In this document: piece by piece, positions 1-64,000 of the stretch
Numbering within the stretch: the first letter of the stretch is position 1
Layout: every line of letters begins with the position of its first letter
Assembly: GCA_004565275.1 (NCBI GenBank)
Contig: SDOX01000002.1
Location: forward strand, 318,884-382,883
Source of the DNA: Nannochloropsis salina CCMP1776
Taxonomy: Eukaryota; Sar; Eustigmatophyceae; Eustigmatales; Monodopsidaceae
Reading direction: 5' to 3'
Length of the DNA: 64,000 nt
Translations under genes and position numbers: made by a program
Notes under the pieces: model-generated
Databases searched by the model: none
What the model was told of the DNA's origin: nothing
What the model saw: the letters and a program-made list of their open reading frames with translations, nothing else

Positions 1-410
1 TTCCCTTGAGTGCCGGCTGCCCTTCAGTCGCAGCGTCAGCAAGAGGCGGCCCCCCTCTTTCATTTCTTAAGCGGGGGCTTCGCTTCGTCTCCCGACCAGG
101 CTCTAGCTTCATGGTATTCAATCCTGCCATTTTCCAACGCCTCGATTGATGTCCTGACGTGGGTAAAATTTTATATCGATCAAAACTAGTGTTGGCGTAA
201 GAAACGAGGAATTTGTGGCGGCGATAACCAGACTACCGGAAGGCGAGCGAGCAGGAGAGCGCCTGGCGCAGGATACGAACCAAAAAAAATGCCACTCATG
301 TATTGTAACACCCTAAAACAGGTACAATTTAGACGCCCATGACAGGGTCATGAAGACACGCGGAGTTAGTGGGGATGCTATTCGATCGTAAACTTCCTGT
401 GTGAACTTTG
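1..410. other. Upstream region of the PPR gene, no gene seen
   Basis: There is no convincing coding sequence here. The stretch probably holds the 5' untranslated region and promoter of the PPR gene that starts at 411, and perhaps the end of a gene lying outside the window. No repeat or RNA gene was recognised. Confidence 0.4.
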
Positions 411-3400
411 ATGGCCACTGTCAGGGTTGCAGCCTCGGCGTCTCAGGCAACATCAACCAGCCGCACAACCCGGAAACGCCGCCGCCCCCCATGGCGCGCA
501 ATGGTTTTTGCAGCTTCAGCCTTACTATGTCCTATTTCAGCGGGTGTGGATGCATTTGTCCGGTCAGGAGTTGATCCATCATTTTACCAAGGCTCACGGC
601 TCAGGTCCTGGCACACCCTCACAGTCCCGCGACGACCTCCTCCAAGTGAACGACATTGCCAATTTTTTTTCCTTTATGAGGCTTTGCTAACGCTGACTGC
701 ATCCAAAGAGTCGAATGATGGCAATGATTTCAAGCAGAAATCAAGTGCAAGGATGTCGGGCCGAGGCGTATCATCGTATTTTCTCACCCACAGCACGCTC
801 GGCCCGCCGCACGCCTCGTTGCATCCTCCTTTGCTTCTCGACGACGAGCGTCAAGCGGCCATAGTGAGCAAGCTGGCGAAGGAAGGATATCTCAAGCAAG
901 CTGTCAAGCTTTTGTCCAATTTAAAGGCTCCATCTCCCCTCCTTGTGCGAACCCTTTTGATGGCATGTGTAAATGCGGAGAGCTTACCCTTGGCCCTTGC
1001 TGTGGTGAAAATGCCGCACGTGCATCCTTCCGTGCAGCAATACACCTTAGTCATCAAAATTTGTGCCCGGCAGGAGAGATGGTTTGAGGCCGTGCGCCTT
1101 CTGCGCGACATGCGGACCCGAGGGGCACCGCCCGACCTGGTCGCTTACACCGCCGTGATGGATTGTTGCGCCAAGGCGGGCCAGTGGGAGGCAGCCCTGA
1201 CGCTCATCCCTGAAATGAAGGAAGCGGGTGTTCGGCCTGATCGCATTACGTATAACACGGCCATTGATGCGTGCGCGAAGGGGGGGCAATGGCAGAGAGC
1301 TTTGGAAATTTTGCGTGGGATGGAGGAACCTAATTTGATCAGCTACAACAGTGCGTTGGATTCTTGCGCTAAGACAGGCCGATGGAAGGAGGCAGTAGGG
1401 CTGTTGGAGGAAATGCGGCAGGCAGGCAGGAGGAAAGATGGTAGGGGGAGCACGGTCAGCGACCAGACGCACCAAGTCGGCGCCAACCAGGGCAACACCA
1501 CCAACACTAGTCCCGGCAATCGAGGTGGCAAGCCGTCCATCCGGCCCAACATTATCTCCTACAACACCGCGATAGAGGCCTGCGCGAAAAGGGGGCGCTT
1601 TGAAGAAGCCCTGGCCATCCTGAGATCCATGCAGCTCCCCGACACGGAGAGGGCGGGGGGGCATGTGCCTCTCCCCGGCGCGAGTAAGAAGCGCAACGGA
1701 GCCTCCCATCACCGCCGCCACCAACGTCTTGCGCCAGAACCGGACCTGGTCACGTACCATTCCGCGATCAAAGCATGTGGACATGCTGGGCAGTGGGAAC
1801 ATGCCTTAAGCCTCCTTGCCGAGGTGCGTGCCGCTCGATGGATTGAGCTGGAGCCCTCCACCTACAATGCTGCCATCGCGGCTTGCGCCAAATCTGGTCG
1901 ATTCAACGAGGCGCTGGACTTGTTGAAGGAATGTGGAGATGCCAGCAATGTCGTGACTTACAACTCGGCCATGCAGGCTTGCTCCTCGGGTGGGCGGCCG
2001 GACCTCGCCTTCCAGCTGTTGCAGGTGATGAAGGCCAATGGAGTGGAGCCCGACGTGGTAAGCTACACTACCGTCATGCAACGTTCCTCGGTCGACGTAG
2101 CTACAAGTGTCCTCAATCGCATGCGTGCAGCGGGCGTGAGCGTGGGGGTTATGACCTATAACGCGCTTTTGAATGCCTGTGCTCGGGAGGGCGATTGGCG
2201 GACGAGCCTCGCGATGCTGGAGGAGATGGATCATCAGTCTGTGGCCCCCAACGTCGTGAGTTACACCCTGGCCATGGAAGCGTGTGGCCGAGGGGGGCAA
2301 TGGCAAGCGGCACTGGAGGTATTGAACGAGATGACCGTGCGTGGTGTCCCGTTGGACTCGAAGGCTTGCCAGACGGCCATCGACGTGTGCGCCAAGGTTC
2401 AGGACTGGAACAAGGCACTGAGTCTCCTCAGGGACGTGAGTGCGCAGGGCAGAGATGGAATAGGAGACCAGGGCAGCGGCAACGGAGGTACTAAGGAATT
2501 GTACGAGAAAGCCATGGCTGCGTTTGGGCGGGCGGGGGAATGGGAGAAAGTCTTGTGGCTGCTTGAAGGAATGGATCGTCCTAATCAGAAAGTGACCAAC
2601 CTGGCAATGCGAGCATGTGCTCAGGCGGGAAGATGGGAAGAAGCTGTCGGCCTTCTGCAGAATATGACGAGCAAGGGCATTGCTCCAGACCAATGGAGCT
2701 ACAACACGGCCATCCATGCCTGTGCACAGGCCGGAAATGCCGAAAAAGCCTTGAAACTGTTGAAGGAAATGGGCCAAGAAGGCGTCGTTCCTGACGTGGT
2801 AAGCTATACGACTGCCATGGATGCATGTGCCTCGGTAGGAGACGTGGAAACAAGTCGCCGGCTTTTGGAAGAGATGGTGAAGAAGGGTGTCCACCCGAAC
2901 CATCGGAGCTTCAATGCCATTATGAGTGCGCATGGGAATGCAGGCCAGGCCACCGAAGCCATTGCTGTGCTGGGTCTGATGACTGAGCATGGGCTGACCC
3001 CGGACGTGAAGAGCTACACTCTGGCCATGGACGTATGTCTGCGTCAAGGCCTGTGGCAAGTTGCTCTCAAAATCGTGGAACGCATGCATGCAACGCGGGT
3101 GCGCTTTGATGCGATTTCTTACGGCAAGGCTATCCACGCGGCCCATTTGGGCGAACAATGGGAGGTCGCGGTGGGGTTTCTGGATGAAATGGTGGAGAGT
3201 GGTTGGCTTCCGAGTCATAAGAGCTATACCCTGGTGGTCGAGGCATGCCGGCGAGCGGGAGAGTCGAGGCTGGCCGAAGAGGTAAGTAGACGCTGGGCGC
3301 GTGATAAAGAAAGCTTGGCGCGAGCGAATCGTCGGAGTGGGGGGAAAGGATTGGCAGACACTCGGCGACGCGATACCCGAGGAGAGTCTAATTCTGAGGG

Positions 3401-3584
3401 ACGAAAACATGGGACAAGTCCGATTGAAAATCAGCCCGAAAGCAGCCGTGGGAACAAGGATGGCGCGCGAGTGGACACAACGAGAGGCTCTTCTTCTGCC
3501 ACAGTGAGCATCACCAACCCTGTGAGCCGTCCACCACCATCCTCGGGCCTGGGTCCGCAATTTCCGTTTCAAACGAAACGATAA
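411..3584 (+). CDS. Pentatricopeptide repeat (PPR) protein, probably plastid-targeted
   Basis: A single-exon protein of 1057 residues. From about residue 155 to 985 it is built of roughly 20-22 PPR units of the form SYNTAIDACAKxGxWExALxLL. Such helical-hairpin arrays bind organellar RNA in a sequence-specific way and act in transcript processing, stability or translation. The N-terminus has a hydrophobic stretch (MVFAASALLCPIS) ending in VDA-FVRS. This resembles the signal peptide plus conserved Phe of heterokont plastid preproteins. The Met codon at 501 would put that signal at the very N-terminus and may be the true start; the ATG at 411 adds 30 basic residues. One unit near 2080-2150 is short, and two loops carry low-complexity insertions (near 1430-1530 and 1640-1735). 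The C-terminal ~75 residues are polar and disordered. The PPR assignment is firm. The RNA target is unknown, and plastid targeting is an inference from the leader. Confidence 0.9.
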   Translation: MATVRVAASASQATSTSRTTRKRRRPPWRAMVFAASALLCPISAGVDAFVRSGVDPSFYQGSRLRSWHTLTVPRRPPPSERHCQFFFLYEALLTLTASKESNDGNDFKQKSSARMSGRGVSSYFLTHSTLGPPHASLHPPLLLDDERQAAIVSKLAKEGYLKQAVKLLSNLKAPSPLLVRTLLMACVNAESLPLALAVVKMPHVHPSVQQYTLVIKICARQERWFEAVRLLRDMRTRGAPPDLVAYTAVMDCCAKAGQWEAALTLIPEMKEAGVRPDRITYNTAIDACAKGGQWQRALEILRGMEEPNLISYNSALDSCAKTGRWKEAVGLLEEMRQAGRRKDGRGSTVSDQTHQVGANQGNTTNTSPGNRGGKPSIRPNIISYNTAIEACAKRGRFEEALAILRSMQLPDTERAGGHVPLPGASKKRNGASHHRRHQRLAPEPDLVTYHSAIKACGHAGQWEHALSLLAEVRAARWIELEPSTYNAAIAACAKSGRFNEALDLLKECGDASNVVTYNSAMQACSSGGRPDLAFQLLQVMKANGVEPDVVSYTTVMQRSSVDVATSVLNRMRAAGVSVGVMTYNALLNACAREGDWRTSLAMLEEMDHQSVAPNVVSYTLAMEACGRGGQWQAALEVLNEMTVRGVPLDSKACQTAIDVCAKVQDWNKALSLLRDVSAQGRDGIGDQGSGNGGTKELYEKAMAAFGRAGEWEKVLWLLEGMDRPNQKVTNLAMRACAQAGRWEEAVGLLQNMTSKGIAPDQWSYNTAIHACAQAGNAEKALKLLKEMGQEGVVPDVVSYTTAMDACASVGDVETSRRLLEEMVKKGVHPNHRSFNAIMSAHGNAGQATEAIAVLGLMTEHGLTPDVKSYTLAMDVCLRQGLWQVALKIVERMHATRVRFDAISYGKAIHAAHLGEQWEVAVGFLDEMVESGWLPSHKSYTLVVEACRRAGESRLAEEVSRRWARDKESLARANRRSGGKGLADTRRRDTRGESNSEGRKHGTSPIENQPESSRGNKDGARVDTTRGSSSATVSITNPVSRPPPSSGLGPQFPFQTKR

Positions 3585-3942
3585 TATGAATCGAGATGCG
3601 TTGGCTTGGCAAAGGGATGCATGACATCTCAGAGGAGTAAAGTACAAACATAGATACCCGAAAATCGTATAAGATGACAATTTTATTGACGAAAACTTTC
3701 ACGGCAACTGGAGGTAATGAGCTATGAGTTGGCAAAAAATCGAAAGATGAAATTAAGTAAAAAACCGTTTGTGTATGATTTAAGCTGGAGATCAAAGAAA
3801 TTTGTGGTCATGCGACAGGAATTCAACATGCTGGTTTGTTCTTGCTAATTAATATAAATGAAGAATTCTGGTCGCTCAGATTTTCATCACATTTGTCACG
3901 CTTCGTCAAGCTGTGTAGCTATGGAGCTCACTTTTGTTTCTT
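3585..3942. other. Convergent intergenic region, no gene seen
   Basis: An AT-rich stretch between the stop codons of the PPR gene (plus strand) and the smaller WSC-lectin gene (minus strand). It should hold both 3' untranslated regions and polyadenylation signals. No further coding sequence is convincing. Confidence 0.4.
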
Positions 3943-6318
3943 TCACATCTCGTTGTCGCTCCAAGGATGCAAAGGCAAACCAAGGTACGATAGCTCAATA
4001 TGCTCGCTGTCAGTCATTGTTAAAGCTACCTCTACAGGCTCCTCATAGGACCCGTACATTGAATACAGAATATCATTGGAGACAACCAAGTCTCCCAAGG
4101 AATATGTTACTCCTTTCTGGCCGCTCAGCCTCCGACCGAACAATGTAAGGGTAAATCCGCCCCGCGGTTGAAATACGGCCCGCCACCGATATTTTAGATA
4201 TTGGGTTGTAATCCAAAATTGGATAGTGAGAGCTGTAAGGGGCGCCACATTGATGCCAAGTTGCCATGTCCGGACATCCACCAATTCCTTGAAAAATAGA
4301 AATTGGTAGAATGTATTAAAGGAGCCGGTCAGCGCGTTCTGGACAAGCTTCCCTTGCTCACTCAATAAATCGACTTCACTGGGTCGGGAACGTCTTCTTT
4401 CATTGCCTGCAACAACATTTCCTTCCGGTCTTCTAGTCTTAAGGTCCGTCTGAAACCGGAACCTTTGCCTTTGTTCAGACGAAAGTTGAAAAAGATCTGC
4501 AATGGTATCAAATAAAAGAATCCCAAAATTCGTCCGAAATCGCCGGATAAGGATTATTGCCCGTCCGTAGGCCAAAACACAGCTGACAGTCTCAGTGGGG
4601 TTTTGATTCAAGCAGGTTACCCGTCCGTTCGGCAAAGGCTCACGTGCTGTGACGTAAGAACTCTGATCATACACATATAAAGCTTTTTGCTTGAATACAA
4701 GCGGCGAGATAGTGGCGGCACTGCCAAGGACTCCGATGTCGGCGTTGTCTACGACTGGTGGTCTGCACATAAATGTATCGCTTCGTGGGCTCATATCCCA
4801 GACAGCTATGGAACATTCCTGTAAACCCCTTGGCGCGATGGATGCAGACTTCGATCGTCGATTGAGGCTGTGGACAGCAATACGTAGATAGTGCTCTTTA
4901 ATCGAGAGCGGGAGGCTGCTAGGATTGAAGATAGCCAGGCCGTCCGGAGCGTTCAGGAATGACCCATCGAACATGGGATGGTTCCGCGACACGAATGATC
5001 GTGATACATGATACATCGACGGCAACGAACGACATGTAAGCTCATTTCTTTCAGCTTGGTACGTCAAAATTGCATTGTGATGAGAAAGAAAGATTATAGT
5101 GCCGGTGTCGGGGTCTATTTTTATGGTCCAAATGCACCACGAGGATTCTGGCTGCATCGATAGGTATAGATGATACTGATCGTCCACACAGAAATATAAA
5201 TGTGTATTTACGTTTTTCAAGTAGCTGTCAGCACAATCCGTACACCAAGCGTAGGTACTTGATGGATATGCCGAGATCTCGATGTCCCACTCGTCAGCCT
5301 CGTGGGGACGCAGCGCAGCGAAGGGCGGCGTACAAGCCTTTTGACATGCGAAACAAGCGACCCGCCTATCGCTGTCATAGCCCGAAAGTGCGATCCAAGA
5401 GCCGTCGGGTTTCAATTGTAGGTGTAACATTTCTCCAAACTTTTGATCGATGTGTAAAGTGGCCCCTTCATAATAGGATTCGATATGCAGCCACCCTAGA
5501 CAGCCAGCATAAAGACTCAAGACAAAGGCGTTCTGTATACTCGATCTGACATTCACCAACTCCCCCCCCTCAAGCTGGCATTTGTCTTGAGCTTCGTCGT
5601 AGGTTGATGGGTCGGCCCAATGCTGTTTGTAGCACCAACCGTCTCGCTTGCACCATCCTACAGGGCAACCGTTGCCGACGCTGAGGTACAGCGGTGGATT
5701 CTCAGGTAGCTTATCCGACGCGCAAAGTTGAAAAGAAGATCTGTTATCAGATAGTAAATAGTCATTAATTATATTCTGACGAAAAATAGTGCTGCTCCTG
5801 TATTCTTCCGACAAACGTCCCAGAAGATGTTTTACTGGGTCTACCTCTCCATTCCAACTGACGGTGAAGAGCGATCCGTTCCGGTCTCCACAACATGTAA
5901 ATAAATGGCATGTTTTCTTGTCTAGACTACAGGGACGATCACAACGAAGTGTGTCTACTTCGTGTGGCAAACCTGGGTAGTCATTTCCACACCAGCATAT
6001 GCTTTGTGATCCTCCACCCGTTGCTGCTAACGCGTACCCGCGCTCAGTGCAAATGGCTTGACATCGTAGGTTGCTAAAATTATTCTGTAACAGTGAGACA
6101 GCGAATTTCGCAATAAAGTTGTTGAAGCATCCCTCCACTTGCTCATCTTTGCCACCAATGGCGAGTTTTGCTGAAGGAGGGCGTCGCTCGTCTTTCATGT
6201 CAAGATTCATAGCACCGTTTACGTCATGCGTCTCGGGTGTCTCGACAGATATGAAAGGCCGAGGAAAATACAAAAAAATTAAGAAGCAGAGCAAAAAGGC
6301 TAATTTCCCTATTTTCAT
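3943..6318 (-). CDS. Secreted WSC / C-type lectin-like protein, short paralog
   Basis: A 791-residue protein. Residues 1-24 are a hydrophobic signal peptide. Residues about 61-155 form a cysteine-rich WSC-like domain (GCF...CQAIC...CWCGNDYP), a carbohydrate-binding fold of surface and extracellular proteins. Residues about 218-327 form a C-type lectin-like domain (GCPVGWC, then WADPSTY, the CxLEGGELVNV core, GWLHIE, and a closing CFAC). Residues about 355-430 (LKNVNTHLYFCVDDQYHLYLS, WCIWTI) look like part of a beta-trefoil. The last ~360 residues match the C-terminus of the divergent neighbour at 6802 almost end to end but fit no family I know. The two genes are clearly paralogs placed head to head; this one lacks the extra lectin modules. 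I infer a secreted or wall-associated glycan-binding protein. The sugar ligand cannot be read from the sequence, and canonical EPN/QPD calcium-binding triplets are not obvious. Confidence 0.8.
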   Translation of the reverse strand: MKIGKLAFLLCFLIFLYFPRPFISVETPETHDVNGAMNLDMKDERRPPSAKLAIGGKDEQVEGCFNNFIAKFAVSLLQNNFSNLRCQAICTERGYALAATGGGSQSICWCGNDYPGLPHEVDTLRCDRPCSLDKKTCHLFTCCGDRNGSLFTVSWNGEVDPVKHLLGRLSEEYRSSTIFRQNIINDYLLSDNRSSFQLCASDKLPENPPLYLSVGNGCPVGWCKRDGWCYKQHWADPSTYDEAQDKCQLEGGELVNVRSSIQNAFVLSLYAGCLGWLHIESYYEGATLHIDQKFGEMLHLQLKPDGSWIALSGYDSDRRVACFACQKACTPPFAALRPHEADEWDIEISAYPSSTYAWCTDCADSYLKNVNTHLYFCVDDQYHLYLSMQPESSWCIWTIKIDPDTGTIIFLSHHNAILTYQAERNELTCRSLPSMYHVSRSFVSRNHPMFDGSFLNAPDGLAIFNPSSLPLSIKEHYLRIAVHSLNRRSKSASIAPRGLQECSIAVWDMSPRSDTFMCRPPVVDNADIGVLGSAATISPLVFKQKALYVYDQSSYVTAREPLPNGRVTCLNQNPTETVSCVLAYGRAIILIRRFRTNFGILLFDTIADLFQLSSEQRQRFRFQTDLKTRRPEGNVVAGNERRRSRPSEVDLLSEQGKLVQNALTGSFNTFYQFLFFKELVDVRTWQLGINVAPLTALTIQFWITTQYLKYRWRAVFQPRGGFTLTLFGRRLSGQKGVTYSLGDLVVSNDILYSMYGSYEEPVEVALTMTDSEHIELSYLGLPLHPWSDNEM

Positions 6319-6801
6319 TCACTAGACTTTGAGTACGGTACGTGGTGCGGACGAGCTCGCTGCAGCAGAGGGAAGTGCTGTTGATCATCCCAGCGTGATG
6401 ATATCACAGGAGTTTGTCAGGCTTTCTTTGCGTAACACTACCTGTGAATATATTATAACAGATGCTACTGATGTAAGAGCGGGAAGTTCTATCTTTGATA
6501 AAAAGAATTTCGTTGAAGAATCGAGCTGCTAGTGTAGTAGTTCGATAGGGATTATCTTCACCGTTTCTTAGCCGTTTAATTCAACGGCCAATAAGGAGGT
6601 TGGACAGCTCGAAATCGCCCCTTTGTGTTAGACAATTATCGCAAACGCGTCTACAAGAAGTAAATTGGTTGATCAATCGTATGCACGGCTATGACATAAA
6701 TATATACAGACACTTTCATACCAGGCATTTACTCTCTCCGCCGCCACCTTAATCGGGCTCTTGGCTTTGGTGGAGGGCTCACACTCTTTACACGTCAATA
6801 C
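6319..6801. promoter_or_regulatory. Shared divergent promoter region of the two WSC-lectin genes
   Basis: 483 bp between the ATG codons of two divergently transcribed paralogs. It must hold both 5' untranslated regions and promoters, so the pair may be co-regulated. I see no clear TATA box or operator-like repeat that I would stake a claim on. The bidirectional role is inferred from gene layout only. Confidence 0.45.
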
Positions 6802-9800
6802 ATGACGGCTTCGAAAAAGAATGTTTTGGTCTCAGCAATTACTGCTTGGACAATTGAGACCGCGTTTTTTTTGCCTATAAAAGCCCAAATATTGCCGCAA
6901 GGCGTTTCTACCCGTGGGAGCAGTGGGGCGTCGGCGAGTCCCTGGCCAGGCGCTGGGGATCAGGAAGGCATGATGGGAGCAGGGAGGGAACGTGTATTTG
7001 GTCAACGTCCCATCGGCGGCCTAACAGAAAAAATTGAAGGCTGCTTTGATAGGTTTGATTCGGAATTTGCAGTCGAACTGGGACGTGATAATATCAACAA
7101 TAAACGGTGCCAGGCCATTTGTACCGATAAAGGCTATGCATTGTCAGCCACCGGGTTGATTGACAGCTGTTTCTGCGGAAATGATTACCCGTCTGTATTC
7201 CATCGTGTAGATACTAGCTTGTGTGATCTCCCTTGCAGTCCTGATAAGGCTTCATGTTTCTCATTTACTTGTTGTGGAAGTCGAGATGAGCGTTTTTTTA
7301 CCGTGAGCTGGAGCGGGGAAATGGACATCATGAAACAGCTTTTGCGCCAATTGTCGCATGATTATCGGTTTAATAGTCCATTATTCAGACGCAAGATTGA
7401 GTTTGATGGATTTTGTGACAAAATAGCCTTTCGTCTGGGGCCATCACCTGTAAATCGCGAAAATGATCCTGCAACATACGCCAGCAACGATGGCGCCGAG
7501 GCTGGAGACAAACGTGTAAGAGCTTGGATGGAGCCTTCTGCTCCTCCATTATACCTTAGTAAAGGTAATGGATGTCCGGTTGGATGGTGCCTTTATGACA
7601 GTTGGTGCTACAGGCAACATTGGGCAGATCCTTCAACGTACAACGAAGCCTGCGCCAAGTGTCTCGCGGAAGATGCAGAGGTAGCTACAATCACATCGAA
7701 GGGCGAGAACCGTTTCGTCCAAGACCTTTACGGCGGCTGCGAGGGTTGGATTGGTATGAAGCAACAGGTGGCCATTACACATGACGAGAGGACATTGAGC
7801 GCCTTGGCGTTTTCTAATGGATCTGTGCACCTCTCCGACATGGTAGCTAATATTTGGAATGAAGATGGCGATGCACGCACCCAATCATTCCCTAAGCAAG
7901 CAGCATATCTATCCAGGCTGTCACCTACGCGGAATTTTCACCGCACATTGATGAATCATGGTTCGCGTCAACTTGGCGAACGCAAATCCCTCAAAAATAC
8001 CCTAAAACGGGCTTTCTGGGACCCGGGTGCCAAATTTCATCGATGGAAAGCTCAGTCTAGACCATCTCTCTCATCGGAATCACTATCGTCAATTCATCTC
8101 ACATCCTTTGGTGATCAGAATTTGGCAAAGACCTCGCAAGTTGGGAAATTTTACGATGTTAGACAGAAAGTCGGCTCTCTTAAAGAACAATTTGGCAATA
8201 ATGAAGCCGTGAGCAATGGCAGCCATTTGGATTTTGGTGAGGTCGAAGAGTTTAGCTTCACTGCAGGAAATTCAGGACTCACTCACGTCAAACTAGGGTA
8301 TGATAATATTGCATTTCGTTTTCTTAGGCCCGGTACTAATCTTGTCTTATCTGCAGATGCGCATTTGTCACTTTCGTCTTACTTGAACGAAATTACGGTG
8401 GCTTTTCGACCAGAAGAACGACTTGTTGGAATTAAGGCTGTTTTTGGCGTATGGGGCCTGCGCAGTCTAAGCTTATTTACCTTAGATTCTGATACAAATG
8501 ATAAGTTTCGAACGTACGGTCCATTTGGAAATTTGTTGATCGATCGTCCCGGTTTTCTGACAGAAGAAGTATGGATTCCAGCATCACGCTGGCACCACCC
8601 TGTCGTGGGTTTCTTTGGGAGTATCGCTAAAGCAACCGGGTATATTCAAAGTCTAGGAATGTATCAACGAATTCTTAAGGATTGTGGATGGATGGATGAA
8701 TCCGGTGATTGGCTCGCCGTTGACTGCTATCAAGCGCCAAAAGAAGTCATATTGTTTGCTTGCAAAAAAAAAGGCTGGCTGTCGAAGCGGGGCTGCCCTA
8801 GGGGATGGACACCCTTTGAAAACTCATGCTACCTTCGTCACCGCAGCCGCAATGCCTCTTGGTGGGATGCCCGAGCGCACTGTCAGGCTCTAGGCGGACA
8901 TTTGGCTTCGATAAAGTCAATGGCAGAGAACACATTTGTCCATACCTTATTTGGCCGAAGGGGTGGATACATTGGATGTCACCGGCGAAAATCCTCTCGC
9001 CCCCTTATAATACAAGGCAATACGACTGCCTTGGTGGGAAGTAACGGAGATGGATCAGAATCCTGGGCTTGGGATGCATATTGGAACGTAGCTGGTATGA
9101 ATAGTCTCGCTGATAGTCTTGGAAAGTGGTCTGCAAGACCAATTAGTACGAGCATGACGTCGACTTTGATGTCAGATCAGAGTAATATTCCAAAGCAACA
9201 ATGCTTTGAGATGGCGGAAGATGGTACTTGGGATTTGGTGCTGCCATCTTGTTTTACGGCCAAGACGCGCGTCGTGCTCTGTGAGGTTGGAGCAAATGAT
9301 ACATCGTGTTCTTGTCCTTCACCGACAAGAAGTCACGAGGAAGGGCCCGGCCCACGTCATGACACATCCGACGATTATACTTTCAGCCTACACTTCGGTT
9401 GCTCTTGCTACAAAAGGCAAGTTGTGTACAACGTGTCATGGGCGGGGGCGCAAGAAGTGTGCGGCTCTTGGGGCGGCCGTTTGGTAGTCATTGATTCAAA
9501 GGAGGAGAACGATTGGGTGCTCGCGCAAATTCAAGACAGCATGACATTCAATTATGGCTTTCTTCCGGGGTACATTGGATTGAATAGCATGCTGAATGGG
9601 GAAGAATACGATTGGTCTTACTATGAAAACTGGCGTCATCCTTCGTCACTGCCGAATGCCAGGCTAGTCCCCGAACACGACGAACCGGTTGACAACCCAT
9701 CGATGGTGATTGAACCTTCTGTGACGAATGAGCCGTCGATGGTGCTGGATAGCTTTGCATGCACCAAAATGGCTCGAGATGGATCATGGGTGACGAAGCC

Positions 9801-11400
9801 ATGTGACGATGAAGAACGCGCGAATTGCTACGTGTGCAAGAAGCCCCGCGCAGCCTCTTGCCCGGCCATTCGACCTTACGAGGACGAACAATGGACTGTT
9901 GAATTGATAGATGCAAATGGTTATGAAAACGTCATGTTTGATGAGAATGACTTCAGCAGGAACCCTCACGTAAACGAGTCTGCGGGCCCCACATCTTGTG
10001 CTTACCCTTGGTGTCACGACTGCTTCGATATTTTTCTGAAGAACGTCAATTCAAACCAATATTTATGTGTCGATGACCAAAACCACTTGTACTTGTCAGG
10101 TGACCGCGATCGTGCTTGGTGCTTATGGACTTTGGTAATGCACGGGGATACTGGGGCAGTGGCGCTTCTCACGCCGCACGGAGCAGGCTTATTCTACGAT
10201 GAAGAAAGCGGGGGACTGATTTGTCGCTTCTTGCCTCCCATGGTCGACCTCAGCCTCCAGACTCACCCATTTAAGGGTCAATTTTACCGACCCGATGAAA
10301 GCGCTTCGATATCCGAGCCAAGTGTCTTGACACCACCCCAGAATCCATCTCCGTGGGTGGACAGTGTCTTTGCGGTGGATGACATCGCCTGTTTTTACAC
10401 CTCCCGTCCTATCCGTTCAATTGCATGGCGATACCTTCGCATGAGCATCGTTGCTAGAAGTCGGGACTTGGAACAGCCTGGTGTAAAGGAGTGCTCTATT
10501 GCCATATACGACCAAACCTCTCGTACGGAATCATTTCAATGTCGGCGACGACCCATGGCCAGCTTGGGAGCCGATGATCTCGTTTATTTGGAGCAGGAAG
10601 CGTTGTTGTTCTTCGACCAGAGCACATTTGCAACTCCACGTGTGCCTCTGCCAAACGGGCGCGTTCGCTGTGAGAACCAATCGCCTACCGAGACGGCTAC
10701 GTGCACGTTTGCTTACGGACAAGGACTTACGTTGTCTCGTCAGTTTCGGGCCAATTGGGGTTACACGATAAGTGACGTAGTAACGCATCGCGTCAATGCA
10801 AACCCCGCCCAATCTGCGCTTTTTCGCGTCCCACCACCGGCTAAACGGCACAGCAAACAGGATTGGCAAGAAAAGCATTCTAGCCATAAGAAGTTCAAAC
10901 AACGCGAGGGGTCTGATCTGCGCCGAGAGTCGGATTTGACGCTCTCGATAAGTGAGCTAAAGGAGTTTCAAAATGCTTTCTCTGTGGCGTACAACAATTT
11001 TTACGAGATCCTCATTGTAAAATCGTACGTGGAGACTCGTAACTGGCAGCTTTCCGTCCCAGTGGCTCCTCGGACAACTGACACCATCCAATTTTGGCTA
11101 AGCTCCGAAAATTTACGGTACAGATGGCGCGCACTTTTTACCGCTCGAGGAGGTTTCACAATCACAACGGGCGGGACGCAAATCGGGGACCATCATTCCC
11201 TGGGCGACCTTACAAGTTTTCGAGACCTGTTTTTCTTCGTCTTTGGGACGTACGAGTTTCCTTACGAGGCAGAGATTATCATTACAGTCAATGACATTCC
11301 AGGAGATGGGTGGCCACTTCCTCTGCCGGAACAGAGCCAGGGAGATCGCATCCGGGATGTGACAAGAAATGGGCAGTTTGGCTTCGGCTATGGGCCCTAG
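6802..11400 (+). CDS. Large secreted multi-lectin protein: WSC, nested jacalin-like in C-type lectin, two more C-type lectin domains
   Basis: A 1532-residue single-exon protein with a hydrophobic N-terminal signal. Seen in order: a WSC-like domain (about 78-172); the first half of a C-type lectin-like domain (about 256-318; GCPVGWC, WADPSTYNEA, GWIGMK); a ~310-residue insertion whose second part (about 480-624) resembles a jacalin-related beta-prism (YGPFGNL, VVGFFGSI, YIQSLGMY); the second half of the interrupted C-type lectin domain (about 627-655; WMDESGDW, FACKK); a second C-type lectin-like domain (about 664-828; GCPRGW, CQALGGHLASI, VLCEV); a third (about 865-1014; CGSWGGRLVVIDS, GYIGLNS, CYVCKK); a beta-trefoil-like part (about 1067-1150; YLCVDDQNHLYLS); and a ~380-residue C-terminal region shared with the paralog on the other strand. 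I infer a secreted, multivalent glycan-binding protein, perhaps of the cell wall or for recognition. WSC and C-type assignments are good; jacalin-like and beta-trefoil are fold guesses from motifs. No enzyme motif was seen. Confidence 0.8.
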   Translation: MTASKKNVLVSAITAWTIETAFFLPIKAQILPQGVSTRGSSGASASPWPGAGDQEGMMGAGRERVFGQRPIGGLTEKIEGCFDRFDSEFAVELGRDNINNKRCQAICTDKGYALSATGLIDSCFCGNDYPSVFHRVDTSLCDLPCSPDKASCFSFTCCGSRDERFFTVSWSGEMDIMKQLLRQLSHDYRFNSPLFRRKIEFDGFCDKIAFRLGPSPVNRENDPATYASNDGAEAGDKRVRAWMEPSAPPLYLSKGNGCPVGWCLYDSWCYRQHWADPSTYNEACAKCLAEDAEVATITSKGENRFVQDLYGGCEGWIGMKQQVAITHDERTLSALAFSNGSVHLSDMVANIWNEDGDARTQSFPKQAAYLSRLSPTRNFHRTLMNHGSRQLGERKSLKNTLKRAFWDPGAKFHRWKAQSRPSLSSESLSSIHLTSFGDQNLAKTSQVGKFYDVRQKVGSLKEQFGNNEAVSNGSHLDFGEVEEFSFTAGNSGLTHVKLGYDNIAFRFLRPGTNLVLSADAHLSLSSYLNEITVAFRPEERLVGIKAVFGVWGLRSLSLFTLDSDTNDKFRTYGPFGNLLIDRPGFLTEEVWIPASRWHHPVVGFFGSIAKATGYIQSLGMYQRILKDCGWMDESGDWLAVDCYQAPKEVILFACKKKGWLSKRGCPRGWTPFENSCYLRHRSRNASWWDARAHCQALGGHLASIKSMAENTFVHTLFGRRGGYIGCHRRKSSRPLIIQGNTTALVGSNGDGSESWAWDAYWNVAGMNSLADSLGKWSARPISTSMTSTLMSDQSNIPKQQCFEMAEDGTWDLVLPSCFTAKTRVVLCEVGANDTSCSCPSPTRSHEEGPGPRHDTSDDYTFSLHFGCSCYKRQVVYNVSWAGAQEVCGSWGGRLVVIDSKEENDWVLAQIQDSMTFNYGFLPGYIGLNSMLNGEEYDWSYYENWRHPSSLPNARLVPEHDEPVDNPSMVIEPSVTNEPSMVLDSFACTKMARDGSWVTKPCDDEERANCYVCKKPRAASCPAIRPYEDEQWTVELIDANGYENVMFDENDFSRNPHVNESAGPTSCAYPWCHDCFDIFLKNVNSNQYLCVDDQNHLYLSGDRDRAWCLWTLVMHGDTGAVALLTPHGAGLFYDEESGGLICRFLPPMVDLSLQTHPFKGQFYRPDESASISEPSVLTPPQNPSPWVDSVFAVDDIACFYTSRPIRSIAWRYLRMSIVARSRDLEQPGVKECSIAIYDQTSRTESFQCRRRPMASLGADDLVYLEQEALLFFDQSTFATPRVPLPNGRVRCENQSPTETATCTFAYGQGLTLSRQFRANWGYTISDVVTHRVNANPAQSALFRVPPPAKRHSKQDWQEKHSSHKKFKQREGSDLRRESDLTLSISELKEFQNAFSVAYNNFYEILIVKSYVETRNWQLSVPVAPRTTDTIQFWLSSENLRYRWRALFTARGGFTITTGGTQIGDHHSLGDLTSFRDLFFFVFGTYEFPYEAEIIITVNDIPGDGWPLPLPEQSQGDRIRDVTRNGQFGFGYGP

Positions 11401-11478
11401 GCAAGTTCATGACGTGCACAATTAAAGGGAATTTTTGCATCGCAGTTTTATACTGCTTCATGCAATCGAAGATGTTGA

Positions 11479-12822
11479 TCATAACTCTATCTGCGAACTC
11501 CACGGTTCGTCCTCCACGATGACGTCACTCGCGCAGCCTGCGCACGTCAGAGTCATTTCCGAGGCATTCAGCCCGTACATTTTTTGTAACAAGTCGCGGA
11601 AAGTCCTCTCGTCAATGTACTTTGCTACTTGCTGACACACCATTTGCAGGACTCCTTGTAGCTCCTTGGCGTACCGAGCGTCCTTCCAGAGGATTCTTGA
11701 CTGGAAAAACTCGACGGTCTCGCGCACGACCTCGTCCCAGGGCGTTGGCTCCCATCCCAAGAGGGTGCGTGCCCGCGTGGTGGAGATAGGCCCTCTCTTC
11801 ACGCTTGGAAAGTCAGTGGTGGCATTCAGCGCAAACACCAATGGAGAGGGCATTGTCGAAGAGGATGAGGTGGGCCACTGGGAAGACCGAGACGTGGCCA
11901 GGGTTTTGGCGATGTCCTCCATGATCTGGACAAAGGTCCGCGCCCTGTGATCGGCCACGTTGATGGCTACATTCTTGACTATAAGCGCCCGATCACTCAT
12001 ATTTGCACCCCGCCTGTGGACAAATGCGCCGTCATGACCTGAAATCAGTGAGACGATCACCCGCGCCACGTCCTTGACGTACACCAAGCTCATTTCACGT
12101 CCGTCTCGATCCTCGCGAACGTATGGGAGGGGCACATGGATCCAGATCTGGAGGTCGATCAATATCTGATAAAACCACCACCGATAAGACGTGTCTCGAG
12201 GACCAACCACGTCAGGAATGCGTAAGAATATGTAGTCCCAAGTCGAGACGGGCTGGAGCTCTCGAAGAACCTCCTCAGCCTCGAGCTTGCCGTGGCCGTA
12301 GGTGTCAGCAGCATTAAATTTCGCTTGAGAACGAGGCCCGGACGGACGATGATCGTCAACGTCTTCCGTGGTAGGTTTTTCAGGGTCACGCTTGGCTGAG
12401 CAAACCTCATATATAGAATCACTGGACACGTAAACGTACAACCCCACACGTACTTTCTCCTTTATCAAAAAAGTAGCCACGTTTCGCGCTGAATCTCCTG
12501 AATAACACGAGAAATCAACAATGGCATGGATACGAGGATGATCTTCAAAGAAAGCTACAACTTCTGATGCGTCTTCGATCGGTTCGCTTCTCCGATCCCA
12601 ATGCAGGGAGGTTATATTTGCGCTGGCCAACCGCTCTAAAGAGTCAAAGTAGGTAGTATTGCGATTAGCAATGGTAACCGCATATCTATCAGAAAAAGCT
12701 AAAGCGATGACTGTGTACACGCCCATAAAGCCGTTGCCTCCCAAGACGAGTAATTCTTTTTTAGGAGAGGATGACGATGAGGCGAGGCCGAGTATGGAAA
12801 TAGCGAGCAAAAAAAGCTGCAT
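11479..12822 (-). CDS. NAD-dependent epimerase/dehydratase-like protein with signal peptide
   Basis: A 447-residue protein of the extended short-chain dehydrogenase superfamily. The ATG at 12822 is followed by a hydrophobic leader (MQLFLLAISILGLASS); the open frame extends upstream but without an ATG. Just after the leader comes the dinucleotide-binding GGNGFMG loop, then a Ser-rich strand (VYVSSDSIYEV) as in sugar-nucleotide epimerases. The C-terminal half holds a substrate-domain-like region and a Cys pair (CAGC) near the end. The middle resembles the CSP41/isoflavone-reductase-like branch more than classical GalE; I see no unambiguous YxxxK after the SSDS strand. A signal peptide on a Rossmann enzyme is odd and suggests the ER lumen or, in a heterokont, a plastid route. 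The stop lies only 78 bp from the stop of the large lectin gene. The substrate is unknown. Confidence 0.7.
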   Translation of the reverse strand: MQLFLLAISILGLASSSSSPKKELLVLGGNGFMGVYTVIALAFSDRYAVTIANRNTTYFDSLERLASANITSLHWDRRSEPIEDASEVVAFFEDHPRIHAIVDFSCYSGDSARNVATFLIKEKVRVGLYVYVSSDSIYEVCSAKRDPEKPTTEDVDDHRPSGPRSQAKFNAADTYGHGKLEAEEVLRELQPVSTWDYIFLRIPDVVGPRDTSYRWWFYQILIDLQIWIHVPLPYVREDRDGREMSLVYVKDVARVIVSLISGHDGAFVHRRGANMSDRALIVKNVAINVADHRARTFVQIMEDIAKTLATSRSSQWPTSSSSTMPSPLVFALNATTDFPSVKRGPISTTRARTLLGWEPTPWDEVVRETVEFFQSRILWKDARYAKELQGVLQMVCQQVAKYIDERTFRDLLQKMYGLNASEMTLTCAGCASDVIVEDEPWSSQIEL

Positions 12823-13974
12823 CGTGGTACGAGGAATCAAGGCGCTGCAACGTGGAAGGCGGAACGCGTTGGTGAAAAAAGCTGCTACGGCATACCTACA
12901 GCTGAAAGGGCGTAAGGTTATGATTAAATAGAGTTCAGCAAGAAATAGCCACGAGACTACCAGGACGTTGCGTGCAGCTTGTTCGCCGTGAGCGAGGGCG
13001 ACTTCAGGTGGTAGCTCGGAGTCCTGCTCGTGTACGTGATAGTCGACCGATTCTGCCAATATCCTGGATCAAAAGTGGTCTAGAATTTATATGCGATACA
13101 CGTTCTCAACTCTGTGCTCGTGTTAAAATTCGGCGCAGATAGGAGAAGCAAGAGTACCAAGGTGCAATGCATTTTGAGGTATATTTTTGCTCTCTGGCGA
13201 TCCTTCGAAAGGTGTATTGAACGCTAAAAGCCACTCGAAATATCTCTGGTCATCCTGGTTTGTGTTTCCTGTTGCTCAATGGTTACATACTACTAAATAT
13301 CATGAATGGAGCATCCAAATAGACGCATTTATTGCTTCGTCAAGTTAAGAACCCGAATGTGTTGACAGTCGAACGGCGCACCAAGGGAGTGTCAAATCTT
13401 TAAGCAATTTTCGATAGATGCACCTTGTGCGTCGAATCATGTCTTATACATCATATGAATAGGTGGTAGTGACACTTTTTGACAGTTGGAACGTATGTGA
13501 TTTGTATAGGTCGGACGCTGGTTATATAGTGTCGCGTCGTGCATTGTGAGGACAGCATGAAGACCACCCCTGAAATTTAATGAAGATTTTAATCTTTGGA
13601 TAGTGGCCATAGTGTAAACATGTGACATTATCCCCTTGATATGGCTCCCTTGGACAGCCTGGAGGGAAATAGATCAAAGACTCATGCTATTGGTTTTGCC
13701 GACCATAAGCAGACTTGTAGAGGCGGAAAGAGCGTTTGGTTCCATCATATTAGACAGACTTAATATGGAGTGGGAGGGGGCACAGAAAGCCAGAAAGACG
13801 GAGGATAAAGAGAAACAGAAACAGGCAAGAAAAAAGGGAAAGATTGAGGTTGACAGTAGCATAGATTAAATTTGCATTGCGTTCATGGTCAAAATAACAT
13901 GATGATTTTCTCGATATTTATTTTATACAATTCCTTTCGAGGAGTATTTACATTCCACCTTTGTGCCCTTTCCC
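12823..13974. other. Intergenic region, no supported gene
   Basis: About 1.15 kb between the epimerase-like gene and the 3' end of the glycosyltransferase-like gene. It is AT-rich. Short open frames exist, for example a Lys/Glu-rich one around 13690-13869, but they lack an ATG in a good position and show no family signal. I see no RNA gene or terminal repeats. Confidence 0.4.
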
Positions 13975-15148
13975 TCATGACACATTTCCTCCTGCCTCCT
14001 CCTTCGCTTTCATCTCGCTCTCGCGAGGAAGAAGGACATCTCCTGTGATCGCTAGATGCACATGGATTTTTCTGAGTGGGCCCGGCTCGGAGGAATATCC
14101 ATTTCGCATGTGCTCAACACGGGCGACCGACGGCAGAGTGGGCTTCAGGATCCCATCACCTTGATCGCTGAGGATAAAGGGCACCATACAGATGGAACGA
14201 AAGCCTTCAGGCACGTTGATCAGCAAGTTCATCACCGCAGTGCGCTCGGGGTACCCCATACCCATATCTGCGGCCAATGTGGTAGTCGAAGTGATTTCTT
14301 TCTTCCAGTAAGGATGTGCCATAAAGCGGGCAAGCTGGGCGCGTGTGGCCATCCACATACCTTGATATGGATATGTCGGTGAGACGAACCGATCATGGAC
14401 GCCGACAGACCATCGTGTCTTGTCGTGATGCTTCCCACCACCGCGCGCGGGTTGTCTTCTCAGCCGCTCCTGTACACGTAAGAAATCGGTATTTCGAGTC
14501 GCATCCAGCACACTTTCGCTCGTGATGCTTTAAAAAATATTGATAATCCAACACGTAAAAGTCCCCCGTCTCTGCATCCACCTCTGTTCGATAGATACAG
14601 CGCGTGAAGTTCAACGGCTCAAGGACCTCTGTATCTAATGCCCAGGAAATTACAGTCGGCCAGGACAAGTGCGTGTCGTCTTCCATGTAGAATATCGACG
14701 TATAATTGGGATGCCTTTCCACAGCCTTTTCAATCGCCTGCCTGTGAACCCAAAGTAATGAGTATTTATTCGAGTCGTTGGACGTGGGAGTTTGCCAAAG
14801 TTGGACTGTGGGATTGCTCTTTCCAATGTATCATCTTGCGGCTAGAAACTTATGTAGGGCCTAACCATTATTTGTAACGATGAGGACGTCAACTTTAGTC
14901 TCGTAGGTCTGATTTAGATCGAGCATGGAAGTGAGATACACGAGTTTACCCACGTTCCAATGATATGATATGACTACAAGGATATCTTAAAGTAATGATG
15001 AGGGAGGACATGGTGTTGCTCGGAGCTGTGAATGTTGTGTCGTTTCGCTCAAAATCGAAATAGGCATGTCCTGGACCAAGGCATTCATGCAGAACAGTAC
15101 CAAGAAAATGGAAGCGAAGACCTTCAGTGCTATATTTCTTGACTGCAT
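13975..15148 (-). CDS. Putative Golgi-type glycosyltransferase, multi-exon
   Basis: Several exons on the minus strand add up to a glycosyltransferase-like protein. A likely start at 15148 is followed by a type II membrane anchor (NIALKVFASIFLVLFCM). A second exon beginning near 14985 encodes ILVVISYHWNVGKLVYL and ends near VDVLIVTNN, a typical nucleotide-sugar-binding start. A further exon from about 14742 encodes AIEKAVERHPNYTSIFYMEDDTHLSW; the acidic MEDD is a DxD-like metal/nucleotide-sugar motif. The last exon, from roughly 14450 to the stop at 13975, has WMATRAQLARF and NLLINVPEGF. The joins between exons 1 and 2 and around 14400-14510, where two frames overlap, could not be settled by eye, so the exact protein is uncertain. 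I infer a membrane-anchored Golgi glycosyltransferase; donor and acceptor sugars are unknown. It lies beside lectin and epimerase-like genes. Confidence 0.55.
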
Positions 15149-15983
15149 CACAGCTTTTATTCCTGTCTTTCCTGCATCTGAATGAATAAGCGCAATTATA
15201 TTTACATTGCATGAGTACTCATCGGTTATAGCCATAGCAAGACCCGGATGACGACCGTTTTCAGGCATGGAAGCAGCAGGAAATTCATGCTTAAAGAATG
15301 GATGAGACCAATACTTTTCCCTTGCTTATTTATTGGTGCAACGGTCAACACATATTCACGACTGCAAGAGGTCCTAAAGGCAGTTCATTGGATTTAAAGT
15401 CACCTTTCTCAACATCTCGAGGAAAGCGTTAACCGCCGTTACTCTCAATAGAACTTGTGGCTCACGGGCACAAGGAATGGGCATGTGGTGGGTGGGTGAT
15501 AGTCGGATAATTCATAAATGAGGATTCGCTAAGTCTGAATATGCCTGTAATACGGCCAGGAAAAGCCACTGAAGGGCTCCAATCAGTGAAAATATCTCAA
15601 AGAAATGAATAAGGCCAACAAGACCCCGATTGCTCTTCGTTATCCTCTTCGCCGATGGCCAGCGTTTTCTTTGCTTCAATCTCATCTGACCGTTCATGCC
15701 AACGATCAACTCAAATTCCTGTAGAGGTTCGGGGTGGCGGCCGGGCACATCTTTGACCGCCAATTCACGTGTGGGTCAAAAGATCACCACGGTCCCGGTA
15801 TAGAGAGCCAAATAGCTTCCTGCACGCGCATGGATGATCACGCTTATGTTTCTCCTTGCGTTTATTGTCGAAAACAGGAGCTTGAAGCGCAGCATGTTTC
15901 ATTCCTGAACAAGCATTTGATCTCCCCGCGGGCCTTCTTTTTATTCCACCAGCGTGGCCTGTATCTGTAAATACTTCAAGGCC
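15149..15983. other. Intergenic region with one uncertain minus-strand frame
   Basis: A region between the divergent glycosyltransferase-like and TMEM222-like genes. A minus-strand frame at 15512-15763 follows a good acceptor (CTCTACAG at about 15727-15720). It contains FELIVGMNGQMRL, which faintly recalls the GxNG motif of exosome KH proteins, then a hydrophobic segment. I could find no matching upstream exons, so it is not called as a gene. Confidence 0.3.
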
Positions 15984-16517
15984 ATGGATTCGAGACCAGC
16001 GGGGCCTAGAATCAGCATGTTTGAGACCTCTGCATCACCTAGCATTGACCCAGACCAAGACCTGTTCCCGCACTGTTTGGTGTGGTCACCTCTGCCTGTC
16101 TTGACATGGTTTTTGCCCTTCGTCGGGCACATGGGTATTGCGACAATGGATGGGGTAATGTGGGATTTTGCTGGACCCTACTCGATCGGTAGACATAAAC
16201 TTGCGTTCGGTCCTCCTACGCGCTATATTCAGTTGCAAATCCCTCGCGGCAGAGAAATTGAGTACGACGAGGCTGTGGCTTCAGCCAACGCCACTTATTC
16301 TCACCGCACTCATAATCTTCTGTGCGACAACTGCCACAGTCATTGCGCGTTGGCGCTGAACACATTCAAATACAAAGGTGCACGTTGGTGGAATATGGTG
16401 GTGCTGTGTTTATATATGCTCGTGATGGGCAAGTGGGTAAGTTTTCTGGCTGCAATCAAGACGTTGGGACCTGCCATTTTAGTCCTCGTTATTGGATTGA
16501 GTATTATATACTTGTAG
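15984..16517 (+). CDS. TMEM222 / RTE1-like family membrane protein (DUF778)
   Basis: A single-exon protein of 177 residues, close to the usual size of the family. Conserved blocks are easy to see: FPHCLVWSPLPVLTWFLPF, GHMGIA, DFAGPYSIG, FGPPTRY, a Tyr-rich stretch and HNLLCDNCHSH with paired Cys and His, then two hydrophobic segments in the C-terminal third. Members include animal TMEM222 and plant REVERSION-TO-ETHYLENE-SENSITIVITY1, a Golgi/ER protein that promotes ethylene receptor function. The biochemical role of the family is not firmly established, and an ethylene role in an alga is only a possibility. The start is the first ATG (15984); the frame is open slightly further upstream without ATG. 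An internal GTAAGT at 16436 is probably not used, since reading through it keeps the conserved C-terminus. The gene is convergent with the RPB5 gene. Confidence 0.9.
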   Translation: MDSRPAGPRISMFETSASPSIDPDQDLFPHCLVWSPLPVLTWFLPFVGHMGIATMDGVMWDFAGPYSIGRHKLAFGPPTRYIQLQIPRGREIEYDEAVASANATYSHRTHNLLCDNCHSHCALALNTFKYKGARWWNMVVLCLYMLVMGKWVSFLAAIKTLGPAILVLVIGLSIIYL

Positions 16518-16774
16518 GGATGAAGGATGGTGTAGAATAGCTCGACCAGCAGCCTGGGTATTACCTTTTTTGGTGAAGCATGCGACGCTACCTAAAGAAG
16601 GTGGTTTTTGAAGAAAAAAAGATTTTACAAGCATTTTGAAAAGGAACGAAATGTATCATGCTTTACAATGCTATCCTTCAAATTGCGGGACGTTTACTTT
16701 GCAAAAATACACCCCTCTCCCATGTGTCAGCATTCGCACTCTAGGACGCCGCCTTCGACCCTAGGCACGAACTC

Positions 16775-17703
16775 TTACACGCAGACACGATAGGTTATGT
16801 AGCGACCCGCAGTCTCTGACAGCCGAATAATTTTCACAACAGTCCCTCTCTGCAACCCATAATAGCGAGCGATTGGATCCGCTGATTGGATCTTCGGCAA
16901 CTGGCTTTCCTTCAGCTTGTACCGACCTAGGACCTCTGCCTTCTGATCGGGCGTCAGGACAACGTGTTCAGGGACCAAAGTGTGCTCGGTGATATCAACC
17001 AGAAGTTCCGATTCCTTTCAAAGATTAAAAATTGTGAGAAAGGAGTAGGGAGTCGGTTATTTGTCTGTGCCCTGCATTAGGAAGAAGGTGCTTCAGGTCT
17101 TGGACGAATTCACCTACACCGACCGGGTTTCCGCGCATTTCCGCAGTAAGAGTACACCAACATAGATTTGGACAGGTTCAAGTCTCATTTCATACCTCAC
17201 TGCTCCCCTTACCTTAAAGACTTCGAGCTTGACTCCCGGAATGGCTCCGGGCTGGAGGAGCTTCTTGGCAATTGCTGTGATATTGTTTCTGTAGATGATA
17301 ATTCCGCAGCTTGATCCTGCCTGCAACAGGCGTTCTACGTATTTTTGAATGGGCTTCGTGCCTAATCCCTGTAAAGTATTGCAAGCATGCCATGATCAGG
17401 GATCAAACGAAACTACTTTTCCTCGACAGCACCCTTCACATTTACCTTCTCATCGTCTGAAAAGAAGACAAAAACCACGTCCGCGGCGTCATCAATCTTC
17501 CCCACATTTATGGTGCAGGCCTCACGGGCCGTGCAGTTGTTGTTTTCCAAAGAAATTCGCGCCACATCGTCAGAAAAGGAACTGAAGGTGGCTTCCAGGG
17601 TCTGTTCTAACACGTTGTATCCACGCTTCGTCAGCATCTTGAGAACAGTCTTCCGGATGCGGAATAGGCGCATAAGCTCTTGATTTTGTACGTCCGCATT
17701 CAT
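16775..17703 (-). CDS. RPB5: RNA polymerase I/II/III shared subunit RPB5 (RPABC1)
   Basis: Three exons: 17703-17446, 17368-17213 and 17014-16775, all phase 0, giving 217 residues (human RPB5 has 210). Exon 1 encodes the N-terminal jaw domain ([29 protein letters not shown]). Exon 2 carries the rest of that domain ([22 protein letters not shown]). Exon 3 is the highly conserved assembly domain: [29 protein letters not shown] and [12 protein letters not shown] at the C-terminus. The protein is shared by nuclear RNA polymerases I, II and III and contacts downstream DNA. The introns are 77 and 198 nt with GTAAAT and GTAAGG donors. The ATG at 17703 was chosen as the first Met; the frame runs a few codons further upstream without ATG. 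The assignment is secure. Confidence 0.95.
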
Positions 17704-18679
17704 GTTCGACAAGCTAAGTGGACAACTTTCTGTCCTGAAGTGTGATCGTCGAGAGATGGAACGTTTGGAAATTTTCTTGGCATGATCAACGGGTAAGGGG
17801 CATCTCTCTCCAAGTCTTCAGTCACTCGATAATTCCAGCTTAAAAAGAGCAATTGAAAATGTCTTATGAAGTCAGGTTAGGCGTCACCAACAATGTATCA
17901 TCGGAAAAGAGACATCTCAACCGGGAGGTACAGACACTCATATCCGCCACGAGTCCTATTCGATCGAATTAGGGATGACACCAAATCCACAGTCAGCCAG
18001 CAAGCAAGAAACAGAGAAATAAAAGATAACATGCAGAAATAGTATGCAAATATAGAAGCCAAATTTACCTCAATTCCTCAGGAAACTCAGCCTATCGAGC
18101 GGGCGCTATGCAGCACAAGTACTACTTTGGTCAAGAGCGGGCGAGGGGCAAAAAGACGAGTCTTGGCACTTCACCGCCCCCTTCCCTTCCTCGTCCACGG
18201 TCCCTGTCTGTGTGCGATGCTCCGCCCTGGAGGTTCATGGTCACGTGAGCAGACTGCCGGGCGACGGTCGCGATGCTCGCACACAAAAGTTGCTATACCG
18301 GACGAGCGGAGGCCCCTCGCGGCCCTCGTAGCCGCCGAAGCCAGGAAGCTTCCCTGCGCCCCATGTAATACCAGAAATGGGGTCCGACCCCACGGAGATG
18401 CGGCCTCGGACACGTCATGTGCACATTCGATGGCCTTCCATGACACCCTTTGGGACCCGCGGCGAGCGGCAGCGCCTCTCTTGGGGTATATTCACCGCCT
18501 TTGCGTACCTTGAACGTGCGTGCGCGAGACTTTCCCTCACTGCAACCTTCTCCGAATGTATGTCTAAAACCTTGTGTCGTTCGAACAAATGTCCTGACCC
18601 GCTTCCGTGCCACAAAATCCCGCCATCGGTGCACAGTGAGAAGACCTAGGCTTAAGAGGCGGGGTTCAAGTTGTCGTAA
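17704..18679. other. Divergent intergenic region between RPB5 and the CocE-like gene
   Basis: About 1 kb that must include both promoters. The part from about 18100 is GC-rich with long open frames on both strands, which share no family features and are best seen as chance frames. No RNA gene was recognised. Confidence 0.4.
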
Positions 18680-21600
18680 ATGACTTCGGGTGTTGGCGGT
18701 GGGGACAGCCCCTTGGCTCCCCCGGATGCCAGCCATCCCTCCGCCTGGTCGAGCCTGGCGGCAACGCCCACCTCTTGTCCCAAGAATGTACGGGAAGACG
18801 CAGAGAGGGCGGAAAGGGCAAATATGGCCAAGCCCCCGAACGATAATTTCGTTCGGCAGTCCCAGCAGCAGCAGCGGCGCCAGTACGAAGAGAGTCAGCA
18901 GCATCTGGAGCAGCAACAGCAACAAGAGATCTTGGAGGCGCCGCACTATGCATCTGACCAAGGCGGCGTCTGGGAAGACGAAGAGGGCATGGTGGATTTA
19001 GAAGCGATGGTTACCGATGAACTAGGGGGCAGTCGAACATCTTTAAGCAGCATGCATTCGCAAGAACAAATGATTCATTTGCTCCCCGAGAAAAACCCCT
19101 CGTACGGATTCAAGGAACGGCAGGCATCTTTGTCTTGCCGTTACCGCCGACAAAGGCACAAGGTGGCCGGAGACAAATGGAAGACTATTGGGATGGGAGG
19201 TAGCCGCGAATCGCACCCGGATCTGACCCAGCAGCATCGCAGCCCTTCAGACGGGAGCCTGGGGGAGCGGGGGGGAATGGGTGGCAGGCCGCCTTTGTCC
19301 ATGACGCATGCCTCCCCCCGCAATGGGCTTAGCAGAGAGGGGAAGCGGCAAGAGGGCGGAAGTATGACAGGTGCTGTGAGTGGCTGCAATGGATGGGGCA
19401 ATGACCCTCCGAGTCGAGTGCACTTGGCGACGATCCACAGCTTGAACAACGGGCAGGGTCGCCCCCCGGTAAGCCCATTCCAGACAAGCCCCAACGAGGA
19501 CAAGGCACAGCCCTGCTCTTCCTCTGTCGCACAGCAGGCACAAGATCATTCCGATCCCTGCGTGGAGGAGCAGAAGGATCTCCCCCTCCGCCGAAAGGCC
19601 TCGACTGGCCCGCCCGCGGCCCCACCCACCCTGCGGTCTCGAAGCAGCAGCCGGAGCCCAGCCAAGGGCAAGCGCGGAGACACCGGCTTTTCCTCCAGCG
19701 TGTCCACATCCTCTCACCGGTCTTCCACTTCCAAGCCGCGCCGTCGCGGCCCGCACGACGATTCGATGCGAGTCAGGGCCTCCCACGCCTTGGCCGCCCT
19801 GGTCCACGACATCAACACGCACTCCCGGGCTCTGATAGGCAAATTTGTGAAGGCTGTGGACGATACCTTCCTAGGGGTGACGGCGCCCGCCATGGGCCTC
19901 TTTCTCACATTTGCGCACGACCTACCGCGCGCCGTCCACCGTGTGCATTTCGAGAAGGACCTGCGTATGCCCATGCCCCGCCGCAAGGGGGAAGATACTC
20001 GGCACTCCCTCTCCTTCATGTTCCTCCAACCCATCCACAGCGGTCGCGGTCGCAAGTATCCCACAGTCCTGGTTCGGAACCCGTACGGACGCTTGACCTT
20101 CTTTTATTTCTTTTACCTCTTTGCCCAACGGGGCTACAACGTGGTGGTGCAGGACGTACGGGGCCGTGGGGAGTCGACCGGGGTGTTCGACTGCATCCAC
20201 GACCACGACGACGGGCAGGCGACCCTTGAGTGGATCACGTCCCAGCCCTGGTACTCTCCCGAGCACGGCATCGGCCTCCTGGGCATGTCGTACAACGGCT
20301 TTGTCCTTTACTCTACTTTCAAGGACCCCGCGATTCCCGTGCATCCTGCCGTCAAGGCCTTGGTGCCCATCAACACCACCTCACGGCTCTCCACCATGTC
20401 CTACCGGGACGGCCCCCTTCATTTGGAGCTGATCATTCGCTGGTCGGGCTACCTTTGGACGCTGACCCGGGACACCACCTCCTTACTGGCCTTGTTGCTC
20501 TCTTTGGGCAACGGGTTGATGTTTCTAGGTAGGCGGCATGGGGGGCTGGGCGGGAAGGTCACATAGGAGCCGGGCATCGCCCGTCCTTTCGGATTTTCAT
20601 CATGACCATCATCATCATCATCTTCTTCTTCCTCTAACTTTTTCCTTTCTCTGTCCCACAGGCTACCTTGGGCTCTTCGATCATCCCCGCCTTGTTCGCG
20701 CCCTCCGACATTTGCCAGTGGAGGAAATAACCCATATGGTCACGGGGGTGCAACTGAACCGGTTTCAGATGTTCCTTTCCCCTCCGGGCTGCGATTTTGT
20801 CAAAGCTCGCGATGCCTCAGCCGCCCTTCGTCCCGACCTGCCTCCTGCACAGATTCACGCATCCTGGTATGACATCTTTTTGATCGATTCTTTCTTTGAC
20901 TTCAACACCCTGGTGGCGGCAGGAAACCGAGGGGCGCGGCTGATGGTCAGCAGCGACTACCATGTCAAGCGTTACTTCCACTACGGCGTCCTGGTTCGCG
21001 AGGCTTTGACGCATTTCAAGCGGTACTTGCGCCGGGAGCCGTTGCCCTACAACGATGCGGCGGAGGAGGAGGAACGAGTGACCATGCAGATCATTCACGC
21101 GGCGCCGGGACTGGAATGGGTGGGCTTTCCATCCTGGCCTCCAGCCGCGTCGTTTCACGTCCCTCTCTACCTCTCATCAGAGGGAGGATTGGTCTTTGGC
21201 CCAGGAGCGGCTTCGAAGGGCGCCAGCTACCCTGGCCAGGGAGAGGAGTGCTTGGCCCCAGGCGAACGGCGCTACACCTATTTCCCCTCGGACCCGACCC
21301 CGAGTGTGGGTGGGAACGGAATCGGCTTCTTGGACGCCGGCGAGCGGGTGCAAAACCAGTTGGAAGCATCCAGGGGAGGTAGAGACCTGCTGGTGTACAC
21401 GAGTGGGGTGTTGGAGGAGGACATGTACGTGATCGGCAGCCCCCGGGCGGAACTCCACGTCCGTTGTATGTCTCCACGCGCCAAGCAAGCAGACTTTGTC
21501 GTCCGCCTCTGCGACGTGTCGCCCGACGGGGCGTCGCGGAACGTCTGCGACGGCGTTCGTCGTGTGGACTTTTCGGAGGTGGAGAGGCTGGAGGCGCAGG

Positions 21601-21875
21601 GGATGGAGGGAGAGGGAGGAAGGACGATGAGCGTGGCGGTGGGTGTGTATCCTACCGCGGTGCGATTTCCCAAGGGGCACCGGGTGCGGGTACATGTGGC
21701 CTCGGCAGGTTTTATCCGGTGGGAGAGAAATGTCATGGGCTATGGATACCCCTCTTTCATACCTGTGCGGTTTGAGGTATTGCACGGCGGGAAGGAGGGG
21801 GGTTGGGGTGGATCGGTGCTTCATCTGCCATTAGTACCCAGGGAATCTCTTGTGCCAAGTCGAGTACGGAAATAA
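18680..21875 (+). CDS. CocE/PepX (Xaa-Pro dipeptidyl-peptidase-like) alpha/beta hydrolase
   Basis: Two exons, 18680-20528 and 20662-21875 (intron 133 nt, GTAGGC...CCACAG, phase 1), giving 1020 residues. Residues 1 to about 345 are disordered, rich in Ser, Pro, Gln and Arg, with a Gln-rich run near 18860-18930. The catalytic part has PTVLVRNPYGR, VVVQDVRGRGES, DGQATLEWITSQPWY and the nucleophile elbow GMSYNG (Ser about 537). After the intron come HASWYDIF, the CocE-type Asp motif, and SDYHVKRYFHYG, which may supply the His. The C-terminal jelly-roll of the S15/CocE family follows (LVYTSGVLEEDMYVIGSP, ADFVVRLCDVSPDG, HRVRVHVASAGF). Relatives include bacterial cocaine esterase, glutaryl-7-ACA acylase and PepX. 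The substrate here (ester, amide or X-Pro peptide) cannot be told. The disordered N-terminus is unusual for the family and no signal peptide is visible. Confidence 0.9.
20529..20661 (+). other. Intron of the CocE-like gene with CAT/CTT microsatellite
   Basis: A 133-nt GT-AG intron with a pyrimidine-rich tail that contains a short CAT then CTT triplet run (about 20596-20632). The join restores the conserved frame (LMFL-G-YLGLFDHP). Confidence 0.85.
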
Positions 21876-22811
21876 AAGGCGAGACAAAAGGGGTTGAAAG
21901 AGAAAGAAAGGATTTGCAATTTTGGGAAACAGCTTCTGGTGAAGCGAAAATTGTGGTCCAAAAATAATTTTGGAATGATGCTGTGAAGCAGGTGCACAGA
22001 TCGTAAGATGATTAGACTAGAATGGGAGTATACATGAAGAGATGCGGATGTCAGGTAGCGGGCAGGTTGAGTCGTGTTTTGAGTCGAAGGTGAAAGGAGG
22101 TGCAGTAGGAGGATGACGAACAGACAATTTTGAGCACTGTTTGGCTCGTGTGACACGGGTAGGTGGATCGATGACTTTGGCTTTCAAAGATACAGGAGCC
22201 TGCAACCATTTTTGAAAAAAGGGATGACTCTGCTGGGATTTTTGGAATGTGACCTAATTATCTGCAGGAGGGGAGCGATGGTGAAAGAGAACAAAAAAGG
22301 TGAAGAGGAAGAGATTTGCAAATGGAAAGTGGGTACTGACATGGGAGTTTTCACTTCGCTGCCTGGTTTTGTCGTGCTTTTGCGGACCACAGGTGTTTTC
22401 AGTGCGTCAGTTTGGATCTACTTAGCTGGGAGGGATGGGACATAATAGTTTTATATTGGAGTCTTATCACTGTCGAAAAATTGTCGATGCACAAGTAGAT
22501 GACCGATGTCGACGCTTTAACAGAGAGGAGATAGCGCCACGAGCATGGTCAAAGGATAAAATATAAAACACTGCAATACTTCTTGATATGAATCTTCCTT
22601 GAACTTCATTTCGGCATGTGCTATACACGTCACCACACACATATCTACAAAGCGAGCAGCCCGTTGACATGCTCCTTACTGTCCTCCCCCACCTGGACAC
22701 TCTCCTCATCTTCGTCCTCCCTTCCCCCGCCCCCCTCTTCCCCATCATCGCCCTCGACGAAGCCTCCTTCAAGACTTTCACTCTCGTCTCCCTCCACATC
22801 AGACGGGAGCG
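21876..22811. other. Convergent intergenic region, no gene seen
   Basis: About 0.94 kb between the stops of the CocE-like and myotubularin genes, presumably two 3' untranslated regions. It is AT-richer than the flanking coding DNA. The short frames on both strands show no family signal. Confidence 0.4.
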
Positions 22812-25800
22812 TCATAAGAGCCACCCCCCCTCCCTTCCTTCCCGTGTCTCCCTTCCGGATGTACCCACACCCGCAACCTCCTTCGCATTCGTCCCATTTC
22901 CGACACCATCACCTCCATTCGCATAGGCTGATGACCCGCACCTCAACGCCTGGAGCCAGTAGGCCCTCTCCTCCTCCTCCAGAACCCACGCCCACGACAG
23001 TTGAAGATCGATATTTTCCTCCTCCGCTGCGCCCTCGCCCCTCCCTTTCACTCCACCCTCCATTCTCATCGCCGCGTACGCTTCGAGAGGATGGCAAGGC
23101 TTCGCCGTCCACCGCAGCCAGTAGTCTTCCCACAGCCTCACCCGCCGCAACAAAGCCGAGAGCGGCGTCTCTATCAACCGGTTTTCCTGTGCCTGCGCGT
23201 TTCCTTCTGAGCCTCCCCATCTACCCCAGCACGGATTGGTCACGCGCTTACGGACGGCCGGCTGCTCCAAGAACGTCCACAGCGACGGAGCCGCGGCCTG
23301 GTTCAAAGAAGGTCTCTCCTTGGCTGAGTTCCCCAAAAACGTACCAAAGCGGCAATCGTAGAGGTGCTCCGCCACGCACAGGAGGTACCGGCTGTTGAAC
23401 TCGAAGCACTGCGGGTGTTGCTGCTGCAGTTGCCAGACACAATCCAAAAACTGCAGGAAAATGGGGGAAATCTGGTCGTCATTCCGCGTGCCCCCTCCCA
23501 CAACCCCACCCGCTCCCCCGCCCCCTCCCCCGCCCCCAAACCCCCCCGCCGGTAGACCATGCCCCGTCCGCAATTGGAAGGGATGGCCGAACTCCAAAAA
23601 ATCTTTCTGAATCAGGACCTGGAAACCCCTCAACGTTCTGTAGAACGGATCCAGAAACAATTGCGCCAAGGCCGCCACCTGCGACGTCCGATCCCAGCCG
23701 TGCGAGCAGTGCAGCAAGACGGAGGCCCGCTCCCGGTGGACCAGGGACGCACATCGATACGCGGCATGCAGCACGAGACGCACGTACGACAGCCAACGCG
23801 AATTCTCCACGGACGCCCCCCATTCCACCTCCACGGTGTCCTTCGAGAAGGTCAGGGAGCGGAGCCTGTGCTGGGCCTGGCGCATGTCGTGGATGTGACC
23901 GATGTTGCAGAAGTCGAGGGTGCTGGTTGGGTAGCTGCTGGTGGACTCATACCTGAAGGGAGAGGGCGAGGAGGAATAGGGTCAAATACCAGAGGGGCGT
24001 TCACAGGTGGGTGTGAGATGTCTCTGTGCAGAGGGGGCGGAAGGGTGCGTGACTGCTGAGAGAGCGTGGGGGGCGCTTACCCGTGGCCCGTGGCTCTGTT
24101 GGCAAGCGCCGCGGTCTTCGAACGGAGGTCGAGGATGCGGAGGATGCCCTGGCGCGGGCGTCGAGACGGGGAGAGCCTCGAGCGGGCGGGCGAGGCCGAG
24201 CTCCAGGCGGGGGGAGCCTCCCCCCCCTCGCCGATCAAGCGCAAGAGCTTCTCGTCCTCAGGGCACGAGGCTCCCGAGACACCCACGCGCGGTTGACTGG
24301 CCCGCCAGATGGAGGCGGAGGAGGCGGCGGCGCCCCAGGTCAAGACGGGAAGCCGGTGCTCCGAGCGGAAGGCGGCCGAGAGGAGGAGCTCTTCGTTGGA
24401 CATGGCGCGGGGCACGACCAGGGTGGAGGGGTAGGAGGGGCAGGTGGCGCCCTCGGCATTCAGGCGCGAGAAGCGCCAGGGACAGGAGGGGTCCTCCAAC
24501 CAGCAAGGAGAGGAGCCGTTTGGCGCCCGGCGGGTGAACTGCCTGGTCCACTCGCGTCGGAGGTCGTAGAGACCCGCGTCGGGCGGGGCAAGGGCAAGGG
24601 GAGACTGGGCGAGGCGGAGGGCCCGAAAATGCGTGAAGCAGAAGAGGTGCTTGTGGATGTCTTGAGGGAAGGCGTAGGCGTCGATCAGGTCCTTGATCCG
24701 TCCCAGGCCGATGGCGGGGCTGGCGGCTTCTGCGTCCCCGATAAAACGCCCGGAGGGATCGCTGGGATTGGAAGCGCGTGCGGAAGGGGAGGAGGTCGGG
24801 GGAGAGGGCGAGGGCATGCGCAGGGTTGGGGGGAATTCGGGGCCGAGGAGGCGGAGGACGCGGCCGTCTTTGACGTGGATGACGACGGCGGAGTTTGGCT
24901 CCCGCGAGCCAGGGCGCCGGTTCAATTCCCGGTCAGTCCTGTCGATGCAGGCCATGGGCACACGAAAGTACTCTGGCGGGAGATGGGCGACTTGATGGGG
25001 CCGAGAAGCGGCGGGAAGAGGGAGAAATTGGATTCGGTAGGTGGTGACGAGGAGGTCGCCGCTGAGCAGAGGGGCCCCCGGGATCGCTTGGAGGAGAAGG
25101 GTGGGGACGAAGGCCAGCCGTTGCTCGCCCGTCAACATGCCAACTTGTGCCAAGGCTTTGTCTCCAGGAGGTGCTGCCACTGGTGCCGGAGAGAGTGGGT
25201 GGGCGGAGGAGTGGTCGATGGGGGAGAAGTCCGGTATGGGGGGGGGGGCCCTGCCAATGTCCTCGACGCATGCTTTCCCGCTTGCTGGTGTGCAGGACGA
25301 AGACACAGACGGCGAAGCCAATGAGTCGCTCAAATCAGAGCTTGAATTGCCATTGGTAGTCCCGGCGGTGGTCAAAGACTGGGTTATGTTTTCCAGACCG
25401 GACGACAAGAAATTTCCGAGGTTGTTCAATACCCCCCCCATATTCTGTTTGCGCGAGTTCAGGTCAGGCCGCAAAGAGGAGGGGAACGAGGCAGCATAGA
25501 GTGGAGGACGAGGAGGTGGTGGGTGAGACACGGGCGACATCGGGGGTGGGAGGGCGGCATCGACGACCAGGTCTCGGGCTCCGAGGGAAGTGCTCAAGGC
25601 CATACCGGGCCCCTGCGTGGCCGGGATGGGGGGGGAAAGCGCTTCGGCAGTTTGACCGCTCTTGTCCTCATCGTCCTCGTCCTGGACACATGTGGCGTTC
25701 AACATGGCAGAGAGCGGGTCCGAGGTCACCTGTGGGGAAGGACGAGGGCTGGTCAGAGAGCATGGCAAGGAGAGGAAGTAAAGGCAGTCTTTTCTCACCT

Positions 25801-25831
25801 TGGACCATTCCAGCTTGCTGGAATTCGCCAT
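22812..25831 (-). CDS. Myotubularin-family phosphoinositide 3-phosphatase
   Basis: Three exons, 25831-25799, 25729-24081 and 23952-22812, giving 940 residues. The N-terminal ~200 residues are low-complexity. A PH-GRAM domain follows (LLSGDLLVTTYRIQFLPL, RVPMACIDRTDREL, VVIHVKDGRVLRLLGPEF). The myotubularin core has RLPVLTW, EDEKLLRLI, LRILDLRSKTAALAN, then across the intron TSTLDFCNIGHIHDMR and the phosphatase loop CSHGWDRT (Cys codon near 23708). Cys and Arg of CX5R and the WDR acid are present, so the enzyme should be active on PI3P and PI(3,5)P2 in endosomal membranes. The loop before FLQFLDCVWQLQQQ carries a poly-Gly run (encoded near 23480-23555). The first intron (69 nt) has no stop, so a retained form would also be in frame. 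The gene is divergent from MRD1. Confidence 0.92.
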
Positions 25832-26237
25832 GGCGCACTTGACCCCTCGCGCTCTTCGAGCCTGTGCGGTGTGTGGAAGTCAGGACTCTGACGCGTGGTA
25901 CAAAAAGTCTTGTTGCAGCAAGAACATAGGCGGCTTCAGCCTGTCTTCGCTGTTTGATGCTAGTTGTGCTTTGGCACGCTCTCAGATAGCGACCTCCCCC
26001 CCCCCCCCGAGACGGTAATGATTTTATCACAGTTTTGGACGTGGCAAGGTAGCGTCCGCGTGTTCCATTTCTCATGTGGGTGAATTTTCACCAAAATTCG
26101 GGACTAGGATGTCCTTTGAATGCGACAGTATGCTTCCCTTGCGGTTTCTTTCTGGGGGCCTCGTGCACGTCTGCTTCTCGTTCCAATGGCCTCACGCGTA
26201 GTATCTCCTCCCCCCCTGCCGATGCTGCAGAAGCACA
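25832..26237. promoter_or_regulatory. Divergent promoter region between the myotubularin and MRD1 genes
   Basis: 406 bp between the ATG codons of two divergent genes, so both promoters lie here. It contains an 11-bp C run near 25999-26008 and short pyrimidine tracts. No specific site is claimed. Confidence 0.4.
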
Positions 26238-29207
26238 ATGGCGCCTGATCTACCCGCTTCCAATGCGGGATTCACCCGTTTGTGTGTCAAAAATGTGCCC
26301 AAACACGTGGACGAGCGACGACTAAAGGAACACTTTGGACAGCACGGGACGGTGACCGATGCGAAGCTCCTCCGTACCAAAACGGGGGAGTCCCGGAAAA
26401 TGGCGTTCCTGGGCTTTAAGACCGAGTCAGAGGCTCGTACTGCACTAGCATTCTTCAATAAGACTTTCTTAGACACATCACGGCTGGTCGTTGAGGCGGC
26501 TATGCCTCGAGGGGCGAGCGAGCTGCCCCGGCCATGGAGTAGATACTCGAAAGGGAGCTCTCACTTCGAGAAGAAAGGTGCCGGCGGGAAGAGCAGCAGC
26601 GACAGCGATCAAGCATCGAAACGAAAGTATAGCACGGTACACGGAGAGGACGCTGGAGGTACGGCTAAGCGACTTCGCGAGCAGAGCGAAGAAGCTGACT
26701 TGGTGGCGGCCCTCGGGGGCCAGGAGACGGTCGGGAGGACGAAGGAAGAGGACAACGCCAAGACACAGAAGCAGCGACGTGTGAGCAAGGACGAGTTTCT
26801 GGCAACGATGATGCCGCGTTCTCAAACCAAGTTCTGGGGAAACGACGACGTGGGCCTCGCACCGGAGGGGCAGAAGCTGGATCGAGGCGAGCGGCGTGAG
26901 GGACTACGGTGGAAGCCGGGGGAGGGGAGGGAGGGGAGTGAACATCGGCGGCCATCCGGTGGCGAAAGAAGAGGCAGGGGTGTTGCCGTGGATGACGGCG
27001 AGGGGTTGAGCGAGGAGGAGAAGGAGGAGGAGGAGGAGGAGGAGGAGGAGAGAGGGAGGAGGAAGGAGGAGGAGGAGGAGGAGGAGGAGGAGAAGGAGGA
27101 GCAAGAGGGGGAGGAGGAAGAAAAGGACATGAAGAAATTTGCGTCTTCATCATGTGATGTTGGACTTTCTGATCTCGGCTATCTACGATCGAAAGTGAAG
27201 ACGGGTTTGGACGGGGAGATTGGCGACCATCGCGGGGGTCCTGGCCTCGAGGGGCAGCGCCTGGGAGGGGACGAGGAGAGGGACCGAGGGGGCAAGGCAA
27301 AGGAAGGCGAGATAGAGGGCGGTAGTGAGGACGAGCAGGAAGGCAAGGAGGAGGAAAGAACGAGTGATAGGGCGCGAGACAGCCGCGCGATCGAGTCGGG
27401 GGCGGCGGGCGAGGAGAGGGAGGACGGAGGGGCGCGGAAGGCCTCAGTACCCACCTCTCAGGAACGTTCCCGCCCTGTTCCCGACGTAGGCGTGACAGGG
27501 CGGCTGTTTCTCCGGAACTTACCTTTCTCGGCCACGACCGAGGACCTGGAGGAGCTGTTGCGACCCTTCGGGCCGGTTGCGGACATGCACTTGCCGCTGG
27601 ACGATGCCCACCGACCGAAGGGCTTCGCCTTCGCCTCTTTCCTGATTCCCGAGGACGCAGTGCGTGCCATGGAAGCCCTGGACCGGCGGGCTTTCCAAGG
27701 GCGGCTACTGCACGTGCTGGCGGCCCAGGAGGCGCCCAGGGACCCTTTGGCCGACGCCGACCCGGCCCGCGCGCGGACTTACAAGGAACGGAAGGAGATC
27801 GAACGCCGGCAGCGGGCGGGGGACGAGCGGGGGTGGAACGCAAGCTACTTGCGGAGTGAGACCGTGGTGGAGGCGGTGGCCGAGCGCCTGCGGCTGGAGA
27901 AGGGCCAGGTGCTTGACCGGGAGGGGGGCGACATGGCCGTGAAGCTCGCCTTGGGCGAGACCTTCCTGCTGGCGGAGAACCGGGAGTTCTTCCAGAAGGA
28001 GGGGGTGGACCTGACGGTCTTGGAGAGTGCGGCTGCGCAGCAACTCCGACGGAAGCAGCTGTCCCAGGAGGCAAGGGGCGGGCCAACAATATCCCGGAGC
28101 AAGACCACGATCTTGGTCAAAAACCTGCCCTACAGCACCACGGAGGAGGAGCTTACCCAGCTCTTTGGTCGCTTCGGGACCGTGGCCAAAGTCCTTCTGC
28201 CGCCCAGTCGGTCCCTAGGCCTGGTGGACTTCCTTGAGAGCGCAGAGGCGAAGAGAGCCTTCAAGGGGCTAGCCTACAAGCGCTTCAAGCACGTGCCCCT
28301 CTACCTGGAGTGGGCGCCGCTGCATACATTCATGCCCCAGAAGAAGGGAGGAGACAATGCAAACGAAGAGGGACTAGCGCCTACAGGAGGAGGCGAGTCT
28401 GTAGCTGCCGACGCGGGCGCTCCATTGTCGTTTCAGATAGGAAGGGTAGTGGAGGACGAGGGGGAGGAAGAGATGGAGGGTTCCTTTACGCTCTTTGTCA
28501 AAAATCTAAATTTCGCTACGTCGGAGGAAAAGCTATTGGCGCACTTCAAGAGCAAAACCCAGGGGGTGCGAACAGTGGCAATCCCTAAGAAAATGGCTCC
28601 TGTGGGTGCTGCCCGCGCGGTGAGCAAAGAGACAGGGAAGAGCAACGCCGACCAGCCCGCCTTGTCCATGGGGTATGGCTTTGTCGAATACGCAGGCGTG
28701 GCCCAGGCTCAGGCGGCCTTACGGGCCATGGAGGGCACGGAGCTGGACGGTCACAGGTTGCAGTGCAAGCTCTCGACAAAGAGACTCTCAGCCCGCGCCC
28801 CGCCTGCCAAGAACAGAGAGAAGCGGACCAAACTGGTGGTGCGCAATGTGGCCTTTCAAGCCACGCCCAAGGAGGTCAAGGAGTTGTTCGCGGGCTTCGG
28901 GAAGGTCAAGACGGTCCGACTTCCCAAGAAGTTTGATGGAAGCCACCGAGGATTTGCCTTCGTGGATTTTTTGACCGCCCAAGAGGCGAACAATGCGTTC
29001 GTTGCCCTGTCGTCGACGCATCTCTACGGGAAGCGCTTGGTATTGGAATGGGCCGAGGACAAGGAGGATGTGGAAACCCTGCGGGAGAAAGCCACAAAGG
29101 ATGCAAGGAAAGGAGCGGCGTCGGCGCTGAGTAACGAGGCCGCAGGAAGTGGAGGAGGGTTGTTGAAGAGAAAGGGGGGCAGCACCTTTGACAAGGGTTT
29201 CGAGTGA
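26238..29207 (+). CDS. MRD1: Mrd1/RBM19 ribosome biogenesis factor with five RRMs
   Basis: A single exon of 989 residues. RRM1 is at about 13-90 (RLCVKNVPKHVDERRL, the hallmark Mrd1 N-terminus). A long charged linker (about 95-410) follows, including an almost pure Glu run encoded near 27015-27125. RRM2 is at about 415-492 (RLFLRNLPFSATTEDL, KGFAFASF), RRM3 about 620-695 (TILVKNLPYSTTEEEL, LGLVDF), RRM4 about 750-845 (FTLFVKNLNFATSEEKL, MGYGFVEY) and RRM5 about 865-945 (KLVVRNVAFQATPKEV, HRGFAFVDF). Five RRMs match yeast Mrd1 (metazoan RBM19 has six). The protein works in the nucleolar SSU processome, helping early pre-rRNA cleavage and U3 snoRNA release. DDX47/Rrp3, a helicase of the same pathway, is encoded at 59652. 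The acidic linker is longer than usual. The assignment is secure. Confidence 0.93.
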   Translation: MAPDLPASNAGFTRLCVKNVPKHVDERRLKEHFGQHGTVTDAKLLRTKTGESRKMAFLGFKTESEARTALAFFNKTFLDTSRLVVEAAMPRGASELPRPWSRYSKGSSHFEKKGAGGKSSSDSDQASKRKYSTVHGEDAGGTAKRLREQSEEADLVAALGGQETVGRTKEEDNAKTQKQRRVSKDEFLATMMPRSQTKFWGNDDVGLAPEGQKLDRGERREGLRWKPGEGREGSEHRRPSGGERRGRGVAVDDGEGLSEEEKEEEEEEEEERGRRKEEEEEEEEEKEEQEGEEEEKDMKKFASSSCDVGLSDLGYLRSKVKTGLDGEIGDHRGGPGLEGQRLGGDEERDRGGKAKEGEIEGGSEDEQEGKEEERTSDRARDSRAIESGAAGEEREDGGARKASVPTSQERSRPVPDVGVTGRLFLRNLPFSATTEDLEELLRPFGPVADMHLPLDDAHRPKGFAFASFLIPEDAVRAMEALDRRAFQGRLLHVLAAQEAPRDPLADADPARARTYKERKEIERRQRAGDERGWNASYLRSETVVEAVAERLRLEKGQVLDREGGDMAVKLALGETFLLAENREFFQKEGVDLTVLESAAAQQLRRKQLSQEARGGPTISRSKTTILVKNLPYSTTEEELTQLFGRFGTVAKVLLPPSRSLGLVDFLESAEAKRAFKGLAYKRFKHVPLYLEWAPLHTFMPQKKGGDNANEEGLAPTGGGESVAADAGAPLSFQIGRVVEDEGEEEMEGSFTLFVKNLNFATSEEKLLAHFKSKTQGVRTVAIPKKMAPVGAARAVSKETGKSNADQPALSMGYGFVEYAGVAQAQAALRAMEGTELDGHRLQCKLSTKRLSARAPPAKNREKRTKLVVRNVAFQATPKEVKELFAGFGKVKTVRLPKKFDGSHRGFAFVDFLTAQEANNAFVALSSTHLYGKRLVLEWAEDKEDVETLREKATKDARKGAASALSNEAAGSGGGLLKRKGGSTFDKGFE
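27000..27125 (+). repeat. Purine-only GAG/GGA triplet tract inside MRD1
   Basis: About 120 bp composed almost wholly of purines on the plus strand, mostly GAG and GGA triplets, coding for a poly-Glu stretch with some Arg and Lys. Such tracts are prone to length change and can form triplex (H-DNA) structures. Confidence 0.85.
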
Positions 29208-29370
29208 GTGGGGCTTGCTGCGATTGCCACAAAAAGCAAATTCTCTTCGTAATTGTAAGTGTAATAGACAAGTGTGTTCTTTCGTCGTCAAGATTTCCTC
29301 CTTTTTCTCGTTTTATTCCAAACATGCACATGGGACTCCTTGTCGCCCTTCTGCAGCAAGCCAACATGCC

Positions 29371-30993
29371 CTATTTGACCACAGGCACCCGTGAGGATGA
29401 CCTTGCCACAGTCTCTGTTTTTTCGACAATTGGAGAAAGGTGGCTGATGTCGGGTAAATCATACGAAACCGCTGCTTCCGCCTTCTTTGCACTCCTCCTT
29501 CTCTCAGTCGCATCCTTCTCGATGTCGACATCGCGCTGGCCTTCGGCCTCAGCTATTGCCAAGGCCTCGAGCTCCTTCAAGAGCTCTTCCTCCTTGACAT
29601 CTACCGTTGGTCCTTCTCGATTCATTAAGGGGCTGGATAAGATTTTACCCAGCTCATCCGACTCATCAATGAGCTCCTGTGCTTCCCGGAGGGCCTCCTC
29701 CACATCCTCCACCCCTCCCAGTCCCATCGCCTTCGCGGCGGTTTTTTGCTGCTTCAGAGCCAAATTTCCGCCTCGCAAGCCTGCAAAGACATGCATGTCA
29801 GCATGTTGTCCTTCGATGGAGTGATAGATAGAAAGCATATTCACCATTGCCCCCCGGAGCTTTTCTACAGACGTTGCTAGCTTCTTATGCCGTCGCCATT
29901 CGACGAGTGCCTGGGCGCTCAGCCCCCTCGAATGCAATCCTGCTGCCCGCAACTTGCTCTCTACCATCTGTGCTTCCTGTGCGCCCAGCATCCTGTCTAT
30001 CTTGTTCGCCCGAATACGGAAGTCGAGAACCGTCTTGTCCGCTGCTGTTAGCGTGCCCGCGCCGCCCCCACGTCCAAGAATCTTGAGGTAGCTGCCTTCT
30101 TGCACTGCCAGCTTTAGCCGTACCATGACCGTGGCCAGAACCTCGCCATCTACGCGCGAACACAGTCGAAGAATTTTGGACGCTGGAGAGGCCGAGGGCG
30201 TCGGCGACGAGGATGCAGCCCTCCGACACACGTGCAGGAAAGAGCACATCCCGGCCGTCGCCCCTCCCTGTCCGCCTGCACCCCCACCACCCTGGACGTC
30301 GCCTGCCCCTTCGTCGCCACCTTCACTCAAACTTACAGTCCGCTCGAGATCTGGCCGGCTAAGAAAATACGCAGTCACGAGTTCAGCCGCTGCCTCGCAC
30401 AAGCCCACATGGACGCGCGAGGCTCTCAGAGAGGCGACTTGCTCGTCCTCCGCCTCTTTCATCTCTGTATCATCATCAAAGTCGCCGTCGTGTCCGATTG
30501 CATAGGACCACGCTCTCCGAACTGGTTTGACGACTAATGTCCGTACCGTCCATGCACTGAACCTTGCGCCTGCCTCGGTCAAGTACCAAGATGTACGCCA
30601 CAGCCTTGCAGCAAGAGGTGCCTCTACACGGCCAACACAAGGTGTGAGACTTGACAGCTTGCACGTTTCTTTCGTCGTATCCAATTCAGAAAGGATTCGA
30701 GGCAGGCATAAGGCGGAGAGAACGCTGCGTCGGGTGTAAGCAAGTTTAATCTCTTCCCCATTGAAGACGAAAGAGCGCTTACGATCGGCGAGGTAGTGGA
30801 CTATCGCATCAGCCCAGAACCGGCGTACTTCAGGATTGACATGACGTTCATCGCTCTTGACAGCTTCGAAATAATACAGCATTTTGCTTTCGTTGCTCCA
30901 GTCCTTCAGGATCTTGCAACACGTTGCAGGAGATCCAATCTGGGCTCCGCAAACCGGACAAGACACCCCGGCTGCCACTGAACTTGAAGACAT
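29371..30993 (-). CDS. CHMP7-like ESCRT-III protein
   Basis: A single exon of 540 residues. The N-terminal ~190 residues (NPEVRRFWADAIVHYL and following) fit the winged-helix membrane-binding region of CHMP7. From about residue 265 comes a SNF7-type helical core (LRLCSRVDGEVLATVMVRL, TVLDFRIRANKIDRML, ALVEWRRHKKL, LRGAMVNMLSIYHSIEGQ). An acidic C-terminal region with a MIM-like helix follows (EEELLKELEALAIAEAEG). CHMP7 starts ESCRT-III assembly at the nuclear envelope and on endosomes. A poly-Gly linker near residue 240 is low-complexity. The ATG at 30993 follows an in-frame stop, so the start is firm. The stop lies 163 bp from the stop of MRD1. A plain SNF7-family protein with an unusual N-terminus is the alternative. 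Confidence 0.8.
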   Translation of the reverse strand: MSSSSVAAGVSCPVCGAQIGSPATCCKILKDWSNESKMLYYFEAVKSDERHVNPEVRRFWADAIVHYLADRKRSFVFNGEEIKLAYTRRSVLSALCLPRILSELDTTKETCKLSSLTPCVGRVEAPLAARLWRTSWYLTEAGARFSAWTVRTLVVKPVRRAWSYAIGHDGDFDDDTEMKEAEDEQVASLRASRVHVGLCEAAAELVTAYFLSRPDLERTVSLSEGGDEGAGDVQGGGGAGGQGGATAGMCSFLHVCRRAASSSPTPSASPASKILRLCSRVDGEVLATVMVRLKLAVQEGSYLKILGRGGGAGTLTAADKTVLDFRIRANKIDRMLGAQEAQMVESKLRAAGLHSRGLSAQALVEWRRHKKLATSVEKLRGAMVNMLSIYHSIEGQHADMHVFAGLRGGNLALKQQKTAAKAMGLGGVEDVEEALREAQELIDESDELGKILSSPLMNREGPTVDVKEEELLKELEALAIAEAEGQRDVDIEKDATERRRSAKKAEAAVSYDLPDISHLSPIVEKTETVARSSSRVPVVK

Positions 30994-31737
30994 CGCGGAA
31001 GTAATTTAGGCAAATCTCACGATCACGAACGTCTTCATTACCCTGCGTAAACAAGAGAAAATATGCCAGGTCAGAGCGTATGTTTGAGGCAAGGTTATGC
31101 ATCCAGTGTGTGCTACAAGAGGATTTCTTCAGTGCTGGAAGTGCGTGGAAACAAATTTGAAGCAGCAAGAACAACGCCGGTAACGGTCAGCAGCATGTTA
31201 ACGTTTGTGATCTCGAAAGCCAAATTGTAAGATCATAACCGCATTAGCGTGTCGCTCAAGGATTAGCTTTGTCATTTGCCATAAGAGTCGGACTTGGGTC
31301 TGCCTGTACTCACATTTTTCTCGACAAAGCGGGAAAGCTCGAGCGAAGTGGGATATAATCTTGTCTAACCTCCCCCTTGCCTGTGGACCAAAGTACTCGT
31401 AAAACCATACTCTGTCACTTTTTCAACGAATTAAAAATAAATGCATATAGAGGATCAGAATGCAACATATTGTCCATCAACTAGAAAAAAACGGTAATCT
31501 TAATTCTTCTTCAAGGTACCATCTTCCTCTTCGTCCCCTCGTAATACGCTCGACTCTCTTGTTTCTGATATTCTGTCATGCTGTTGTCGCTGAATCACAG
31601 CGAACTAATTCAAACTTGCAAGTGATACTAAAGAGGAGGCCATACGTCCATCTGCGTGATTCCTCCGCCCTCTCCAACCCCGTTAAGAGGGCAAAGACGG
31701 AGCACCTGTGGCTTGCCGCGAGTTACAAGCACATATT
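30994..31737. other. Intergenic region, no gene seen
   Basis: About 0.74 kb between the CHMP7-like start and the 3' end of the glutathione peroxidase gene, both on the minus strand. AT-rich. A plus-strand frame that overlaps the last peroxidase exon is a shadow of it. Confidence 0.4.
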
Positions 31738-33293
31738 TCAATTTAAAGCAACCACGACGTCCTTCTCGATGCTTTCGGGCTTCTCTTGAGGGCCTATAGG
31801 GTCGCGAGATAACATGAATTATGAGATATGCTGAAAGGATCTACAGACCAAGAGGCTGGCGGTGGAGCACTACCGCTCTGCTCATCACACGAAAGGGTCA
31901 AACAAATGACGCACCGTAACGCTTGATGGGTTTGCCGTCCTTGATCAGCCACTTGGAGAAATTCCCTGTCCCACACAATGGAATTCGAAGGGAACATACC
32001 GAGAATTAGCATCAATCGCTCATCCCGTGATCCCAACAGAGGCCAGACAGGTCCAAATCGGGTTCACTTCTGGACACCACGAGGGCATGAAGACGACGAA
32101 GAGGATGCTTCCCGCCTTTTTCCAAGACTAAATCCAATCACATAGTCACCGGATGCATACACATACCCCGTCCTCTCCGAAAACTTCCCTTCCTTCGACT
32201 CTTCCCTTCCCTCCTCGATTCCCCACTTACATTTGACCGCGTTGGTAAGGAAGCCAGGTTGCTGCTCCTTCAAAAAATTGAAGACAGGCGCAGCGTTGTT
32301 GCCGTTGACGTCCACCTTGTCCATGATGGGGAAGGTTGCCTTAAAACGGTCCTTGGCGAACTGGCAGACCTGAGGGGCGGCATCGGGTTCCTGACCCTGA
32401 GCGAGGAGGAAAGAGGCGGAGGGAGGCAAAGGAGTTAGGCGGGGACCGAGCAAGACGCATTACGACTGACGCGTCGATACTTACCCCGAATTCTGTAGGG
32501 AGTGGAAGCGGACGGGCGTGTGTACATGTGTGCGAGAAAGAGAGAAAGACTGTTAGTCCCTCGCTCTCATCTTCTCCCTAGCACTCCCCCCCTCTCCTCA
32601 TCCAAAGCGTCTCCCCCTTCTCCTTCCCCCCCAACTCACGGTTACAGGGAAAGGCAAGGACCGTGAATCCCTTGGGCCCATACTTGTCCTGCAGCTCCTG
32701 GAGGCCCTTGTACTGAGGGGTGAAACCGCCTGCCCCGGGAGAGAGAAGGAAGGAGGGAGCGTCAAATCGGGTGGCTCATCTTTGTGGGGTTGGCATCGCC
32801 TTCGCCCCTGCCTCGGTCCGAGGGAGGATCTCGGTGACCCCTGGACTCGTGCTGCTTTCTCCTCCCCGTGTCATACTCACATTGAGAGGCGACGTTCACG
32901 ATCAGGACTGCCTTTTTATCTTTCAACTCCACGAGGTTAAAATCCTGTCCATTCGCATCCTTGACGGTGAAGTCATAGAGGCTAGAACTGTGTTGGAATG
33001 GACGGGTTTGAACGCTTGAGTACTGAGTAGTACAGCCATTTACCCTCCTCGCAAGCACGCCACGAGCTGGCTACTTACGCGGCACTCATTTTGGTAGACA
33101 AGTGACGGCTGTGCGAAGATGACGAGGCCGAAAGTTGCGTGGCGAGCAAAGAGACAGCACGGGTGCTGACGAAGGCGGGCGAGGAGCGAGAGCGGGCAAG
33201 TGAGAGAGAGTTGCTCAACGCGAGGGAAGACGTGGCCAATGCAGCAATGCAACGACCACTGAAGTGCATCTGTTTGCATGTATCGAAAGACAT
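31738..33293 (-). CDS. Glutathione peroxidase, organelle-targeted, seven exons
   Basis: Seven exons: 33293-33079, 32987-32881, 32729-32640, 32492-32485, 32396-32231, 31965-31915 and 31793-31738. They sum to 693 nt, 230 residues, with phases that all agree. Exon 1 is a Ser/Arg/Leu-rich presequence of ~70 residues, so import into mitochondrion or plastid is likely. The mature enzyme has SLYDFTVKDANGQDFNL and VNVASQCGFTPQY with a catalytic Cys rather than selenocysteine. It also has AFPCNQFGGQEPD with the Gln of the catalytic tetrad, and VKWNFSKWLIKDGKP with the Trp. This is the plant/algal type that usually uses thioredoxin and reduces lipid and hydrogen peroxides. Exon 4 is only 8 nt long; it completes the catalytic Gln codon and adds Phe-Gly. 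Every intron is GT-AG. Highly confident. Confidence 0.93.
32485..32492 (-). other. 8-nt microexon of the glutathione peroxidase gene
   Basis: Seen on the minus strand as CCCTACAG/AATTCGGG/GTAAGT. It joins exon 3 (ending AAC C, donor GTGAGT) to exon 5 (CTCAG/GGT CAG) and yields Asn-Gln-Phe-Gly-Gly-Gln, the invariant family motif. Skipping it would shift the frame. Confidence 0.88.
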
Positions 33294-34051
33294 AATTAGA
33301 AGGAGGTGTGAACCACACCGCTCGGGTTGTCGAACATGACCACGACAGCGTATTTATATGCGTGTAACGCTTCACGCTAATAATTGTTTTTTTCATTCAG
33401 CCTTGCGTTAGATTTTCATGCAGGGACGAGAATTACTAGTGACTTTTAGCAGTCACTATCACAACACGTCCCTCAAGCAGGAAATGGACAGCGGGAACCA
33501 CAGGCACTTTTTCCTGACATTAGTGGAAGTCTTCCTGTCGGAGCAGAGCAGACGAGGCACTACCCACCTAAGTGGTATTCACGTGTACAGTCTGGCCAAC
33601 CTCCTCCTTGGCAACACAATCATAAAACGTCCACTTCAAAAACGACCCCATACTCCGCATCATTGGTCTTATTGCAAGATATGGACATACCATTCCCAGG
33701 GTATTGAGGCCGTGGTGACGCATTTTGTGATCCGACTCGCTTTATCGCGCGTGAAAGAAGCGAGAAACGGGGGCTTGCCCGGACTCATCCTGTGACACCT
33801 GAAGTCTATTGTGCCTGTCTGCATGCTGTCACCGCAATTATCATGTTAAAATGTTGCCACTTAACTCGAAATGGCTCAAACGTGCACAACCACAGGTTCT
33901 TGGCCTGTCAATCCGCGCTGGAACTATCGTCAGGCGTACCGGGAAGCGGGCTGCAAAACAACGCACACAGTTATATATAGACAGACAGTTATATATAGAC
34001 AGTTGGCCATCGCGCAGCGCGTCCGACGAGAGTCCTTCAGGAAAAATCATC
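33294..34051. other. Divergent intergenic region, no supported gene
   Basis: 0.76 kb between the divergent starts of the peroxidase and the four-exon gene at 34052. A plus-strand frame at 33418-33795 has no recognisable domain. A short tandem repeat lies at 33967-34002. Confidence 0.4.
33967..34002. repeat. Tandem repeat, two 18-bp copies
   Basis: Two perfect adjacent copies of ACAGTTATATATAGACAG. They lie just upstream of the start of the gene at 34052, so they may sit in its promoter or 5' untranslated region. Confidence 0.85.
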
Positions 34052-35498
34052 ATGACTTATCAAGAGGTACGCCTCACGACCGTGTGATTGACTCCGCACC
34101 GTTTGCCTTTTCTTGTAGAAGAGCCCAAAATCAAATTGGAGCTTTGCAATGTTCATCTTTTGCAGTGTGCAAATGACTCCGTGATAAGATCCGGTCTACC
34201 ACGGGCATTTTTTTGTTTTTAATAACTTCTCTAAACATTATTATCGGGAGCAACAATTACTTGTCTTATGTTCCCCCTCCATTACCCCCCATCAGTACGT
34301 GCCTATGAAAATCATCTGCGAGGAGTTAACAAGCTACGGTTTTTCCTACAAATTCGGCGGATCTTCCCCAATATTGCAACCGTGGAAACTTACCGAAAAC
34401 AAGGCAAAGAAATTGGGCCTTTTGCTGGAGGGCGAGAGAGCCATCAGAAGGTTTTGGGAGGAGCAAGTTCGACCTAAGCTGCCGGATGACTTTTATAAGT
34501 AAGTGCCCAGTCGTGGCCTCCCCTGCTCACATGTTCATTTGTGGATTCTCGCACGAGTGAATTTCTACGTAAGGCCGGCGTATCATCGAAGAGCATCTTG
34601 CCCATTTTTTCGTGCTCGCACAGGCGCAGGAACGTGGACGACTACATGTGGGTGGACGAGGCGCGGAAGCTGCTAGGCTTCGACGGACCGGAGTACAAAG
34701 ATCGCTTTGCGACTGCCCGACGTCGGGATCAGGGCGCGAGAACCAAGGCTATGCCTGCGGGCTCGGCCAAAAATGGTGCGGGAATGGCGGAGGATACGGG
34801 AGGGACGGGGGCGCATACTTCAGTCAGTGCCAAGAAGGCGGCGTTGCGTGAAGGAAGAGGGCCGCAGGAATATGTGACGAGCAACAGCACAAAGCGCTCG
34901 AGGACAGACGACTCGAGAGGCGGTAGCCGTGACAATGATAACGGGAAGGAAGTGGAAAATATTAAGAAGAAGCGAACACTTCCTAAAGTTGAGGAGAAAA
35001 TCCACTACAAAGAGTTATTGCGGAGGACCCTATCTGAAAGAGCAGGCGCTAGCACAGGCAAGGAGAGTGGATCTCGCTCAGACGGTCTACCAGGGACTAA
35101 ACAAGGCAGTCATCGACTGCAATCTTCTATCTTCACCTCCGCATCGCCACACCGTCTCCAAAAAAGGATCCGAAACGCTCCATGGATGGGGGCGAAGGTA
35201 AGCGACAAATCATGCGACTTTGTTGGTGCATCGCATCACCAACAAGTTTCCTTCAGAAGCGTTGACGCTTACTTGATTTCGTGCCTAATTTGCGTCTCGA
35301 TAGGAACAAGCGGATTTATTTGAATCGCTCTATGCCCGTGTAGCCATACTGTCCGACGAGGAGCTTCGGCAGGCCTCCGACTTGCTCTGTCAAGGCAGCC
35401 CTCAGATGATTGGTCTCGTCAAAGCCTATCTGGGGAAGGAAGCAAATGATGCCTGCATTGTACAATTTAAGCGTGTCCTACGATCTTTGGTAACGTAG
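34052..35498 (+). CDS. Conserved-looking hypothetical protein, four exons
   Basis: Four exons inferred from splice sites and phase: 34052-34066, 34296-34498, 34624-35197 and 35304-35498, giving 328 residues. The first exon is only 15 nt (M-T-Y-Q-E), joined to YVPMKIICEELTSYGF. A compact N-terminal region follows (LTENKAKKLGLLLEGERAIRRFWEEQVRP, VDDYMWVDEARKLLGF). A basic, disordered middle has possible nuclear localisation signals (KKKR, KRSR). A helical C-terminal tail follows (DLFESLYARVAILSDEELRQA, GLVKAYLG). I do not recognise the family. Good splice signals (GTACGC, GTAAGT, GTAAGC), in-phase joins and ordered ends argue that it is a real gene. A nuclear role is only suggested by the basic middle. 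Confidence 0.65.
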
Positions 35499-35918
35499 AG
35501 GCGCGGAAAGCAAATGAACGGTTTGGACTTGAGTTTTCGCAAAGAATGACAAACAAATCTCAAGAACTAGGCGCTTAATGTTAACTGTAAGGGGGTGGCT
35601 TTTGAAGGAGTTTTGGAAGCTACTGTGTGTGGAAACCTGAAGTAACCATCCACTGCATACTGAAATCAAATTGTTTACGCGATGAAGGACTCTTTAACGT
35701 GCCTTGATTTGTGACTTTTGGCTAACGTGCTCAAATGAATGGAATGCTTTTGAGGGCCCACGACTGGAGCGATTCAGCATGACATGTTACACAATTTTGA
35801 GTTTCCGCGTCATTCTACACGTACGAAAGTCTTTGATGCATGACCATTGATAAGCCCCCCAGGGCTCTTCATGCGGATATGTTATCACATATGCCCTCTT
35901 ATGACTGCTCTGTAGATC
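35499..35918. other. Convergent intergenic region, no gene seen
   Basis: AT-rich 3' flanks of the four-exon gene and of the PNGase A-like gene. Nothing else is recognised. Confidence 0.4.
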
Positions 35919-38219
35919 TTACTTTTTCACTCCTTGCTTAGCGAGCCTAACACGGTCATGCAGTGCCGCCAAAGTCAACTTTGGAGGATCACTTGTATCT
36001 TCCAGCACAGTTTTGGCTCCAATCGAAAGTTGCGGCGTAAGTGTAGATGGACTATCATCGATCAATGTTCCAGCTTTCTTATTCATTCTCTCCTGATCCT
36101 CCGCGATTTTGGAAGTACGTCTTGGGCCTATAGTAACCTTTGACGCTTTCAATCTGTCGGGCTCGGAGTCATCACGCACTCCAAGCTGATTACAAATCCG
36201 ATCCCCACAGAAAGACAAACCGGGCGGGAAAATGCATGTATAGGTAGAACGGTTCAAATAAATGTTGCCCTTTCGCGCAGCGAGGACCTTATCGTAGCAG
36301 GGCGCGGGCCCCTGCCAAGAATTAAATATTTGGAAAGTCTCTTTGCTCTCTCCCAACGTTGTATATGTCTGGTAGTGGTCCAATGATCGGTTGTAAACGG
36401 CTCTGCTCTTGATGCGGTTCGTCCACGAGGAGGAGAAGGGGCGTCGAGCATCACTTTCGTCGTCAAAGGAGCGCTCCAAACCTATATCTACGGTCGCCCG
36501 TAGTTCTAAGGAGCTATTATCGGTCGCAAAAAAGCTCTGGATGAAATAAGGGTACCGATCTTGCAGCCGGCGTTGCTCCCGAAAGGTACCTTTGCTTCCA
36601 TGCCGCTCCACAGTCGTATGGTCCGCCATGGCCCCCCGAGTCCGCTGGGTGTGATTGCCAACGAGACTGTTTTCGTTCCAGGCCGACAGGTAGGCAGAAA
36701 CGGTGGTGGTAATAGTCTGGGATGAATCTGGATAGGACAAGGTCCCGGATACGGAGAACTTATGATAGCCGACTGTCTTGTAGGTGGTGCTGTTGCTGCC
36801 TTCCTCAACCCCCTCTATATCCCGAGTTTCCGCAACCGACACCTGCGGTCCCGAGTCTGTCAGAGAATTAATTCTCCCAAAGAGCGGCGTCGAGGCTTCG
36901 ACGGTCCAGTCTGGATAAAGGAGAAGGGCGCTGGTGACTGACCAAATGCCCTTCTTATTGTTCCCGTTCACGCGCACGGAAATGTTGGGACGCGCCGTCG
37001 ATGTCCCCATGATCGTCGATGGGGCCCTCTCGTACAGCCCTGTGTCGTCCTTGGCGTCTTGTAAAGCAACTGAAGTCAATCCCACAGCATTTGAGGACAT
37101 GGCTGAATTGAAAATGCCGGCAAAAGGCGTCAAGTCGAATCTATAAGCGGGGATATCAAAGCTTTCGATCCCAGTAAGTGGCCGCCACAGAAAAGGGTTC
37201 ACTCCTCCAGTGTATAGGACCACAGCGGGGTATATAACCCCAGCAAGCTGTCCGTCTACCCACACCTGAATCTCTCGGTAAACGCCCCCGCCACAGGCGG
37301 TGCCATCAGGCTCCTGGGCGTCTGAGGGAGTGTTCGTATAGAAAAACTCTTCACAGCCGTGGGGGGAGGCCACGACATCCAGGTACACCCGAGCAATATT
37401 GGGTTGGGGCCAGGGTGGAAGGGGGAAACTTATCTCATCGTCTCCACTGAGACTGGTTATGCCTGACCATCGCCCAGTGGATGCGTTGACGACCGGAAAA
37501 ATGGCAGGTAGGACAAGAGGGGGGTACGCCCCCTTTTCGACCAGCAGGCCCGCGCTTTCGTTCTGGGAGCGATCTAGCTCTTTTTCAATTTTGCTAGGAT
37601 TAAAACTGTCAACAGCGCGACCGCGCAGAAAAGAAGGGAGCACGGAACTAGCTTGAAACGCCGGGGTTCTACTAGGGCGAAATCCTTCGACGAGGTTTGA
37701 GGGGGCAAGGAAGGGGCGTCCGTAAAAGCTGAGGGTTGCGTTGACGTAGATGACGCCCGTATATGTTTTGTCGACAATGTTGGCGATGCCCAAAGCCCCG
37801 CTCTTTGGCTTCTCGTCCAAAATGTAGGAGAGGTAATCACTTACATCCTTCTCCACGTGCCAATTGATACCTTGCGGGGAAGGCTCAGGAGTGGTTGTAC
37901 GTAGAAGCTCGACCTCCCCCAAGAATATTCCCCCACTCCGATCGAATTGAATCCCTTTTACAGCCCCGTAAAAATCTAGTACGGCCATAGAGACTCGCCC
38001 GCGGCATGCAGGATTGGCGTGTAGAAGAAAAGGTTGTGTTGTGACCTTGTCATAGGCGTCACATGTGGCATTTCTGACAAGGTCCACGGTGCACAAAAGT
38101 TCTCCTCGACGTATGAGCGGTGGTGAAGCTGTTACAGGATCATCATAGGCAGGATATGCATAGATGACGACGCGGGCAGCGCTCCAAAGCCATAAGACGA
38201 GGAAAATTGAAGTTTTCAT
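35919..38219 (-). CDS. PNGase A-like peptide-N4-(N-acetyl-glucosaminyl)asparagine amidase
   Basis: 766 residues from the ATG at 38219, chosen because it opens with a clean signal peptide (MKTSIFLVLWLWSAARVVIYA); the frame allows 18 more residues upstream. The body matches the plant/fungal peptide N-glycosidase A family: an N-terminal beta-rich domain (GIFLGEVELLRTTTPEP, WHVEKDVSDYL, ATLSFYG) and a second domain with CGGGVYREIQVWVDGQLAGV and PFLWRPLTGIESFDIPAYRFDLTPF. These enzymes cut N-glycans from glycoproteins, including glycans with alpha-1,3-linked core fucose, in the secretory pathway or outside the cell. The protein has many N-x-S/T sequons. The C-terminal ~100 residues are basic and of unknown role. 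There are no introns. The family call is strong; activity is inferred. Confidence 0.88.
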   Translation of the reverse strand: MKTSIFLVLWLWSAARVVIYAYPAYDDPVTASPPLIRRGELLCTVDLVRNATCDAYDKVTTQPFLLHANPACRGRVSMAVLDFYGAVKGIQFDRSGGIFLGEVELLRTTTPEPSPQGINWHVEKDVSDYLSYILDEKPKSGALGIANIVDKTYTGVIYVNATLSFYGRPFLAPSNLVEGFRPSRTPAFQASSVLPSFLRGRAVDSFNPSKIEKELDRSQNESAGLLVEKGAYPPLVLPAIFPVVNASTGRWSGITSLSGDDEISFPLPPWPQPNIARVYLDVVASPHGCEEFFYTNTPSDAQEPDGTACGGGVYREIQVWVDGQLAGVIYPAVVLYTGGVNPFLWRPLTGIESFDIPAYRFDLTPFAGIFNSAMSSNAVGLTSVALQDAKDDTGLYERAPSTIMGTSTARPNISVRVNGNNKKGIWSVTSALLLYPDWTVEASTPLFGRINSLTDSGPQVSVAETRDIEGVEEGSNSTTYKTVGYHKFSVSGTLSYPDSSQTITTTVSAYLSAWNENSLVGNHTQRTRGAMADHTTVERHGSKGTFREQRRLQDRYPYFIQSFFATDNSSLELRATVDIGLERSFDDESDARRPFSSSWTNRIKSRAVYNRSLDHYQTYTTLGESKETFQIFNSWQGPAPCYDKVLAARKGNIYLNRSTYTCIFPPGLSFCGDRICNQLGVRDDSEPDRLKASKVTIGPRRTSKIAEDQERMNKKAGTLIDDSPSTLTPQLSIGAKTVLEDTSDPPKLTLAALHDRVRLAKQGVKK

Positions 38220-39932
38220 ACTCGGTGCTTGGAGACACCCACAAAAACCTGTGACACGATCGGAAATGATCATTCACGGAAGTAAGAAGAATGATGACCC
38301 CTTTCAAAAAGTTTTTGGGGCTTGAACAAAATGCTAGTGAAATCTTCTTAACACGGCGGTCCAATCCCGTGGACGGGCGGGAGGTGACTTACGATGGGCC
38401 AGACCGCTCAGCCCTGCGGGCTAACCACCAACAGATCTGCCCGAGCCGCGTACACGATAAAAATAATGCGACCTTTCACCCTTGATTTGATGATCAAATG
38501 TTAATTTGATCCTGTCGCGCGAGTATACGCAAAGTGAGTTTTGAGCAATGGGTAGGGTAGTACGTGTCGAAACAGCGGGCTTCCCGACCGCCGGATGAAC
38601 TTGCTTTTTCGTGTGGTCACGTTGTTCAACTCCTTAAAATTGGAGCATGCTTGTTGACAAAAAAAAAGCCTCCACAGAAAACACGAAATTCTCATGCAAG
38701 TGTTTTCAATCTTGCAGTGCTTCGCAAAAAAGTGGTGATATCTGAAGGCACGGCCTTGCCGGATTTCTCCGCTAGCGAGATCGAAGAGCAGATGAAGCAG
38801 CTAGAGGGCGACCCTTCAACTGAAAATTAGATAATAACCTCGAGAATAAACTGCCCTTTGTGCATCAATTTTCAGAAAATCCCATAGATGTTCAATGATA
38901 CGTGGCAGCTGTCTACGATTGCTCGGTTCGCATACATATAGCTATATCACAACCCGGCTTCCGAGTTGTCGTTACCTCTTTTGCTGCTTCAAGGAGCCAT
39001 CTATCGGCCCATGGGTTATCGTTCAAAACAGCCAAAGCAAAACAAAACTTGAGCCGATTTGTGCGAAAAAGAGGACACCACATTGTACAGAGGTCGAAAA
39101 GTTTATGGAAATTATGAGACGAAATATTCAATTTTTAGCGAAATCACACATCGGGGACCGCAACAGAGGCGGGATAAAGGAAGTGTACCACCTCACTTTC
39201 TCTTTCCCAAAATTCGCATCTCACGACGAGAAAGAAGCGGCGAAAATGAAATTGTCCTCTACTACCAGGGCTGGAGCGTATCATAAGCGATCTACACATG
39301 CTCATCCTCGTTAAAGAAAATAGCTATAAGTGTTTGTTCACCTCTGGTGTACACAAAGGATGAAGCTGGTTGCGATGCAAGGGAAGACCTAGCAGTGTGT
39401 TTCTGAAACACTGAATTGATAATCAGAGGAACTGTTGGTCGCCCCTTAATTAAGAAAAGCATGTAGCTAGCATGGTGAAAACCGAGAGGAATGCATAGAG
39501 GCTTCTCATTCTTTTAAGATTAAGTGTAAGATAGGGGATAGGATCCATGATAGAGCAATTATATTTGTCGAAAGAAGATGCAATGAGTTCTAGCAACTCA
39601 TTTGAAATTCGTCAGACTTTCCTGGAACCATTTCGCAGAGTTTCGGATGACTTCCCTTGGTATATATACAATTTTACGTGCGTACGAACATCGGTTATCC
39701 TTTGCGTTGAGAAAGCAGCATGTCGAAGCTCGAGGGCCGATCGCAATTTCAGATTTATTGCAAAAGCCAAGGTAGAAACGGTGTGTATATGACCAAAATA
39801 GAACCCGATCTCACTTCAAAACGAGAAGGATCCGAGTGGATCATATGCTGTGTTCCCCCCCTTTCACATCCTGTCCTGTCCTCGTGCTTGCTCTGTGCTC
39901 ATGCTTACAATGCTATATCACCCATGTGTCAC
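38220..39932. other. Gene-poor region
   Basis: 1.7 kb of mostly AT-rich DNA between two minus-strand genes. Only one possible small two-exon gene (38291-38830, listed separately) stands out. Other frames have no domain, no good start and no splice partners. No tRNA or repeat family was recognised. Confidence 0.4.
38291..38830 (+). CDS. Possible small two-exon protein (speculative)
   Basis: An ATG at 38291 opens MMTPFKKFLGLEQNA. A weak donor (GTGAAA at 38337) can be joined in phase to an acceptor at 38717 (TTGCAG) followed by LRKKVVISEGTALPDF and a Glu-rich helical end. The result is 52 residues ending at 38830. The second exon looks protein-like (an amphipathic, charged helix), but I know no family for it. 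The first exon and the join are uncertain. Confidence 0.3.
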
Positions 39933-41604
39933 TTATAATTGCGTCAGCTGGACAACTATGCCATCAAGAAGACGTTTTGCACGACCCGCAGAGACAATGG
40001 GACTGGCGCACGTCAGGGTCAGGTTTAGGCTACTATCCTGCGTGGAGGCCGCCACAAAGGCGTACTGACCTATGCCGTGCAAAGAAATGCCCCACTGAAA
40101 CCTGGCAATTTTTAGCCCTTCGACATTTTGTCCGGAGTCTTCTTCCTCGGCACCGATCTTGCCTTTGCCGTCTTCCACAGAATCAAAGGAGAGGACCCCT
40201 AAATTGGAGATGGCAGCGGCCTTTACGCGGCCCTGAATCTCAGGCGTGACGGCCATGCGAGCCAGGGCACCATAGACGCCATACTCAAATGTCCGAAAAG
40301 CGGCGACCTGTCTTTTCCACTGCCCCGCAGCCATGGATTCATTCAAACGCTCCTTGTAAGCGCGTGCGTGTACCCATAAGTCATCATTTTCCTGGACGGT
40401 GACGACCGTATCTATGGGTGCGGCGAAACATTGCAATGCGTCTTTGTACCGTGCCTGGTCAACCTGGCAAAGGGCCCTACGAAGGCTCACCATCGTTTCC
40501 AATTTGAGATTCACCCTGGGTGATTCGGGCATCAGACGTTTCAGCTCTAGAAGGGTGGCGGCTGCCAGGGCCGCTGTGACGGTTGTATGCTCGGCGTGAC
40601 AGCGGCGAAGTAGTAGGGTGAGTGCGGAGCCTTTAATTTGTGCAGAGAGGATGTTATTCCTTCGGTGGGAAATATCGCGGGTGGTACCTTCAGAGGCTGG
40701 AACGGTAGGCCGTCTCAAGAACCTTTTGAAAAAGAATATATGAAAAGATATATATTAGTAAACCTGAGAATGTATTCAAGAGCACTCTTATGACGTAGCG
40801 CGTCTACAAAGCAGTAGGGTCTATAAAAAGTGTCATATTCTACGATCCTCTCTTGTGGCCATACCAGATTATCCGTCGCCACAGGTAGGAAAGTGCACCA
40901 CGCGCACCGTCCCCTGCTGTTGGTGGCAAGACTTTATCAAAGAGCTCGTCCTGCGATGGGAGAAAACTCAACTTTGACAATTCCAGTGACGACTTTGCTT
41001 CGTCTGCAACATGAGTAGTCACGCCTGATCTCGTTCGCAGTAGCTTATTTGTTCGCACAATAATCTCGTTCAAGAAGAGCACCATGGACTCCCCATCCAT
41101 AATACTGTGGTGCGCTAGCGCTACCAACGACTGACTGTCTTTCCCATCTTTCGCATTTTGTACGAGCACTAATTGCCAAAAAGGACTGTGACGTTCACCT
41201 CGGGCGATAGGAGTGGTCAACAGCTCCTCTTGTATTACATCCACAGCCGACGAGCCAGAGATAAGAGGTACGGAAAAGAAAGAAGGCGGAAGTTTGTTGA
41301 CGGGCTGGAATATCAGTTGCTTTCCATCCGACGAGATAGATGCTTGCAAATTAGGATGATGAGATACCGTTGCTCGCAATGCCTCTTCCACTAGACTGGT
41401 GTCCTTGAGAAACGGGCTTCCTTCTCGAAGGTCAGCAATCATGTAGATTAAGCCACATCCCAAACGATGAGCATTATACATGAACTGTTCAAACCCACCC
41501 AAAGGACGCGACCTAGTCGTAAAATCTTTCTCATTACTCCCTTCGTGGTCCAGCACTACGCCATCTCCTTTGAAATCAGGGCACATCTCGGTAAGCTTCG
41601 GCAT
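39933..41604 (-). CDS. Acyltransferase of the alcohol O-acetyltransferase / condensation-domain superfamily
   Basis: Two exons, 41604-40865 and 40722-39933 (intron 142 nt with a GTATGG donor and a TTCAAAAG acceptor), giving 509 residues. The HHxxxDG active site of the CoA-dependent acyltransferase/condensation fold is present (HHSIMDGES, about residue 165). It is preceded by an N-terminal RPLGGFEQFMYNAHRLG, as in AATase/PapA-like proteins. The second half has the long helix-strand region (TAALAAATLLELKRL, VNLKLETMVSLRRAL) and ends in a sheet near SLNLTLTCASPIVS. Members transfer acyl groups from acyl-CoA to alcohols, or make wax esters and polyketide esters. No signal peptide or membrane segment is seen, so it is probably cytosolic. 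The substrate is unknown; BAHD enzymes are ruled out by the absence of DFGWG. Confidence 0.75.
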
Positions 41605-44145
41605 CGATGCTCGTCCTAAGTGCTTCGTTTGCTTTCCATTATCTCTTCAAATGTTGGAAGATTCTACACGAAAACAGCCCGAATGCGCATATCTATAAGT
41701 ACCCTATAGAGGTACTAGAATTTAAGACTTGAAAGGGGTCCAAATAGCTAGCCTGTCGAGTTCCCGGTAGTATAATCGTATGTGAGACTCGAATGCGAAG
41801 GCTTCCCCGCAGGCCTGTAAGTATGTAACATGGAAAAGGAGAAAAACGATCATTACTTCTTTTCGGATACAAGTAAAGCTAGAGCCTTCAAATTTTGTCA
41901 TATGAATGAATGACAGACCGATTAGCCAAAAATACGGCTGGTAAAAAGAGGCGCGCGCGTGGACACCGGATCCCGACCTCACTTGCCTATTTGCTTGTGC
42001 CCTTTATCACTGCTGCTTAAATGTCACTGATCTCTTAGCAAAATTCAACTTGCAATAGTCTGCTAGGTTTTCAATAATTTCACCGCACAGTGCGCGCTAT
42101 TATTGGTGGATTCCGAGAATTCCTGGGGCCACAGCGATGATATGGGGAGCGACCGTTGGGCGGGACGTTTAAACAACGAAGGAAAGTGGAGAAGCTCCTT
42201 CTTCGTTCGATTTATGTCATAATCATGCCCGTGAATGCCGCCCTGTTCAATTAATATTAGTATTCCCATTTGTGCGCTGAAAATTCTGCTCAAAGTCAAC
42301 GTTTGGCGCAGCGCATTTCGGCATTCCACATGCGTGACAGAGAATGGACAGCTATGCAAAACGTTTCCTTTTTGAATTCAAAACTTAAACAGGAGAAAAA
42401 AAAATCTAAAAGCTTCTCCATGCTTTTTCTCTTCTGACCTCATTTGTTCCTGCCTGTCAAGATGAATATTTCGACATCATTGAAGTCTTTGGGTATTTCG
42501 TTGGCAACTATGTATGACATGCAGTCATGTGTATTTTGCAAAGCCCGTGTGACCCGAAAAATACGTCATTCAGTGAGCATTTTTGTGATATCGTGATTTC
42601 TATTGCCTATTATCCTCTTAATATATGACGAGGACTTGAAACTCAAGTGCGTGCAATGCACGGTGTGCACATTTGCTAAGGGAAGAGTATGGCGCATAGC
42701 TAAATATGAGTCTTTTGGGCCACGGGGGGATGCAATTTCGTCATACTTGTTAATTGTTTTTTTTATGAAATAGAATTTATCAGACAAAAGCTCACCCAAC
42801 GCCTCGATTTGTCGCTCCTGCTTTGGAGACTAGCTTCAGTCTTTTTGGGCGTCACAAAAGGACGTGACCCCATACATGGCGCCGGACTCCTAGCGTAAGG
42901 TGTTTCTGGCAGAAATAAGTGGATATCCCATTTTATTCATTTCCATTTAGCTTTTCTAAAAAATCAGCATTTTTAAAAATTAAAGGAATGTTATTTTCCA
43001 ATGGTGTCCCGCCGTTCTTCTGGAGCGGAAGCCCTTTCATGTATTAAATTAATAAATGGTAATGCTGGGAGGGCGGTGGTGACAAGAGAATTTCTTTCGT
43101 GGCGGCAAAAACTCATTTACTCAGTTGCCTGCAGCTACGTTGAGAATCTCTTCTTTTTGCGGTTGTCGTCTCTGTCGACTCTGGTGCTAACTCAATTGCC
43201 TGTAACAACGATGCGTAATGAAAGCAGAGACCGGTATGACCTGCCAAGCGGGTGGAAGTCGAGGGTAGGGACATAATCATACCACATAACGCGTCACAGC
43301 ATGTCCTCTATAAATATATAATAATGTGGTGATCGTTCTCATAAAGCTTATGATCATGCCAAGCAAGCCGTCAGTGGCGCATTGCCCACCTACCGGGCTG
43401 CTCGTGGTAGTCTCTTGCCCACTGCCTTCAGCGTGACGTCCCGCGGGGCCCTCGCCGTCTCCTCAACGGCTTCAGGGGGGGAGCAAGACAACGAACAAGT
43501 CCCCGCGCCCGCTAGGTGACCGCGCTGGGGCGGGCGCAGGACAGGGCCGCAACGGGACAAAGTGTGGCGGTTGCAGAGTGGAATCACTCTAGTGGTACAG
43601 GAGAAGGTCGGTGGTGTGCGCGGTACTGTGCTGTGTGCAGTGTGCAGGTAGACGGCCAAAAGCAGGAGGATCACGAGGACAATTTTTGCGCGTCATCGAC
43701 TGCGCGCAACAGGACGGGCCAATCAATATCGATTTTAGGATCCATAAGGGACACTCCTCCGCTCTATGAAGTCAGGATGGGGCGTTCCTATTGGTTTCCT
43801 GGTGGGCTCTGATAGTCAGACTGCACGGCAAAACTGTCCCTCCTGTTCCGTGCGCCCCGCCCCGTTGCCCGCGTTACTGCAAGGTCTCAATCCGCCGTAG
43901 CTTACCTCAACTATTACTATGTATGAGGCACTCTTGTGCAACAACAGCGTAAAGGACACGAAGTCACAAGCCCATCGCTTTTTAGGGCACGCTCATCATC
44001 TTCCGACGAAATAATATGCTAACGTCTTCAGAACCCGTATCTCCCCAAATATCGCAACATTCCTTTTCATTTGTCGTGTGTAGGCCCCCTCTCGATTCCG
44101 AAGCTACCAATAAGCTGCACAAGAGTGTGAAAGACAAGGGCAAGG
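41605..44145. other. Largest gene-poor region of the window
   Basis: 2.5 kb with no supported gene. 41605-43380 is AT-rich with only short frames; 43380-43870 is GC-richer with short frames on both strands that match nothing I know. I looked for tRNA arms, terminal inverted repeats, reverse transcriptase motifs and tandem arrays and saw none clear enough to report. It may hold long untranslated regions, a non-coding RNA or regulatory DNA. Confidence 0.4.
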
Positions 44146-45083
44146 ATGGCGGGCGGCAAGGATGAGACATACGACTACCTTTTCAAAGGTATGTTGATCG
44201 AAGGGGAGGGGACGGTTTGGCAGAGTAAAGCAGCTAGCTTTGCGCTTGAATTCTGTTTCCCTAAAATGAGTATAGTGGGGAATTTTAATTACGGATCACA
44301 CCCTCTTTCTCCTTTTTTCTCTTATTTCAGTGGTCCTGATCGGAGATTCCGGGGTCGGAAAATCCAACCTTCTATCGCGTTTCACCCGCAACGAGTTTAA
44401 CCTAGAGAGTAAAAGCACGATAGGCGTGGAATTTGCCACCAAAAGTATCAAAGCTGCGGACGGAAAAGTCATCAAGGCTCAGATTTGGGACACGGCGGGG
44501 CAGGTATGTCAATCTGCGAGGAAAGGTTGGTGGGGTAGTGATTCAGCTCTGATGCGTGTTGCTCGATGCTGCCTTTCCGCCTTCTCGGATGTCCTTCGTT
44601 CTCTCATCCATCCTTCTTTTGCTTGTGTAGGAGCGGTACCGGGCAATCACCAGCGCCTACTATCGGGGGGCCGTCGGGGCCCTCCTGGTTTACGATATCT
44701 CCAAGCGCGTCACCTTCGACAACGTGGAGCGCTGGTTGAAAGAGTTACGCGAGCATGCAGATCAGTCGATCGTGGTGATGTTGGTTGGCAACAAAAGCGA
44801 CTTGCGGCATTTGCGGACAGTGCCGACAGAGGATGCCATGCGTTTTGCCGAAGAGAACCGCCTGGCCTTTATCGAGACCTCCGCTTTGGACGCGTCGGGC
44901 GTGGACACGGCCTTCCACCGGATCCTCACAGAGATTCATTCCTTGCTATCCAAAAAGTCCATGGCGGGTAATGACGGGGGGTTCGGGCAGGCCATCGGGG
45001 TAGGACAGAAGATCGCCTTATCGAGCAACCCGCCCGCGAATAAGGCGACGGCGAGCTTTCAACAATGCTGTAAGTCGCTTTGA
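44146..45083 (+). CDS. RAB11: Rab11-family small GTPase
   Basis: Three exons, 44146-44188, 44331-44503 and 44631-45083, giving 222 residues. All GTP-binding boxes are present: GDSGVGKS (P-loop), STIGVEF (switch I, as in Rab11/Rab25/RabA), [20 protein letters not shown] (switch II), GNKSDL and ETSAL. The C-terminus ends in CCKSL, a double-Cys geranylgeranylation site. N-terminal [18 protein letters not shown] is typical of Rab11. The protein directs recycling-endosome and trans-Golgi to plasma membrane traffic, including wall and cleavage-furrow delivery. Introns are 142 and 127 nt with GTATGT-type donors. Secure. Confidence 0.95.
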
Positions 45084-45706
45084 TCGCAGCGCGGCGAGAG
45101 ATCGATCAAAGATTAATTTGAGATGAACAAAGAGAGGGAAGGGGACGGAGAAGCTCAGCTTGAAGGTTTCTTCGAGAACTTGCCAGCCATTTTACACGGG
45201 GGAGCAGAGAGGCTGAACATCGCGATATGCATTCGGGGTTTCTTAGGCGACACGGAGAAGTGAACGCCAGATTGTCTGGCTTCAGGTTGCATTTCTCGTC
45301 TCGAATTGTTGGTGATTTGGTATGTTTTGCTCCTCCTCAGCCTTTTTTGGTCCCAGCCTCCATTCCTTCATGTAAAATGCGTTGTCTCAAAGCGGCCCGT
45401 TATGGGTGGAAAAAATGTAAAAGAAAAAAGGGCAAGCAAGGAGCTATTTCATGCTGATTGCATAACAATATTCGAAAAAGACCATTTTTGTGTTAATTTT
45501 TTTACCCTCGTGAAAGATGTTTGTCTATGATGAGCCCAATAATGTGGTCTCTACATGTTTTATCGACGCGTTTAGATGGGTAACCTCCTGACTCGGTCCG
45601 ATCTGCTGACTCCCTTTTGCTGAAAGCACTTTCTATCCCTTATATTTTGATGATTACGATGACTGATTCCGACCGGTAAACTATTTATTTTATACATGTG
45701 GTGATC
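45084..45706. other. Intergenic region between RAB11 and the THUMPD3-like gene
   Basis: 0.6 kb of 3' and 5' flank between two plus-strand genes. It is AT-rich toward 45,600 and no gene is supported. Confidence 0.4.
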
Positions 45707-47260
45707 ATGCTGCTGCAAGACTGTCAAATGAAGATTACTTCGCTGGGAAGCCGAACATACCATCAAACGCCAGAGCCTGCCTCGCCCCTACCTCTGCCGG
45801 ACACCTATTTGATATTATGTGTGGGCGGTCTAGAAAAGGACACGGTAGCTGCAGCTATAGCGTACTTTAATATTAGGCGAGACAAGCATTATCAGGCTGA
45901 AGCCGCTTGCACATGGACCAGTGACTTTGAAAATTTTGAAATTGACGAGGAAGCACGTGTAGGTAATGCCGGGTGTGGAAAGGTCATTCTGGAAACGAAT
46001 ATACCGCCTCAAGTGGTTCTGAGCATACCTTTTGTAATTGCAGTTTTGGCGTATATTGGAGAAGATCATGCACTTCCCCCTGAGCGGGATATCGCCTTGG
46101 TTTATCTCCATGATATACTTCGCGATGCTGTTAAGTGGGAAGCTGCCATGCGCTTATGGGCCTGCGTTCGCGACAGTGCTGCATCCACCACCGCTGCCAC
46201 CGACTCTACCTCATTGAATCAAAGACCTTCCTGGACTGACATGGTTGTCACGAAAATCCAGCCGTTCTCATGCAAATTTCGGGCCTCAGTAGTCCGAGAT
46301 GGCGTGCATCCGTGTGGAGGAATGGATATGCTGCCCGCTCTAGGGGACGGAGCCTCGGCGCGTTTAGGAGAGGATTTTCTTACGGTGGATTTGCTGAATT
46401 TTGATTTGGAAATTGTTGCCATCGTCCTTCATCAGCACGTGCACTTCGGCCTCGTCCTAGACGGTGCGCGGTCCACATTCAAGTCCGGTATGCCATCGGA
46501 GCGCGTGCCACCCATCCTCTTCAAGGACCAGGTCACGGCGAGCCTGCGTCCCAGCACTGCCCACTTATTTCTGGCAATGTGTAACCCGTGTGTTGGAGAT
46601 GTGGTGTGTGATTTCATGGCTGGGGTTGGCACGGTGCCTCTTGTGGCCGCGATTGCCCCTCCGCCGTCCCCTCAAACCTTCTCTCTCGGAGGAGATCAAA
46701 GTGACGAGGCCTGGATCAACATGCAGCAAAATTTTGATTTTCTGAGGGAGAAAATGCATGGGTGCGTTGATAACGGATGTACGCAAGGCAAAGGCCGCTC
46801 CGCAGTTGTCGGACTTGCGCGTTGGGACTCTCGGCGCCTCCCTTTGAGAGACGGAATCGTCGACGTGGGCATTGTGGACTTGCCCTTCGGCAAACGCCAC
46901 AAGCATAAGGGTGGACCGATGCTGCATCTGTATGAGCGGGCTTTCAGAGAAATGGCAAGAGTCATACGCCCAGGGGGTCGGCTGCTGGTGCTGGCAGCGA
47001 GGGCTTCTTTCGTGGAGGATGCTTTCAACAGTGTGTTTTGTGCGGGGTGCTGGAGTCCGTCAGACGCCTCTGGGACAGCTGTTGGGCACGATGAAGAACT
47101 TCGACCGAGGCGTGTAAACATTGGGGGGATGAGAGCGGTTGTATATCTAGTCTTTCGGACGGTAGCTTGTATGCCTGTGCTTCCTGACCGATATTTAAAG
47201 AAAATTCGAACTCGAAAGTCACATCAACGGGCAAAGAAAGAAGTAGCATGTGACCCCTAA
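45707..47260 (+). CDS. THUMPD3-like tRNA (guanine-N2-)-methyltransferase
   Basis: A single exon of 517 residues from the first ATG (45707). The N-terminal part is a degenerate THUMP-like region (LILCVGGLEKDTVAAAIAYF, VYLHDILRDAVKWEAAMRLW). The C-terminal half is a Rossmann methyltransferase: RPSTAHLFLAMCNP, GDVVCDFMAGVGTVPLVAA (SAM-binding motif I), WDSRRLPLRDG, and VGIVDLPFGKRHKHKG, the DLPFGKR catalytic motif of the THUMPD3/Trm14 branch. Then come YERAFREMARVIRPGGRLLVL. The enzyme makes m2G at tRNA positions such as 6/7 with TRMT112 as partner. The THUMP part is weaker than usual. The family call rests mainly on the DLPFGKR block. Confidence 0.85.
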   Translation: MLLQDCQMKITSLGSRTYHQTPEPASPLPLPDTYLILCVGGLEKDTVAAAIAYFNIRRDKHYQAEAACTWTSDFENFEIDEEARVGNAGCGKVILETNIPPQVVLSIPFVIAVLAYIGEDHALPPERDIALVYLHDILRDAVKWEAAMRLWACVRDSAASTTAATDSTSLNQRPSWTDMVVTKIQPFSCKFRASVVRDGVHPCGGMDMLPALGDGASARLGEDFLTVDLLNFDLEIVAIVLHQHVHFGLVLDGARSTFKSGMPSERVPPILFKDQVTASLRPSTAHLFLAMCNPCVGDVVCDFMAGVGTVPLVAAIAPPPSPQTFSLGGDQSDEAWINMQQNFDFLREKMHGCVDNGCTQGKGRSAVVGLARWDSRRLPLRDGIVDVGIVDLPFGKRHKHKGGPMLHLYERAFREMARVIRPGGRLLVLAARASFVEDAFNSVFCAGCWSPSDASGTAVGHDEELRPRRVNIGGMRAVVYLVFRTVACMPVLPDRYLKKIRTRKSHQRAKKEVACDP

Positions 47261-47885
47261 AATAACGAGTAAAAGGAGCACCCTGGCGCCCACGAAAATT
47301 ACAAGAGTTCCAAGTCTTTTATTTGGAGAGTACGTCGAACCAATTCATAAGGGATTGAGGTAGTTCCGGGTTTTCACTTGAAATAGGGGAAAGGGAGTCA
47401 CCATCAGTCGTAGGTACCCCGTGTAGGCTATTTCACAACAAATCGCATGCATGTCAAAGCACCAAAGTCGATCGTGAACGAAGAAAGATGTAAATTTCAG
47501 TGTTTACGAGAGGTAACCCTAAATATACACCAAAAGTCACTGATTTTGAATATAATACGGCAGTGACCTTTGTAACCTCCCCACTCTTTCCCCGCGAGTC
47601 GCGGCTGGTTCCCGACCAAAGCGTCGAGACAGCACCAAGCAGGTTCACAGAATCACGTTTTGCATGAGCGTGTGACGCAATCACTCCTTTTCTTGTTCTG
47701 ACGCTTGCGCTGAAAGCCAGCCTCATTTGAGATCGAGGATGTATTCGAGGTTGTATTCATGGTCAGCCGGACGATGGTGGCTGTTGGTACGTCTCCGTAC
47801 CTCCTCTTTTTCCCGTTTGGCGTATGTGACGTTTTTGCCGACAAATCTTGTACATGTTTCGATAAATTTACAGGACAGTAAAAAT
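47261..47885. other. Intergenic region upstream of the inositol-3-phosphate synthase gene
   Basis: 0.6 kb between two plus-strand genes. It holds the 3' flank of the methyltransferase gene and the promoter of INO1. No other gene is seen. Confidence 0.4.
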
Positions 47886-50051
47886 ATGGCTTCATTAAAG
47901 TATAAAGATGCGGCTTTCACTGTGGAAAGTCCTGATGTGACTTACACTGGGGATGAAATACTGGCAAAATATACGTATGAGACTGTTGTTATCGAGGGCA
48001 CAAAGGTAAGAAGCATAGGGGAGATCACATATTGGTTTCAAACATACTCAACTGTTTGAAGCAATAGCAATCAAAGTTGTCCGGTTCCCCCCGCATATTT
48101 GCCTTCGTAGCATGCCAAATGCGTTGCTTGCAACAAAGCTCAGTCTAAATTTCCCCCTCTTGGCAAGAAGACCGCCCCTTGAAGTGAAATCGCTTTCTGG
48201 TCATCGTGTTCACAGTCTACTTCCGACTTATGGTTCCTCAAGGGGCTGAGTGCGGATTTTTTTGGGGGGGAGGCTTGGTATTTCAACCCTTTGCCTCTCA
48301 GCATTATCACGCTGATGCCTGTAGATGCTCGTTGCACCGATCGTCGCCATCACTCCCGCGTGCCCCTCTCCTCTCTGCAGGCAATACCTACCAAGACTCT
48401 CTTCACGTTCAAGACTAAACGGCACGTGCCCAAGACGGGCTTGATGCTCGTTGGATGGGGCGGAAACAACGGCACCACCACCACTGCGGGCATCCTGGCG
48501 AACCGGATGAAATTATCATGGCGCACAAAAGAAGGCGAGCGACATGCCAATTACTTCGGTTCTTTGACTCAGGCCTCGACGGTGCGCCTCGGAAATGACA
48601 AGTTTGGTAACTCTGTGTACGTGCCATTCCACCGGCTCCTCCCCATGCTGCATCCCAACGACCTGGTGATAGGCGGATGGGACATCTCCAAGCAGGATCT
48701 GGGAGATGCCATGCGGCGGGCGCAAGTGCTGGACGCGGGATTGCAGGATCAGCTTTATCCGCACATGAAGGCTTTGCAGCCCTTGCCCTCCATCTATTTC
48801 CCGGACTTTATCGCCGCCAACCAAGCCGACCGGGCGGACAACGTCTTGACGGGCTCGAAGCAAGAGCAATTGGACGCGGTACGTGCGCACATCCGTGACT
48901 TCAAGGCCTCCCACAGCTTGGACAAGGTGATAATTCTGTGGACCGCCAACACGGAACGGTTCGCCGCGGTGGAAGAAGGAAACAACGACACTGCCGAAAA
49001 CCTTCTAGCCGCTATCGAGCGGGAGGAGGAAGAGCTCTCCCCCTCAACCCTCTTCGCGGTGGCATCTATCTTGGAGGGTTGCTCTTACATCAATGGGTCG
49101 CCCCAGAACACATTCGTTCCCGGCGTGATCGACTTGGCTCAGCAAAGGGGGGTTTATGTAGGCGGCGACGACTTCAAGAGCGGGCAGACGAAGATGAAGT
49201 CGGTGCTCGTGGACTTTCTCGTCTCCGCGGGCATCAAGCCTACCTCCATCGTCAGCTACAACCACCTGGGCAACAACGACGGGAAGAACCTGTCGGCACC
49301 GCAAACTTTCCGGTCCAAGGAGATCTCCAAAAGCAACGTGGTGGACGACATGGTCGCGTCCAACCGCTTGCTTTACGCGGAAGACGAGCATCCTGACCAC
49401 GTGGTCGTCATCAAGTGAGTGCGGCGGGCTCCGTGTTTTCTGCTTATTAACCCCATTGATCCTCTGTTCTACTTTATGGTACCGATATTAAAGACCGGAA
49501 GGAGAAAGTAGAGCATTTCACACGGATAGCATCCTCTGTCCGCTCATGCTCGGGCCTTTTCTCTCCCCCCCTCGGTCCCTTTCTTTCCGCTTAGGTATGT
49601 CCCTTGCGTGGGGGACTCCAAGCGTGCCATGGACGAGTATACTTCGGAGATATTCATGGGAGGGACCAACACGATCGTGATGCACAATACGTGCGAAGAC
49701 TCGCTCCTTGCTACGCCCCTCATCTACGACCTCGTCGTGCTCACCGAGATGGCCGAGCGCATCACCGTGAGAAGGGAAGGCGAGGGCGACGGTACATTTG
49801 AATCCTTTGCCAGCGTGTTGTCGCTCCTCTCTTACTTGATCAAAGCCCCTCTTGTTCCTCCGGGCACGCCGGTTGTGAATGCGCTCTTTGCGCAGAGACA
49901 ATGCATAGTTAACATTTTCCGGGCCTGCCTGGGACTTCCGCCTGATAACAACATGCTGCTCGAGCATAAATTGGTGTCTTCAATTGAAGCATTGAAGCAA
50001 GTGCGGGAAGCAGCATTGGATGGGCCCTTTAGGAAAAGGATGAAGAATTAA
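47886..50051 (+). CDS. INO1: Inositol-3-phosphate synthase (MIPS)
   Basis: Three exons, 47886-48005, 48381-49414 and 49595-50051, giving 536 residues, close to the usual 510-530. Exon 1 holds the N-terminal strand region ([27 protein letters not shown]). Exon 2 has the NAD-binding loop [28 protein letters not shown] and [17 protein letters not shown] with the catalytic Lys cluster ([16 protein letters not shown]). Exon 3 has [23 protein letters not shown] and a C-terminus with [15 protein letters not shown]. The enzyme converts glucose-6-phosphate to inositol-3-phosphate with NAD, the entry into inositol lipids and phytate. The introns (375 and 180 nt) have GTAAGA and GTGAGT donors. It is convergent with the lysyl-tRNA synthetase gene. 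Secure. Confidence 0.96.
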
Positions 50052-50426
50052 GACCTTTTCGATCGTGAAGGGATTTTATGGGCATGGCAGAAAGTAGGAA
50101 CCACGGCCCTGTCCTTGTCTGGCTTGATTTGGTGTTTACAACCAGGCAATTGATTATTAGGGAAAATAGAGTGACAGAAGGCGTGGGGTTTGTGCTTTAC
50201 CTCTTGCTATGCCCATTGACTCTTGCAGGTCAAGACTCGGGGGTAGATAGTCGCTAGATGCATTTCAAGGTGACGCTAACCAAAAGTATCATGAGCACGG
50301 AAAGGGTCTTTTCGAGTGCATCTCTCTTTCTTGTCACGAGTACGTTATGAATGCTTTTTTTATGCCTTCCTTCCCCGACGTGGAATACATCACTTTTACT
50401 TCCACGCATTTACTGGCCTGGCCCAT
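50052..50426. other. Convergent intergenic region, no gene seen
   Basis: 3' flanks of the inositol-3-phosphate synthase and lysyl-tRNA synthetase genes; nothing else recognised. Confidence 0.4.
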
Positions 50427-52298
50427 CTAATCTTCTTTCTTGAGTAGCGGGAACGCGATCACGTCCTTGATGGAGGGCGCGTCGCTGAAGAGCATGACCA
50501 GACGGTCCAATCCGATGCCCAACCCCCCCGTCGGAGGCATGCCGCGCTCCAGAGCCGCCAAAAATTCCTCGTCGACCGTGGCCGCCTCCTCTAAATTAAG
50601 GGCCGCTTTCCTCTCTACCTGCGCCTCAAACCTTTTCCGCTGGTCCACCGGATCGGTCAATTCAGAGAAGGCATTCGCAAGCTCCCGCCCGTACACAAAC
50701 AACTCGAAACGCTCCGTCAGGCCCGGCTTGCTCCGATGAGGCTTGGCCAAGGGGGACACCTCCACGGGATGGTCGGTCACAAACGTGGGCTGGATCAGGT
50801 CAGCCTCGCAGAGTTCCTCAAAACAGGCTTGCACGACATAGCCGACGCTCTGGCAGGTGCCAACATCGGACACCCCGGCTGCACGCGCCACTTCCTTGGC
50901 TTTCTCCAGGGATTCGACGCTGTTATCGGCCAAAGTGGACAGATCGAACTGACCGGGTAGCTTTTCCGCGACCAACTCGTGCATCGTCGCCCGTCGCCAG
51001 GGCCGCTGGAGATGGATGGTCTGGTTTTGGTAAACGAGGTCCTCCGTGTTCAATAGGGATTTAGCCAGCCTGTGGATCAATTCTTCGGTCAGGTCCATCA
51101 TGTCGTAGTAGTCCGCGTACGCTTGATAGAGCTCGACGGAGGTGAACTCGGGGTTGTGCCGGGTGGAGATGCCTTCGTTTCGAAAGATCCTGCCCACTTC
51201 GTACACGCGTTCGAAGCCTCCCACCACCAGCCGCTTCAAATGCAGTTCCGTGGCAATCCGCATGGTCAAGTCCATGTCGAGGCTGTTGTGGAAGGTCTTG
51301 AAGGGACGGGCGTCGGCGCCTCCGGGGTGCACCTGTAGGATGGGCGTCTCAATCTCCAGGAAGCCTCTCTCGTCCAGCATGCGCCGAAGACCCGAGAACA
51401 TCTTCGCGCGCAGTCGAAAGGTCTCTTTCACCTGCGGGTTCACAATCAGGTCTACCTCCCGCTGTCGGTAGCGCTTGTTCACGTCCGTCAGACCGTGCCA
51501 CTTGTCTGGCAAAGGGAGGAGGGCCTTGGTCAGCATGCTCCACTCCCTCACGTACACCGAGATCTCACCCTTTTCGGTCCGCTTCACCGATCCCCGCATG
51601 CCAACAATGTCCCCGCTGTCAGTATAGGCCTTGAGCTTCGTGAACTCTTCGCCCAGGCGCCCTTTATCCAGGTAGAGTTGGATGACTCCCGAGTCGTCCT
51701 GCAACGTGAAGAAGGCCAACTTCCCAAACACCCGCCGTGCCATGATACGACCTGCCACAGCCACGTCGGCGGATTCATCCTCTGCCCCTGCCTCCAAAGC
51801 GGCCCATTTTTTATTGATGTGCGCCACGGAGGCGGTTACGAGGTAGGTGGCCGCGAAAGCCGGGCGGCCCTCTGCCTCCATGGCCCGCGCCTTGTTCCAC
51901 CGGTCCACCTTGAGCTCGTTCTCCTTCGCAGTCAATGCAGCACCTGTCAAAGGCTCTTCGTCCACCTGAGTTTGTTTCTTAATTCCTTTCTGTTTTTGTT
52001 TCTTGGAGCCAGCTGTAGCGGGCCCCACGTCAGCACCGTCACTCAGCATGCGGACCACCAGCCCGCGCGAGGGGAAAATTCCAGGGCGCACTGCGACCGC
52101 CACTGTGTGCAGTATTGACCGGATGGGTAGCATCTTGAAAGGTGCACGGGTAGGTACGAAAGCGCGCACGGTGGCAGAGGCCACAAGGACTGCCAGCACA
52201 AGCACGGCGGAGGAGGGCTTGAGCGCAGGCTGGCCTCGTCTTCTTAGTCGTTTAGGCTTTTCGGTGCTTGTACTGCTTCCTATGCCATACACGCCCAT
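50427..52298 (-). CDS. Lysyl-tRNA synthetase, class II, probably plastid (or dual organelle)
   Basis: A single exon of 623 residues. The leader has a basic N-terminus, then [18 protein letters not shown] followed by FVPTRAPF. A signal peptide ending in A-F with a Pro/Arg-rich sequel is the heterokont plastid import signature. The mature part starts with the OB-fold anticodon-binding domain ([32 protein letters not shown]). The class II core follows: motif 1 near [17 protein letters not shown], motif 2 [23 protein letters not shown], and motif 3 [16 protein letters not shown]. It also has [31 protein letters not shown], typical of LysRS (not AspRS or AsnRS). It charges tRNA-Lys with ATP in organellar translation. 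The same organelle could be served by the methyltransferase encoded divergently at 52752. Function secure, location inferred. Confidence 0.93.
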
Positions 52299-52751
52299 TC
52301 CTTAAGCTTTTCGCTCTCTGTCGTGTATAGCCTGAAGGCCTCTCAGCGATGATAATTAACAAAGGCGGGTGTGAGGATGAAAGCATGTACGAAGGAAGCA
52401 TACGGGGGAGAGGCTACTTTAGCGGGGGAGCCATGACTTTGGTAGAAGTCATGCACTGAGCGTGAACCATTGAGAGGAAATGCCTGCAAGTACGTGAAAA
52501 AACACGCATGTCTAGGTAACAAGTGAAATACGTCGCATGCGGATTAAAGAAAGGAAAAAGGCAACAGCAGCCTCGACCGCTCGATGATATCATTCCTGAG
52601 ATTGAAGGCACATGGCCCACTCAGGGGGCCCGGCATTAATTTATCTCTTCCGATCATTAAACTCACTTTGACGCACGAATAGACACACCACTGCGTATTT
52701 AATCAAGCCTGTGCCAATTACAGAGATTGAAACGTGGCAGCAAGCTTCCAA
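52299..52751. promoter_or_regulatory. Divergent promoter region between LysRS and the SpoU-type methyltransferase genes
   Basis: 453 bp between two divergent start codons, so it should contain both promoters. Both flanking proteins have N-terminal hydrophobic leaders and act on RNA in translation, which makes joint regulation a fair guess. No specific site was recognised. Confidence 0.4.
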
Positions 52752-54098
52752 ATGAGGGCGCTACGTAGCATCTGTGTCTCCCTCATCCTCCACTTGCACC
52801 TTGCGAAGGTCGGGAGGGGCTACATGATGCCATTATGGGACACGTCCACCCCTAAAATAGATCCAAATTACCATTCACGCTCATTTCGTGCAATGATAAT
52901 GAGCTCGACCGACCGAAGCGTCCGTCAGCCCAAGAAAACGATAGCTTACGAGGCGGCTTTAAAAGACAGAGGAGCCCCCGCGGTCATTCTCGTCCGGCCC
53001 TACCTCGACGAGAATGTAGGTTCTTGCGCGCGGGCCATGCTGAACTTTGGGTTGACAGACCTACGAATCATTGACCCTTTTTGCGATCATCTCACCCCGA
53101 TGGCTCGTGCTCGTGCCTCGGGAGCCGACAACGTCTTGGAGGGGGCCCGAGTATTCCGAGGCCTGGACGAGGCGGTGGCGGACTTGAGCGAGGTCATTGG
53201 TACCAGCGCCCGTCAGCGCGACATGACCGTTACAATTGTCTCTCCTGAAGAGGCTGCACGCTTGGCAGTGGGCACGCTTGCCAATTTCGCCCAAGGGGGC
53301 GCACGTGCCGGGTATATGTTTGGGAGCGAGCGAAACGGTCTCACGAATGAGGACTTGGTCTACGCGGATCGAATCCTGCAGATTCCCACGAACCCTGCAT
53401 TTAGCAGTTTAAATTTAGGGCAAGCCGTTCAAATTTGCGGGTAAGCGTGTAGTGACAGGCTCCAAGAGTGAGGAAAGGAAGCCGGAATAAGACGAACAGG
53501 GGGCGCTGTTTCCTTGCCAAGGAGCCTGACGCCCTCATATCCTTTCCTCCCCTCCCTCCCCTCTTTCCCTGCATCCAGTTACGAGTACTGGAAAGCTCGA
53601 GCTCGCCTCGGGGACGGCGCCTACAGTTACAAGGAAAGCGCGCTGAGCATGGCTAAGGGCACGCGCCTTGCCACGGTCGGGGAGGTGGAGGGCGTATGGG
53701 CCCGCGTCCGGGAGCTGCTGGATGCTGCCGAGCTGAACCCAGACCCGCACGTCCGCAAGGGGCTGTACGACAGGTTTCAGAACTGGCTGTTGCGTTCGAG
53801 GCCCGACGTGAGGGACGTGAATGCCCTCCACGGCGCGGTCTCCACCCTGGTCAGCAAACACGAGAGGTTGGAGGGGCTGAAGGAGGCGCTACGGGAGGGG
53901 AACGCGCGGAATCGGCAGCAGTCCACAACGCCGAGGAGAAACAAGGGGAAGCCAGGGAGAGGCTCCGGGGGGGTTGTCGGCACGGAAGGGGATTGGCGGA
54001 AAAGGACGGATCGGGAGAGAGCGCCAGTAGAGGAGGAGGGCGGGGGGGAGGGCTGGCAGGAGGAGGAGCAGGCGATACAGCGGGGATCTGGTTGGTGA
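52752..54098 (+). CDS. SpoU/TrmJ-type RNA 2'-O-methyltransferase, probably organellar
   Basis: Two exons, 52752-53440 and 53579-54098 (intron 138 nt), giving 402 residues. The start is the first ATG; the frame runs six codons further up without ATG. The leader MRALRSICVSLILHLHLAKVG is signal-like, so plastid or mitochondrial import is possible. The SPOUT fold has all three motifs: NVGSCARAMLNFGL (1), YMFGSERNGLTNEDL (2) and IPTNPAFSSLNLGQAVQI (3), whose trefoil knot binds SAM. The pattern is that of TrmJ/TrmH-family enzymes, which methylate the ribose of tRNA position 32 or of rRNA. The C-terminal half (exon 2) has an alpha-helical segment (LYDRFQNWLLRSRPDVRDVNALHGAVSTLVSKHERL), as in TrmJ, then a disordered Gly/Glu/Arg tail. 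Specific target unknown. Confidence 0.87.
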
Positions 54099-54581
54099 GA
54101 TAGAAGCAATGGTACCCGATGGCAAAAATGTAAAGCAAAGGATTCGGGGAAAACGAGATTTGCTTCTTTTTCTTTCCCTAGCCTGATATTTACGATGAAA
54201 GCTTTGTACATTGGAAGGGCGGTCCGCGCAATAAATTTTGTGAAGGGTGAAGGAGAGCGGCGATGGCCTACAAATTCTTCTTCATCTCCTGTATGATAAT
54301 ATAAGGTAGAAGAGGAAATTATGCTTCGCATGGTTTTTCTCAAAGAATCGATTCCTCAGGTCCTCGCAAGGAAAGCGTAGACAGGGTAATGTCTCACCGC
54401 GGCACAACGGCAAGTCATGGACGTGAGCCCGCAGTTGTTTAAGCGATGATGTGTAATGTTGCATCATTAATGTACGCGTGGGCACGGGAATTTTCCTGAG
54501 CGCCACACCCGCTTTTACTATGTGCGCCTTTCCCTCTCTCGACACATGCCACGTACGTACACGACTTACCCTGTCCCCTTG
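54099..54581. other. Convergent intergenic region, no gene seen
   Basis: 3' flanks of the methyltransferase and POP5 genes. No RNA gene or domain is seen. Confidence 0.4.
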
Positions 54582-55399
54582 CTAAACGCCTTGAATGGCG
54601 CTGCTGATCTGTGCCTGGTAGAAGGCTGTCGATGCCGCCATCAAGCTTTCCTGGTCTGGACGCCGATTATTACCCTCCAATTCATTCGCTGCCCGCACAA
54701 GGATGGAGACTGCGTCGAGCCGACAAGTACGCACTGATCCTGACACACGAAGGACACTGATGTTTGCCTTGATCGCACTAGAATCTCTGCCACCGCTATT
54801 GCCGCTGGTAATGCTGCCTCCTAAGCTTGTGACAAGTGTCATCGCCGCCCACACGGATCGGAAACTGTCTCGGGGACACCTCAGGATAAAAATTTGGGTG
54901 GCCTCATCATAGTATCGAACTTGCATAGAGAGAAGGAGAGAAGCGGCCCCGAAATTCCCAAAATTGCTTTGGACTGATTCCTACTTGGTTTGTGTGAATG
55001 AATACAAAACGGTGGGGGAGAATGAACAGATTTGTTGGGAAAAAAATCGCAAACTCCATTAAGCCTACTGAGATGCATCAACGATCCCCGCCTTTCCCAT
55101 GCCCACAAAGATAAGACAGAACAATGAGTAAACTCCGACAGAGGGACCAATCTGCGCGCATGATTGCGGTGCGGCAGGTCGCTCGGCCAGGAGGTTGCTC
55201 GTGTCAGAGCCCGTCTGCCCATGTCCTTGTGGCCTGTCGAAGAAGCCCATCTCCTCAAACGACAGACGCGGCCTTTTCTTGGAGTACTTACTTTGATGGC
55301 ACGCAGGATGTCGAACGCAGTGACTTTCTTTTTGAGAGCACCTTTCTGATGAGGCCGTAGATGTAGCTTGCAAGTTAAATATCTGAGACGAACCCTCAT
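54582..55399 (-). CDS. POP5: RNase P/MRP protein subunit POP5
   Basis: Two exons, 55399-55292 and 54980-54582 (intron 311 nt, GTAAGT...AAGTAG), giving 168 residues. Exon 1 starts MRVRLRYLTCKL, the usual opening of POP5. After the join comes ESVQSNFGNFGAASLLLSMQVRYYD, matching the family's HGTFGAA...VRYLN strand-turn, then IFILRCPRDSFRSVWAAMTLV and SVRTCRLDAVS, the conserved RTC block. POP5 is a core protein of RNase P (5' leader removal from pre-tRNA) and RNase MRP (pre-rRNA cleavage). Phase and acceptor agree. The gene is divergent from MRNIP with 244 bp between the starts. Confident. Confidence 0.9.
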
Positions 55400-55643
55400 G
55401 CGTTTTACTCGTCGCCTCTTCTCTCAATCCACACGCCCGCCCGACCGCACTAAACCGTGATCTTTCTGTCCTGTTTTGAGAATGGGGTATGGAAGATGTG
55501 CCTTCAGCACTGCAAGCCGTGCTCGCTGCATTTAATCTTTTTCCCTCCCCGCCACAAGCACATTTCAAGCCTCCCATTCGCCGCAGACTCGCTCAAAATA
55601 CAGCAACTAGGTTTGCTATAATTTTGCCTATATTTATGCCACT
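55400..55643. promoter_or_regulatory. Short divergent promoter between POP5 and MRNIP genes
   Basis: 244 bp between the start codons of two divergent housekeeping genes; both promoters must fit here or overlap. The role is inferred from layout alone. Confidence 0.45.
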
Positions 55644-56681
55644 ATGATACAGGAGAGCCTCATGCCGTCCTTCGTCCTCCTTCAATGCTACCAATGTCGC
55701 ATTTTCTCTCCCAACCAAGAAACGAAAAATTCCAAGTGGGCTTGCAGGATGTGTGGGGCTAAGCAGAGCATCCTAAAAGTCCACGCTAAAACAGACAGCG
55801 CTAAGGACCTCCGTGGGATTGCCCAGCAGTTGAATGCGCAGCAAGGCGCAACGCGTAGTGAAGAGTTTGTGATCCAACAATCTCCTGTCATTGCATCGCC
55901 TCCGATGTACGAGCTTTATGAAGGAGGAAGTGAGGAGGAGGAAGGAGGGGGGGAGAGCTGGACTTTCCGTCGTGGGCCGCCGCCACAGCCAATGAGCGGG
56001 TCTGCTGACGGTTACACCTGTCAAAGCCATCACGGTGTCCGAGGGAGTGACCAAGGGGAGCGAGAAGCATTCGGGGGGCAAGGCGGAAGTCGATGGAGTG
56101 CCTACCTGGTCGAGGATGAGGATGGACTAGGGAGAGGTGGGAATGCCGTCGGAGGGAGAGGTTGGATGAATGTGGAAGCCACGGAGGAGGATAATCGGCT
56201 GGTGACGGCCATACCGACAAGTCGGTCAGGTAAAGATCATGGCCGTGGGAAGGGAAAGGGAGGAGGGAGGGGCAGGCGAGATGAAGCGCAGGCGAGGGCA
56301 GGTGATGGAATTGAAGGGCCAGGCGGCGGATGGAGGGGAGAAGGGTGGGGCGGAGACCGGAGTAGGGAGGGAGGGGAAGAAGGGGCGGTGCGTGAAAGAG
56401 CAGGCAGCACGCGTGCCGAAGTAGGGCAGACGAGCACGATGAGTGTGGGGCTGCGAGCCTCAAGATCAGGGAGAGGGGCCCGTGGTGAGGGAGGAGTGGG
56501 CGGCCGCCTCGGAGAGGGGAAGCGATCCCGTATGTACGAGGACCGGGATGGCGGTTCAAAACGGCACCTTGCCGCCCCATCAATGTCGATTGAGGCGGGA
56601 GGTGGGGGGGGGCGGGGTGGCTTGGGGAAGGGCGGAGGGGCGAGGGGCGAGGGCAGGAGCCGGTGGTCGGAGTTCTTATGA
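55644..56681 (+). CDS. MRNIP: MRN complex-interacting protein (MRNIP, UPF0544 family)
   Basis: A single exon of 345 residues. The N-terminal 60 residues are the family hallmark: FVLLQCYQCRIFSPNQ and KWACRMCGAKQSILKVHA, two CxxC pairs of a small zinc-binding unit, then a helix (AKDLRGIAQQLNAQQG). The remainder is disordered and very rich in Gly, Arg, Glu and Ser. It carries two copies of a SRW(S/A)xxL motif (SRWSAYL mid-protein and SRWSEFL at the very C-terminus), like the repeated SKW/SRW-xFL peptides of MRNIP proteins. In animals MRNIP supports MRE11-RAD50-NBS1 in DNA repair and protects replication forks. The low-complexity tail is larger and more Gly-rich than in vertebrates. The neighbouring gene is ORC5, another chromosome-maintenance protein. 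Confidence 0.87.
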   Translation: MIQESLMPSFVLLQCYQCRIFSPNQETKNSKWACRMCGAKQSILKVHAKTDSAKDLRGIAQQLNAQQGATRSEEFVIQQSPVIASPPMYELYEGGSEEEEGGGESWTFRRGPPPQPMSGSADGYTCQSHHGVRGSDQGEREAFGGQGGSRWSAYLVEDEDGLGRGGNAVGGRGWMNVEATEEDNRLVTAIPTSRSGKDHGRGKGKGGGRGRRDEAQARAGDGIEGPGGGWRGEGWGGDRSREGGEEGAVRERAGSTRAEVGQTSTMSVGLRASRSGRGARGEGGVGGRLGEGKRSRMYEDRDGGSKRHLAAPSMSIEAGGGGGRGGLGKGGGARGEGRSRWSEFL

Positions 56682-56906
56682 TGGAAAAGGCCCCGACAAG
56701 TGCGGGATGGAGCTCGCTCTCGGAGTGAAAAGCTTGATCGTCGCGGGCGGACGTTCAGTAGAGTTCTGGCTTTGTGGGCCCATTGTGTCTCGGGGACAGA
56801 AAGGAGAAGCCCGTCGCGATGAAGCAAAAGAAAGAAACCCCGTCTCTCGGTCTTCTGTGCGACCCTACGCACGCACATAATCTTTCGTTTTCAGCCTCCC
56901 TTCCAA
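56682..56906. other. Short convergent intergenic region
   Basis: 225 bp between the stops of MRNIP and ORC5, with no gene seen. Confidence 0.4.
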
Positions 56907-59318
56907 TCACCCCCGCGCCCCCTCCAAATACTGCCCCAAGGCCACCTCCAGGTCTGCCGCCACCTCCTTCACCAATGCCTCGTCCACGTTGCACTTGAAC
57001 TTGAACCCTCCCAGCTCCCCCGCCCCCCCCCGGACCCGCAGGAGGAGTCGGTGCTTGACCAGCGTGTTGATCTGCGCGAAGAGCTCTGTGGTGCCCGTGT
57101 TGTTGGCGTAGGCCGCGCCGGTGGTCCGACTGAGGGCGATCAGGCAGGTGAAGATGGAGAGAAGTCGTTCGAGAGAGAAGGCGCGCACGCCCTCCTTCCG
57201 CGCCTGGGCATCCTCCGCCTCGGCCGCCCGGGTGGCGCTCGCGGCGCTTCGGTAAGTCCGTCGTCCCCCGCGTGCGGAGGGGAGGGCGAAGAGGTGCATG
57301 TCTGTCTCGGGGGGGAGGTGGGAGGCCAGGAAGGCCGCAAGGAGGAGGTAAAGCGCCAGCTTGGGGAGCTCATAGCGGAGCAGGGCGCGAGGAGGCGGGC
57401 GAGCGGGCGGCGAGAAGGAGGGCGGGGGCCCCTCTAGGCGGTGCCCATCCCAGCCGGTGGGATCGCGACTCAGGACCGATCCCACAGGCGCGGGCCCCGC
57501 CTCAAGGCCGGGCGCGAGCACGGCGGGCATGTACAGACAGCTGTGCGTGGCCCGGTGGAGGAGGGGTCGCACGTGCTCGAAGAGGTCCATGTGGCCGAAG
57601 GCGCCTCTCCCTCCTTTCCCTCCTCCGCCTCCTCCTCGACCTCGGCCTGGCTCGCCTGCGTCCCCCTGCGTCCCGTTGTCCCCCCCTCCACAAGCGCCTT
57701 CGCTGAGAACGGGTGCCAAGTACCTCTCAGAGAGCAAGACAGCCATGCGCCGCATCTCCCTTACGTCGCGCGTGGAGGAGTACAGCGAGGCGACCAGCAT
57801 GGTCACGAGGTCCTTCATGAGGGCCTCGACTGCCTTCTCCCCCTCCCGCTCCTCCCCCCCCTCGCCGTGAGGAAGGAAAGGGGAGACCCCTGCGGCCGCC
57901 CGCAAGCTTCGGAGCAGGATCTCCGTCGCCTGCGCCTTGGTATAGGCGGGGAAGGGCAAATGGAGGGCGGCGCCCCCCTCCAAGGCCCCCGGAACCGACT
58001 CGGGCGCTTCCGCGACCAATACCACCGAGAGAGCGACGCGCGAGGCGGTCCCACCCTGGCCCCAGTCCCCCCGCCGGCCCTTGGGTCCTTGCAGCATCGA
58101 CGGGAGCTCCAGAAGCTCGTGACGCACCGAGCCCACGCCGCCGGGGAGGCGGTCCGCCGAGTCCAACACCACCACGAAGGGCGTCTGGTTCGGAGCCTCG
58201 GCGCCCGCCCGCTGCCCATGCCACCCCTGTCCCCGCCAGGACCGCAGCAGGTGCAGGAGGCCCGCCATGGTCGCACAGCGATGGGGCAAGGGCATCAGCC
58301 CCGCCTCCAGGCCCCTGCCCTCGGAGCCTTCCAGCACCGAGCTCCTCTGCGCGAAATACGGGTCTTCCTCCTCCTCTTCTTCCTCCTCCTCCTCTTCCTC
58401 CTCTTTTTCCTCCTCACTGTTACCGTCGGCGCTGCCCTCCTCTTCACTGAAATGGCCTCGCACGCTGTCCTCCTTCTCTCCCTCCCCTTCCTCCCATCCC
58501 CCTCTCACCCATCTTTCTGCCTTCCCTTCCCTTTCGACGGAAAGCTCGCTTGTGACCCCGCGTTGTCTACCCTGCGCTTCGGCAGTGCGCGCCTTCTTCG
58601 CCTGCTGAGCGTCCTCATCCACCCAGTCGTCCTCCTCCACATAACCGAGGTCCTGGTAGCCACAGACCCGACTCTGGCTTTCCAGGTGTCTCAACCATGC
58701 CGCGGCGATCGTACTATACAGTGACCGGGCAGTCGGATGCTCCACCCCACGGATGTGCGCGTGGGGCAGCTGCAACGCGCGGAGGACGTCGGCGACCACA
58801 CCAGTCTTCCCCCCCCCGCTCGGCCCATGCACCAGGATGACTGAGGAGGACGGGCTCGCCTCGCCTGGGGACGGGAGAAGGAGGGCCAACGCGTCGATTT
58901 GCGCCCCACGCCCCACCCATTTGGCTTTCACTTGTTCCAATGTTGGCGGCACTGGCAAAGAAGAGGCGCTAATAGACATGACCGAGTCGTGAGGATGGCT
59001 GAGAGAGCGCACGCCCTCGGTTGGGGGGTTGGGGTCTGCCGGTGAGGCGTCGCGCAGACTGAGCTTCACATCCTTGAGTCCAAGTTGTTTCAGGAACTCC
59101 TGATTTTCACGAATGCTCTCCTGGCGTTTCTTCTCGATATCAGAGAGGTGCTGGCGTGCGTTATCCTTGTTGAATTGAGGGAGGTCGGTGGCCTTCGGGT
59201 CGCTGCTAGTGCTGCCAGAACTTGCGCCGTCCTCCGTCTTTCCCACCTCGCTCCCAAAGAAACCGCGTGCACTTCCGCGTGCTCTTTTCCTCCCATTTCC
59301 CGTGATAAACGAGAACAT
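56907..59318 (-). CDS. ORC5: Origin recognition complex subunit 5 (ORC5)
   Basis: A single exon of 803 residues, far longer than the ~435 of human ORC5 because of low-complexity insertions. An N-terminal ~130-residue extension precedes the AAA+ core: Walker A HGPSGGGKTGVV, Walker B PFVVVLDSADRL, sensor region and YTKAQATEILLRSLR. The C-terminal winged-helix region has RYELPKLALYLLLAAFLASHLP, FSLERLLSIFTCLIAL and FKFKCNVDEALVKEVA, matching the ORC5 C-terminus. A Glu-rich insertion (encoded near 58350-58430) sits between Walker A and Walker B. ORC5 binds ATP within the ORC hexamer that loads MCM at replication origins. CDC6 or ORC4 are alternatives, but the C-terminus fits ORC5. Divergent from the DDX47 gene. 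Confidence 0.87.
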   Translation of the reverse strand: MFSFITGNGRKRARGSARGFFGSEVGKTEDGASSGSTSSDPKATDLPQFNKDNARQHLSDIEKKRQESIRENQEFLKQLGLKDVKLSLRDASPADPNPPTEGVRSLSHPHDSVMSISASSLPVPPTLEQVKAKWVGRGAQIDALALLLPSPGEASPSSSVILVHGPSGGGKTGVVADVLRALQLPHAHIRGVEHPTARSLYSTIAAAWLRHLESQSRVCGYQDLGYVEEDDWVDEDAQQAKKARTAEAQGRQRGVTSELSVEREGKAERWVRGGWEEGEGEKEDSVRGHFSEEEGSADGNSEEEKEEEEEEEEEEEEEDPYFAQRSSVLEGSEGRGLEAGLMPLPHRCATMAGLLHLLRSWRGQGWHGQRAGAEAPNQTPFVVVLDSADRLPGGVGSVRHELLELPSMLQGPKGRRGDWGQGGTASRVALSVVLVAEAPESVPGALEGGAALHLPFPAYTKAQATEILLRSLRAAAGVSPFLPHGEGGEEREGEKAVEALMKDLVTMLVASLYSSTRDVREMRRMAVLLSERYLAPVLSEGACGGGDNGTQGDAGEPGRGRGGGGGGKGGRGAFGHMDLFEHVRPLLHRATHSCLYMPAVLAPGLEAGPAPVGSVLSRDPTGWDGHRLEGPPPSFSPPARPPPRALLRYELPKLALYLLLAAFLASHLPPETDMHLFALPSARGGRRTYRSAASATRAAEAEDAQARKEGVRAFSLERLLSIFTCLIALSRTTGAAYANNTGTTELFAQINTLVKHRLLLRVRGGAGELGGFKFKCNVDEALVKEVAADLEVALGQYLEGARG
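58355..58432 (-). repeat. GAG/GGA triplet tract coding poly-Glu in ORC5
   Basis: A pyrimidine-rich run on the plus strand (TCC/CTC triplets) that reads as an almost unbroken Glu run in the ORC5 protein. It is similar in kind to the tract in MRD1. Confidence 0.85.
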
Positions 59319-59651
59319 GACCTAGTCTAGGAATGGTAGGGTTGGTCAGCTCTGTTAAGTAGGAATACGTCAAAGTGCCAACGCGTTCTTCGTCTCGGCG
59401 ATGGACTTGCCCTCCGGCTGCCGTCCAGGAACACGGTAACGCCAAAACCTGAGGAGCACAAGCACCTACCGCACAATTAAAACGTAACACGCTTATTCCA
59501 TCCTTTGTCCCATTGACCTCAGGCCTTGATTGCCTCAGTAAGGTCTGACTTCCTTGAGGTAATCAACGTATCCGCGCAGGCCCAGCAACCAACCTCCTCC
59601 CTCCCTTGGGCTACCCCCTTGGCGTTTACCAACTCCATTTCCGCCTCAAAC
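59319..59651. promoter_or_regulatory. Divergent promoter region between ORC5 and DDX47 genes
   Basis: 333 bp between the two start codons, with both promoters expected. The DDX47 frame stays open upstream to 59526 but contains no ATG, so this part is treated as 5' untranslated. Confidence 0.4.
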
Positions 59652-61130
59652 ATGGTTACAAACGGCCAAAAAAAGGATGGGGAGGAGCAAAATACACATT
59701 CTGACGTCGACCTGGATTCTGACCCAGCCAAAGGGGGTGAGGATGACGTGCAGACCTTCGAGGCGCTGGGTGTGGTCAAGCCTCTCTGTGAGGCCTGCGC
59801 AGCGATCGGATGGACGAAACCCACGGGAATCCAGCAACAAGCTATCCCAGCGGCTCTACAGGGCCGTGATGTGATCGGGCTGGCTGAGACAGGTTCAGGC
59901 AAGACTGGTGCGTTTGCTTTGCCGGTGCTGCAAGCCTTGTTGGCAAAGCCTCAACGCCTTTTTGCGGTTGTGCTCGCCCCGACACGTGAGCTGGCGTTCC
60001 AGATACACGAAGTCTTCGAGGCCTTGGGTGCAAGCATTGGCCTCAAATCCTGCTGTGTGGTAGGAGGTGTGGACATGATGACGCAGGCGATCGCATTGGC
60101 ACGCAAACCGCACGTGGTGGTGGCCACCCCGGGGCGTCTGGTCGACCATTTGGAGAACACGAAGGGTTTCCACATCCGCGAGGCCCGCTTCCTGGTACTG
60201 GACGAGGCCGATCGCATGCTCTCCATGGATTTCGAGGAGGAGATCAACAAGATCCTGGCCATCATGCCCACGGGGAAGCACCGCCGGACCCTCCTTTTCA
60301 GCGCGACCATGACCTCGAAAGTAGCCAAGCTCCAGCGTGCCTCCCTCACCGACCCGGTCAAGGTGGAGGCGTCCGACAAGTTCACGACGCCCCGCACCCT
60401 CGTGCAGCAGTACCTCTTCATCCCCGCCAAGTACAAGGACTGCTACCTGGCCTACGCGCTCAACGAGGCCGCCGGTCAGACCATCCTCGTCTTCGTCGCC
60501 ACATGCAACAACGCTCAGCGCCTCGCCCTCCTGCTCCGCAACCTGGGCTTCGGCGCCATCTGTCTCCACGGGCAGATGACCCAACCCAAGCGCCTGGGGG
60601 CCCTCCACAAGTTTAAGTCGGGCCAGCGCTCCATCCTCATCGCCACGGACGTAGCCTCCCGGGGCCTAGACATCCCCGCGGTGGACTTGGTCATCAATTT
60701 CGACATCCCCTCCTACGGGAAGGACTACATCCACCGGGTGGGCCGCACTGCGCGCGCAGGCCGGGCGGGAAGATCCATCGCCATGGTCACGCAGTATGAC
60801 GTGGAGGTGTATCAGCGGCTCGAAGCCTTGCTGGGAACCAAGCTACCCGAGTACAAAACCGACGAGGAGACGGTCTTGATCCTGCTGGAGCGGGTCAGTG
60901 AGGCACAACGGATTGCGGCGAGGGAATTGCGGGAGCTGACTTTGGGAGGGGGGAAGAAGGGGGGGAGGAAGCGGGGGAGAGATGGGGAGGGCGACGAGGA
61001 CGAGGGAGGGGAAGGCGGGAGGGAGGCAGGGGGCAAACCCTTAAAGGCCGGCCAGGGCGCGTTGAAGAGGGGGGGAGGTCGTGGGAGGACGAGAGGGAGA
61101 GGACAAGGGCGACGCCCGGGGCGCTTTTGA
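59652..61130 (+). CDS. RRP3: DEAD-box RNA helicase DDX47/Rrp3
   Basis: 492 residues from the ATG at 59652. Helicase motifs in order: Q motif ([19 protein letters not shown]...[13 protein letters not shown]), I AETGSGKT, Ia PTRELAFQ, Ib [25 protein letters not shown], then IV-VI ([45 protein letters not shown]). The match to DDX47/Rrp3 is close ([23 protein letters not shown]). The C-terminal 70 residues are a Gly/Arg/Lys-rich tail. Rrp3 unwinds RNA in the SSU processome and is needed for 18S rRNA maturation. Secure as a DEAD-box protein, and good for Rrp3/DDX47. No introns. Confidence 0.93.
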
Positions 61131-62076
61131 CGTGAATGCGCGAGACGAGATTATTTGGAGGGCCGAGAGCGAAGGGCTATATTCCGATGATCATCGGAAA
61201 AGAAATGGCCCCACCCGCGTAAAGGAATGGCTCTCATGTTGACGACAGTCTAACATCATGTCTCATTTTAATTTTTTTGCAGTCTCGTCCGTATGAAGCC
61301 ACAAATTACTCGACTTGTACCGCACGCACACGTGAACTTCACTACTTACTAATTCTATCACCCTCGCGTGCAGGGATCGCTCAAAACGGTCATATGTTTG
61401 CAAATTTCGATTCTCTTTCTTGCAGCCCCCTTCCGCATCTGTCCAGGTCTCCACCTTACTTCTAGAGATCTGGCTTCCGACAACACGAAGAGACAGCTGC
61501 GTTCCGAAACACCGAAACTCCAACTCTGTTCTGGTCCTCCTCCTGCATCCTCGTTCCGACACAGGCGACCCCTCCTCCGCTTTCACCGTCAGTGGAGCGC
61601 TATCATTCCTATCTCCGAGGCTGCCCCTCCTTTCTTGTTTTTTGATTTCGTTTGGTAGCATATTCATATCCCATATGTACACAAATGTGACGGCCAGCAA
61701 CGGCAACAGTCCAGGGACGGAGAGGCGTCTCCTTCGACACCACACCGCAAACGCCCATACCGTTGCTACGCTCCCTAGCCCTGCAGCAAAACTCCTTTCT
61801 GTACATGCGACAGTGAGAGCAATGCGTCAAGAATGCTTAATAGCAGTCGTGCCTCTCTCATCTTTTTCTGTATTCTTGCCGGTTCCTCGCCATTTTCCTG
61901 CATACCACGGACCCGTGCCTACATGTGCCTCTAGGTCATTGACTGATGTACCTTACTAAATTTCTCCTCAGTTTTTTCCTCCTAAGGTTTTGTCTGTACC
62001 ATCTCTATAGTGTGCGCACTCCATCAAAATCCCACGGTGTTTTTTTCGCCGTGGCGCACGGCCCTGCAGGGTGACG
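61131..62076. other. Convergent intergenic region, no supported gene
   Basis: 0.95 kb between the stops of DDX47 and the epimerase gene. Frames on both strands (for example minus 61263-61745, with one hydrophobic stretch) lack an ATG start or a known domain. Probably 3' untranslated regions. Confidence 0.4.
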
Positions 62077-63642
62077 CTAACCGCTCAAGCCTCCCTGGCT
62101 GAAGACCGAGGCCGCCGACGCTACGCGCGCCATATTTCCCGGCTGCACGCCTTTCGTGCTCTTCCCCGCCTTTTCCACCCCTTTTCCCTCCCCGGTTTTC
62201 TCCTCCTCTTTCTCCGCCTCCATGCTCTTCTCGGCCCTCCAACCCGTGTACCATTCGACAGTCCTCGCGATCCCTTCTTCGAACGACACCTTGGGCTGGT
62301 AACCCAGCAGCTCTTGGGCTTTGCTGATGTTCGCGCACGTCCTGGGCACATCCCCCGGCTGATCCGGCAGGACTTTGATCACCGCCGCTTTTCCCACGTT
62401 TTTCTCCACCAGGCGGATAAAGTCCGACAAGCGGTACGGGGAGCCGTTGCCCAGATTGAAAATCTGGTAGCCCAACGGCCGGTCCAGGGCACGCACCACG
62501 CCGTCAACGATGTCGTCGATGTAGGTGTAGTCCCGGGAGGAGGATCCGTCTCCAAACTGCTGGATCTCCAGGCCGCGAGAAACGCGGTCCACGAACTTGA
62601 AGGGCGCCATGTCGGGCCGACCCCGGGGGCCGTACACCGTAAAGAAGCGCAAACCGGTCACGTTCATCTTGTAGAGCGAGTGGTAGGTGTGGGTCATGAG
62701 CTCGCAGGCCTTCTTGGTGGCCGCGTAGGGAGAGACCGGGTTGTCCACGTAGTCGTCCTCGCCGAATTCCTCCAGGCTCGACCCCCCGTACACCGAGCTG
62801 CTCGACGCCCACACGAAGCAGTCGTTGCCGTGGATGCGCGCCAGTTCCAGCAAGCGCGTGGTCCCGAGCATGTTGCTGTGGATGTAGATGAAAGGATCAT
62901 CGATGGACGGCCGCACCCCTGCACGCGCCGCCATGTGCACCACGTGACGGGGCCGCTCTGTGATGAAGAGTTGTTCCATCGCATGCGCGTCGCATATGTC
63001 CGCCTCCACTACCCGCAAACGCGCCGACCCATGCTTGGCCAGGAGGTGGGCGACGTTGGCGCGCTTCAAGGAGGTGTCGTAGTAGTCGTTGAACTCGTCC
63101 ACGACGACGACGGCGTCCCCGCGGCTCAAGAGATGGTCCGCCACGTGGCTCCCGACAAATCCGGCCCCGCCCGTGACCAGGACTTTCTTCCCGCCCTCCA
63201 CGGGAGGGGCAAGCAGAGAACCACGGTCCACACTCAAGAAGGAGTCAGCGTGTCGCTGCATGTGGTCGGGCGTCTCGTCCGTGGCGAGCGAGGAGGTGTC
63301 CTCTTCGTCGCTGTCGTCTGTGGTAGTGGGGACCAGATCGGAGCCCGATGTCCGGGACTGATCGTCGTTCTCTTCCCCTACATTATCTGTTTTGTCTGCG
63401 CGGCTTGTGGCTGCCGAGAAAGCAGGAGAGCTGCGCCGGTCCCCCCCCTCGCAAGCGTCAGAGGCCCCTGAGGCTTGCTGGGTCGAGGCGAGGCCGTGGC
63501 AGGATCCCACTGCCTCGAGTTTACGAAGGGATTCTGCTCGTAAAGGCATGGTGATGCTTGTGACATCAGGCACCAGAAGGGCTGTGTCCACGTCGGAGCT
63601 GCTGTCGTGCTCCTGACGTTGATGTACGTATTCGCCCGTCAT
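62077..63642 (-). CDS. UDP-glucuronate 4-epimerase-like enzyme (GAE family)
   Basis: A single exon of 521 residues. The first ~150 are disordered and Ser/Asp-rich; a membrane anchor, usual in plant GAE proteins, is not evident. The enzyme core begins with KVLVTGGAGFVGSHVADHLL (NAD-binding GxxGxxG), then DEFNDYYDTSLKRAN and HMAARAGVRPSIDDPF. The catalytic region has SSSSVYGG and SPYAATKKACE with the YxxxK pair. FFTVYGPRGRPDMAPFKF, GDGSSSRDYTYIDDIVDGVVRAL and IFNLGNGSPYRLSDFI match UDP-glucuronate 4-epimerases (UDP-GlcA to UDP-GalA) more than UDP-xylose synthases. The product feeds uronic-acid wall polysaccharides. Other NAD-sugar epimerases are possible. Confidence 0.9.
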   Translation of the reverse strand: MTGEYVHQRQEHDSSSDVDTALLVPDVTSITMPLRAESLRKLEAVGSCHGLASTQQASGASDACEGGDRRSSPAFSAATSRADKTDNVGEENDDQSRTSGSDLVPTTTDDSDEEDTSSLATDETPDHMQRHADSFLSVDRGSLLAPPVEGGKKVLVTGGAGFVGSHVADHLLSRGDAVVVVDEFNDYYDTSLKRANVAHLLAKHGSARLRVVEADICDAHAMEQLFITERPRHVVHMAARAGVRPSIDDPFIYIHSNMLGTTRLLELARIHGNDCFVWASSSSVYGGSSLEEFGEDDYVDNPVSPYAATKKACELMTHTYHSLYKMNVTGLRFFTVYGPRGRPDMAPFKFVDRVSRGLEIQQFGDGSSSRDYTYIDDIVDGVVRALDRPLGYQIFNLGNGSPYRLSDFIRLVEKNVGKAAVIKVLPDQPGDVPRTCANISKAQELLGYQPKVSFEEGIARTVEWYTGWRAEKSMEAEKEEEKTGEGKGVEKAGKSTKGVQPGNMARVASAASVFSQGGLSG

Positions 63643-64000
63643 ATCTCGGTCGCTTGAAAAGAAGGTAAAAAGGGCTTGCTGCTTTTGCTGCCTCTGGAAC
63701 GAGTACCGAACCTAGACGGTTGTACCCCCGTGTACTTGGCTGTGATGGAAGGCGGCCTTGGGGCCGGTAAGGTGCACTTGGCTCAAGAAGTGGCTGGCTA
63801 GGACAGCGAGCTCGACGAGAGAGGCCGAGTGCAAAAACCCAGTTAGGGTGCGGTGAGTCGAGGACGAAGATGCGGCGGTGATGAGAGACGTGGTGCTAGG
63901 TGATGTGCAAAACAAAGCCCTCGACTAGTTCCCGTGAGTGAACGGGAGCCAAGAGATTCGTTTCTAAAAAGTGCTTGCGTGGAGGTTGCTTTCCGCCTGA
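63643..64000. other. Upstream region of the epimerase gene to window end
   Basis: The presumed promoter and 5' untranslated region of the minus-strand epimerase gene. Short open frames are not convincing; a further gene may start beyond the window. Confidence 0.35.

What the first reader, a model, noticed from the sequence alone, without database searches (positions are those of the whole stretch)
6802..11400. A jacalin-like domain nested inside a C-type lectin domain
In the short paralog the C-type lectin domain is continuous (about residues 218-327). In the large protein the same domain is split: its first half ends at GWIGMK (about residue 318) and its second half resumes at WMDESGDW (about 627). 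The ~310 residues between them include motifs typical of a jacalin-related beta-prism (YGPFGNL, VVGFFGSI, YIQSLGMY). A sugar-binding fold would thus sit in the long loop of another sugar-binding fold, in a protein that also has WSC and two more C-type lectin domains. I know of no described family with this architecture.
Basis: partly seen in the sequence, partly recalled or inferred. Interest (0 to 1): 0.72.

Follow-up and report, generated by a model that had tools for sequence, protein, structure and literature searches.

The report
Jacalin lectin nested in C-type lectin
A microalga encodes a small family of probably secreted proteins in which one sugar-binding type of domain sits inside the loop of another; the nesting looks real and is shared by four related genes, but what the proteins do is not known.

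The parts
6802..6888 (+). P0001 residues 1-29: possible signal peptide
   Evidence: most hydrophobic 19-residue stretch of the protein starts at residue 8; no signal-peptide program was run
7039..7251 (+). WSC domain, residues 80-150
   Evidence: Pfam PF01822, 34.2 bits, cut-off 27.8
7564..7866 (+). CTLD1, N-terminal half, residues 255-355
   Evidence: Lectin_C profile positions 3-53, 21.9 bits on its own, just under the cut-off of 22.6; family N-half profile 31.6 bits at 257-317
7867..8241 (+). linker at the start of the insert, residues 356-480, Ser/Arg/Lys-rich
   Evidence: no counterpart in paralogs A and B; composition
8242..8682 (+). diverged jacalin-like domain nested in CTLD1, residues 481-627
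   Evidence: same place as the Pfam Jacalin domains of paralogs A and B; 0 of 2000 shuffles reach its score; best PDB match a jacalin-like lectin, E 0.19; no Pfam match
8683..8772 (+). CTLD1, C-terminal half, residues 628-657
   Evidence: profile trained on CTLD2/CTLD3 C-halves hits 628-642, 10.3 bits, iE 1.8e-4; Pfam sees nothing in it alone
8791..9291 (+). CTLD2, residues 664-830
9391..9849 (+). CTLD3, residues 864-1016
   Evidence: Lectin_C best stretch 878-1013
9859..10272 (+). beta-trefoil-like stretch, residues 1020-1157
   Evidence: profile of six paralogs hits designed beta-trefoils, best E 1.4e-6, and FGF1 entries more weakly; Pfam FGF in 2 of 6 members (best E 0.0091) and Fascin in 1 of 6 (0.022), none for P0001 itself
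10375..11397 (+). orphan C-terminal module, residues 1192-1532, conserved in all six paralogs
   Evidence: alignment A2; no Pfam match in any of 6 members; best PDB match E 0.49
3943..6318 (-). P0002, short paralog: WSC, one uninterrupted CTLD, trefoil-like stretch, C-terminal module; divergently transcribed
5338..5676 (-). uninterrupted CTLD of P0002, residues 215-327
   Evidence: family N-half profile 37.5 bits; Pfam Lectin_C 19 bits, under the cut-off

Best explanation
A jacalin-type beta-prism module was inserted, most simply once and before the gene family diverged, into the long loop of the first CTLD of an exported WSC + CTLD + trefoil-like + C-terminal-module protein of this alga. Copies A, B, C and P0001 keep it, P0001 in a strongly diverged form with an added linker; P0002 and the C42 copy lack it and also lack CTLD2 and CTLD3. 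Shown: the order N-half, insert, C-half, CTLD2, CTLD3 in four paralogs, and cysteines of the CTLD framework on both sides of a cysteine-free insert. Inferred: the proteins are exported and bind glycans through several modules; the split CTLD serves mainly as a disulfide-closed scaffold that carries the jacalin on what is normally its ligand-binding face, since the WND calcium motif is missing from every C-half. Likely roles are adhesion to, or recognition of, cell-wall, matrix or foreign-cell glycans. The confidence given is for the architecture; I put the scaffold and glycan-binding part at about 0.4.
Confidence: 0.85

Rival explanations
1. Tandem, not nested: a truncated CTLD (N-half only) is followed by an ordinary jacalin domain, and the 30 residues after it are a linker that merely resembles a CTLD end.
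For: The C-halves are short and score only 8-11 bits; Pfam does not see them alone.
Against: In A, B, C and P0001 they are the only hits with iE under 0.01, besides the training stretches, of a profile built from other domains, and always lie right after the insert; A and B keep six CTLD cysteines split three and three around the insert; placing the halves together raises Lectin_C scores; the last residues of the model align as the end of a CTLD.
Confidence: 0.07
2. In P0001 the insert is no longer a jacalin: the domain has decayed into an unstructured or differently folded loop, while A, B and C keep it.
For: No Pfam match, marginal profile score, low pLDDT, 125-residue linker.
Against: GPFG and VVGFFG motifs persist in an uninterrupted frame; best PDB match is a jacalin-like lectin, though at E 0.19.
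Confidence: 0.25
3. Assembly or gene-model artefact.
For: Reads and transcripts were not available.
Against: The window gene is one open frame of 1532 codons, and the same arrangement occurs in three further genes on another contig.
Confidence: 0.02

Closest known systems
C-type lectin-like domains (Pfam PF00059 Lectin_C; e.g. Ly-75, macrophage mannose receptor, Endo180)
   Same: Profile match, cysteine framework, WIG-type motif, several CTLDs in a row; these are among the PDB matches of P0001 or of its model
   Different: Long loop of CTLD1 holds a whole second lectin-type domain; the WND calcium motif (recalled) is absent in all 14 C-halves read by eye; WSC and an orphan C-terminal module are present
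Jacalin-related lectins (Pfam PF01419)
   Same: Full-length Pfam match in paralogs A and B; GPxG in all four inserts; PDB jacalins hit by the profile
   Different: Nested inside another domain; Asp of the recalled GXXXD site replaced in 4 of 4 inserts
Natterin-like proteins (jacalin-like or DUF3421/DM9 linked to an aerolysin domain; PMC8402412, passages seen)
   Same: A jacalin-like domain linked to a further module in one protein
   Different: No aerolysin match was found for the C-terminal module; here the jacalin is nested in a CTLD
Rotifer beta-prism + beta-trefoil (BPBT) lectins (PMC8878817, passages seen)
   Same: A jacalin-like beta-prism combined with a trefoil lectin domain in one protein
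   Different: The passages seen describe no nesting and no CTLD or WSC in those proteins

Membership tests
C-type lectin-like domain (CTLD1) | Lectin_C profile match over N- and C-half | tested here: met
   36.3 (P1), 37.4 (A) and 45.7 (B) bits when the halves are placed together, cut-off 22.6; N-halves alone 21.9, 33.4, 29.7 and C-halves alone no match
C-type lectin-like domain (CTLD1) | long-form cysteine framework of six Cys (recalled) | tested here: met
   exactly six in A and B; P1 has six before and three after the insert
C-type lectin-like domain (CTLD1) | calcium/sugar motifs EPN or QPD plus WND (recalled) | tested here: not met
   B has QPD, C has EPN, A has EPA, P1 none recognisable; WND in 0 of 14 C-halves of the six paralogs, read by eye. 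This marks calcium-dependent sugar-binding CTLDs, not the fold
C-type lectin-like domain (CTLD1) | CTLD fold with both halves taking part | tested here: met
Jacalin-related lectin | Pfam Jacalin match over cut-off | tested here: met
   met in paralogs A and B; not met in the P0001 insert and in paralog C when scanned alone
Jacalin-related lectin | beta-prism fold | tested here: inconclusive
Jacalin-related lectin | GXXXD sugar-binding motif (recalled) | tested here: not met
   Asp position reads T, N, N, Q in A, B, C, P1 (alignment, read by eye)
Natterin / aerolysin-type protein (C-terminal module) | aerolysin-type domain | tested here: inconclusive
   0 of 6 members match any Pfam family; best PDB match a heparinase at E 0.49; AlphaFold2 model unusable, pLDDT 31

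The most novel reading that the evidence does not exclude
The nested jacalin and the CTLD long loop together form one composite glycan-recognition site that steers the conserved orphan C-terminal module. Read by eye, that module has the strand-rich, VPVxPxT-type look of an aerolysin-like membrane-acting domain, which would make these algal proteins lectin-targeted pore formers. No search supports the aerolysin part.
Probability: 0.12. Interest if true: 0.75.

Novelty: new variant of a known kind. Interest (0 to 1): 0.52.

Why it matters
I know of no described case of a whole folded domain nested in the ligand-binding loop of a C-type lectin domain (recall, plus a weak literature check). A lectin inside a lectin would show that the long loop tolerates a full beta-prism while the CTLD stays closed by its disulfides. 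The family is also the only place in this genome where WSC, CTLD or jacalin matches were found, so six genes may hold much of this alga's repertoire of these lectin types, a compact set to test by knock-out.

Tried and rejected
Structure prediction of the C-terminal module (two window sequences) gave pLDDT 31 and was not used further. The structure job for P0001 255-657 gave a confident model only at its two ends. PDB and Pfam searches of the C-terminal module found nothing usable. Coarse scans: viral contigs with A2 and A4, and genome contigs with A4, matched 28, 15 and 80 stretches by pattern, but none was confirmed as a relative. Other eukaryote genomes could not be searched, so how widely the architecture occurs is untested. 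The family searches of the genome missed domains that are there (the CTLDs of P0002 and C42, the inserts of P0001 and C), so a diverged WSC, CTLD or jacalin elsewhere in the genome is not excluded. hhalign of the single P0001 insert against the paralog inserts was weak; a script with 300 shuffles of it timed out without output. Jacalin chains do not appear in the 50 rows shown; this shows nothing, as the insert was modelled with low confidence.

Literature: ten searches of open-licence papers. Five returned no paper, three returned one each, and two had 160 and 122 hits of which 15 and 10 were listed. No listed title or abstract start describes a jacalin inside a CTLD. Seen were the listings, plus passages of PMC8402412 and PMC8878817.

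Exon shuffling was considered: P0001 is one open frame and in A and B the insert lies within one open frame; in C I placed two introns by eye inside the jacalin, not at its edges. No such signature was seen.

Full report
What was checked. The window lies in a 26.5 Mb genome of 103 contigs. Thirty-four matches to the light-harvesting family say that it is an alga; a Nannochloropsis-like one would fit the size and the G+C content of the window, but that is recall, not a result. The ORF 6802-11400 encodes 1532 residues in one frame. Pfam gives WSC at 80-150 and three Lectin_C stretches; Jacalin does not appear. The divergent neighbour P0002 (791 aa) aligns with both ends of P0001 (49% identity over the WSC-CTLD part, 34% over the C-terminal part), with the middle of P0001 missing.

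The paralogs decide the question. A search of the whole genome with P0001 found further members on two other contigs: on C1 three genes here called A (L009:2731-6684), B (L010:334-3648) and C (L010, minus strand, several exons), and on C42 a short one (L011:2699-4732). With P0001 and P0002 that makes six. The inserts of A and B, scanned alone, match Pfam Jacalin over positions 3-135 and 3-136 of 136 with 53.7 and 56.1 bits, cut-off 22; within the whole proteins they score 49.2 and 50.6. The match starts about ten residues after WGPGEP (A) and WDVNQPD (B), the EPN/QPD-type place of CTLD1, and the C-x13-C pair and last Cys of the same domain follow. The insert of C is not seen by Pfam, but a profile of A and B gives it 52.9 bits as spliced by me, and 28.5 bits for the first frame unspliced. 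A profile of the four inserts hits PDB jacalins, best E 4.8e-17; it contains the clear members A and B, so it does not prove P0001 by itself.

The insert in P0001. It is about 356-627 by comparison with A and B. The first 125 residues are a Ser/Arg/Lys-rich linker; the last ~147 align with the jacalins. A profile of A and B gives 8.6 bits, a profile of A, B and C 9.3 bits; 0 of 2000 shuffles reach either, the best shuffles scoring 6.9 and 7.3; the best stretches are 532-582 and 540-578. Among 177,635 PDB sequences the best match of residues 458-627 is a jacalin-like lectin, but only at E 0.19, with unrelated matches from 0.35 on. hhalign finds the RTYGPFG stretch with a probability of 7.8. So P0001's jacalin is a strongly diverged one whose identity rests mainly on position and paralogy.

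Nesting or tandem. A profile of C-terminal CTLD halves was trained on eight second and third domains only, of A, B, C and P0001, none interrupted. Scanned against the six proteins (C as two frames), it finds besides the training stretches one stretch with iE under 0.01 in each of A (512-540), B (403-432), C (48-76 of the second frame) and P0001 (628-642, covering 15 of 31 profile positions), right after the insert, iE 1.2e-4 to 7.1e-4. P0002 and the C42 protein give weak C-half hits (iE 0.24 and 0.011), and A one further at 0.35. The N-half profile, trained on seven domains, finds three N-halves in A, B, C and P0001 and one clear N-half each in P0002 and the C42 protein. Lectin_C scores rise from 21.9 to 36.3 (P0001), 33.4 to 37.4 (A) and 29.7 to 45.7 bits (B) when the halves are placed together; the gain in A is small, and no control with a wrong C-half was run. 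CTLD1 of A and B has exactly six cysteines, three on each side of the insert; P0001 has nine, six before and three after; none of the four inserts has any.

Evolution. The tree of the C-terminal module splits {A,B,C} from {P0001,P0002,C42} with support 100/99; forks inside both groups are open. A WSC tree of five rows, without C, gives the same split at 80/89. The insert occurs on both sides, so it most simply predates the family, with one or two losses. All 6 WSC, all 10 Lectin_C and both Jacalin matches found in the genome belong to this family; these are lower bounds, since the same searches missed the CTLDs of P0002 and C42 and the inserts of P0001 and C.

How it may work. A hydrophobic N-terminus in P0001 and P0002 and no further stretch of that strength in either (19-residue maxima beyond residue 60 of 1.45, inside the insert, and 1.23) suggest export; B has a stretch of 1.78 inside its jacalin; no signal or membrane program was run. 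The WND motif (recalled) is missing from all 14 C-halves that I read by eye, so classical calcium-dependent binding is doubtful; the Asp of the recalled jacalin GXXXD motif is T, N, N and Q in A, B, C and P0001. I therefore favour a CTLD scaffold carrying a changed jacalin at its usual ligand face, in an exported multi-module glycan-binding protein. The trefoil-like stretch rests on matches to designed trefoils, best E 1.4e-6, and weaker ones to FGF1. The conserved C-terminal module has no match in Pfam (0 of 6 members), no significant one in the PDB and no usable model; an aerolysin-like look is an impression from reading and nothing more.

Novelty. The folds are known; the nesting is to my knowledge not described. 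Ten searches of open papers listed no such case, which is a weak negative since two of the lists were cut. Other algae could not be searched. Scans of viral and prokaryote contigs confirmed no relative.

Noticed in passing
10375-11397 (P0001 1192-1532) and 3946-4974 (P0002): C-terminal module conserved in all six paralogs (32-39% identity to P0001) with no Pfam match and no significant PDB match; the least explained part of the family.
   Followed up: partly
9859-10272: Stretch between CTLD3 and the C-terminal module resembles a beta-trefoil (profile hits designed trefoils, best E 1.4e-6).
   Followed up: partly
3943-11400: P0002 and P0001 are divergently transcribed paralogs 483 bases apart; P0002 lacks the insert, CTLD2 and CTLD3.
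   Followed up: yes
35919-38273 (-): ORF of 784 aa with a Pfam PNGaseA match (173.9 bits): a peptide N-glycanase A-like protein in the same window as the lectin pair.
   Followed up: partly
408-3584 (+): ORF of 1058 aa rich in pentatricopeptide repeats.
   Followed up: partly
L009 and L010 (C1:232000-248900): Three jacalin-in-CTLD paralogs lie in one cluster, two on one strand and one on the other; gene C has several introns, two of them inside the jacalin by my reading.
   Followed up: partly
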